IMG/VR virus record: IMGVR_UViG_3300031673_000224
Location: 1-36,864 of that record
DNA length: 36,864 bases
Origin: a virus
Reading direction: 5' to 3' (one strand)
Position 1 is the first letter of the stretch. Every line of letters begins with the position of its first letter. The notes under the pieces are model-generated. The model was not told the origin of the DNA, made no database searches, and saw nothing but the letters and a program-made list of their open reading frames with translations. Positions 1 through 36,864 of the stretch are shown here, piece by piece. A program made the position numbers and the translations under genes.

Positions 1-195
1 CGAAGGGTGGCAAGAGTGCTATGGATTAAGCAACATAACTATCGCCTGACATGCCGTCAGTTACACCGACAAAAGACAACTCAGGCATTTTTCGACACTT
101 ATCCCGAGGTACAGCATCTCTGTGTTTGTGAGGCATTTGAGCAATCGAAAATAACGCGCATGATTCGTTATATGTGCATGAAAGGGAAACCATGA
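1..195 (+). CDS. C-terminal end of an unrecognised protein, cut by the window edge
   Basis: The frame is open from the first base to a TGA at 193-195, and a GTG at 7 is the first possible start. The visible 64 residues are mixed basic/aromatic with three Cys (CRQLH, LCVC) and no motif I recognise. No Shine-Dalgarno is visible before the GTG, so this is more likely the tail of a longer gene starting outside the window. The tiny gene at 197 begins 2 bases after the stop, as in the rest of this compact phage. Function unknown. Confidence 0.5.
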   Translation, partial: RRVARVLWIKQHNYRLTCRQLHRQKTTQAFFDTYPEVQHLCVCEAFEQSKITRMIRYMCMKGKP

Positions 196-196
196 C

Positions 197-295
197 ATGA
201 AATCCTTCCTCGCCACAATCCTGGTTTTCCTAGCCTATGGCCTTATGCTTGCGGCGTGGATTTTGGTGTGGATTGCGGAGCGGTTAGATAGATAA
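197..295 (+). CDS. Small single-pass membrane protein (32 aa)
   Basis: Translation begins MKSFLATILVFLAYG and continues hydrophobic to about residue 27, ending ERLDR. This is one membrane-spanning helix with a short charged C-terminus. The ATG lies 2 bases after the preceding stop; AAAGGGAAAC a few bases upstream could serve as a weak Shine-Dalgarno. Tiny membrane proteins are common in phage accessory regions, but nothing here tells whether it is lysis-related. A 14-codon hydrophobic ORF (310-354) follows and may be chance. Confidence 0.5.
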   Translation: MKSFLATILVFLAYGLMLAAWILVWIAERLDR

Positions 296-375
296 TCACC
301 CTCCTATCCATGCTTCTGATAGTGGTGGCGTTGTTTGGCTTGTGGAGGCGTTGAAAGAGTTGGATTAATAACATT

Positions 376-606
376 ATGAGTTGTAAGTGTCAAGACTGTG
401 GAAAGCCATATAAGGTTGATTTAAACATTCCAGATAAATTATGGGAGCAGATTAAACCAAAAGGGAAAGCGGAAGATGCAGGCCTCTTATGTGGTGCCTG
501 TATTATGAAAAGAATTGAGAAAATATCAGATTATGATGCTTGGTATTTGAGCAAGATTTCTCCAACAAATCAAATAGATGAAACCAATATATCAAACCAT
601 ATTTGA
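376..606 (+). CDS. Small zinc-binding phage protein (76 aa)
   Basis: The protein starts MSCKCQDCGKPYKVD and has a second pair, CGAC, near residues 38-41, so four to five cysteines can form a zinc ribbon. The C-terminal third is polar without motif. The start is the first ATG after the AT-rich gap; no strong Shine-Dalgarno is seen. Its last 29 bases overlap the start of the next gene, implying translational coupling. This type of short zinc-ribbon protein is common in environmental phages with no assigned role. Confidence 0.65.
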   Translation: MSCKCQDCGKPYKVDLNIPDKLWEQIKPKGKAEDAGLLCGACIMKRIEKISDYDAWYLSKISPTNQIDETNISNHI

Positions 607-973
607 TGATGTTTTGGGTGATTGTTTTAGGGCCTGCGTAGCCTCAATTTTTGAATTTTCCATTGAAGATATGCCTAATTTTTGGGAGCAGACCCAAGAT
701 CCCCATGAGTTTTGGAGATTAAATGATAGCTGGACTAAAGAGCATTTAGGTTATTCGTGCATCTCATTTTGTTTTGAGAAAGTACACTTACATTTAATTG
801 ATGGGATGCTTTGCGTTGCACTTGCAAAATCCCCACGAGGCGATGTGGATCATGCCGTAGTCTGGAAAGATGGCATTGTGCATGATCCCCATCCATCTAA
901 CGCGGGATTAGCGGAAGAACCTGATACATTTACGATTTTCATAGCACTTAATCCAATGGCAAAATTTAATTAA
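578..973 (+). CDS. C39-like (papain-fold) phage protein
   Basis: 131 aa. The N-terminus MKPIYQTIFDDVLGDCFRAC places a candidate nucleophile Cys16 in a G-D-C-x-x-A-C context. A later DHAVVWKDG...HDPHPS segment supplies His92 and Asp103, in the order expected for a cysteine-peptidase triad of the C39/NlpC type. Phage proteins of this pattern are widespread. Whether they are active peptidases is not established and I infer only the fold. It begins inside the upstream zinc-ribbon gene and its TAA abuts the HNH gene's ATG. It is small for a lysin and has no signal peptide, so it probably acts in the cytoplasm. Confidence 0.7.
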   Translation: MKPIYQTIFDDVLGDCFRACVASIFEFSIEDMPNFWEQTQDPHEFWRLNDSWTKEHLGYSCISFCFEKVHLHLIDGMLCVALAKSPRGDVDHAVVWKDGIVHDPHPSNAGLAEEPDTFTIFIALNPMAKFN

Positions 974-1342
974 ATGCGTAAGTCCATCTCCGAATACCCT
1001 GATAATTGGCTTGAGATAGCTACCCAGGTCAAAAAGGCCGCAGGGTGGCAATGTGTTAGGTGTGGACACCCACATGATATCAACACCGGGCATGTATTGA
1101 CCGTTCACCATCTCGACCTAGATCCGGCGAATTGCGAGTGGTACAACACACCGGCACTATGCCAAAGGTGCCATCTACATATACAGGCGAAGGTTGTGAT
1201 GGAGCAGAGATATATGTTCGAGCATTCGGAATGGTTTCGACCATACGCAGCCGGATATTACGCGAGCATGAATGGACATCCCACAGATAGAGAGTGGGTG
1301 ATGGAGAATCTAGGGTTTCTGCTTAGTTTGGGGAATCCTTAA
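974..1342 (+). CDS. HNH endonuclease
   Basis: 122 aa. It shows a classic zinc-supported HNH module: CVRC at residues 27-30, LTVHHLDLDP at 42-51 with His45/His46, Asn53 and Asn58 as candidate middle Asn, and CQRCHLHIQ at 63-71 carrying the last His. Four cysteines (27, 30, 63, 66) bind structural zinc and the beta-beta-alpha core binds the catalytic metal. The C-terminal 45 residues are aromatic and unassigned. It starts immediately after the previous TAA. HNH proteins in phages act as homing enzymes or as packaging cofactors beside terminases. This one is 5 kb from the large terminase, so its role is open. Confidence 0.85.
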   Translation: MRKSISEYPDNWLEIATQVKKAAGWQCVRCGHPHDINTGHVLTVHHLDLDPANCEWYNTPALCQRCHLHIQAKVVMEQRYMFEHSEWFRPYAAGYYASMNGHPTDREWVMENLGFLLSLGNP

Positions 1343-1417
1343 CCTGCCCTCGCTATGAGTGAATACAAAGTATCTGGTTGGGGAGATAAGTTTACATAAT
1401 CTGGAATGAGGTGAAAG

Positions 1418-2194
1418 ATGGCTGAAGGTAGAATGCTCAAAAAGAAAATATCCATGAGTAGAAGGTTGGCTGCCCTTAAAACTGATTCAGCTAGGTTGCT
1501 CTATACTTGGCTGATACCTCATCTTGACATCGAAGGGCGCTACTCTTCAGATCCGGCTGTGGTGAAAGGCCAAGTGGTGCCCAGGCTAAAGCACATAACA
1601 GAGGATAAGGTTGACCAATACCTCACGGATATGGCTCAAAATGAGCTGATTTATATCTACTCGAGTGATGGTGACCGCTTCTTTGAGCTACGACATTTCC
1701 GGGAAGAGCAGAATATCAGGGAAGATCGAGAAAAGAAATCCACCATACCACCACCTGATGAGTGCGAGCCGTCATATCCAGGCGAACTCCCGGCGGACTC
1801 CGGGCATACTCCCGCTGAAGTTAAGTTAAGTTATATTAAGATAAGACAAAGTAAGGCGCGGGAGGTAATCGACTATCTCAATGAAATTGGGGGACGTGCT
1901 TTTTCTTATTCTGATTCAAATCTAAAACCAATCATCGGGCGCTTAGATGAAGATCACACCCTTGAAGAATGTAAGCTCGTGATTGATCGTAAGTGGGAGG
2001 ATAAAGACTTCGATAAAAAGTATTTCAGGCCGGTTACTTTGTTTAGAGCCAGCAATTTTGAGGGATATCTCAATGAGGAGTGCAAGCCACAAGGTAAGGG
2101 TACACCTCTTGAATGCAAGGAGTGTGGCACTACAGGAGTATATATCGGTGATGAAGGGTATTGTGCGGTGTGTGAAGGGAAAGCAATAAATTAG
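1418..2194 (+). CDS. Replication initiation-like protein with C-terminal phage replication domain
   Basis: 258 aa. Residues 1-100 look like a winged-helix N-terminal module. A proline-rich linker follows. Residues about 148-225 (REVIDYLNEIGGRAFSYS ... KWEDKDFDKKYFRPVTLF) match the conserved phage replisome-organiser C-terminus (Phg_2220_C/TIGR02220 type), with the usual FRP.TLFR..NFE.YL ending. An added zinc ribbon closes the protein (Cys233, 236, 249, 252), which is unusual for this family. The start has a weak site (GAGGTGAAAG ATG). By analogy it melts the phage origin or loads helicase; no helicase gene lies in this window. The gene is followed by a promoter and operator-like repeat. Confidence 0.75.
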   Translation: MAEGRMLKKKISMSRRLAALKTDSARLLYTWLIPHLDIEGRYSSDPAVVKGQVVPRLKHITEDKVDQYLTDMAQNELIYIYSSDGDRFFELRHFREEQNIREDREKKSTIPPPDECEPSYPGELPADSGHTPAEVKLSYIKIRQSKAREVIDYLNEIGGRAFSYSDSNLKPIIGRLDEDHTLEECKLVIDRKWEDKDFDKKYFRPVTLFRASNFEGYLNEECKPQGKGTPLECKECGTTGVYIGDEGYCAVCEGKAIN

Positions 2195-2244
2195 TTGACA
2201 AGCAATTAGTATAGTTGTATTGTTGAAATCAACTAATCAACTAA
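2191..2244 (+). repeat. Operator-like 8-bp repeat around the promoter
   Basis: TTAGTTGA at 2191-2198 overlaps the -35 box. Its exact reverse complement TCAACTAA occurs twice in perfect tandem at 2229-2236 and 2237-2244, just after the expected transcription start. One inverted and two direct copies within 54 bp look like regulator binding sites. The 13264 promoter carries a 7/8 copy (ATAGTTGA). The binding protein is unknown. Confidence 0.45.
2195..2223 (+). promoter_or_regulatory. Sigma70-like promoter for the helix-turn-helix/possible small-terminase gene
   Basis: TTGACA (2195-2200, perfect -35), a 17-nt spacer, then TATTGT (2218-2223, 4/6 match to -10). It sits right at the stop codon of the replication gene and about 30 bases ahead of the next ATG. 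The words TAGTTGACA and TAGTTGTAT recur in the promoter at 13264, with a different gap between them. Confidence 0.5.
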
Positions 2245-2252
2245 ATAGTGAT

Positions 2253-2750
2253 ATGTGTGAAGAAACAAGCCAAAATGAGCCTATAACAGCAACAGCCAAT
2301 GAGGAAGAGGCAACCATTGTTGCGTTAAGGCTGGCGGGTAAGTCGAATAGAACCATAGGTAAGATTTTAGGCAAGTCAAAAGATGCCATAGCCCGGAGGC
2401 TACAAAGGGAAAATGTAAAGGCATTATTAGACTATGGTGGTAGGCGTGAGGTGATGAGGATACCTGCTGCCTGTAACGTATTAGATGCAGCCTTGTATAG
2501 TGATGATGAGGCGATGAGGGTTAAGGTCGCAGAGGTTACGTTAAGAAACACGGGCATTAGCACCCCACACGCGTCAACATTTGTCCAGAATATCTACAAT
2601 GATCTACGTGGATCTACCGTCCTTTCCCCCAACACCAACGCTATCCTCCAAGACTGGGGTACAAGACAACTCCCAACCCCCCATTTAATAGAAGATAAAT
2701 CCAAATTATATAATGATTCCGAGGTATTAGATGCTGAGGCAGTGGATTAG
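2253..2750 (+). CDS. Helix-turn-helix protein, possible small terminase subunit
   Basis: 165 aa from ATG 2253. In-frame TTG starts exist at 2220 and 2223, but they lie in the -10 box of the promoter and are less likely. No clear Shine-Dalgarno is seen. About residues 14-45 (VALRLAGKSNRTIGKILGKS) form a helix-turn-helix of the resolvase or small-terminase kind. A helical middle (AACNVLDAALYSDDEAMR) and a polar tail follow. Small terminases have an N-terminal HTH and similar length and bind packaging sites. A phage regulator is the alternative, since the large terminase is 4 kb away with a lysis cluster between. Confidence 0.5.
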   Translation: MCEETSQNEPITATANEEEATIVALRLAGKSNRTIGKILGKSKDAIARRLQRENVKALLDYGGRREVMRIPAACNVLDAALYSDDEAMRVKVAEVTLRNTGISTPHASTFVQNIYNDLRGSTVLSPNTNAILQDWGTRQLPTPHLIEDKSKLYNDSEVLDAEAVD

Positions 2751-2961
2751 TTTACATAATGGTTTTTATCAGACACAGAACGGGCAACCCATTGATATTA
2801 CTGGCAATATAGAACAGGTAAAAAATTATGAGAGTGATGAGCATGTGTATGACATGACTTACAGTAGTTCGCAGGGCTGCTGGCGAGGCCCCTCGATCCA
2901 GTTTTCAGGCCCAGGGGAAGGGGGGGGAGCGGGATGCCGGTTCCGGATTTCAGTATTATAA
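2731..2961 (+). CDS. Doubtful small ORF (76 aa)
   Basis: The ORF begins inside the preceding gene and has no Shine-Dalgarno. Its middle (HNGFYQTQNGQPIDITG) looks protein-like, but the end is a low-complexity Gly-rich stretch encoded by a run of G residues. No family recognised. It may be a decayed gene or chance. Between its stop and the next start (2962-3006) there is only a CA-rich stretch and a good Shine-Dalgarno. Confidence 0.25.
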   Translation: MLRQWISLHNGFYQTQNGQPIDITGNIEQVKNYESDEHVYDMTYSSSQGCWRGPSIQFSGPGEGGGAGCRFRISVL

Positions 2962-3006
2962 TCTCAACCACACCCACACACATTCACACGAGGAGGACGA
3001 CAGGGG

Positions 3007-3213
3007 ATGAATAGAAACACCGCTGGGGAACATGAACCTCACTGTCCTTTGGCTAACCCCCAGCCTTCCATTGATGAAATAATATGCGATCCTCAATACT
3101 GGAATGGCTGGTATCTATTGTTAATAACCCCCCCACAGCTTTCGAGCCGTGGGTGCCTACGTGAGGAAGCAAATGAAACCACTTTATCCAGTATTACCAA
3201 AACCTGGATATAG
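3007..3213 (+). CDS. Small hypothetical protein (68 aa) with a strong ribosome site
   Basis: An AGGAGGA site about 10 bases before the ATG supports translation. The N-terminus (MNRNTAGEHEPHCPLANP) is polar; the C-terminus is unremarkable. The second half of the reading frame coincides with two clear hairpins (3132-3153 and 3185-3210), so the true product may be shorter or the ORF may overlap a structured RNA. No function suggested. Confidence 0.4.
   Translation: MNRNTAGEHEPHCPLANPQPSIDEIICDPQYWNGWYLLLITPPQLSSRGCLREEANETTLSSITKTWI
3132..3210 (+). other. Pair of strong hairpins of unknown role
   Basis: Hairpin 1 (3132-3153): CCCACAGCT pairs with AGCCGTGGG around a TTCG tetraloop, 8 of 9 pairs, preceded by more C. 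Hairpin 2 (3185-3210): TATCCAG pairs perfectly with CTGGATA around a 12-nt loop. Neither is followed by a T run, so they are not intrinsic terminators. They may be an RNA element or a processing site. Seen in sequence; function unknown. Confidence 0.4.
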
Positions 3214-3292
3214 TTGGATTAGCGGGGATTACAACTGAGGAACATAATCTTAATTATGGGACACGACCAAAGTGCAAAGGAGGCCTAGATAA

Positions 3293-3451
3293 ATGGCATA
3301 CGGAAAACCCGAGCAGATATGTTCTTGGGAGTGGTCCCGGCATTACAAAAAATGGCTGAAAAAAGCTGCCACTAAATGGAGGCGGAGAATCGAAAGAACC
3401 AGGCCAGAAGGTGCTCCATGGAAAAACGAATATCATGGGTGGAGTGTTTAA
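3293..3451 (+). CDS. Small basic, tryptophan-rich protein (52 aa)
   Basis: AAAGGAGG lies 9 bases before the ATG. The protein (MAYGKPEQICSWEWSRHYKK...) has six Trp and many Lys/Arg, including the run KWRRRIERTR. The charge pattern suggests nucleic-acid or membrane contact, but no family is recognised. The 41 bases before its Shine-Dalgarno contain only a 10-codon ORF. The next gene begins 3 bases after its stop. Confidence 0.55.
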   Translation: MAYGKPEQICSWEWSRHYKKWLKKAATKWRRRIERTRPEGAPWKNEYHGWSV

Positions 3452-3454
3452 AAT

Positions 3455-3598
3455 ATGAGCAATCGCATGATAAACTATTTTAGCCGACACCCAGAGCAAC
3501 AAGAGGCTGCATGGAAATCAATGGAAGAGGCGCAAGAGAAATACCCTCATTACTGGTTTGGGTGGGATGGCTTCATGCTTATGGTGGTGTATGTCTAA
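3455..3598 (+). CDS. Small hypothetical protein (47 aa)
   Basis: It begins MSNRMINYFSRHPEQQEAAW and ends in a hydrophobic HYWFGWDGFMLMVVYV. The ATG is 3 bases after the previous stop with no Shine-Dalgarno of its own, so translation is probably coupled. Its last codons overlap an alternative upstream ATG (3591) of the following gene. Helical and amphipathic; function unknown. Confidence 0.5.
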   Translation: MSNRMINYFSRHPEQQEAAWKSMEEAQEKYPHYWFGWDGFMLMVVYV

Positions 3599-3632
3599 CG
3601 AATTTGATCAACCCTTTAACCCGGAGTACAAG

Positions 3633-4076
3633 ATGAAAACATTACACAACAACAAAGGCTTTGCACTCCTAGCCATTATGGGAATCTTCCTCATGCTGGG
3701 GATTGCAGCGTCACAATTAACCACTTCCGACTATCTTAAACACCAGGGCATTTCTTATAAGGGCGAACCCCAGACCATTCTTCTACCCGTGGAATGTGAA
3801 GATCTAGTCACCAATATAGGCGAGTATATGTTCTGGCCGGTATGGGGTGGCGAGTACACGGTTTTATTGCAATACCTCCAAGAATCGAAGCCCGGTTACG
3901 TGATTGTAGCCGCCATGAACTGTCCTGTTTTCCTAGGCGTATCTATGGGTGATGGCAGTGGAGTAGCAAAATATTGGAAATATGTGAACGGAGAACCCTG
4001 GCCCTGCTCTGAGGAAGAGTTTGTAGCGTTGGTATTTATCGAAGATGATCCCTGTGTGAAGCCAAAGACGATTTAA
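3633..4076 (+). CDS. Exported or membrane-anchored protein with prepilin-like N-terminus
   Basis: 147 aa. GGAG 6 bases before ATG 3633 decides the start; an in-frame ATG at 3591 would add 14 polar residues. The N-terminus MKTLHNNKGFALLAIMGIF, with a hydrophobic run to about residue 27, looks like a signal anchor and also like a type IV prepilin leader (K-G-F then hydrophobic), though the usual Glu at +5 is absent. The remainder is a soluble domain with Cys near residues 54, 94, 122 and 138. It lies just upstream of the lysozyme. It could be a lysis or superinfection-exclusion protein; this is inference. Confidence 0.55.
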   Translation: MKTLHNNKGFALLAIMGIFLMLGIAASQLTTSDYLKHQGISYKGEPQTILLPVECEDLVTNIGEYMFWPVWGGEYTVLLQYLQESKPGYVIVAAMNCPVFLGVSMGDGSGVAKYWKYVNGEPWPCSEEEFVALVFIEDDPCVKPKTI

Positions 4077-4271
4077 ATGAACCACCAAGTCTTACAGGAG
4101 TTAATGACGGCTATCGATGCTTGGCTTGCTAAGACAGATGAATGCGCTGTTATGGACAATTATGACAGATGCCCTTTACGGAAAGCGCTCATCGAGAAAC
4201 GAAAGACGCTCATCAATATACTCAGGGGGCATGAAAGGGAAGAGGAACACAGGAATGGACATCCAAAATAA
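4077..4271 (+). CDS. Small helical protein (64 aa)
   Basis: The ATG abuts the previous TAA. It reads MNHQVLQELMTAIDAWLAKT and later DNYDRCPLRKALIEKRKTL, a helical pattern with two cysteines and a charged tail. It overlaps the start of the lysozyme by 17 bases, and the lysozyme's Shine-Dalgarno lies inside it. No family recognised; the position in the lysis cluster may be incidental. Confidence 0.5.
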   Translation: MNHQVLQELMTAIDAWLAKTDECAVMDNYDRCPLRKALIEKRKTLINILRGHEREEEHRNGHPK

Positions 4272-4692
4272 TATCATAAACATCCTCGCCAAAGAGGAGG
4301 GTTGTCGCCTCTACATCTATGACGATGCCACGGGCAAGCGTATAAACTCCGGTGATACCGTGATCGGCACTCCCACTATCGGTTACGGCACGGTAAACAT
4401 CACCCAGGAAGATGCCCGTATGCTTCTGGAGAACCGGGTAAAGCGCATCATAGACGTTGACCTGCTCCATTTCCCGAAGCATTTAGCCCACATGAGCGAG
4501 GTTCAAATCATGGTGCTCGTATGCATGATATACCAGCTCGGCCTTGCAGGAGTGAAGGGGTTTCGCAAGATGTTGAGGGCCATAGAGCAAGAGGACTTCG
4601 CAGAGGCCTCTAAGCAGATGCTTGATAGTGTGTGGCATACCCAGACACCCGGAAGATGCGAGCGAATGGCTGAATTGATGGGGGGGAGATGA
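4255..4692 (+). CDS. Phage lysozyme (GH24-type endolysin)
   Basis: 145 aa, normal for the T4/P22 lysozyme family that hydrolyses the MurNAc-GlcNAc bond of peptidoglycan. The catalytic signature is visible: Glu15 in AKEEGCRL, Asp24 after the family's E-x8-D spacing, and Thr41 in PTIGYGT. A loop of about nine extra residues lies between Asp and Thr compared with T4. There is no signal peptide or SAR helix, so it needs a holin; a holin-like gene follows at 5485. ATG 4255 is preceded by AGAGGAACACAGGA. Its stop overlaps the next start (ATGA). Confidence 0.88.
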   Translation: MDIQNNIINILAKEEGCRLYIYDDATGKRINSGDTVIGTPTIGYGTVNITQEDARMLLENRVKRIIDVDLLHFPKHLAHMSEVQIMVLVCMIYQLGLAGVKGFRKMLRAIEQEDFAEASKQMLDSVWHTQTPGRCERMAELMGGR

Positions 4693-4853
4693 GAATAAAA
4701 CACTATGATGGAATAGACGATATAAAAGATTACCCTGTGCCCATTTGCCCTTTGAATCTCTATTTTGAAGGCGATGATGTTGATTCAGAACTATGTGATT
4801 ACGATCCAGAAATAAGAATGTGTTGTGAGGGATGTAAACATGCGCTGCCCTAA
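4689..4853 (+). CDS. Small cysteine-rich protein (54 aa)
   Basis: It overlaps the lysozyme stop (ATGA) and uses GGGGGGAG as ribosome site. Cys20, Cys36 and the C-terminal MCCEGCKH cluster suggest zinc or iron-sulfur binding. The 14-base overlap with the next zinc ribbon gene suggests coupled expression. Unrecognised. Confidence 0.55.
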   Translation: MRIKHYDGIDDIKDYPVPICPLNLYFEGDDVDSELCDYDPEIRMCCEGCKHALP

Positions 4854-5001
4854 CTGCGGACTCGACATAACGCCCATAAACTATAACTATTGCCCGTGGT
4901 GTGGGATGTGTTTAAAGGTAGATGCGATTAATGTAAATTCACCCAAAGTTGGTGAAGAACCAGTATTCACCCCAGATGATATGGTGGATAAGGAGGGCTG
5001 A
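4840..5001 (+). CDS. Zinc-ribbon protein (53 aa)
   Basis: It starts MRCPNCGLD and has CPWCGMC fifteen residues later: two zinc knuckles forming a rubredoxin-like ribbon, followed by an acidic tail (VGEEPVFTPDDMVDKEG). The tail encodes the Shine-Dalgarno AAGGAGGG of the next gene, whose ATG overlaps this TGA. Part of a series of tiny zinc proteins in this phage; role unknown. Confidence 0.6.
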   Translation: MRCPNCGLDITPINYNYCPWCGMCLKVDAINVNSPKVGEEPVFTPDDMVDKEG

Positions 5002-5231
5002 TGCAACTCAAAAAAGTGGAATTAACAATAGCCAAAAATTTATCAACAAAATATGGATTATTAATTTCTTTTTTCATCTCAGGATTGATAACCTTTTTTG
5101 TTGCTTATTATTTTAAAGAGATATTTTGGATCTTTATCATTTTATTTCTCTCAGGTTTCATTTCATTTTTGGGTGGGATGATATTAACCTTAGAATATTT
5201 TGAGAAGAAAGGGAAAGAATGGGATTTATAA
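5001..5231 (+). CDS. Two-helix membrane protein, holin candidate
   Basis: 76 aa. A short amphipathic N-terminus (MQLKKVELTIAKNLSTKYG) precedes two hydrophobic helices at about residues 19-38 and 40-64, then a charged C-terminus EYFEKKGKEWDL. Size and topology fit a class II holin or holin-like partner, and the gene sits between lysozyme and the clearer holin at 5485. Codon use is more AT-rich than neighbouring structural genes. An unrelated small membrane protein cannot be excluded. Confidence 0.55.
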   Translation: MQLKKVELTIAKNLSTKYGLLISFFISGLITFFVAYYFKEIFWIFIILFLSGFISFLGGMILTLEYFEKKGKEWDL

Positions 5232-5485
5232 TGCACAACCGCCCATTTACATTATTCCAAGGAACCGAGCGTGAAATAATCTTAGAAGATAAATGCCCAA
5301 TTTGCAAAGGAACTGCAGAAGGCCAAACCACAACAATATGTGATTATTGCCGAGGACAAAAATGGGTTCCTTCATTTGAGGGGGAGACAATACTGCAATT
5401 TATCCACGCAAATCTATGGCATTTATTTCCAAACATAGAAACATTGGCAGTATTTTTGGATAAATTTTATGCGCGGAGGCACTAA
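5219..5485 (+). CDS. DnaJ-like zinc-finger protein (88 aa)
   Basis: CPICKGTAEGQTTTICDYCRG (about residues 26-46) is a pair of DnaJ-type CxxC(x)xG knuckles. The remainder is helical. Two starts are possible: ATG 5219 with AAAGGGA just upstream, and ATG 5231 overlapping the previous TAA. The first has the better ribosome site. It overlaps both neighbours, so expression is coupled to the membrane protein and the holin. No substrate suggested. Confidence 0.6.
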   Translation: MGFIMHNRPFTLFQGTEREIILEDKCPICKGTAEGQTTTICDYCRGQKWVPSFEGETILQFIHANLWHLFPNIETLAVFLDKFYARRH

Positions 5486-5925
5486 TGGGATTCCTAGACT
5501 TTCTAAACCCTATCAAACAGGTTGCCAGTGTAGTTGGGGGAGCCGCGAAATTCATAGGTGAACGGATTTTGCCACCTAAGAAGATGTCGGAGTCTGAGAA
5601 GGCAGATAAATACGCAACCATATTTGCCATATCCGAGGGTTCAACCGATTCGGCCAGAAAGATGTTTATGACCGAGATGCAGACACAGAAGCAACCCTGG
5701 CTGATTCGGGTACTCAATGGCTTTGTGAGGCCCTTTGGTGGTATTGGTTCACTTTCAACCGAGTTTTATGCCATCTGGGGGCAGAACCTATCTGCCTGGT
5801 TTGGCTTTAAATATTTCCCGGTAATGATCACAAAAGAACAACATTTTGTTTTGCTTTTAATTATAGGTTTCTACTTCGGCAGCCGATTGAAGGAGACATT
5901 AACGGGCAATGCTACAACGAGATAA
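5485..5925 (+). CDS. Holin of the 3TM (GTA-type) superfamily
   Basis: 146 aa. The central segment MTEMQTQKQPWLIRVLNGFV, followed by RPFGGIGSLSTEFYAIW and a C-terminal hydrophobic helix HFVLLLIIGFYFGSRLKE, matches the conserved layout of the 3TM holin family found beside phage and gene-transfer-agent lysins. The N-terminus (MGFLDFLNPIKQVASVVGGA) is an amphipathic helix. It forms the membrane lesion that releases the lysozyme encoded at 4255. The start overlaps the previous stop (TAATG). Confidence 0.75.
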   Translation: MGFLDFLNPIKQVASVVGGAAKFIGERILPPKKMSESEKADKYATIFAISEGSTDSARKMFMTEMQTQKQPWLIRVLNGFVRPFGGIGSLSTEFYAIWGQNLSAWFGFKYFPVMITKEQHFVLLLIIGFYFGSRLKETLTGNATTR

Positions 5926-6018
5926 ATGATAACCCATTCATTTACAAAAGGCCCTTTTGAGTTTTTCGTTATCGAATTTGGCGAGCGTATCATCATCCTT
6001 AGAATAGGAGTGAACTAA
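5926..6018 (+). CDS. Tiny hypothetical protein (30 aa)
   Basis: The ATG immediately follows the holin TAA and the TAA overlaps the next ATG, so the ORF exactly fills the gap. The sequence (MITHSFTKGPFEFFVIEFGE...) is beta-prone and hydrophobic. AATAGGAG in its 3' end serves as ribosome site for the next gene. It may be a real coupled micro-gene or a filler. Confidence 0.4.
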   Translation: MITHSFTKGPFEFFVIEFGERIIILRIGVN

Positions 6019-6272
6019 TGGCAGGCAAACAACCTGACAAGAAAGAGATATTTATTAATCCCGAGGATATCATTGAGATTGAAAAACCTACAGAATTAGA
6101 GAAGGCAGTATCCCAAGCTATAAATGAGTTTTTCATCGTGGAAAGGGACAACCGTGTCACGATAAACAATGTACGAGGGCTTATGTTCACGATACAAACG
6201 GCATTTAATAAAAACAAGGTGCTGACAAATGACAGAAGTAGAGAAAAGACTAAAACGAATACAGAGACTTAG
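6018..6272 (+). CDS. Hypothetical charged protein (84 aa)
   Basis: It starts MAGKQPDKKEIFINPEDIIE after a TAGGAG site. The protein is helical and acidic/basic mixed, ending in a polar SREKTKTNTET. It overlaps the following basic gene by 44 bases in another frame. No family recognised. Confidence 0.55.
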   Translation: MAGKQPDKKEIFINPEDIIEIEKPTELEKAVSQAINEFFIVERDNRVTINNVRGLMFTIQTAFNKNKVLTNDRSREKTKTNTET

Positions 6273-6426
6273 AAAGGAATATGGTTTTCCGCCACCGACA
6301 AAGCCCAAGAAGGCGAAACCCACACCTACAACACCCAAAAGGAAAAAGCGGAGGGTTACACTTCCATCGGGTGTGAGGACGAAAAAGCAGATCAAGGAGT
6401 TTAAAGAGATAATGGGTTGGAAGTAG
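6229..6426 (+). CDS. Lysine/proline-rich basic protein (65 aa)
   Basis: It starts MTEVEKRLKRIQRLRKEYGF, then a Pro-Thr-Lys linker (PPPTKPKKAKPTPTTPKRKK) and a closing helix. Net charge is strongly positive. It resembles histone-tail-like nucleic-acid-binding peptides. With the next gene it forms a pair of very basic proteins just upstream of the terminase, suggesting DNA or RNA binding around packaging. That is inference. Confidence 0.6.
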   Translation: MTEVEKRLKRIQRLRKEYGFPPPTKPKKAKPTPTTPKRKKRRVTLPSGVRTKKQIKEFKEIMGWK

Positions 6427-6435
6427 AGGAATATC

Positions 6436-6633
6436 ATGCCGGGAAAAGGATGTAAAAAAACTCTAGCGGATAAACCAGGGAAGAAGGTTCCGGGTAGGGG
6501 AAAAGTAAAGAGAATCAGAACAATCGTTCCCAAGCCTGGGCGGTATATCCATATAAGGGTAGTATCCAAAAAAGGGAAAAGAGGCGGTACTACGGTTGCC
6601 GGTGGTGTTCAGAAGAAGAAAGGTAAAAAATAA
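6436..6633 (+). CDS. Lysine/glycine-rich basic protein (65 aa)
   Basis: It begins MPGKGCKKTLADKPGKKVPG and ends GGVQKKKGKK; about one third is Lys/Arg. The middle (RIRTIVPKPGRYIHIRVVS) can form beta strands like a small nucleic-acid-binding fold. GAGGAAT lies 6 bases upstream. The terminase GTG start follows 5 bases after the stop. It is likely a DNA-binding accessory; no named family. Confidence 0.6.
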   Translation: MPGKGCKKTLADKPGKKVPGRGKVKRIRTIVPKPGRYIHIRVVSKKGKRGGTTVAGGVQKKKGKK

Positions 6634-6638
6634 CAGAA

Positions 6639-9371
6639 GTGGCGAAAACCGCTGTCCAAAAAACCGAGCAACCGGAAATAAGCCAGGCCGACCTTACAAT
6701 ACTTGAGAACTACTCGAACTATTTTAAGTTCGTCTGGACATGGGCCTTTCAACAATTTGTGCAATGCAGACATTCGCTAATCGCCCTTTTTACCGGAAAC
6801 CAGGCGATGAAAACCGCGTCCTGTGCATACAACTATGTACTGCGAATTCACGGTTGGCACCCGGTTCCCGAGAAAAACGTACTCTATTTTGAGTGTCCGG
6901 ATAAGCATTATTTCAACATAGTGACGCTACCCAAAGATTGGATATGCCCCCAGTGCAAGCAGGAGATAAAGATTCACGAGAGAGGATGCAGGATATTCAG
7001 GTTTGCTTCGGAAGTCCTACCGGGGGAGAAGGCGACCACCGGAGATGCGAGTTCATCTGCGGAAGTCAAGAATTCCGTATATCCCGAATTCAAGAAATGG
7101 CTCCCCCCGTTTCTGATGAAAAGGGATATCACGTTTCGCAATATGGCGATGATTATTGCCGACCCCAATAGGGGCAAGGTATTATGTGGTCAGGAATACA
7201 AGGGCGATGATATCATAGTGGAGTTTGTGGCCTACAGCCAGACAGTGCAGAGCACGGCGGGAAAACAGCGATTGAGCGTTTGGGAGGATGAGGAACCGAA
7301 TTGGGATTTTCATGAGGAACAACTGCCGAGATTGATGGCCGAGGATGGGGATCTGCTCTTGTCATTAACAGCCGCTAATAGAATATGTTTTGATATAGAG
7401 ACAGAAATATTAACTCAGAATGGTTGGGTTAATGATAATACAGTTAAGACAGGGCAATTAGCCTTAACATTCAACACTGAAACAAAGGATTATGAATGGC
7501 AACCCATTGAAGGAATGTTTAAAGAATATACTTATGATGATAAAATGATTTCCTTAAAATGTAAGGGGTTTGATGCTTTAGTAACACCTGAGCATAAATG
7601 GCCCATTGTTCATAAAATTAATGGAAAGATAGAACGAAGACAGACTAAAGATTTAAAAACTCATCATAAGATTTTTAGAGCAGCACAAAATACAATAGAA
7701 CATTCGCAAGTATATGAAGATTGGTTTGTAGAGTTGGTTGGATGGTTCTTGACAGATGGAGCAATGCCTACAGAGAGAAGGCAAATTTTTATTCATCAAT
7801 CTTGGACAGCCAATAAAGATAAATGTTTAAAGATTAAAAAAATCGTATCTAACATAAACAATGTAAAAAATAAGCATAATAGATATATCAACCATCCAGG
7901 AGAGGGTGGAGAAGGAATTAATTACACATGGACTATTAATGGAAAAGAAGTTGATTTGTTGCGAAGTTTATTTCCCACAAGAGAATTAACATCAGAATTT
8001 GTTTTCTCTCTTACAAAAAAACAACAAAGTTTATTGTATGAAACCCTTATTGATGGTGATGGATGTCGATCTGGTGTTACAGACAGATTTAGATGCACAA
8101 GAAAGACTCTCGATGCTTTTCATATTTTGTGTATTTTATTGGGAAGAAAATCAACAGAAGAATCAGAGATTACAAGTCATGGTGCTATCGTATATAGGGC
8201 GAATATACAACGATTAAATTCAAAACGGTATAAACCTTTTACCCATGTATGCAGTTTAAAAAGAGAATATGTAGATTATAAAGGCATAATATGGTGCCCT
8301 ACAGTTGCTAAAAACAATACTCTTGTTGCAAAGCGGAATGGCACAATTTACATCACATCCAATTCATGGACGTATGACGAGATATTTGAACGCGCCCAGG
8401 TTTATATCCGGACTAAGGCTGTTTGTGACTTCTTGGAAACCTCCGATTACAAACCCGAACAGATTGAATATACCGAAAGCCCGAATTCTATCGCGGTAAT
8501 CCAAGCGGCCACCGATGATAACCCTACCCTCACCAAAGAAGCGATAGAAAACCAGATGAGCCAGTATGACGACCCAGATGTTGTCGCTACCAGGCGATTC
8601 GGCGTACACAAGCAGGTCAAGGGTAGGATATTCAAAGGGTTTGATTACTCGATCCACATGATTGACAAGGACACATATTTCCCCTATGGCATACCCCACT
8701 TTTGGACGCATGGCAGGGGGATAGACTATCATCCCCAGACCCCGTGGGCGTGTGGCTGTATGTCTCTGTCATCGGAGAACGAGGCCGTTATATGGTGCGA
8801 TTACAATCCCTCGCCCGACAAACTCATCACCAAGGAAATATGCTACAACTTCGCTTTGATGGGAAAGGACTACAAGTTCATCCTCAATCTCATAGATCCC
8901 TTGTCCGAGGGCATAAAGAAAGATAAGATAACCGTACTCGATGATATCAACCGGGAATTTCACGAACTCAAACGGGAAGGTATTGGGACCGGGGCGTACT
9001 GGCAGACATGGGACACCAAGGGCGAAAAGGGCCGGGATGAGATAAAGAAGAGGCTGAAAAACTCCAGGGAGTGCGGGAGACCGTTCAACAACAAAGTTAC
9101 CAAGGATGGGAGGACAATCTTTCTGCCCACCCTATGGATTCTCAATGATTGCAAGACTGCGGCCAAGATGATGAGGATGTGGCGGTGGGAAGAGTTTGTA
9201 GCGGAGAAAGACAGGATTCAGAGGGGCGAGAAGAATAAGGCGCAGGATAAATGGAGTCATTTTAATATGGTGGTGGAGGCCCTGTTCAAGAACCCTGCCT
9301 TCAGGCCCAGGAGGGAAAGGCCGGAACGCCGTGTAGATAAACCGAAACGATATTTTCAAGGGAGGAGATGA
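6639..9371 (+). CDS. Terminase large subunit (ATPase/nuclease) interrupted by an intein
   Basis: 910 aa precursor; removing the 326-aa intein leaves 584 aa, normal for TerL. Walker A is G53-N-Q-A-M-K-T59. Walker B is VWEDEE with Asp217/Glu218. The coupling-motif region follows (LSLTAAN, residues 242-248) and the intein sits just after it. The nuclease domain has RGIDYHP with Asp696 and LIDPLS with Asp753. A zinc-knuckle insertion (Cys86, Cys103, Cys106) lies in the ATPase domain. The enzyme drives DNA into the prohead through the portal (11297) and cuts it. GTG is the only upstream start, with a weak site. The end (YFQGRR) encodes the Shine-Dalgarno of the next gene. Confidence 0.92.
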   Translation: MAKTAVQKTEQPEISQADLTILENYSNYFKFVWTWAFQQFVQCRHSLIALFTGNQAMKTASCAYNYVLRIHGWHPVPEKNVLYFECPDKHYFNIVTLPKDWICPQCKQEIKIHERGCRIFRFASEVLPGEKATTGDASSSAEVKNSVYPEFKKWLPPFLMKRDITFRNMAMIIADPNRGKVLCGQEYKGDDIIVEFVAYSQTVQSTAGKQRLSVWEDEEPNWDFHEEQLPRLMAEDGDLLLSLTAANRICFDIETEILTQNGWVNDNTVKTGQLALTFNTETKDYEWQPIEGMFKEYTYDDKMISLKCKGFDALVTPEHKWPIVHKINGKIERRQTKDLKTHHKIFRAAQNTIEHSQVYEDWFVELVGWFLTDGAMPTERRQIFIHQSWTANKDKCLKIKKIVSNINNVKNKHNRYINHPGEGGEGINYTWTINGKEVDLLRSLFPTRELTSEFVFSLTKKQQSLLYETLIDGDGCRSGVTDRFRCTRKTLDAFHILCILLGRKSTEESEITSHGAIVYRANIQRLNSKRYKPFTHVCSLKREYVDYKGIIWCPTVAKNNTLVAKRNGTIYITSNSWTYDEIFERAQVYIRTKAVCDFLETSDYKPEQIEYTESPNSIAVIQAATDDNPTLTKEAIENQMSQYDDPDVVATRRFGVHKQVKGRIFKGFDYSIHMIDKDTYFPYGIPHFWTHGRGIDYHPQTPWACGCMSLSSENEAVIWCDYNPSPDKLITKEICYNFALMGKDYKFILNLIDPLSEGIKKDKITVLDDINREFHELKREGIGTGAYWQTWDTKGEKGRDEIKKRLKNSRECGRPFNNKVTKDGRTIFLPTLWILNDCKTAAKMMRMWRWEEFVAEKDRIQRGEKNKAQDKWSHFNMVVEALFKNPAFRPRRERPERRVDKPKRYFQGRR
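7386..8363 (+). mobile_element. LAGLIDADG-containing intein in terminase
   Basis: Residues 250-575 of the precursor, 326 aa. Block A: CFDIETEILTQNGW with Cys1. Block B: VTPEHKW (Thr67, His70, Trp72 in intein numbering). Two LAGLIDADG helices: LVGWFLTDG and LYETLIDGDG. Block F: IIWCPTV (Cys304). Block G: ITSN followed by extein Ser576. The penultimate residue is Ser, not His. Trp at B:12, Cys at F:4 and Thr at G:5 make the WCT triad of class 3 inteins, although Cys1 is kept. Base composition is clearly more AT-rich than the exteins on both sides, pointing to recent arrival. Splicing would rejoin NRI to SWTYDEIF. Confidence 0.92.
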
Positions 9372-9550
9372 ATCTAAAGATTAAAGTTTGGCCCTGTGCC
9401 TATTGTGTAACAGATGCTTTTTGGGAAAAAGATATTAATGAAAAAAGTCTTATTCCTGCGGTCCCACAATATTATTCGGAGTTTGAGTTTAACCAACACT
9501 TAAAAATAAAACATCCTATAATTTATAAATATTTCCAGGGGAGGAGATAA
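9368..9550 (+). CDS. Small C2H2-like zinc protein (60 aa)
   Basis: CAYC near residues 10-13 and EFNQHLKIKHP near 42-52 give a Cys2-His2 arrangement with a wide spacing. It overlaps the terminase stop (ATGA), with the GGGAGGAG site inside the terminase end. It finishes with the same YFQGRR as the terminase, because the codons for QGRR double as the next Shine-Dalgarno. Role unknown. Confidence 0.6.
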   Translation: MNLKIKVWPCAYCVTDAFWEKDINEKSLIPAVPQYYSEFEFNQHLKIKHPIIYKYFQGRR

Positions 9551-9551
9551 G

Positions 9552-9680
9552 ATGTGGAATTTTATAACAGTTTGTCTAGGGGTAATAATTGGCGTAATTC
9601 TAATCATCTATTGGCCCACAAACCCTTTTTTTAAATTGTTGGATAAAATACTTGATCCGATATTTAAAAGGATTCCATAA
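9552..9680 (+). CDS. Single-pass membrane protein (42 aa)
   Basis: The N-terminal helix (MWNFITVCLGVIIGVILIIY) is followed by a short charged amphipathic tail (LLDKILDPIFKRIP). GGGGAGGAGATAAG lies upstream, a strong ribosome site. It is an N-in or N-out single-spanner of a size seen among phage accessory proteins; no family recognised. Confidence 0.55.
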   Translation: MWNFITVCLGVIIGVILIIYWPTNPFFKLLDKILDPIFKRIP

Positions 9681-9689
9681 GGAGGTAGG

Positions 9690-9896
9690 ATGATATTTCT
9701 AATTTGGTCAAATTATGATGGCATGGAGATAGAAAAATTTGAAGAAGTTAAAGATGCTGAGCTTAGAGTTGCTGAAATAAAAGCGATTGAAGATGATGAA
9801 AATGCCCATTATGGCACACAAATTCATGCAGTAATTCAAGGCAGTGAATATCAAATCGAAACCATAGAAGTAACCTCTAAAGTGAGGTTGAGGTGA
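9690..9896 (+). CDS. Hypothetical protein (68 aa)
   Basis: Site AAGGAGGTAGG directly precedes the ATG. The sequence (MIFLIWSNYDGMEIEKFEEV) has an N-terminal strand and an acidic helix (DAELRVAEIKAIEDDEN), then two strands; a compact alpha/beta protein. AT-rich codons. It shares one base with the next start (TGATG). Confidence 0.55.
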   Translation: MIFLIWSNYDGMEIEKFEEVKDAELRVAEIKAIEDDENAHYGTQIHAVIQGSEYQIETIEVTSKVRLR

Positions 9897-10123
9897 TGGG
9901 GAAAATAGAACTAAAATGTAATTACGAAGCAAGGAGTTGTTTTTTTTGTGGGGAAACACTCATTTACAGAAAGGCCGGATATACTTGCTCCAAGGAAGAT
10001 GTTCAAAGGATTATTAAAGATCATGGTTCATTTGAGTGGGGCAGATATATAGTTGGTCGTGCTACTGTATGTAAATCCTGTGCTGATGATATAGCAAGTC
10101 TCAACGATGAAGAGGAGTATTAA
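9896..10123 (+). CDS. Zinc-finger protein (75 aa)
   Basis: CFFCGE (about residues 15-20) and CKSC (about 59-62) are two zinc knuckles separated by a helical insert. The ATG overlaps the previous TGA; a GTG one codon earlier is less likely. The GAAGAGGAG near the end provides the ribosome site for the next gene. A single four-Cys zinc site is the likely fold organiser. Function unknown. Confidence 0.6.
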   Translation: MGKIELKCNYEARSCFFCGETLIYRKAGYTCSKEDVQRIIKDHGSFEWGRYIVGRATVCKSCADDIASLNDEEEY

Positions 10124-10124
10124 T

Positions 10125-10334
10125 ATGCCCGAGATACAAGCCAATTTTGCGTCCGTCTTATTCGGTGAAATGGCAAAGAAACAATGGGGCATCGTCAACA
10201 GGAAAGGGAATAAAATAGCGCGCAACTATAATAGGGTTTTAAAAAATGGCAAGGGATTGAGTTTTCCTGAAGCGATATACGAATCAGGTTTGCCAGAGGC
10301 GTCTGTGTTACGTAAATTAATAGGAGAAAAATAA
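10125..10334 (+). CDS. Hypothetical basic protein (69 aa)
   Basis: Start chosen at ATG 10125, 7 bases after AGAGGAG, rather than the in-frame ATG at 10107 inside the previous gene. Sequence MPEIQANFASVLFGEMAKKQ then a basic stretch and a C-terminal helix LPEASVLRKLIGEK, with a possible HTH character (PEAIYESGLPEASVLRKL). It may bind DNA; no family recognised. The stop overlaps the next ATG. Confidence 0.5.
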   Translation: MPEIQANFASVLFGEMAKKQWGIVNRKGNKIARNYNRVLKNGKGLSFPEAIYESGLPEASVLRKLIGEK

Positions 10335-10549
10335 TGCCCCTCTATAGCTTCGACTGCCCTAAATGTGGTGCCCGTGTCCAGAAGGCCCTTGTTGGCCGTC
10401 AACGCTGGATGGACTGCCCCCGGTGTGGAACCATGATGAAGCGGCAGGGATATACCAGGGAGAACACCTATTTGGACGATCAGAAAGGCAGGGACGAGCA
10501 TAACATGGAGAAAATCAAGGAACGGGAATGGAAGGAGAGGAATAGGTAG
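10334..10549 (+). CDS. FmdB-like zinc ribbon protein, copy 1 (71 aa)
   Basis: MPLYSFDCPKCG ... CPRCG is the hallmark of FmdB-type zinc ribbons, which start MP.Y.F.C..C. The zinc module fills residues 1-40; a basic, charged tail (GRDEHNMEKIKEREWKERNR) follows. The role in phages is unknown, though such ribbons often accompany structural operons. The next gene encodes a second, shorter copy. Confidence 0.7.
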   Translation: MPLYSFDCPKCGARVQKALVGRQRWMDCPRCGTMMKRQGYTRENTYLDDQKGRDEHNMEKIKEREWKERNR

Positions 10550-10696
10550 ATGCCTTTATATGATTTCCGCTGCAAGCACTGTAAACGCATCTTCGAGATA
10601 TTTGTCCGGCTCCACAAGTTCGACACGAAGATAAGGTGCCCGAAGTGCAAAAGGGTCTTAAAACGATTGATAAGCCCGGTGGTGTTTAAGATATGA
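10550..10696 (+). CDS. FmdB-like zinc ribbon protein, copy 2 (48 aa)
   Basis: MPLYDFRCKHCKRIFEIF ... CPKCKRVLKR repeats the FmdB layout of the gene just upstream, without the charged tail. The ATG directly follows the upstream TAG, with AAGGAGAGG inside that gene as ribosome site. A tandem duplication followed by divergence is the simplest reading. Its TGA overlaps the next ATG. Confidence 0.65.
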   Translation: MPLYDFRCKHCKRIFEIFVRLHKFDTKIRCPKCKRVLKRLISPVVFKI

Positions 10697-10884
10697 CACA
10701 CCCCCTCGTTAAGCTACTACAGAATTTCCTTGACACGAAGAAGGTTGGTAATATATCATTCAAGGGCATAATTCAGATAGGCAAGCATGATATACCGGTT
10801 GAGACTGAGATTAATATGTTCAAGGGCGGGATAAGCCATGTGAACGTGAGGGAGACCATTAAGGGGGAGATGTTGGAGGAGTGA
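10693..10884 (+). CDS. Hypothetical protein (63 aa)
   Basis: ATGA overlap with the upstream ribbon. MTHPLVKLLQNFLDTKKVGN is an N-terminal helix; three beta strands follow (ISFKGIIQIG, IPVETEINMF, ISHVNVRETI). Compact alpha+beta; no motif. The end GEMLEE encodes the next GGAGGAG site. Confidence 0.5.
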   Translation: MTHPLVKLLQNFLDTKKVGNISFKGIIQIGKHDIPVETEINMFKGGISHVNVRETIKGEMLEE

Positions 10885-11009
10885 TGTTTTATTTATGGTA
10901 TGTAGACCTTTTATTTATTAGCAAGACTGGATCTATTTTCGACCTTGGAAATCCTCCATTAAATGGAATTGGAAATCAAACTTTACCAGCTAGATGGTGG
11001 GGGGAGTGA
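10884..11009 (+). CDS. Small hydrophobic/aromatic protein (41 aa)
   Basis: It overlaps the preceding TGA (TGATG) after a TTGGAGGAG site. It starts MFYLWYVDLLFISKTGS, hydrophobic at first and Gly/Asn/Pro-rich later. Its final Trp-Trp-Gly-Glu codons form the GGGGGGAG site of the next gene. Either a real micro-protein or a spacer ORF. Confidence 0.4.
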   Translation: MFYLWYVDLLFISKTGSIFDLGNPPLNGIGNQTLPARWWGE

Positions 11010-11209
11010 TGGAAGAAAAAATTCCTTCTTTTTATCCGGGGATATTTATAAAAAAAAGTGAGGATAAAAAAATAATACAATATCCTTGGTATGAGTTTAC
11101 TAAGGCAACAGAAGAAAGCGGGAAATCATTAGCAGAATTGTTTGATTTTAAAACCGGGACATTGATATGGCGGAAAGATGAAGACATGATGCAGATAACG
11201 ACGGCGTAA
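11009..11209 (+). CDS. Hypothetical protein (66 aa)
   Basis: The start at ATG 11009, coupled to the previous TGA, is favoured over the in-frame ATG at 10994 because GGGGGGAG lies directly before it. The protein (MEEKIPSFYPGIFIKKSEDK...) is mixed alpha/beta with a conserved-looking LAELFDFKTGTLIWRKDED. It is the last gene before the first conditional terminator and the portal. Unknown role. Confidence 0.5.
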   Translation: MEEKIPSFYPGIFIKKSEDKKIIQYPWYEFTKATEESGKSLAELFDFKTGTLIWRKDEDMMQITTA

Positions 11210-11217
11210 TATAACTT

Positions 11218-11282
11218 AGGGACGCTCTAATCAACTAGAAGCCCTACTAGAAGGCTATCAAGTCTTTTGGTGGGACTTTTTT
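11218..11282 (+). terminator. Repeated RNA element, copy A: anti-terminator stem plus intrinsic terminator
   Basis: AGGG (11218-11221) pairs with CCCT (11242-11245) around an inner hairpin TCTA/TAGA. The same AGCCCTACT (11240-11248) can instead pair with GGTGGGACT (11269-11277), extended by AGAAG/CTTTT, followed by six T. One C-A mismatch makes this the weakest terminator of the four. The folds exclude each other. The portal ATG is 14 bases after the T run. Confidence 0.6.
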
Positions 11283-11296
11283 ATTTGGGGGAACCA

Positions 11297-13255
11297 ATGG
11301 GACGACCAAAAGTAAACCATGAATTCGATGAGCGGGTAGAAGCAATACTCGCAAGCAAACTCCTCACGGGCGAGTACGAGACCTACAAGGGATTCTCCCG
11401 GCAGGATAATGAGGACTATGAAACCTACGTTGCCCTTCTCGATGCCGAACGCCCGGAGAAAGAATATGACTGGATGAGCGATATCAGTATACCGGAATTT
11501 GCCGCCCACGTCCTAACGCAATCATCCCTTGATGTGGCCCAATATTTCCAGACCAGGGACTTTGTGGAATGCTATATCGAGGATGAGGGCGAGCAATCCC
11601 TGAGAAATGCGGCTGCCACGAAAGAACTCATCAACCGCACCCTCAATCAAAACCACCTGTACCATTATTTCAAGTTCGTCCGGGGAAAGCTCAACAACAA
11701 TCTGAGCGGCAGGGTATACGCCGAGTGTTGGTGGGAGCAGGAAACCAGGCGGGATATCGTTGGCATTACCAGCCGGAGAGAAGAGCTGGATTATGATATT
11801 TACGGCAATGATATCGTAGACAGGGAAATCCAGGTTCCCGCTACAAAAGTGGTGGAAGAGGACCAATACGGCCAGGTTCCCGTGATAGACAGGTTCAACT
11901 ATGAGATACTCGACCCCCGGAATGTAGTCACTGACAACAAGTACGTCTATTCGCTCCAGCAAAAGGATTTTATATACCTCCGATCAGAGAAAACCCTAAC
12001 GGATCTGAAAAAGGCGAAAGCCAAGGAAGGCTATATCAACCTACATCTTTTGGAGGATAAAAAAGGGGTAGAGCAGACAGAGACAGCCAGGGAAACCAGG
12101 GACAAGGATAAAAACACGCCCCCTGCCCCCGTTTTCATCGGGGAAAAGCCGTTCGATATCTACAAGCGGCTCGGCAAGTATTGGGCGATAGTACAGGAAA
12201 GAGCAGAGGACCAGTACCCGATAAAGGTGAAACCGGGAATAGACATGGACGGGAAACCATTGAGCAATGCCGAGTTTATAGAAGTGATTATGGTGTTTGC
12301 CAAAGCCGCCGGCCATTCAACCTTGATTGCCTTCCACCCCACGCCCTATGTCGATTCAGCCGGAACACCCTATAAACCCGTGATACGGGGTCTTTGCTAC
12401 ATCCACCCCTCCAAGGACGGGGGCATGGGTGACGGTAAATATGCCCGAGACCTGCAAAAAGGCATAGACGATACGGCCAATGTGAGCAATGACAGGGTAA
12501 TGCTTGCCACTCTCCCTACCATGAAGGGCAAAAGATACGTCACCGAGGATAACACTTCGCTTTATATCGAACCCGAGCATGTCATTGAACTTGAAAATCC
12601 CAAGGAAGACCTTGTGGAGATGGAGATAGACGATGATATCCAGGGGGCTATGATCCAAATAAACATGTATTCGACCAAGATGGATCAGGTTATGTCCATT
12701 TACCCGACCACAATGGGGGATCTGCCCGGTAAGGCCAGTACAACCGCAACCGCCGTAGTGGGCGCAGAAGGGAAGGTAAGCAACCGGACAAACTATAAGT
12801 CCATGACCTTTGAACATACCTTCCTGCATGAACTTTACTGGATGATACAGCAAATGACCTTTACCTTCGCCTATCCGCAGACAGGGCTCAAGCTAATGGG
12901 CAAAAAGGTTTACGATTTCAACCCCACCCTCGATTACACCTTCAAGCCGCTTTCTCAGTCCATAGAATCCGAACAGTCCAAGATGGCAAAATTAAGGATG
13001 TGGCAGCAGATTTTCACCATTGCTGTGCAGACCGGCAAGGCGAATACGATAAATTATGTGTTTGCCAAGATGTGCGGTTTGATGGGTGATGAGTATGTGA
13101 ATTTTGCGGAAGCGTTTCTCGCAACCGATATCGAGCCGAAAGGTCAAGGTGGAGGTGGGCAACCGGGCATGGAAGGAAGCCCCTCTAATCAGAATCAGAT
13201 ACCTATGAGCTCACAAGAGGGAGGGGCCAGAGAAGCGATGGGAGGGTATGGATAA
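11297..13255 (+). CDS. Portal protein
   Basis: 652 aa from ATG 11297 (GGGGG six bases upstream); in-frame upstream codons lie inside the terminator, so they are excluded. The N-terminal part has the usual portal start of helices and DWMSDISIPEFAAHVLTQSS. A large central region with strand-rich wing follows (IVGITSRREELDYDIYG). The PTTMGDLPGKASTTATAVVGAEG stretch, cited as PTTMGDLPGKAS, resembles the conserved stem segment of podovirus portals. The C-terminus is Gly/Gln-rich. It forms the dodecameric DNA gateway with the terminase at 6639. Assignment rests on size, order and these segments. Confidence 0.82.
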   Translation: MGRPKVNHEFDERVEAILASKLLTGEYETYKGFSRQDNEDYETYVALLDAERPEKEYDWMSDISIPEFAAHVLTQSSLDVAQYFQTRDFVECYIEDEGEQSLRNAAATKELINRTLNQNHLYHYFKFVRGKLNNNLSGRVYAECWWEQETRRDIVGITSRREELDYDIYGNDIVDREIQVPATKVVEEDQYGQVPVIDRFNYEILDPRNVVTDNKYVYSLQQKDFIYLRSEKTLTDLKKAKAKEGYINLHLLEDKKGVEQTETARETRDKDKNTPPAPVFIGEKPFDIYKRLGKYWAIVQERAEDQYPIKVKPGIDMDGKPLSNAEFIEVIMVFAKAAGHSTLIAFHPTPYVDSAGTPYKPVIRGLCYIHPSKDGGMGDGKYARDLQKGIDDTANVSNDRVMLATLPTMKGKRYVTEDNTSLYIEPEHVIELENPKEDLVEMEIDDDIQGAMIQINMYSTKMDQVMSIYPTTMGDLPGKASTTATAVVGAEGKVSNRTNYKSMTFEHTFLHELYWMIQQMTFTFAYPQTGLKLMGKKVYDFNPTLDYTFKPLSQSIESEQSKMAKLRMWQQIFTIAVQTGKANTINYVFAKMCGLMGDEYVNFAEAFLATDIEPKGQGGGGQPGMEGSPSNQNQIPMSSQEGGAREAMGGYG

Positions 13256-13263
13256 GAAAATAG

Positions 13264-13292
13264 TTGACATTAGATTTTTAGTTGTATATGAT
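13264..13292 (+). promoter_or_regulatory. Strong sigma70-like promoter inside the structural operon
   Basis: TTGACA (13264-13269), exactly 17 bases, TATGAT (13287-13292, 5/6). The surrounding DNA is AT-rich and non-coding. Expected start near 13299 gives a 180-base leader carrying a three-codon ORF and RNA element B. TAGTTGACA and TAGTTGTAT are shared with the promoter at 2195. Confidence 0.65.
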
Positions 13293-13345
13293 TAAGCGTA
13301 ACTTACACTTTTTAATTATATAGAAACTGATTTCTTTGATTAAGG

Positions 13346-13369
13346 AAGGAGGATGAGATGACCTGGTAA
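13346..13369 (+). other. Three-codon minigene with perfect Shine-Dalgarno
   Basis: AAGGAGG (13346-13352) is 5 bases from ATG ACC TGG TAA (13358-13369), encoding Met-Thr-Trp. It lies in the leader between the promoter at 13264 and RNA element B. It may be a leader peptide whose translation affects the downstream fold, or the stub of a deleted gene. Low certainty of function. Confidence 0.35.
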
Positions 13370-13394
13370 GCAGTTAGATTTTTTGGTTTAATCT

Positions 13395-13456
13395 AGGGAC
13401 GCTCCCGATAAAGGAAGCCCTATGGAGAGGAAACCCCTCTTCATGGGGCTTTTTTT
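13395..13456 (+). terminator. Repeated RNA element, copy B
   Basis: AGGG (13395-13398)/CCCT (13418-13421) encloses TCC/GGA with loop CGATAAA. The competing terminator is an unbroken 15-bp stem: 13416-13430 with 13436-13450, loop AAACC, followed by seven T. It has two wobble pairs only. It lies in the leader of the promoter at 13264, 25 bases before the next ATG. The strongest copy. Confidence 0.7.
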
Positions 13457-13480
13457 ATTAGAACCAAACTAAGGAGGGTT

Positions 13481-13786
13481 ATGCCTGAGATCAACGTGGA
13501 TGATGTAGAGAGATATACCAAGAGGCATGGGGCCGAGAGGACTTCCAGGCTCCTATCCGTCTTAGGCAAAGACAAGCAGTTTATAAACGCATGGGAAACA
13601 CCTGCCGGAAAAGAGATTCTAGGCCACCTGTTAAGTATGACCGATGCGAAACTGGATAAGATTATCTCCGAAGAAGCCGATGAAAAGGACAGGGCAGAAT
13701 ACAGGGTGTGTCTGGAACTACTCAGGGATTTCAAGGACAGGATAAATTCTCATGCCAAGAATCTAACAACCATGAAGGAAGGGTAA
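13481..13786 (+). CDS. Small virion-assembly protein of unknown function (101 aa)
   Basis: AAGGAGGG lies 3 bases before the ATG. The protein is all-helical and charged (MPEINVDDVERYTKRHGAER ... DKIISEEADEKDRAEYRVCL). It sits between portal and scaffold-like gene, where many phages carry a small head-assembly helper. The stop is 2 bases before the next ATG, so it is co-expressed with the scaffold. No family recognised. Confidence 0.6.
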   Translation: MPEINVDDVERYTKRHGAERTSRLLSVLGKDKQFINAWETPAGKEILGHLLSMTDAKLDKIISEEADEKDRAEYRVCLELLRDFKDRINSHAKNLTTMKEG

Positions 13787-13788
13787 AC

Positions 13789-14535
13789 ATGGCAAAAGAG
13801 AAGGAGAGTGAAGAGGCATTGAACAACGCTGTTGCGGGAGAAGAGGTAAAGGAACCGGAAGTCAAAGAACCGGAGGAAACCCCCGAAGCGATAGCGGCCA
13901 GGGAGAAATTAGAGGAGCACAAGGAACGCTCCGATCTGGGGCGAAAGGTCAAGGAATTGAACGAGAAGATAGATTCTGAAATAGGGTCTATCAGCGACAA
14001 GATTGATCAACTATTGGAAAAGAAGGAAACCCCGGAAATGGATGAGTTTGATGGAGAACGGATTCTCAACAAAAAGGAACTCGATGATTATTGGGATAAA
14101 AAAATGAGGGCCAGGGAATCTGCCCAAAAGAAAGCGGATGCCGATTACAACACGGCTTATTTCAGAACCATCGGCCAGTACAAGGCCAAAGAAGATGAGG
14201 CCGATTACGAGGCCATATTGAAAGAGTTTCAAGCCAACCACAACGTCAGGCGGTCAAACGATCCTCAAGCGGATGCCCGTTATAACTATCTCGAAGCATC
14301 CAACGCCTATTACAAGAAGAAATCAGGAACCCCGGAAAATCCCTTGAAGGGGAAAGGTAACGACTTGCCTCTCGGGGCAGGTTCCGAAGGAGAGCCGGTG
14401 GTTGAGAAAGAAACTCCGATGCCGAAACTCGATAGTTTCGCGGAAGATTATGTAAAAGCTACGGGCATGAGCGAAGAGGCGGTTAAAAAGGCACTGGCTT
14501 CTGATTTGCCCTTATCCATTGCTAAGAGATATTAG
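13789..14535 (+). CDS. Scaffolding-like protein
   Basis: 248 aa from ATG 13789. Highly charged: an acidic N-terminus with VKEPEVKEPEETPEAIAA, a coiled-coil segment (about residues 40-80, with heptad-like DKIDQLLEKK), a helical middle and a C-terminal helix typical of capsid-binding tails (SEEAVKKALASDLPLSIAKRY, given here as SEEAVKKALASD). Composition, length and position between portal and capsid genes fit a scaffold that guides capsid assembly and then leaves. No protease gene is visible nearby. Upstream in-frame codons overlap the previous gene and are not used. Confidence 0.7.
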   Translation: MAKEKESEEALNNAVAGEEVKEPEVKEPEETPEAIAAREKLEEHKERSDLGRKVKELNEKIDSEIGSISDKIDQLLEKKETPEMDEFDGERILNKKELDDYWDKKMRARESAQKKADADYNTAYFRTIGQYKAKEDEADYEAILKEFQANHNVRRSNDPQADARYNYLEASNAYYKKKSGTPENPLKGKGNDLPLGAGSEGEPVVEKETPMPKLDSFAEDYVKATGMSEEAVKKALASDLPLSIAKRY

Positions 14536-14550
14536 TAGAATTTAATTTTC

Positions 14551-14607
14551 AGGGACACTCAAGAAAATTGAAGCCCTACCGGGAGATATCCCCGTGGGGC
14601 TTTTTTT
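14551..14607 (+). terminator. Repeated RNA element, copy C
   Basis: AGGG (14551-14554)/CCCT (14574-14577) with inner TCAA/TTGA around GAAAA. The terminator is AGCCCTAC (14572-14579) with GTGGGGCT (14594-14601), then a C-C mismatch, then GGGA/TCCC with loop GATA; seven T follow. The inner-hairpin sequence differs from copies A and D but still pairs. The next ATG is 16 bases on. Confidence 0.68.
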
Positions 14608-14623
14608 GTTTATGGAGGCAAGT

Positions 14624-14980
14624 ATGGCTTACCAGCATAGGCTTCCCAAGGAATCACGAACCATCCCCGTGCGCGGCAATTCCGTGCGAGGCGGTGGGGA
14701 GGATTACGGCAAGTACTATCGCTGCTGGAATTGCGGGTTCATCTGTAACGTGGACAGAGATGAACTCGGTGGGCCGGAAAGCAAAGCCGATATTACGCCA
14801 ACGGCATATACCCAGTTGGATCAGTATGGCAACACCGCCTATCACTGTCAGGGAGCAGCGGGTAAGACACAAACCATCTGCGAAGCGGCAGGAGGGACGT
14901 GGGCCAGTACTCGGTATCAACCGGTGGTGAATTCAGGTTGTCCATTGTGCGGCTCTCCGAATTGGAGAGGCGATTATTAA
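14624..14980 (+). CDS. Zinc-ribbon protein in the head operon (118 aa)
   Basis: TGGAGGC 5 bases before ATG 14624. Two zinc knuckles, CWNCGF (about residues 30-35) and CPLCGSPNW near the C-terminus, enclose an 80-residue insert with further Cys (YHCQGAAG, TICEAAGG). The final RGDY is a possible but unproven integrin-like motif. Its position between scaffold and capsid genes suggests a virion or assembly role. Unrecognised family. Confidence 0.62.
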   Translation: MAYQHRLPKESRTIPVRGNSVRGGGEDYGKYYRCWNCGFICNVDRDELGGPESKADITPTAYTQLDQYGNTAYHCQGAAGKTQTICEAAGGTWASTRYQPVVNSGCPLCGSPNWRGDY

Positions 14981-15003
14981 CTAAAACAAGAAAGGAGTTT
15001 ATC

Positions 15004-15822
15004 ATGCCTATTTCACAGGCTTATGGCACTCCTCATGCGATATGGGTTCCAATCTACGGAGATGTTTATAACGGCGCTTGTGTATGCCGTGATAAATCTG
15101 CCGTTGCTGATGATTATGCGATGATTCAATTCCCTGTAGCTTCTGGGCACATGGCTCAGACCAATATTGATACGCCGTTTGGTGCCGTTATTGGGAACAA
15201 CCTGAGAAGGCCGCTTTATAGTGCGGCTGGCAAATGTGAGTACATTTCCTATGTGAGCCCCCATGATTCTACTACCGAATATGTGAGCACAGGTGGGCAT
15301 CTGGCTGCCGGGGCAAGGGAAGCAATGGTTAAATGTACTCTCATTGATCCCACCACGATTCTGAGAACAAATCTCGTGGTTACTGCTCCGGGAACGCCTC
15401 CAACGGAAGAAACGGTCGCTACTACTGATACTAATGGTCTTAGTGGCGATACAGTGGCTACCACAGATTGTACCCCGCTTGATGGGTTGTGTACTTATTA
15501 TGTGAGGAAAGGCAAGAACGCAGGTCAATACAGAATAATGGATACTGTGAGTACCACAGAACATGATTTTAACATACCTATGTATGCTGATATGGAAGCG
15601 GGTGATACGGTTCTCGTGGTTAATCTTCCCTTGTTTGGTTATGGGAAGTGTCAGCTTGCGGCTACCTATTGCAACTGTTTCGATATCGCTGACGGATGTG
15701 GAACAAACAGTTACACCATTGATGTAATCAGACTTAACCTTGCCGAAAAAGGCAACGAATATTGTGAATTTCGTTGGAACATTATGAACTTTGGCCCGTA
15801 TGCCACTCAAAGGGCATCATAA
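15004..15822 (+). CDS. Cysteine-rich pre-capsid (putative decoration) protein
   Basis: 272 aa from ATG 15004, 4 bases after AAAGGAGTTT begins to end. Beta-rich sequence with about a dozen Cys (GACVCRD, GKCEYIS, TYCNCFDIADGCG), unusual for a cytoplasmically assembled phage protein; these may bind metal. TVATTD occurs twice (about residues 140 and 155). It sits immediately before the major capsid gene with 14 bases between, as head decoration or cement proteins often do. No family recognised, so decoration is inference. Confidence 0.55.
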   Translation: MPISQAYGTPHAIWVPIYGDVYNGACVCRDKSAVADDYAMIQFPVASGHMAQTNIDTPFGAVIGNNLRRPLYSAAGKCEYISYVSPHDSTTEYVSTGGHLAAGAREAMVKCTLIDPTTILRTNLVVTAPGTPPTEETVATTDTNGLSGDTVATTDCTPLDGLCTYYVRKGKNAGQYRIMDTVSTTEHDFNIPMYADMEAGDTVLVVNLPLFGYGKCQLAATYCNCFDIADGCGTNSYTIDVIRLNLAEKGNEYCEFRWNIMNFGPYATQRAS

Positions 15823-15836
15823 GGAGGAAATAAACT

Positions 15837-16760
15837 ATGGCTAATCCACTGGACAGTGCAGCATTTGTGAGGTTGCTCGTAGAGGATCTCAGAGAAGTGT
15901 CGGAAAATGCCTACAATGAACTTCCTTCCATGATCCCTACTCTCTATCGGATGCTTGATAGTGATAGTGCATGGGAAGAGTTCTACAATGTAGGCGATGT
16001 GCCGGATATTCCAGAATTTAACGGCAAGATTACGTTTCTTGCCAGGTATCCGGGTTATCATACGAAAATTGAACCTAAAGAGTACGCAGGCGGCTTGCAG
16101 TGGGAACGGAAATTTCTCGATAACAAGAAATATAACGTTCTCCGTAATGAATCTGCTGGCCTGATGCGGGCAGCACATAGGGTGCGAGAGAAATGCGGTG
16201 CCAGGGCTTTTACTGGTGCCTTTTCAAGCGCCTTTGATTTCATGGAATCAGAGGAAGGCGTGTCTCTCTGTAGCACCGCTCACCTAACCAAGTCAGGAAC
16301 TTCGACATCTTCCGGTTTTAGCAACTCTGGAACCACTGCCTTTTCTAAAACAGGTGTGGCCGCCACGAGAATCCTGATGAGGAAATTCAGAAGCGATATT
16401 TCAGAGCGGATCGATATTGGCGATAATCTGTCTTTGATCGTACCGGATTATTTGGCTGACGATGCCTATGAACTGGTGAAAACTCCCAAAGGCATGGATG
16501 TGGCCCATGATAACGTCAATATGGCTTACGGCCGTTATGAAGTCATTCCTTATATGAGGCTTGATGATTCGGATACCAATAACTGGTTCATGGTTGACAA
16601 GGCCCGGATGAAACAAGACTTGATCTGGATTGACAGAATAGCGCCCGAACCCAAAACCACGATAGATTTTATGACATATATCACGCAACAAGCTGTGTAT
16701 ATGAACATTGGCTATGGGTTTAAAAACTGGCGCTGGATCTACGGACAGAACGTGAGTTAA
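15837..16760 (+). CDS. Major capsid protein (Mu gpT-like, HK97 fold)
   Basis: 307 aa, like Mu gpT (about 305 aa). The layout fits: long N-terminal helix, GLQWERKFLDNKKYNVL (E-loop region), SLCSTAHLTKSG, a NLSLIVPDYLADDAYELV spine segment, and a C-terminal MNIGYGFKNWRWIYGQNVS. AAGGAGGAAATAAACT gives a strong ribosome site. It follows the decoration candidate and precedes leader element E. No terminator follows directly; the first stop signal beyond is the hairpin of element E, which lacks a T run. Confidence 0.82.
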   Translation: MANPLDSAAFVRLLVEDLREVSENAYNELPSMIPTLYRMLDSDSAWEEFYNVGDVPDIPEFNGKITFLARYPGYHTKIEPKEYAGGLQWERKFLDNKKYNVLRNESAGLMRAAHRVREKCGARAFTGAFSSAFDFMESEEGVSLCSTAHLTKSGTSTSSGFSNSGTTAFSKTGVAATRILMRKFRSDISERIDIGDNLSLIVPDYLADDAYELVKTPKGMDVAHDNVNMAYGRYEVIPYMRLDDSDTNNWFMVDKARMKQDLIWIDRIAPEPKTTIDFMTYITQQAVYMNIGYGFKNWRWIYGQNVS

Positions 16761-16767
16761 ACAAAAA

Positions 16768-16869
16768 TTAGGGGACAGCCTGACGAGGGCTTCCCCTAAT
16801 ACAATAGGGTAAGCGAGAGTGTGATTCTCTCGGGACGTGCATGAGACAGGGCAGGTTTCCTAGAAAGGA
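16768..16869 (+). promoter_or_regulatory. Two-copy structured leader RNA, copy E
   Basis: Hairpin 1: TTAGGGGA-C-AGCC / GGCT-TCCCCTAA with loop TGACGAG. Linker ATACAATAGGGTAAGCG (16799-16815). Hairpin 2: CGAGAG/CTCTCG with a 7-nt loop. A partly paired TGC/GCA arm encloses CATGAGA. TCCT/AGGA (16858-16869) then covers the Shine-Dalgarno, 6 bases before the beta-helix start. The layout matches copy F with compensatory changes in both hairpins. Confidence 0.6.
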
Positions 16870-16875
16870 TTTATT

Positions 16876-17898
16876 ATGAGTTATACACATTTCCCACACG
16901 GGATAACAAGTTTTGGTGTACCTGTTGGCCCCAATACGCAGGGGCTCACTGGAGATGCCTTTTTCGTAACAGCGGCAGACTCCACAACCAATAAATTTAG
17001 GACATGGTCTGAAGCTAATCTTCCCCATGATAAATTATTTACTACGGTAGCCGATGCTTATGCTGCTTGTACGACTGGCCGGAACGATACAGTCTATGTT
17101 TTTCCTGGAAATTACACAGTCACCGCATCTTTAACATGGGCTAAAGACCAAACACATTTAGTTGGTCTTGGCGGGCCGAATCAAAGGCATTGTCCTACAA
17201 CGGCTACTGAAGGTGCGGTAAGGGTTTATTGTGCAACTTCGGCAGTGGATAACATTTTTAACATTACTGGCAACTATGTGCAGATTCATGGACTCCAAAC
17301 TATGAACACATATAGTGGCAATGATAACCGTTGCGATTTCCTTATTTCCGCTAAGAATACTTATATGAATAATTGTCGTCCACGGGGAGGGAATGGTGCC
17401 AATCAGTTAAATCATGCTGATGGTGGTGTTCCTCTTATTATTGCATCAGGGACGGCAGGAGCGGGTAACGCATTTACGGCAGAAAATTGCCTTTTTGGAA
17501 GTGCCGGCAATAATGCCCGTACGGTTGGAGCAGGTGCAGTATTGTTTGAGGGTGGTGCGGTGGCTGGTTTTGCACCAATTTTCCGTAACTGTCAGTTTGA
17601 AATGAGATGTGAAACTAGCGGAAGTTCTGATCCGAAGTTAATTCATCTTGCAGCGGATTATGCAGTTGATCGTCTGTTGCTCTTTGATCAATGTACATTC
17701 TATAACTTTTACGAAAATCTTGCAGCTATGCCGGATTATTGTATCGTTGATGATTGTGGGTCAACTCACATGATAGGTCTCAAAGACTGTTTTATGTATG
17801 GGTTTGATTATTGGTGCAACCTAGCCACATATTGTTTTACCAATACTGCTGATGCAGTTGGTTATGGTGGTAAATCTATCACAATTACTACAGGTTAA
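16876..17898 (+). CDS. Parallel beta-helix virion protein 1
   Basis: 340 aa. The N-terminus THFPHGITSFGVPV is shared with the gene at 18323. The body has repeating short strands with Asn/Gly turns (GNYVQIHGLQT, NTYMNNCRPRGGNG, RNCQFEMRCE), typical of right-handed beta-helices. Such proteins beside capsid genes of environmental phages are thought to be head-surface or fibre-like decorations. ATG follows AAAGGA at 16864. Duplicated with its leader RNA (elements E and F). Confidence 0.62.
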   Translation: MSYTHFPHGITSFGVPVGPNTQGLTGDAFFVTAADSTTNKFRTWSEANLPHDKLFTTVADAYAACTTGRNDTVYVFPGNYTVTASLTWAKDQTHLVGLGGPNQRHCPTTATEGAVRVYCATSAVDNIFNITGNYVQIHGLQTMNTYSGNDNRCDFLISAKNTYMNNCRPRGGNGANQLNHADGGVPLIIASGTAGAGNAFTAENCLFGSAGNNARTVGAGAVLFEGGAVAGFAPIFRNCQFEMRCETSGSSDPKLIHLAADYAVDRLLLFDQCTFYNFYENLAAMPDYCIVDDCGSTHMIGLKDCFMYGFDYWCNLATYCFTNTADAVGYGGKSITITTG

Positions 17899-17909
17899 CA
17901 GGAGGTTTT

Positions 17910-18107
17910 ATGCTTACGATTAAAAAACCATGTCCAGTATGCCAAGGATCTGGAACCATACCTACTGCTACAGGACAAGGAGAGGATTGTACCATTTGTA
18001 ATAAAACCGGATATGTGGAAATGGGTGTAATTGACGTTTCTGATATCACAAACAAACTTGATACAATCACAGCAGCTTTGACTAAAATCTGGAATAAAGT
18101 AAAATAA
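17910..18107 (+). CDS. DnaJ-type zinc-finger protein with coiled-coil tail (65 aa)
   Basis: CPVCQGSGTI and CTICNKTGYV are two CxxCxG knuckles as in DnaJ's central domain. The tail (ISNKLDTITAALTKIWNKV region) is a short helix that may oligomerise. GGAGG precedes the ATG by 5 bases. It lies between the two beta-helix genes, just before RNA element D. No co-chaperone J-domain is present. Confidence 0.65.
   Translation: MLTIKKPCPVCQGSGTIPTATGQGEDCTICNKTGYVEMGVIDVSDITNKLDTITAALTKIWNKVK
18078..18105 (+). promoter_or_regulatory. Possible promoter ahead of RNA element D
   Basis: TTGACT (5/6), 16-base spacer, TAAAAT (5/6). It lies within the end of the zinc-finger gene and would start transcription near 18112, just before element D. 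A chance match is quite possible in this AT-rich stretch. Confidence 0.28.
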
Positions 18108-18133
18108 CCTTAAGAGCATACTGAATTACACAT

Positions 18134-18203
18134 AGGGACGCTCTAGTCAATAGAAACCCTCCAAGGATAGATGACTTAAATCACCTTCTTTGGGGGGTTT
18201 TTT
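18134..18203 (+). terminator. Repeated RNA element, copy D
   Basis: AGGG (18134-18137)/CCCT (18157-18160) with inner TCTA/TAGA around GTCAA. The terminator stem is 13 bp, 18154-18166 with 18188-18200, two wobbles, six T. Here the GCCC of other copies is ACCC and the partner changes from GGGC to GGGT, a compensating change that supports the terminator pairing. Confidence 0.7.
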
Positions 18204-18215
18204 GCGTTCAATCTT

Positions 18216-18316
18216 CAGGCAGGTTTGATGAGAGTCTGTCTGGATACAAAAGGGTAAGCGGGTGTGAAAATCATCCGAGCGACTCCATGAGATGAGGGGA
18301 GGCGTTCCAAAAGGAG
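18216..18316 (+). promoter_or_regulatory. Two-copy structured leader RNA, copy F
   Basis: Hairpin 1: 18216-18225 with 18233-18242, 10 pairs (three wobbles) and loop TGATGAG. Linker ATACAAAAGGGTAAGCG (18244-18260), one base different from copy E. Hairpin 2: CGGGTG/CATCCG with a 7-nt loop. CTCC/GGAG encloses ATGAGA. TCC-AAAA-GGA lies over the Shine-Dalgarno. It follows element D with 12 bases between. Confidence 0.6.
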
Positions 18317-18322
18317 AATATG

Positions 18323-19240
18323 ATGGGACTCACGCAATTTCCTAACGGGATAAGTTCATTTGGTGTGCCTGTAATCGGGGGTTCTCAAATTCCCGTAACC
18401 ACAGGTACTTATTTTTTCGTAGACGATTCAGGCTCTAACGCTAATGATGGTAAAGATCCGGATCATCCGTTTGCAGACATAGACTACGCAATCGGTCAAT
18501 GTACGGCTAGTAAGGGTGATGTGATTTTGGTTATGCCTGGTCATAGCGAAGATCCGATTGTCAGCATTACAGCCGATATTGCGGGAATCTGCATTTATGG
18601 GTTGGGATGGGGTGCAAACAGACCGACTATCACTTTCGGTGCATTAGGGGCGACATTTGCTATTACAGGGGCCTCAGTAAGGGTCTCTAACCTGAGATTT
18701 GATCTTGGTACTGTAGCAGCCACGGTTACAAATGCTATTAATATTACTGGTGAAGCAGCCATAGTTGATGGTTGCGAGACCGTGATGCATGCCACTTCAC
18801 AATTCACTAATCTTTTGACTGCTACGGATGCACAGTTTGTTAAGATTTACTACAACAAGTTCCACAGTCTACATACGGCAAGTGCAACTTCAGGAGTAGT
18901 TGTTGATGGATGTGATGACCTCGAAATTGTAGGCAATCAGATTGCAGGTCACTTTACTGAACATGCCCTTGATAACACCACTCCAGGTTCGTGCGATGAG
19001 ATTTTGAGGGCGTATATAGCTGACAACTCAATCAAGAATGACAGCGTTACCGCAGGTGATATGGCAGTAGAACTTGATGCCAATGCAACCGGAATCTTTG
19101 CTCGGAATATGTTATCCGGTGGATTAGCAACTACGGCTGCTAACTATGACATCGGCAATATGAGTTGTCTGGAAAGTTACATTGTTGATGATTTTGGTGT
19201 GGATGTTCACGGTATCGTTCTTGGTACTGCCGCTGAGTAA
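18323..19240 (+). CDS. Parallel beta-helix virion protein 2
   Basis: 305 aa. ATG 18323 (6 bases after AAGGAG) is preferred to ATG 18320. TQFPNGISSFGVPV repeats the start of the 16876 product; a DDSGSNANDGKDPDHPF segment with PFADIDYAIG resembles the N-terminal cap of pectate-lyase-like helices. The body has the repeating strand pattern (AVRVSNLRFD, FVKIYYNKFH, DLEIVGNQI). It ends with a shared-type cap (YIVDDFG), also seen in paralog 1 (CIVDDCG). Likely a virion-surface protein. Confidence 0.62.
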   Translation: MGLTQFPNGISSFGVPVIGGSQIPVTTGTYFFVDDSGSNANDGKDPDHPFADIDYAIGQCTASKGDVILVMPGHSEDPIVSITADIAGICIYGLGWGANRPTITFGALGATFAITGASVRVSNLRFDLGTVAATVTNAINITGEAAIVDGCETVMHATSQFTNLLTATDAQFVKIYYNKFHSLHTASATSGVVVDGCDDLEIVGNQIAGHFTEHALDNTTPGSCDEILRAYIADNSIKNDSVTAGDMAVELDANATGIFARNMLSGGLATTAANYDIGNMSCLESYIVDDFGVDVHGIVLGTAAE

Positions 19241-19245
19241 AAACT

Positions 19246-19269
19246 AAGGGGGGCGATAAAGCCCCCCTT
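19246..19269 (+). other. Perfect GC-rich hairpin between genes
   Basis: AAGGGGGGC pairs perfectly with GCCCCCCTT around GATAAA (9 bp). No T run follows (CAACAAGG), so it is not a standard intrinsic terminator. It may stabilise or separate the beta-helix message from the next gene, whose Shine-Dalgarno begins 5 bases later. Confidence 0.55.
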
Positions 19270-19285
19270 CAACAAGGAGATAACA

Positions 19286-19657
19286 ATGGGCTTTTTACGA
19301 GCAGATGGGATGCCGCCTGCTAACGCTTCCGGTATCGTAGAAGAAGAGAATGCCAGCCTTCAGATCATAGAGTCGTCATCCAGAAATGCAGGTCTATACC
19401 TCTATGTAGAGAAGATCAATATCTCGGTCTTTAAAGCTGCTGTGGGCGGTAATGGTATTCTTACTATCCAAACAGATGATGCCGATTGGATGTGGTCTAT
19501 TGATGTAGATAGCGTAAAGGATTTTTCTGTGGACTGGGGCGAAGCTGGCGTGAAGGTTAGTGACCTGGTAAATGAGGGCTTGCAGGCTATTCTATCGGGA
19601 GCAGATACGCAGGCATCCGTGTCTGTAGGTATCACAGCTCACTATGATAGGAGGTAA
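19286..19657 (+). CDS. Small beta-rich virion protein (123 aa)
   Basis: AAGGAG 6 bases upstream. Strand-rich sequence (AGLYLYVEKINISVFKAA, GGNGILTIQTDDADWMWSID) ending SVSVGITAHYDRR. Position after the beta-helix genes, and the similar sizes of the next two products, suggest a set of small head or tail-surface proteins. No family recognised. Confidence 0.6.
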   Translation: MGFLRADGMPPANASGIVEEENASLQIIESSSRNAGLYLYVEKINISVFKAAVGGNGILTIQTDDADWMWSIDVDSVKDFSVDWGEAGVKVSDLVNEGLQAILSGADTQASVSVGITAHYDRR

Positions 19658-19659
19658 AC

Positions 19660-19974
19660 ATGAACATTAAACCACTGTGCTTTTTATCAACGGTAGCTAT
19701 TACTACCACTCAGGAACGCTTGACACCCTTGGACTTAAATGTAGGGGCTGTTCTTATCACCGCAGAAAGATCCAACACGGGCTATGTCTACATTGGTGAT
19801 GAGAATGTCTCAAGTACTCATTATGGTGCGGACTTATCTGCCGGAGATAGTATCAGGATGACAGCCATAGACTTTGGATACGAGGCTGGCACCCAAATTT
19901 CCCTTACAGATATCTGGATTGATGTCAGCGTTTCAGGGGATGGCGTTTCGGTGATGTACATGGAAGAGGTGTAA
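19660..19974 (+). CDS. Small beta-sandwich-like protein (104 aa)
   Basis: It starts MNIKPLCFLSTVAITTTQER, then GYVYIGDENVSSTHYGADLS and a strand-rich end DIWIDVSVSGDGVSVMYMEE. The GYVYIGD..V....G..L..G segment resembles small phage capsid-decoration or neck beta-barrels. TAGGAGG 5 bases upstream. It is followed within 2 bases by the next gene. Role inferred only. Confidence 0.58.
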   Translation: MNIKPLCFLSTVAITTTQERLTPLDLNVGAVLITAERSNTGYVYIGDENVSSTHYGADLSAGDSIRMTAIDFGYEAGTQISLTDIWIDVSVSGDGVSVMYMEEV

Positions 19975-19976
19975 TC

Positions 19977-20381
19977 ATGGAAATAGAGAGAGCACGTAAG
20001 GCTTATCATTATCAATCAGCGGCGATAGATCTTTCAGAAGCTAGTGCTACTTTAGATAATCTTATTTTCATCCCTCGCGCTGGAACATTGCTGCGAGCAG
20101 CTATGATATTTATAGAAGCAACCGATGGCTCAGTTGATACTATGGCAGTCAAGGTGGGTTACGCCAATGCTGATGGTGGAAGTGATGATGTTGATGCCTA
20201 TGTTTTGGGTACAACCGATCAAGCAAATGGCTTAATATCTGCGAGTCAAGCTGTCGGCACGGTTCAAGAACTAACCTTAGCGTCAACCGCTCTCACGGCT
20301 GGAAAAATGATTACCATTTCGCATGTAACGGATGAGGCTGAAGCCGGGACAGTGTACGTTATCTTAGAATATGAATTTTAA
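19977..20381 (+). CDS. Small beta-rich virion protein (134 aa)
   Basis: Beta-rich (RAAMIFIEATDGSVDTMAVK, TAGKMITISHVTDEAEAGTV, YVILEYEF), resembling small phage decoration or fibre-base barrels. It begins 2 bases after the upstream stop with GAAGAGG in that gene. Low Cys, no TM. It forms a trio with the two genes before it. Confidence 0.58.
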   Translation: MEIERARKAYHYQSAAIDLSEASATLDNLIFIPRAGTLLRAAMIFIEATDGSVDTMAVKVGYANADGGSDDVDAYVLGTTDQANGLISASQAVGTVQELTLASTALTAGKMITISHVTDEAEAGTVYVILEYEF

Positions 20382-20395
20382 CCAAAGGAGATAAT

Positions 20396-20971
20396 ATGAA
20401 GGACATCGAATTTTTTGGACCGATAGACCGCAAGGAAGGCAAACCGGATGGCATAGTAACTTCAGAGTACCCAGTCTGGATGCACGGATTTCAGATTGAT
20501 GAGCTACGAGAAAGCCACGACAGGAAAGAGCGGGAATTAAAAGAAAACCGGATTCCCTTTGAGCATGTGGTCGCGGCAAGAGAAGAATTGAAACGAGAAA
20601 AAGCTAAACTCGATCTCATAGCGAAATCCAGGCCCAAATTGAATGATAAGCAAAAAGATGAACTTCATGCAGTATACAAAGAGCTGGGAAAAGACATTAA
20701 AAACTACATGTATACCCGTAGTGAAATGATGCTCGGAACTGCCAACGCACATGAAGAGGCTGATAGGATGATTACGCCAAGCATTACCGTACATCCTGAA
20801 ATAGCAAGAATGTGTAATCTTCAGGTTGCCGATGGCAAGGTTAGCAGAGATGGTGCCTCAAAAGCATTTAAAATAATCGGAAAAATGTTGGGAGAACCGA
20901 CGAATGTTGAAACCCTGAGAAGGGATAACGTAACCGTGAGAACTGGGGGGAGGCCCAAAAAAGGGGAGTAA
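20396..20971 (+). CDS. Charged helical protein (191 aa)
   Basis: AAAGGAG 6 bases upstream. An N-terminal MKDIEFFGPIDRKEGKPDG leads into a long charged helix (about residues 35-100, EELKREKAKLDLIAK) likely to coil. The C-terminus is compact (ITVHPEIARMCNLQVADGKV) and ends in a basic GGRPKKGE tail. Position between decoration-like genes and the adaptor suggests an assembly or virion role. No family recognised. Confidence 0.58.
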   Translation: MKDIEFFGPIDRKEGKPDGIVTSEYPVWMHGFQIDELRESHDRKERELKENRIPFEHVVAAREELKREKAKLDLIAKSRPKLNDKQKDELHAVYKELGKDIKNYMYTRSEMMLGTANAHEEADRMITPSITVHPEIARMCNLQVADGKVSRDGASKAFKIIGKMLGEPTNVETLRRDNVTVRTGGRPKKGE

Positions 20972-21037
20972 ATGGATGATATGGCTACTTCCGGGTATGG
21001 TTACAGCATCATCCTGAAATACACAAAGACTAGGTAA
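20972..21037 (+). CDS. Micro-ORF (21 aa)
   Basis: The ATG follows the previous TAA by overlap-free contact, with AAGGGGAG 6 bases upstream. It encodes MDDMATSGYGYSIILKYTKT-R. A good ribosome site makes translation plausible. No function suggested. The rest of the gap (21038-21067) is CT-rich without features. Confidence 0.35.
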   Translation: MDDMATSGYGYSIILKYTKTR

Positions 21038-21079
21038 TCCTTTCCTTGGCCTCCTTCCCAAACGATAGGAGAAGTATTG

Positions 21080-22024
21080 ATGGACGGGAAGGAATACTTG
21101 TATGCATTAGAGCAGATCCTAGATGAGGATGGCCTTGCTACATGGATGAAGGATAAAACATCCTTCTGGTTTCTATGGGAAGGTGCCAAGAGATATGTAG
21201 CAAAGACAAACTGCCTCACCTCTTACCAGGATATCGCCACCGTAGCAGATCAGGTGAACTACGTACTCGATGTGAAGTACCTGAAGCTCTATCTGCGCGA
21301 TTCTTTCAACCGCTTCTATGTCCGCTACTACGATCAAACCAACTACCATTTCATTACCTGGAAGGATTATGAGGACATCATTCATGCCAACACCTACCAA
21401 CTCGTAGCAGATGCAAGTCAAGAAGGCGTAGATGTTCCTGACCATTTCTCTATCCGAGATAAGCAATCCCTCTATTCCCAGATAACCGGATCGGCTACAT
21501 CGGCAGGAGCTTCCTCCGGAGGTGAATGCACCCTCACCAATACAGATGCCCTTTTTACCACCACGGAGTATGTAAGTGCGGGGGATATCATCCACAATAC
21601 AACTGATGAAAGCGATGGAGTGGTATTGTCGGTGACTAGTGCAACAGCCCTCGTGTGCGCTTTATTTGGCGACGGGACAGACAATGATTGGACAGATAAG
21701 GATGATTACGTAATCCAACCCCAAGGCCGATATGAACTCATCCTCGACCCACCCCCGGACGATGAGGACGACACGGTACGGGTGCAGTACATAGAGCGGC
21801 CCGAGCCGGTATTCAGCGATTACGGGGTTTATCGATTCTCTCAGCAGGGTTCAGAGGCGATCATAGACTATGCAGCGGCCAAGTATAAGTACCGCGATGA
21901 CCAGAGAGAATTCGCCAGGGAATTCCTTGGCCTCTGGGACATGAAAGTAAAAGAGGATTACACCAACATGAGGCCCATGATTAAGAAAAGAGGCTTCAAG
22001 GTGAATTTGAAGAAACGGGCATAA
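21080..22024 (+). CDS. Head-tail adaptor-like protein with inserted beta module
   Basis: 314 aa from ATG 21080 (AGGAG 7 bases before; a TTG one codon earlier is disfavoured). The helical N-terminus (YLYALEQILDEDGLATWMKD) and the closing part (GSEAIIDYAAAKYKYRDDQ) fit the T7 gp11/P22 gp4-like adaptor family that docks on the portal. Residues about 148-212 are an inserted beta module (TNTDALFTTTEYVSAGDIIHNTTD, given as GDIIHNTTD) that recurs in the next protein at 24140-24351. The stop overlaps the next ATG. Confidence 0.65.
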   Translation: MDGKEYLYALEQILDEDGLATWMKDKTSFWFLWEGAKRYVAKTNCLTSYQDIATVADQVNYVLDVKYLKLYLRDSFNRFYVRYYDQTNYHFITWKDYEDIIHANTYQLVADASQEGVDVPDHFSIRDKQSLYSQITGSATSAGASSGGECTLTNTDALFTTTEYVSAGDIIHNTTDESDGVVLSVTSATALVCALFGDGTDNDWTDKDDYVIQPQGRYELILDPPPDDEDDTVRVQYIERPEPVFSDYGVYRFSQQGSEAIIDYAAAKYKYRDDQREFAREFLGLWDMKVKEDYTNMRPMIKKRGFKVNLKKRA

Positions 22025-24879
22025 TGGCAAGCGGGAAACAACAAATATTAGCTATAAACACGGTTCCTTTCAGGGGAGGGGCGAAGACCGCCATAGAAAA
22101 GGCACTTATCCCCGGAGGCGGGTATTCCATGATTCAGAATATGCGTCAGGCACACCCTGGGATGGAGCAAAGAAAGGGATGCGCCAGAAAGCACACTACC
22201 GAAGAAGGGACCAATAAGGTTTTATCTCTATATCAGTTTTCCAAGGGAACCCGGACAGAACGGCATTTCTTCGCACAATTCGAGAACGGAAATCTACTTG
22301 AAGCAGAGGATAATCCACCCACTGTAACCACGGGTGGTTTCGGAAATGATGTGCATGACAGCAACAATTATGCTGCCATAATTCCCGCTTCATGGAGCAA
22401 CATCAAGGATCTCATGCTTTATTCTAATGGTGCGGACCAGCATCAAATCTATGCGGGTACAGCGAACTATGTAACGAAATTCATCAAATACGACAGCGCA
22501 GACACCGAACTCCCTGATATCCCCGATGAGGATTACACCGATTACAGCAAGGAAGTCACGGATGGTGCCATTACAACCTTTGCCGTGCTTGATTCTTTAG
22601 ATACCTATGACAATAACGAGTGCATACTTATTTGTACCCCTGTTCCGGCCAATAGGTTGACCTGGGCGTTCGTTGCGGGCCACGAAAACGATACCCAAGC
22701 CGTGGGAACGCTGAGTTATCGGAAATCGGATAATACCTGGGAGGATACTGAAGAAGTAGATAATACCAGTAAAGACGATACGGATACTCTTGGTGAAAAC
22801 GGTACTATGACATGGAGCCATCCTGACGATGAAATCCCATTCTATATGTTCGGTATATCCGGGTTCTGGTATCGGTGGGAAACGGCCACACAACTTGACG
22901 CTGAGGTAGAAGTATCATCCCTCACCTACGGGAGCGCCTTTCAGAACATTGTGAACCTATGGGATGGGATACCGCAGTATGCGATTGAGGCACGGTTTTT
23001 CGATAATAGTGCGAGCGTATACAAGCAAACCGCACAATCCCTTGGAAGAGGAAGAAGTGGAGGGACAGGAGGCATAGGGAAAGCCATTCGCTATGATCCC
23101 GGCAAGACCTTAGAACAAGCGGAAGCTGAGAAGTACAGCGTCTTTTCGGGGGAGATGGTGGAAATCGATTCAATGGTTCATTCCGCCGATGATTCGGAGG
23201 ATAGGATTTATTTCTGCTCTGCGGACCCTATTGCCGCGCTTTATATTGATGTAGGGGATACACCTAATACGAACAGTACGTCTGCTATAGCTGGTATTGA
23301 AACATGGACGGGAATAGACTGGACATCGGTAGGGACTATTGTGGACGGCACGAGTGGGTTCGCTAATTCCGGTTGGATTACCTGGGGGAGACCGACAACG
23401 GCGGCAAAGCCCGTGCAGTTCCAGAAATCCCGGTATCTTGCCTACTGGTATTATATCTATGTATCAACGGCGACCCTAAGCTCAGATGTCCAGATATCCA
23501 TCGAAACCATGCCTTTCTTTGATATCAAGGAAGCGGGGGAAGTGGGCAAAGCATCATGTGCCTGGAAGGGGAGAGGGACTTATACTTTTGATAGATATCC
23601 TTGGTATGTTTACGTTTCTGCTGGATATAACCCCTTGATGCTCAACGGAAATGACTTTGCCATATTTGAATCGGGAGATGGAAGGACAAACCCCGTTGTC
23701 TGCATGAAACAGTTCTATAACGAGCTTCTGGTATTCCAGGAGGAGAGAGGTGTTGAGGGCGGCTGCATAACGCTCTTTGAGGGGAACGCCGTTGATAATT
23801 ACGGTAAGGTACTCGTTACATCCAAGGTAGGAACATTCAGCGCCAAGAGTGCGGTTGTGGTGGATGGTGTTTTGACCTCCACGGCTACAGAGGAAAAATT
23901 AAAGACTCTTGGATTTTTCCTCAACCGTTATGGAATGGGCGTGACCGATGGAATGAGCGTATCGATTGTCACTGATGATATTCGGAACTACTTTGACCCG
24001 AAAAAATCCGAGTGTATCAGGCGCGGATATGAAAAGGAAAACTTCATCTTTCACGATACGTGCGACAATGTACTACGCCTCGGATTAGTTTCAGGAGAAC
24101 CCGTTTTAACCAGCACGACAACAAGTACGGTTCCCTACAAACTTGTCGATACTGCGGGAGCTTTCACGACCAAGAAGGAACTCACTACTCATCCCATAAC
24201 CCATAAGATAGCAAAAGGGGATACGGTTTATAATACGACCGATGCTACTACTGCCTTGGTTGTCAGCGTAAATAGCTCGATAGAGTTAACCCTTGATACG
24301 GATATTATGGCTTCCGAAGAGTCCGAAGAGGGATATGAAATCTATTCCGCAACACCTAATTTATTTCCCGTTTTTGATTTGGTAGACAAAACATGGAGCT
24401 TTGATGTCCTTGGTGTAAACCTTTCCTGTATGTGCGAGGTAGAAGCGGCAAGCGGTGAAGTAGCCATACTTCAATATGGTGGAGGGGTAGGTGGGCACTC
24501 GGAGTTTTCAGGCGTATGTCATCTTAATACAGGAACTAATGATGTAGACATAGACAATACTTCCCACGCCATAGATGCCTTTGCCACGATGGAACTCGAC
24601 TATGGCGGGAATTTCCTCGCGCTCCGCAAGATGCTTTTGCGGGTGAAATCACAGGCAGCCGGAAATGTAATCGTAACACCTTCCCGCAACACCCGGGAAG
24701 GAACGGCGGTCAATCTCCCCATGACGGCGGAAACAACCGGGGATGCGTTCAGGAGGCATAAGATAGGCATGGATGTTCAGGACCCTCATATCAGCCTGAA
24801 ATTCCAGAACGCCACGGCAAGCCAGGAACTATATCTTTTAGATGTGGGGTATGAACTGTATGCAAAACCAAGTCACTAG
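22024..24879 (+). CDS. Large tail/neck protein (tail tubular B-like)
   Basis: 951 aa. It starts MASGKQQILAINTVPFRGGA; a long N-terminal beta-propeller-like region with repeated W/Y-strand units follows (KVLSLYQFSKG, DLMLYSNGADQHQIYAG). The middle has FYNELLVFQEERGVEGGCI, the kind of segment seen in podovirus tail nozzle proteins. Residues about 706-775 carry the GDTVYNTTD module shared with the adaptor. The C-terminal part is beta-sandwich. Order after the adaptor fits a tail tube or nozzle. Assignment by order and pattern. Confidence 0.6.
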   Translation: MASGKQQILAINTVPFRGGAKTAIEKALIPGGGYSMIQNMRQAHPGMEQRKGCARKHTTEEGTNKVLSLYQFSKGTRTERHFFAQFENGNLLEAEDNPPTVTTGGFGNDVHDSNNYAAIIPASWSNIKDLMLYSNGADQHQIYAGTANYVTKFIKYDSADTELPDIPDEDYTDYSKEVTDGAITTFAVLDSLDTYDNNECILICTPVPANRLTWAFVAGHENDTQAVGTLSYRKSDNTWEDTEEVDNTSKDDTDTLGENGTMTWSHPDDEIPFYMFGISGFWYRWETATQLDAEVEVSSLTYGSAFQNIVNLWDGIPQYAIEARFFDNSASVYKQTAQSLGRGRSGGTGGIGKAIRYDPGKTLEQAEAEKYSVFSGEMVEIDSMVHSADDSEDRIYFCSADPIAALYIDVGDTPNTNSTSAIAGIETWTGIDWTSVGTIVDGTSGFANSGWITWGRPTTAAKPVQFQKSRYLAYWYYIYVSTATLSSDVQISIETMPFFDIKEAGEVGKASCAWKGRGTYTFDRYPWYVYVSAGYNPLMLNGNDFAIFESGDGRTNPVVCMKQFYNELLVFQEERGVEGGCITLFEGNAVDNYGKVLVTSKVGTFSAKSAVVVDGVLTSTATEEKLKTLGFFLNRYGMGVTDGMSVSIVTDDIRNYFDPKKSECIRRGYEKENFIFHDTCDNVLRLGLVSGEPVLTSTTTSTVPYKLVDTAGAFTTKKELTTHPITHKIAKGDTVYNTTDATTALVVSVNSSIELTLDTDIMASEESEEGYEIYSATPNLFPVFDLVDKTWSFDVLGVNLSCMCEVEAASGEVAILQYGGGVGGHSEFSGVCHLNTGTNDVDIDNTSHAIDAFATMELDYGGNFLALRKMLLRVKSQAAGNVIVTPSRNTREGTAVNLPMTAETTGDAFRRHKIGMDVQDPHISLKFQNATASQELYLLDVGYELYAKPSH

Positions 24880-25015
24880 GAGATGGTTCAATACGCCCTA
24901 CCCCTTTAAGGAGTTGGGCAGGGAAAGGATAATCGACAGGCCCCTTACCGAGGGTGGGTTCTGGAAAAAGAAAGAATTGCCCGAGATTAAGGTGGAGAAA
25001 GAACCGGACAAATGA
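24860..25015 (+). CDS. Small basic protein (51 aa)
   Basis: It begins in the end of the tail gene in another frame (MQNQVTRRWFNTPYPFKELG) and ends in a charged KKKELPEIKVEKEPDK. The last ATGA overlaps the next gene. The upstream Shine-Dalgarno is weak, so expression is probably coupled. Unrecognised; short virion-associated peptides occur at this position in other podoviruses. Confidence 0.5.
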   Translation: MQNQVTRRWFNTPYPFKELGRERIIDRPLTEGGFWKKKELPEIKVEKEPDK

Positions 25016-25251
25016 GTTGGGATGATTGTGCGGCTAAGAACTGGGAAGATTGCAAGTTTACTAATTGGACTGATTGCATCTGGGATATGCACTCGGTCAC
25101 GAATTTTACAGGCAAAAAATATGATGCCCAAAAAGCAAAAGCAGAAAAATTGCCAATGATAACAATCATAGATCCAGGGAGAAAGCCATACATGGAAACC
25201 GATTATAACGAGATGATGAGAGAATATCCCGATAAATTTTACAGGCGTTAA
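25012..25251 (+). CDS. Protein with three tandem W-x-D-C repeats (79 aa)
   Basis: The N-terminus contains WDDCAAKN, WEDCKFTN and WTDCIWDM, an 8-residue unit repeated three times and giving three evenly spaced Cys. These could bind metal or cross-link by disulfides. The C-terminal half is polar, with an aromatic end. It starts by ATGA overlap and ends 1 base before the next ATG. No family recognised. Confidence 0.58.
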   Translation: MSWDDCAAKNWEDCKFTNWTDCIWDMHSVTNFTGKKYDAQKAKAEKLPMITIIDPGRKPYMETDYNEMMREYPDKFYRR

Positions 25252-25252
25252 A

Positions 25253-25789
25253 ATGCAATACGGTACATTTAAAAAGCCATATATGGCGATAAATTTGGGT
25301 CAGACCAAGCAACAACACATGGAATATAAGGGAGGGAAAGATTCTGTATTAGGAACGGATGTCCCTGCTCCTCCAGAGGAGGAAGCAGGGGGACAATATG
25401 GGTGGTTCTCCATTCTCGACAATACTCATTGGAAACCTGAAATGGATGAATATGGATGGAATTATTGGTTTGGCGATAAATGGGTAGACGATGGTACTCA
25501 TGGAACTATGATTGCGTTAGAGGCTATCAATGATTGGACAAAGAATTTTTATCCAGAAAAAATATCATTCAATACAAGCTATCCAACCATTCCTGTGTAT
25601 TTTCATCTAATGGATGAAGACTGGACGACTTTGGTTTTTATCGAACCCGCTATAGTAAACAAGGAGACAAGGATAAATTGGCCGATGGAAAAAAAACCTG
25701 TGAAATATCTTTTTATGGAGCATTCAGGAACATACGACCCAGTACCTTATGATTTAACAGAACTAGAGTTTTTCATTCCAAAGCCTTAA
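25253..25789 (+). CDS. Tryptophan-rich virion-associated protein (178 aa)
   Basis: Rich in Trp and Tyr (GWFSILDNTHWKPEMDEYGW, NYWFGDKWVDDG), beta-prone and acidic. Carbohydrate-contacting surfaces often look like this, but no catalytic motif is seen. It lies between tail and ejection-type genes, coupled to both neighbours. Unrecognised. Confidence 0.55.
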   Translation: MQYGTFKKPYMAINLGQTKQQHMEYKGGKDSVLGTDVPAPPEEEAGGQYGWFSILDNTHWKPEMDEYGWNYWFGDKWVDDGTHGTMIALEAINDWTKNFYPEKISFNTSYPTIPVYFHLMDEDWTTLVFIEPAIVNKETRINWPMEKKPVKYLFMEHSGTYDPVPYDLTELEFFIPKP

Positions 25790-25801
25790 AGGAGAACAAC
25801 A

Positions 25802-26953
25802 ATGACATATTCAACAGCACCGAGTGGGGGAGAATGGGGACAGGATGAACGCGGAAATTGGGGTTATCATTCTGGAAGTCCTGGGAGCGGGACAGACCGA
25901 ATATGGAATCCTGAAACCGGCACATGGGATATCCCACCATCTAGCAGTAATCTAGGAGGCGGTAGTGTCAACTGGGGGAGTGGTGGTGGCCAAACTGGAA
26001 TCTGGGAAACAACTACTCCCGGCACTCAAACACAAACTACTACGCCTACTGTCCCTGGCATTCCGGCACCATCATTTAATTACACCCCGACATTGCCTGA
26101 TTTGGGAGACATACAACTTCCCGGTATGCCAGAAATGCCCGAATATAACGCCCCTGCCGCTCCCGTTATGCCTACTTTTGAGGCACCTGAAGCTCCATCT
26201 GCACCCAAATTTCAAGCCCCCGCATGGAGCGAGAAAGCAATTAGCAGTATGGCTCAGAAAAAGGCTGCTCCTGGTGTGCGTGGATTAAAAGAAGGGCTAA
26301 GGGAAATGACTGCCAAGATGGGCAACGACCCTATTTCGCGCCACAACGCTAGGGAAGCCATGACCGGATATGGCAGGGGATTAAGCCAGGTCATGGGAGA
26401 GGCCCACAGTGCAGCGGTCCAGGAATATAGTGCCAAGTATGGCTATCAATTCCAAGCGGCGGCAATGGACTTTGAGGCCGAAGCCGATGCCATAGCCAGA
26501 AAGTATCAAGGGGATTTGACTGGACGGCTTGCTGAATACAATGCCGATGTCGGAGCTGTCATGGCGAAATATCAAGCCGATGTATCAGCGGAGAATGTTC
26601 AGTTCCAGGCGGCTTTCCAGAGCATGATGAACCAATATCAGATAGAGGCGCAGGCTTCTATGGCCCAATATGAGACTGAAGCGAATCAAGCGAATCTCTT
26701 GGTTCAGCTTGAACAACAGGCCGCTATCGTTGATTTTCAATCTCTCATGACGGAATACATGGCTCAGTTCGGATCAACTACAACCACTACCCAGGAACCT
26801 ACTATTACAGAACAGATTAGGGGGCCAGTTCAGGAAGGTGGAGGTAATCAACCTTTCGGGGGTGGCTATCCCACGGAATTCAGTCAATTCAGAGGGCCAC
26901 AAGGAGTTCTTCCGCAATGGGAACAACGGGTAGGCTGGGGAAGAAATAGATAA
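25802..26953 (+). CDS. Internal virion/ejection-like protein 1 (383 aa)
   Basis: AAAGGAG before the ATG. Residues 1-140 are Gly/Thr/Pro/Trp-rich and low-complexity, with PEMPEYNAPAAPVMPTFEAP-type proline repeats. Residues 145-330 are a long Ala/Gln-rich helix (AKYQADVSAENVQFQAAFQS) with ten-residue periodicity, as in podovirus ejection proteins that cross the envelope. The C-terminus is disordered Gly/Gln-rich. Inferred role: core or ejection protein with the two genes that follow. Confidence 0.6.
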   Translation: MTYSTAPSGGEWGQDERGNWGYHSGSPGSGTDRIWNPETGTWDIPPSSSNLGGGSVNWGSGGGQTGIWETTTPGTQTQTTTPTVPGIPAPSFNYTPTLPDLGDIQLPGMPEMPEYNAPAAPVMPTFEAPEAPSAPKFQAPAWSEKAISSMAQKKAAPGVRGLKEGLREMTAKMGNDPISRHNAREAMTGYGRGLSQVMGEAHSAAVQEYSAKYGYQFQAAAMDFEAEADAIARKYQGDLTGRLAEYNADVGAVMAKYQADVSAENVQFQAAFQSMMNQYQIEAQASMAQYETEANQANLLVQLEQQAAIVDFQSLMTEYMAQFGSTTTTTQEPTITEQIRGPVQEGGGNQPFGGGYPTEFSQFRGPQGVLPQWEQRVGWGRNR

Positions 26954-26965
26954 GGAGAAAACAAA

Positions 26966-28027
26966 ATGCCTATTAGACCACCAATACCTTTAGGAGTAAG
27001 AAGTATGCGAGGGCCGCATGAGGCGCTTACATATCCGGCTGAGATGTTGCCGGAGGTGGAGAAATATTATTATGGTCCAGAAAAAGAATATGAGGAGTCA
27101 GGCTTGCCCTATGGAGCAGAAGGTGGAATCATGCATAAAGCACCTTCACAGGAGAGCATGGGGCAATTAGAGGAAGGCTATCGTTCTGGTCGCCTAAAAT
27201 CTCCCGCCGCTATCAAGACAGGGGAAGGATACGAGTTTTATAATGTCCCGGAGGAAAAAGCCCCTGAAGCACCTCAACAACGTGGCATCGACAAACAGAA
27301 AATCATGGGAATGTACTATGAGCGGTTCGGCAATCCAGACGACTACGATGTTGAAGCGGAACTGGCAAAGGCTATGGTTGATGAGGACAAGAAGCTGAGG
27401 AAAAGCTATGAAATCCCGGAAGGTGTGGATCTCAAGCGCGTCCATCCTCAAATCAGAGCGGCATATAACAAGGCCAGAACTCAAAGAGAATTGGAAACGT
27501 ATGACCGGAAAAAGGATGAACAGGCCCGGATGGTGAAGCATAGGGATAGCGTGGTTAAGCAGATAGATAATGCCATAAAGGAGCAGCAGGAACGGGCCAA
27601 GGAGGAGAGGACCAAGAGGGAGAAATTGGCAACGGAAGAAAGGGCGGAAACAAGAAAACTGGCCGCAGAAGGAAGAACAGAGGAAAGAAAAATAAGGGCA
27701 GAGCAAAGAGCGAAGGAAGGTGAAGGAGATGATTTAAAACGACCACAGATGCTCGATGATTGGAGAGCGGATTACAAGATGCTTCAGAACCAACTAAAGA
27801 CGGATTATGGTGACTTTAATCCCATGACCGGCTTATGGATACCTAATAGGAAAACCTACGCTGAATACAAGAAAAAGCAACAGGAACTACAGAGAGAGTA
27901 TGAACTAGGGATGCGAGATATTTTTTCCGGTAAAATCCCGAAGAGAATGGGCGGTGTGTTGGTTTCAAAAGAAGCGAAGAACGATTACGTGGGAAATCTC
28001 ATAGGCAAACTGACCGAAGGATATTAG
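26966..28027 (+). CDS. Internal virion/ejection-like protein 2 (353 aa)
   Basis: AAGGAG 8 bases upstream. The N-terminal 100 residues are Pro/Gly/Glu-rich. Residues about 140-260 form a very charged, Arg/Glu-rich coiled coil (REKLATEERAETRKLAAEGR). A C-terminal domain follows (SGKIPKRMGGVLVSKEAKND). The stop abuts the ATG of the 1430-aa protein, implying fixed stoichiometry. No family recognised; role from context. Confidence 0.58.
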   Translation: MPIRPPIPLGVRSMRGPHEALTYPAEMLPEVEKYYYGPEKEYEESGLPYGAEGGIMHKAPSQESMGQLEEGYRSGRLKSPAAIKTGEGYEFYNVPEEKAPEAPQQRGIDKQKIMGMYYERFGNPDDYDVEAELAKAMVDEDKKLRKSYEIPEGVDLKRVHPQIRAAYNKARTQRELETYDRKKDEQARMVKHRDSVVKQIDNAIKEQQERAKEERTKREKLATEERAETRKLAAEGRTEERKIRAEQRAKEGEGDDLKRPQMLDDWRADYKMLQNQLKTDYGDFNPMTGLWIPNRKTYAEYKKKQQELQREYELGMRDIFSGKIPKRMGGVLVSKEAKNDYVGNLIGKLTEGY

Positions 28028-31000
28028 ATGGAACTGCCGGAAATAGAACCCTTTGTCTCATGGGAAGAGATAGAACAACACCCTGATTTTTTGAACCTGG
28101 ATGATGATAACAAACTAACCGTCAAAACGAATTGGTTCAAGAAAGAGGTTGAATCATCTCCTCAATGGGAATCCCTGCCAGATCACAAGAAAAGGGTTGC
28201 ATGGCATAACTTCTTAACGGATACCCGCCTACCTACTCCTGCTCAAGAAGCACTTGAACATAAAGATCCTGTAATGACAGCCTCTTTAATGGTAGCAGGT
28301 GGGGCGGCTCAATTACCGAAAGCGGCTATTGTAGGTGGAAAGACCCTGCCCGCTTTCCTGAAGGGTGCCGGCGAAGTGGGCCTCACGCTAAAGATGATGG
28401 AGAAAGGCTACGAGGTGGGCGCATGGGCAGGGGGCAAGCTCACCAATGAGAATGAATGGGGTAGGTTGATAGGTGGTAGCCTTGTTGCGGGTCTGTTGCC
28501 CGTGGGTGCATATACTTTAGCCCGAAGTCTCGTGGCGAAAGAGATGTGGCCCAAGGGTGGCAACGATAACCCGAAGATGTGGCAAAGAACATACAATAAT
28601 GAAATCAACAGGATAAAGAAACTCCTCTCGCAACCGTGGGAAAAGATACGTCTGCGATGGGGTAAGCAAGGTAAAGGACCAGGCGGCAAACCCCAACCAG
28701 TGGAACCAGACCAACCCTCATGGGATGATTTGATGAAAAAGTATGGCTCTGTGGATAAGATGTTTGAAGCTGAAGGGGGGATGGGAAATACAGCGAGAAA
28801 ATACAGGGCTGTCTATGATTGGCTAAACAAACAGAGAAGCAGGGGCGATACCGGCTATCAATCACAAGCTAACGCAAGGGCAGAGAGAGAAGCCGCTAAT
28901 GGAACAGCCAGAAAAGCAGAGGAAGAGTATTGGCAGAAAAGGGCGGCAGAGAATGAGGAAGTTGCCAGCAAGATAAACAAGGCGGCTCAGGCTCGGAGAA
29001 CAAGCGGAGAGAGTAAGCCACAGGATAGGGATTATGCCTTGATGGTGGTTGAAGATGTGTTGCCCGTATCTGCTAAGATGGAGAAGTCACTTAGTGGAAG
29101 GCAGGGGACAAAGGTGCCGATTGCACCTCATGTTGCTAAACCCACCCCCATCAAAGAAGGGGTTAAGGCTGTCAAAGTAACCCCCCCCGATGCAGGACGC
29201 TACACAGGCCACCTCACCATGCTCAGGGATATGGTAGATGAGGGTAGACCTGGAGAAAGAATCAGAACCATTGATTATGACGGCACGGAACAATGGCAGG
29301 GATTCAGTTCAACCTACCCTGATTTTATGAAAAAACAAGGGTGGACCAGGAAAGAAGTGTTGGCAGCCATTGATAAAGGCATGAAAGGCGAAAAACTTAC
29401 ACCTAAACAGCAAAATATTTATGAATCCGCCCTTGAACAATCCAAAGAAATGTTTAGACATGATGCTAAAGAATATGGTAGGATAAAAAAGAAAGCCACA
29501 GAGGAGGAAAAAGCCCGTGGTATCAGCGAGAGAGACTTACAAGAATCTCTTAAAAAAGAGGTTGCGGAAGAGATTGCAAGAGAAAGGGATTATACCGAAA
29601 ACGAGCGAAAAGCAATCCAAAGCGAAAGTGATTCCTTTTTCCAAGAAGACATAAGTTTCAAGCCTGAAGAGATAGAACCCACCGGAAAGCCCTTAGAACC
29701 AAAACTCACCGAAGTTGAAAAACTCCAAACCAAGATAACTGCCCTCGAAAAAGAAGCCTACGATGTTGCCAAAAAGGAGGCAACGCCTTGGAGTGAAAAG
29801 TTCCAAAACCGTTATCAGCTAGAAACGAAGCGAAGAGAGAAGCAGATACAGGCTTACCGGGAGCAAATAAATACCATACGAGAACAACAATCACGAGATG
29901 ATAAAACTGGACAGCTTTTTGAATTCCTCGGTATGCAACAACTCTGGGAAGGCATCAAGACCATCTTCACGGAAACAAAGCCCACCACCCAAGAAGCAGG
30001 TGCCCCCGTACAGGTTATAGCGGATCAGGTAAAATCCCTCTTCAAGAGATACTATGGCCTCAATCCTGAGATGAAGAAGCGGTTTACCTCCATACAAGAA
30101 TCTAAGGAGATCGTGGAAGATGAGGTTTTAGAGCAGGTATTCAAGAGAGGACTTCCAGGCTTCACCAAGCAAGAGGCTACGGCTTTAACGTGGCATAGAT
30201 CGAATCCCACCAAATACCCTATACCGAAAGGCAGGAATAGGGAAGCCGAGTTTATCAACCAGACCTTAGAGTTTGCCATGCAAGCCCTCAACAAAAGAGA
30301 GCTTGCGATGAGGTGGCCTGATACCGCTATCAACAGAATCCAGATCAAGATAGATCAGCTAGAGCAAGAAATCAAGGTGATGGTGAGCAAGAAGGCGAAG
30401 GCGACCAGGCAAGAAACCGTGGATGATCTACGTGCTACCATAGAAGAACTGAGAAAGAGGCGATACGTTCCCCATATAGCCATCCCCTCCATGACACGAA
30501 AGATAATGGGATTCATTGACAATGTTTATCCCGGTAAGTGGAAGGCAAGGCGGGGGGAGAAACTATCTTCCCAGATAAAGCGGTTCCTCGGAAGGCAGAC
30601 GTTAAGCCTGGAGGAGTTCGTAGCGGCAACCAAAGAAAAAGGTGTAGAGGCGGAACTGGATATACGGGTATTGCTAGCAGATTATCTCAACTACACTATG
30701 GATAAGTGCATCGTTTATGATGAGGTTGAGAGATTAAAGCAGATCCCCGACCTGATTTTACCCGTAGAGGAAATGCCCTCTGATTGGAAGGCGATTAAGG
30801 GTGTCAAGCAATTACAGGGTTATGGGGCTCACCCTTTCCTGGCAGATGCGATCATAGAGTTTACCGCAGAGTATCCCACAAGGAATCTTTTATTGAAAGG
30901 ATATGATGGTATCAACCGATTAGGGAAGTTCATTGTTTTTTACAACCCTATGATAATGACGGTCAATGACATTTCACAGATATATATGGGGGGCGGACTT

Positions 31001-32320
31001 ACCTCTAAAGAGATGGGGAAAACCATCATGGGCATTGCAAAGCCGCACCTGGATACCGCAGTCAGGGATGTTATGACAAATAGCCCTTTAATGAGGGAGA
31101 GCCAAAAACTAGGTCTATTCAGCAGCCCGTGGCATGGCCGACCGAGCATGATTGACATGGCCCGGATGTGGGCGGCCCATGTGGAGAGTACGAAACCGGA
31201 ATGGCACAAGGCTCTTGAGAAGTCAGTAGGGAAAGAAATTGACTTTGAGAAGTGGATAAACCCGATTATCGCCGGAAAGGATTTTTACGACACGGCTTTC
31301 AAAGTTACGTGGACCCTCGACAGAATATGGAGAATGACGCAGGTTAGAAACCTCATGGAAAAGGGAATGGCTTTACCCGATGCTGTGGAAAGAACCCGTA
31401 AGTTAATGGTGCAGTATGATTACTTACCTAACAGAACACGGGTATTTTTAAACCGGATATTTTTAACCCCTACCTATCGCGTGGGAATGCTTCGCCTGTA
31501 TGGGAACCTTGCACGACACCCTATGGAGAAAATAGCATTACCATATAAAGGAGCGTCCAGAGAGGAAATTCCCTTTGAGGAACGGATGGGAAGGGAAGCA
31601 AAGCCGGAAGACTTCTCACGGGAGAATATGAAGGCCCTTGGCAGATACGCCTTGCTGAAGTTTCTTATGTACGCCGGGGCTCCCCTGGTAGGCTACACAT
31701 GGCTTGAATCATACCGGATGATTAAGCGAAAGGAATCAGGCGAAGAGGAGATATTTACCCTACCTGGCCCGATGTTTGAACTTGAGAAACTATTTGGCAG
31801 GGCCTGGACGAACTCACTCTATCTCAACCTTGCGAGAATACCCTACATGATGGTTTCGCTCAAAAAGAATAAGGACTGGAAGGGAGAGAAAATCATTGAT
31901 TGGGGCGCACCAAAGCACGTTATCTTAGGCCAGTTTTCATGGTATATCACAAAGACATATCTCGCACCGTTAGAACGATTCGAGATGTTATCAGGGGATG
32001 AGCAGGATGCTATGGGGAAAGTATTGAGCTTTCTCGCGGTATCGAAATATACACGGCAAAGCCCTCATAGCTGGAGAGGATATCAAATCTATAAGGCTAA
32101 TAGGGAATATATACAATACATCAATCCCCGAAAATCAAGTGGTGTGCTTGATGAAAAAAGGAGACCTTCAGCCACAAATCAGGTGTTGGCATATAAAAAA
32201 TGGCAGAAGAGGTTAGAGGAGATCAATCGAGACTTTGAAAGAAGGCAGGAAAAATTGAGCGAACCTTTCAAAGAAAACCTGTTCTGGAAGATATTTTCAG
32301 GACAGCCGGGTGAGGTATAA
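28028..32320 (+). CDS. Giant internal virion/ejection-like protein (1430 aa)
   Basis: The largest gene in the window. Residues 85-160 hold small Gly/Ala-rich hydrophobic helices (GGAAQLPKAAIVGGKTLPAF) that could insert in membranes. Long charged coiled coils follow (about 260-640). The C-terminal 500 residues are more globular (NDISQIYMGGGL, LMVQYDYLPNRTRVFLNRIF) and resemble the large polyvalent-protein C-terminal domain (LPD38-like) of phages. No lytic transglycosylase motif is seen. By analogy with T7 gp15/gp16, it would be ejected to form a channel for DNA. Ends in TAATG with the fibre. Confidence 0.62.
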   Translation: MELPEIEPFVSWEEIEQHPDFLNLDDDNKLTVKTNWFKKEVESSPQWESLPDHKKRVAWHNFLTDTRLPTPAQEALEHKDPVMTASLMVAGGAAQLPKAAIVGGKTLPAFLKGAGEVGLTLKMMEKGYEVGAWAGGKLTNENEWGRLIGGSLVAGLLPVGAYTLARSLVAKEMWPKGGNDNPKMWQRTYNNEINRIKKLLSQPWEKIRLRWGKQGKGPGGKPQPVEPDQPSWDDLMKKYGSVDKMFEAEGGMGNTARKYRAVYDWLNKQRSRGDTGYQSQANARAEREAANGTARKAEEEYWQKRAAENEEVASKINKAAQARRTSGESKPQDRDYALMVVEDVLPVSAKMEKSLSGRQGTKVPIAPHVAKPTPIKEGVKAVKVTPPDAGRYTGHLTMLRDMVDEGRPGERIRTIDYDGTEQWQGFSSTYPDFMKKQGWTRKEVLAAIDKGMKGEKLTPKQQNIYESALEQSKEMFRHDAKEYGRIKKKATEEEKARGISERDLQESLKKEVAEEIARERDYTENERKAIQSESDSFFQEDISFKPEEIEPTGKPLEPKLTEVEKLQTKITALEKEAYDVAKKEATPWSEKFQNRYQLETKRREKQIQAYREQINTIREQQSRDDKTGQLFEFLGMQQLWEGIKTIFTETKPTTQEAGAPVQVIADQVKSLFKRYYGLNPEMKKRFTSIQESKEIVEDEVLEQVFKRGLPGFTKQEATALTWHRSNPTKYPIPKGRNREAEFINQTLEFAMQALNKRELAMRWPDTAINRIQIKIDQLEQEIKVMVSKKAKATRQETVDDLRATIEELRKRRYVPHIAIPSMTRKIMGFIDNVYPGKWKARRGEKLSSQIKRFLGRQTLSLEEFVAATKEKGVEAELDIRVLLADYLNYTMDKCIVYDEVERLKQIPDLILPVEEMPSDWKAIKGVKQLQGYGAHPFLADAIIEFTAEYPTRNLLLKGYDGINRLGKFIVFYNPMIMTVNDISQIYMGGGLTSKEMGKTIMGIAKPHLDTAVRDVMTNSPLMRESQKLGLFSSPWHGRPSMIDMARMWAAHVESTKPEWHKALEKSVGKEIDFEKWINPIIAGKDFYDTAFKVTWTLDRIWRMTQVRNLMEKGMALPDAVERTRKLMVQYDYLPNRTRVFLNRIFLTPTYRVGMLRLYGNLARHPMEKIALPYKGASREEIPFEERMGREAKPEDFSRENMKALGRYALLKFLMYAGAPLVGYTWLESYRMIKRKESGEEEIFTLPGPMFELEKLFGRAWTNSLYLNLARIPYMMVSLKKNKDWKGEKIIDWGAPKHVILGQFSWYITKTYLAPLERFEMLSGDEQDAMGKVLSFLAVSKYTRQSPHSWRGYQIYKANREYIQYINPRKSSGVLDEKRRPSATNQVLAYKKWQKRLEEINRDFERRQEKLSEPFKENLFWKIFSGQPGEV

Positions 32321-35300
32321 TGGCCTACGAAGCACTATGGGCGGCAGCACTTACAGGCGGAGGCACTGGGGCAGTAGATAAGATCCCCACAGCCGATCTT
32401 ACCGATAAGGACATGGTGCATTATCTCGGTCCCACCCTCTCCGGCCACTACTCTGTAGACGATGATTCAGCCGCCACCGAAGCCTCTCCCTGGGTAATCC
32501 AACCGGATGATGAGACAGGAGATAAACGCCTTGTCCTTGTGGACTTCGTGGCCCCCAATATCTATGCCAAGCTGTTCAAGGCTTACGATACTGATTTCTC
32601 CCATACCCTTACCCTGAAATGGAATGAGGCCGAAGCCACGGCCGATAGAGTACTGAACTTGCTCGTAAACGGGGGCAACCGAAGCCTTGATCTGGCTGAA
32701 AATCTCAAGGTGTTGGATGGGCAAGACATTGAACTCCACGCCTCGGGTGGTGAAAAGGCCCAACTTGCCATTGATACGCAGAATGCAGAAAGGACATTGA
32801 ACCTCAGTGAAAACCTTACTGTGGGGGATGGCTACAATGTCACCCTACAAGCTCTAGGCCAGGCCAACTCGCTTATCTTGAATGAATCTCTCACATTAGG
32901 AGATGGCCATTCAGGTACGCTTACCTTCTCCGCTGCTTCCAAGGTAATGACTGTTGCTGGAAACTGTACCTTAAATGACTGGTTCGATCAAGCTGTGAAA
33001 TCGGCCAGTTCTCCCGCTTTTGCGAATCCAACCGTGACAACCTTGAATGCCCTCACTCCTACAGCCGCAGACACGGGCTTTACCATAGCAGGGGGAACCA
33101 CACCCAAGACCCTCACTTTAAACGATGATTTCAATGTTTCTACCCAACTATCAGCCATAGGTGCGAATACAGACAAGGTCACCAATGCCACCCACTCAGG
33201 GGATGCTACCGGGGCAACTGAATTAACGATAGCCGCCGAAGCCGTGACTCTCGCCAAGATGGCAAACATGGCAACGGCGTCATTTATTGGAAGAACAACT
33301 GCCGAGACAGGCGTGCCGGAGATTCTTTCAAAGGCTAATGCCTTAGCTATATTGAATGTAGCAGACGGAGCTGATGTTACAGCCGACAACGCTCCCAAAG
33401 CTCATACAGCCAGTCATGCTGTAGGAGGTGCTGATACAATCTTTCCCGCAGATCCCGGTGCTGATAAATACTTGATGTGGGATGATTCTGAGAGTGCGCT
33501 TTCTTGGGAGGAAGCTGACGAAGTTTCCTTCACCAACGTAAACGCCGCCCTTGCCGCTGCGGATGCTGCGATTGATTTCAACGCACAAAACCTTACAAAT
33601 GTGGGTACGATTACCACGACTGGCAACATCGTTCTACCTGCCAATGGCGTAATCGGTGTCACAGATGGTAGCCCTCAGATACGTTTTGACAATACTAATG
33701 ATTGGTTGGAAATAGCTGGAGATGTAATTGTTGGAGGAACTACTAAGGTTCAATCTACAGCTGACTTTGAAGTTCAGGGTTCCTTTGGTGGAATAGGTTC
33801 TGTTCGGACTACAGATAATGCATATGGAGCATTCTTACAGGGTTCTAAAAGTAGATTGGGCGGAGTAATTACTACGGGCGACATTCTTTTTGGTATTTAT
33901 ATCCGTGGGCATGATGGTTCAGATTATGCGACAATAGGTGCACAAATTTTATTTGATAGTACCGGAGTTATCGACACCAACAAGATACCAACGAATATAA
34001 AGTTTTTGACCGCTTCCGGTGCTACGGCAGATGATGTAACTGAAAAATGGAGGATGGATTCTGTTGGTAATTTCGATGTTATCTTGCACGATGGCGCTAC
34101 AGTGGGCCTCAAACTCGGTGGAACGTTGATTGAAAAAACCGCAGCACAGATAAATGCTCTAGTCACCAATGCCACCCACTCAGGTGAGGTTACAGGGGCA
34201 ACTGAATTAACAATAGCCGCCGAAGCCGTGACTCTGGCTAAAATGGCTAATATGGCTACTGATTCATTCATTGGAAGAACAACTGCTGAAGTAGGTGTGC
34301 CGGAGATTTTATCAAAGGCTGATGCCTTAGCAATTTTGAACGTGGCCGATGGTGCTGATGTAACAGGAAGTAATGCACCTCAAGCTCATACAGCCAGCCA
34401 TGCTGTTGGGGGCGCTGATACAATCTTCCCCGCCGATCCCGGAGTGGATAAGTATTTGATGTGGGATGATGATCCTGGCGTACTTGTCTGGGCTGCCGGT
34501 GTGAGTGGAGCTATTAATGATTTAACCGATGTTACCATAACTGGCCCTACCCACCTTGATATATTGCAATATGTAACTGATGCATGGGTTGATAGATCGT
34601 TGAGTGAAGCTGGAATACAGCCACTTGACGCCACTCTCACCAGCATCGCTCTCCTTGGAACCGCAACTAATAAGATGCTCTACACCAGTGGTATAGATAC
34701 CTGGGCAGAGGCGGCGATTACGGCAGCAGGAAGGGCTTTGCTGGACGATGCGAATGTGGCGGCCCAGAGAACCACCTTGGAATTAGGTGCCGATGTTACG
34801 GGTTTTGCCACTGTAAATGCTATTCTTGCGGTTGCTAATGCTGCGGTTGATTTAAACTCTCAAGACCTTACATCTGTTGGGGCAGTAGGATGTGGAATCG
34901 TAACTTGTGGCGGTATCGTCCTAGGAGATGATGACACGATTGGTTGTACAGGTGGGCCTATTTTAACCTTTGATGATACGGCTGACTATCTCACTCTTAC
35001 TGCTAATGATAAATTGATCCTTCTTGGGGGTAGTGATGTTAGTCTAGATGCAAATTCAGGGGACTTCATCATAGGGGCCATTGCCGGTCAGCATATAGCA
35101 TTTGATAATAATGAAATACAATCAAAATCAGATGGCACCACGGCTGGCACTCTGTTAATACAACATGAGGGAGGAAATCTTTCGATAGGAGCCCCTACTA
35201 CTGTCCCAGATCATGGCGCAGCAGCAACGGATGAGGTGGTGAATGTCTGCTACGGGACGGGGGCAGAACCAGCGGCGAATACCACGACAATAGGCAGTTT

Positions 35301-35322
35301 ATTCATTAAATATGTGGCGTAA
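32320..35322 (+). CDS. Tail fibre protein with internal duplication
   Basis: 1000 aa, Ala/Thr/Asp/Gly-rich, long repeat-based shaft typical of trimeric fibres. Residues 287-389 and 615-717 are a near-identical 103-residue repeat. The units following each (AAADAAIDFNAQNLTNVGTI and AVANAAVDLNSQDLTSVGAV) are a further, more diverged repeat pair. The first 100 residues may be the virion anchor. No intramolecular chaperone motif is seen at the C-terminus. The start overlaps the upstream stop. Confidence 0.75.
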   Translation: MAYEALWAAALTGGGTGAVDKIPTADLTDKDMVHYLGPTLSGHYSVDDDSAATEASPWVIQPDDETGDKRLVLVDFVAPNIYAKLFKAYDTDFSHTLTLKWNEAEATADRVLNLLVNGGNRSLDLAENLKVLDGQDIELHASGGEKAQLAIDTQNAERTLNLSENLTVGDGYNVTLQALGQANSLILNESLTLGDGHSGTLTFSAASKVMTVAGNCTLNDWFDQAVKSASSPAFANPTVTTLNALTPTAADTGFTIAGGTTPKTLTLNDDFNVSTQLSAIGANTDKVTNATHSGDATGATELTIAAEAVTLAKMANMATASFIGRTTAETGVPEILSKANALAILNVADGADVTADNAPKAHTASHAVGGADTIFPADPGADKYLMWDDSESALSWEEADEVSFTNVNAALAAADAAIDFNAQNLTNVGTITTTGNIVLPANGVIGVTDGSPQIRFDNTNDWLEIAGDVIVGGTTKVQSTADFEVQGSFGGIGSVRTTDNAYGAFLQGSKSRLGGVITTGDILFGIYIRGHDGSDYATIGAQILFDSTGVIDTNKIPTNIKFLTASGATADDVTEKWRMDSVGNFDVILHDGATVGLKLGGTLIEKTAAQINALVTNATHSGEVTGATELTIAAEAVTLAKMANMATDSFIGRTTAEVGVPEILSKADALAILNVADGADVTGSNAPQAHTASHAVGGADTIFPADPGVDKYLMWDDDPGVLVWAAGVSGAINDLTDVTITGPTHLDILQYVTDAWVDRSLSEAGIQPLDATLTSIALLGTATNKMLYTSGIDTWAEAAITAAGRALLDDANVAAQRTTLELGADVTGFATVNAILAVANAAVDLNSQDLTSVGAVGCGIVTCGGIVLGDDDTIGCTGGPILTFDDTADYLTLTANDKLILLGGSDVSLDANSGDFIIGAIAGQHIAFDNNEIQSKSDGTTAGTLLIQHEGGNLSIGAPTTVPDHGAAATDEVVNVCYGTGAEPAANTTTIGSLFIKYVA
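33178..33486 (+). repeat. 309-bp in-frame direct repeat in fibre, copy 1
   Basis: Nearly identical at protein level to 34162-34470 and also highly similar in DNA. Exactly 103 codons, so the duplication keeps frame. Begins VTNATHSGDATGATELT and ends YLMWDD. The start-to-start distance is 984 bases. Confidence 0.8.
34162..34470 (+). repeat. 309-bp in-frame direct repeat in fibre, copy 2
   Basis: Partner of 33178-33486 with the same length and no visible indels. Substitutions are mostly at third codon positions or conservative (e.g. ATAELT-type to VTGATELT), so both copies appear to remain functional. Confidence 0.8.
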
Positions 35323-35324
35323 AT

Positions 35325-35921
35325 ATGGCTAGATCGATAGATGTAGGACCAGAATCTAAGGATAGACCAACTGTAATTGGTTCTGGAACTTGGGTTGATA
35401 AAACTAATCCAGCAAATGCTATAGGAATTATTACTTATATAGATATATGGGTTGCCATACAACCGATGAATGATGTTAAAGTAGCTTCGTTTTTCCCAGT
35501 GGATGCAACTCATTTCTCGACAAGAGAGTATTGTTCTTTGGGTAACATTACATCAGCCGGACAAAATACCTTTGATGCGGAAAATGGTGATTTTACTCCT
35601 TTTGAAATAAAGACAGATGATTGGATAGGAATTTATTATAGTAGTGGAAGGATAGATTTAACTACAACTGCTGGAGTGGGATTTTGGGGACCCACACCTC
35701 CGGGTGACGCAATTCCATGCACAAATACAGAATTTATGGAACAAAAAGTTACTACTACCATGTCCTTATATGCTGAAGGATATCAACTTGGTAGTATCAA
35801 TATCGGAGATGCTTGGAAGGTGATTCAAAATATCAAGATCAATATCGGCGATGACTGGAAGCAAATACTTCCAGGTAGCAAAATCAACATAGGTGATGTT
35901 TGGAAGGATATTTGTCATTAG
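35325..35921 (+). CDS. Tail-tip protein with INIGDxWK repeats
   Basis: 198 aa. The start is beta-rich (MARSIDVGPESKDRPTVIGS) and the middle has adhesin-like strands. The C-terminus carries three tandem copies of INIGD-x-WK (residues about 160-195), a short repeat I associate with the ends of tail or receptor proteins in environmental phages. It starts 2 bases after the fibre stop. Possibly a receptor-binding or fibre-cap protein. Confidence 0.6.
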   Translation: MARSIDVGPESKDRPTVIGSGTWVDKTNPANAIGIITYIDIWVAIQPMNDVKVASFFPVDATHFSTREYCSLGNITSAGQNTFDAENGDFTPFEIKTDDWIGIYYSSGRIDLTTTAGVGFWGPTPPGDAIPCTNTEFMEQKVTTTMSLYAEGYQLGSINIGDAWKVIQNIKINIGDDWKQILPGSKINIGDVWKDICH

Positions 35922-35930
35922 GAGCACACC

Positions 35931-35984
35931 ATGAAAATCACAATCTCACATGAAGGAAAGGGAAATGGAAGGGATAACAGCTAA
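35931..35984 (+). CDS. Micro-ORF (17 aa) with good ribosome site
   Basis: AGGAG 6 bases before ATG encodes MKITISHEGKGNGRDNS and ends inside the next gene. Short but well initiated; it may be a leader for coupled translation of the following protein. Confidence 0.35.
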   Translation: MKITISHEGKGNGRDNS

Positions 35985-36183
35985 AATCGGATTGGCGGTC
36001 GCAGGACTCTGGCTCTCTTCACAGGAATGGCGATTGAGGGGCAAGGTTGATAAAGAGCGGTTCTCCGACCTACAAGCTCAAACAAACAGGATAGAAAGCC
36101 ATCAATGGGATATTATGAAGGAACTGAAAATACAACCTTCTATGGACGTACCGGAAGAGATTAAGAATAATGGGAAGGATTAA
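35965..36183 (+). CDS. Small amphipathic/membrane-like protein (72 aa)
   Basis: ATG 35965 has AAGGGA 3-5 bases upstream and is preferred to the in-frame ATG at 35950. A short hydrophobic helix (ITAKIGLAVAGLWLSS) is followed by a polar coiled coil (RFSDLQAQTNRIESHQWD). This could be an antiholin, small tail-linked peptide or spanin-like factor; not identified. It converges with the - strand gene, whose stop overlaps its own. Confidence 0.5.
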   Translation: MEGITAKIGLAVAGLWLSSQEWRLRGKVDKERFSDLQAQTNRIESHQWDIMKELKIQPSMDVPEEIKNNGKD

Positions 36184-36695
36184 AACTCCCTATACTCAAA
36201 CAGATTAAACCACACTACTGGCCGAAAAGCCACACCATTTAAACTCCCCGGTCTCGAACCTATTATCCCCATCACATCGGCAATGATATAATCCAGTTCA
36301 TCCCACAGGGCATTTACTAAATGATGAGAATCGCGCGAGGGGATATACACGATTAGCATTCCATTGACATTATCTGGCCAGCCTCTATTCCGTAATTTTC
36401 TCCATAGCCATATCGCACAGGTATCGCAGTCACCCTTCATACATTGAGCGATCTCACAACTACTTTTCCATTCGATAGCAGGATCTTGGCAGATAGTAAT
36501 TTCGCCTTTTGCCTCAAAAAATGCTTGGTTCAATTCATCCATGTCAATGACGAAATCAGGGGCGTTATGGTAGGTAGGATTATTGAGGCAGGCCCATTCC
36601 TTGTCGCACCAGTTGGAGATGCGCTCCTCGTACCATGTTTGGGATGCTCCGCAGGCACAGAAAATAAATGCAACTATGACAGCGATTTTCTTCAT
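36180..36695 (-). CDS. Exported transglutaminase-like (papain-fold) lipoprotein candidate
   Basis: 171 aa on the opposite strand, with GGAGGAATAA before the ATG. Signal peptide MKKIAVIVAFIFCACGAS ends in a possible lipobox with Cys15. GDCDTCAIW (Cys90 or Cys93), then HHLVNALWD (His124/125) and YIIAD (Asp140) give a Cys-His-Asp order like bacterial transglutaminase-like cysteine proteinases. An envelope-surface peptidase or a host-modifying lysogenic factor are both possible. The opposite orientation at the phage end suggests a moron-type independent gene. Confidence 0.65.
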   Translation of the reverse strand: MKKIAVIVAFIFCACGASQTWYEERISNWCDKEWACLNNPTYHNAPDFVIDMDELNQAFFEAKGEITICQDPAIEWKSSCEIAQCMKGDCDTCAIWLWRKLRNRGWPDNVNGMLIVYIPSRDSHHLVNALWDELDYIIADVMGIIGSRPGSLNGVAFRPVVWFNLFEYREF

Positions 36696-36722
36696 TTATT
36701 CCTCCTGCTGTATAACGCCAAA

Positions 36723-36864
36723 TTAACCCGCCGATTTATCGGTCGGGTTGAGTGACTTGTTATCTGGAATTACGCCCTGTTTTTTCATAACTTTTTTTAT
36801 AGATTTATTAATCCAGTAATCAAAACCTGCCTCAAAAGCACGGGGTGACTTCTTCAATTGGACA
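36723..36864 (-). CDS. C-terminal end of an unrecognised protein, cut by window edge
   Basis: Reading leftwards from the window end, a frame stays open for 46 codons and stops at 36723-36725. The visible part (FEAGFDYWINKSIKKVMKKQ...) is basic and helical with a polar end. It is co-directional with the lipoprotein gene 27 bases on. Function unknown; being open at the edge, it may be part of a longer gene. Confidence 0.4.
   Translation of the reverse strand, partial: VQLKKSPRAFEAGFDYWINKSIKKVMKKQGVIPDNKSLNPTDKSAG
36725..36749. terminator. Hairpin ending the - strand gene at the right edge
   Basis: AACCCG pairs with CGGGTT and CCGA with TCGG inside, one bulged base, loop TTTA. On the - strand it coincides with the last codons of the partial gene and lies upstream of the lipoprotein gene. 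No clear T run follows, so termination is weakly supported. Confidence 0.35.

Follow-up and report, generated by a model that had tools for sequence, protein, structure and literature searches.

A phage terminase intein with Cys1 and the W-C-T triplet belongs to a large Cys1 family and bears on the origin of class 3 inteins

In the definition of class 3 given for 1701 class 3 inteins, position 1 holds no Cys, Ser or Thr (PMC7891396). The intein in the terminase gene of IMG/VR virus record IMGVR_UViG_3300031673_000224 carries the class 3 triplet of Trp at B:12, Cys at F:4 and Thr at G:5 and yet begins with Cys1. Which of its two cysteines starts splicing, and does it stand between class 1 and class 3, as a first-pass annotation of the sequence had proposed? 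The question was approached through the 36,864-nucleotide stretch formed by positions 1 to 36,864 of that record, here called the window, and through comparison with phage genomes and other IMG/VR loci.

The host gene and the insertion site

The intein interrupts a terminase-large-subunit-like ORF (Table 1). The assignment to the large terminases rests on weak homology to TerL, the C-extein giving a weak tblastn match to phage records annotated as terminase large subunit (27% identity, E 1e-5), and on VWEDEE and the C-motif, which were read directly; the three ATPase motifs were named by their resemblance to those of terminase ATPases. The host ORF matches no terminase family in Pfam, NCBIfam or PHROG, and the whole 910-residue protein has no Pfam or NCBIfam match. 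The only PHROG match of the intein-bearing protein is to a thymidylate synthase family, the profile of which appears to include an intein. In the P-loop, the window and locus L103 have Met (TGNQAMKT in the window) where most relatives have Gly (TGNQxGKT). Elsewhere in the window, a 258-residue ORF (1418-2194) gives a match to PHROG families of replication initiation proteins (E 4e-23).

Table 1. Coordinates of the terminase gene, its intein and the residues discussed; positions are those of the window unless a locus is named
Feature	Position	Strand	Remarks
Terminase-large-subunit-like ORF hosting the intein	6639..9371	+	910 aa, GTG start
N-extein, 249 aa	6639..7385	+	carries P-loop, Walker B and C-motif
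P-loop TGNQAMKT	6792-6815	+	named by resemblance
Walker B LSVWEDEE	7272-7295	+	named by resemblance
C-motif SLTAAN	7362-7379	+	named by resemblance
Intein, 326 aa, Cys1 to Asn326	7386..8363	+	ORF residues 250-575; in frame
Cys1 (A:1), likely initiating nucleophile	7386..7388	+	invariant in 76/76 nonredundant family members
Block B TPEHKW: Thr67 (B:7), His70 (B:10), Trp72 (B:12)	7584..7601	+	
Asp124, acidic residue, first LAGLIDADG helix (block C, GWFLTDG)	7755..7757	+	Asp or Glu in relatives
Asp225, acidic residue, second LAGLIDADG helix (block E, LIDGDG)	8058..8060	+	helix in model
Cys304 (F:4) in IIWCPTV	8295..8297	+	
Thr324 (G:5), Ser325 (G:6), Asn326 (G:7)	8355..8363	+	
C-extein, 335 aa	8364..9371	+	first residue Ser+1
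Region of other-site intein, locus L102	945-2804		near Walker B
Region of other-site intein, locus L115	1884-3500		P-loop

Eighteen IMG/VR loci match the C-extein, one of them being the window's own virus; loci L001, L020 and L100 also represent that virus (8978/8978 bases shared with the window) and furnish no independent evidence. The first-pass annotation had suggested a search for intein-free relatives, and these exist: in most of the other loci, among them L101, L103, L104 and L106, the homologues of the two exteins abut with nothing between them. Locus L101, whose C-extein is 62% identical to that of the window, reads SLTPANYI/TWTYDE and L104 reads LTPASYI/SWTYDE, compared with SLTAANRI/C...N/SWTYDE in the window. 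Because the intein-free relatives run straight across the site, both junctions are fixed, and the terminase intein stands where it had been placed: its translation begins with CFDIETEIL, ends with GTIYITSN and is followed by Ser. By these alignments, the intein interrupts a phage large terminase just 3' of its ATPase C-motif.

In a tree of the C-exteins, the window and the intein-bearing locus L110 lie in different supported parts, with empty sites around both. This scatter among empty sites makes the presence of the intein sporadic, which fits a mobile element. The identical insertion point is used by the inteins of L110 and L021, and these two and the window intein group together in the tree (96/78). 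They share the terminase site and 33-35% identity with the window intein but end in Ser-Gly-Asn, with Ser at G:5, and have Thr at +1. Two more relatives of the same terminase carry class 1 inteins that look unrelated and sit at other points, close to Walker B (L102) and within the P-loop (L115); one terminase family thus holds inteins at three ATPase-domain sites and of at least two types.

The intein DNA had been described as AT-rich and, on that account, as probably a recent arrival. The composition is as described (GC 32% versus 48-49% in the flanking exteins; GC3 22% versus 57-63%). However, the L110 intein is likewise AT-rich relative to its own flanks (25% versus 34%), so that composition alone does not prove a recent arrival, and although the spread is sporadic, inteins at the same site differ at about two thirds of their residues, which leaves recent acquisition unsupported.

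The nuclease and the predicted fold

The acidic residues of the two LAGLIDADG helices are retained, as had been claimed: Asp124 and Asp225 each lie in a helix of the predicted structure, and Asp225 is invariant in an alignment of 15 phage inteins. The AlphaFold2 model (38 rows; pLDDT 91.8, pTM 0.91) was compared with the PDB by Foldseek. The best matches were the full LAGLIDADG inteins TliVMA, PI-PfuI and PI-SceI, with I-DmoI also found, and the best match of the size of a splicing domain was the intein AceL NrdHF (TM 0.80 by target length). Pfam LAGLIDADG_3 matches 13 of 38 relatives and not the window protein itself. It is plausible, given the conserved residues, that the nuclease is active.

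A large family of phage inteins with Cys1

Trp72, Cys304 and Thr324 occupy B:12, F:4 and G:5 both by block numbering and in an alignment with 14 phage inteins, in which the window columns match blocks B, F and G. The intein starts with Cys1 and ends in Ser325-Asn326, as read directly from the translation. The triplet is that of class 3, but a Cys stands at position 1, and the intein falls outside the canonical class 3 clade (see below). The class 1 features are present: a Cys at position 1 that is kept by selection (Cys1), TxxH in block B (Thr67-Pro-Glu-His70), and a C-terminal Asn (Asn326) followed by Ser at +1.

A tblastn search with the window intein matched 133 phage records; these matches and the confident structural model put the identification far above chance. 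In the set of 15 aligned phage inteins, at 21-30% identity to the window, Cys1, His70, Cys304 and Asn326 are invariant; the host genes encode portal, TerL, DNA polymerase, thymidylate synthase, methylase and other proteins. Four Cys1-bearing LAGLIDADG inteins that end in VWCPT...TGN, from Gordonia phage Woes (portal), GMA3 (TerL), GX15bay (portal) and DP SC_2 (DNA polymerase), share with the window intein the length, Cys1, His70, Trp72, Cys304, Thr324, Asn326 and the nuclease motifs at 22-30% identity over the full length. They differ from it in having Gly rather than Ser as the penultimate residue and in lacking the one extra residue that follows WCPTV in the window.

Two scans of IMG/VR that used the block F motif as their key, combined with the phage set, yielded 76 nonredundant members (<70% identity). 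The scans selected on the WCP motif and left position 1, B:12 and G:5 unconstrained. All 76 members have Cys1, at a mean identity of about 29%; B:12 is Trp in 61 and G:5 is Thr in 70, and Cys1 occurs together with the complete triplet in 58. Thr at B:7, the class 1 TxxH, was present in 57 of the 62 members examined. Cys at F:4 was found in 76/76, a figure biased by the scan and by the rule used to find the intein ends, and in 15/15 of the phage set, which is free of that bias. One intein found without the end-finding rule, L120 from a Rheinheimera phage, retains Cys1 and carries Gly in place of the F:4 Cys. At G:6, 75 of the 76 have Gly and only the window has Ser. Scans with the L110 and L096 inteins as queries added almost no members.

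The mixed class 1/class 3 signature pointed out in the first-pass annotation therefore holds residue for residue, but its supposed unusualness does not. As far as sequences can tell, the residue mix is usual in a large family of phage inteins; the rare feature of the window intein is its penultimate Ser (1/76).

Several other variants came to light. An apparent Gln replaces the terminal Asn in L079, L080, L091, L092 and L183 (VTGQ/T and similar), with Cys1 kept, and some phage proteins carry two inteins of the Cys1 family in one ORF (L058, L079, L099). An apparent member without Cys1, L199, was discarded because its start had been misplaced by one residue. Matches without Cys1 on Streptomyces plasmids were also rejected as class 3 relatives, being free-standing remnants without a terminal Asn. 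Two of these (L017 601-1596 and L018 601-1596) end in WTGE or WTGS, and in L018 the block F Cys is lost as well (WHP); both resemble remnants of inteins or nucleases that have been reused.

Separation from canonical class 3 inteins

Class 3 phage inteins were gathered by way of the Cas4 and TerL types and with a scan that selected on their nuclease motifs and not on splicing residues. The profile of the recovered set matches the solved class 3 DnaB1 inteins (E 1e-36). Among its 79 nonredundant members, for which the end-finding rule required a Cys in block F, all 79 have Thr at G:5, 78 have His at G:6, and one has Cys at the first position, which is approximate to one residue. Block B is mostly DxxHxW, in contrast to TxxH in the window family. 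Canonical class 3 inteins (Msm and Mch DnaB1, the phage TerL and Cas4 types) thus resemble the window intein in the triplet and the Hint fold but differ from it in having no conserved Cys1, a DxxHLW block B and a Pro-Thr-His-Asn end.

In trees of the splicing domains, the canonical class 3 inteins form a branch of their own (97 and 98/92; 100/100 without the trait columns). The profile scores agree: the window intein obtains 125 bits with its own family (leave-one-out) versus 21 with canonical class 3, and eight class 3 references obtain 81-140 bits with their own kind versus 10-22 with the window family. A mycobacteriophage RDF/phosphoesterase intein (L119, RidgeCB gp51), at 85 bits with the family profile, is much more distant but of the same extended family; it agrees with the window intein in Cys1, the F:4 Cys, the G:5 Thr and the absence of a penultimate His, and differs from it in Val at B:12 and Gly at G:6. 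Its host gene is the same as that of the Bethlehem gp51 RDF intein, which is treated as class 1, has been shown to splice and has a penultimate Gly that supports fast splicing (PMC5050341).

The idea of an intermediate between class 1 and class 3 finds no support in these comparisons, since the same mix is the rule in a family with invariant Cys1 that tree and profile set apart from class 3.

The relationship of AceL NrdHF

Mutagenesis and a crystal structure established that AceL NrdHF, which has Ala1 and uses Cys124, splices by the class 3 route, and its authors noted class-1-like behaviour at B:7 and B:12 (PMC7891396). Like the window intein and its family, AceL NrdHF (PDB 6zgq) has a Thr-x-Asn end without His and Cys at F:4, and its block B, SxxHxM, is like that of some Cys1 members. 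Unlike the window intein, it has Ala1, is split, lacks a LAGLIDADG domain and has a proven class 3 mechanism (PMC7891396). The split intein was found in five IMG/VR contigs (L132-L136), and in L132 and L133 both halves could be read, with a further ORF between them.

The window-family profile finds AceL NrdHF with an E of 2e-10 (1.6e-7 with the splicing blocks only), as its best PDB match, whereas the canonical class 3 profile does not list it at E up to 1. With the native halves from the phage contigs, AceL NrdHF scores 32 bits with the Cys1 family (maximum of 200 shuffles, 10.2) and 6.9 bits with canonical class 3, which is shuffle level (maximum 6.3). The N-terminal half supplies most of the 32 bits, and the C-terminal half, although it aligns, contributes next to nothing. 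AceL NrdHF lies closest in the tree to the Cys1-bearing phiTE NrdB intein (85/53), which also resides in a ribonucleotide reductase beta gene, at a different site. A placement of AceL NrdHF next to canonical class 3 was not rejected by the AU test (p 0.15, or 0.30 when trait columns and long outgroups were removed). On these alignments, AceL NrdHF is probably related to the Cys1 family rather than to canonical class 3.

The splicing route

The window insert is most likely a mobile class 1 intein with a LAGLIDADG nuclease in which Cys1 starts splicing and Cys304 assists. In this route, Cys1 would attack the peptide bond of the preceding Ile in an N-S acyl shift aided by Thr67 and His70, the thioester would be handed to Ser+1, cyclisation of Asn326 would release the intein, and the exteins would then join. 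Cys304, at a position that is Asp or Cys in class 1, would most likely assist rather than initiate; Trp72 probably belongs to the core, and the likely role of Thr324 is to position His70. The invariance of Cys1 argues for its use, and the class 1 route is best supported because Cys1 is invariant across about 70% mean divergence, TxxH is present and the family branches apart from class 3. The L120 intein, with Cys1 and a Gly at F:4, also speaks for class 1, as does the membership in the extended family of L119, the counterpart of the spliced Bethlehem intein. Against it count the retention of Cys at F:4 in nearly all family members found and the fact that AceL NrdHF, a proven class 3 intein, is the most similar solved structure by sequence profile and splicing-domain fold. 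Across inteins in general, Asp is the commonest residue at F:4, followed by Cys (PMC4031507), B:12 may be Trp in class 1 inteins (PMC7891396), and the penultimate His of phage class 1 inteins is often replaced by Gly, Lys or Ser (PMC5050341). The literature consulted contained no mutant of any WCP-type member. Tori and Perler reportedly tested in 2011 W-C-T inteins that keep Ser1 or Cys1, namely Catera Gp206, Nocardioides TOPRIM and Tfu2914.

That either cysteine, Cys1 or Cys304, suffices to start splicing is unlikely. The window intein does have both cysteines, His70 and Thr324, and AceL NrdHF, with Ala1 and a Met-Cys-Thr triplet, lends this idea its scores with the Cys1 family, its nearness to phiTE NrdB and the class-1-like positions reported by its authors. 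Under it, however, invariance of Cys1 in the whole family would not be expected, AceL NrdHF beside canonical class 3 survives the AU test, and grafting W-C-T onto the class 1 gp41-1 intein resulted in essentially no splicing (PMC7664689). That the intein is of class 3 and its Cys1 an unused vestige is very improbable: the triplet is there, and L121, a phage intein of the canonical class 3 kind, likewise has a Cys at, or adjoining, its first residue, but an unused residue would drift, tree and profile place the window intein outside canonical class 3, and it lacks the C-terminal Pro-Thr-His-Asn typical of most class 3 inteins. That the intein is degenerate and has lost splicing, as Ser at the otherwise Gly-occupied G:6 and the degenerate free-standing relatives on Streptomyces plasmids might suggest, is hardly credible, since the frame is open, all catalytic residues and both LAGLIDADG acids are kept, the host gene is intact and needed by the phage, and Ser at G:6 occurs in a working intein, class 2 KlbA (PMC4031507).

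Implications for the origin of class 3 inteins

By itself, the window intein is ordinary. A large phage family combines the W-C-T triplet with an invariant Cys1, so that the triplet alone is not diagnostic of class 3. The sequence relationship of AceL NrdHF suggests that class 3 chemistry arose a second time, from Cys1 inteins like those of this family, which would explain the class-1-like traits noted by its authors and keeps alive a weak form of the takeover by Cys F:4 after loss of Cys1. The stronger proposal, that the Cys1-bearing W-C-T phage inteins are double-nucleophile inteins, that class 3 arose independently at least once, in AceL NrdHF, and that Cys304 would start splicing of the window intein without Cys1, is improbable as a whole. 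Class 3 inteins have been stated to be monophyletic (PMC3196547, PMC4031507); if AceL NrdHF belongs to the Cys1 family, they are not. The family thus offers a way to test the origin of class 3, with one relative, L120, in which Cys F:4 is gone and Cys1 remains, and a probable relative, AceL NrdHF, in which Cys1 is gone and Cys F:4 remains.
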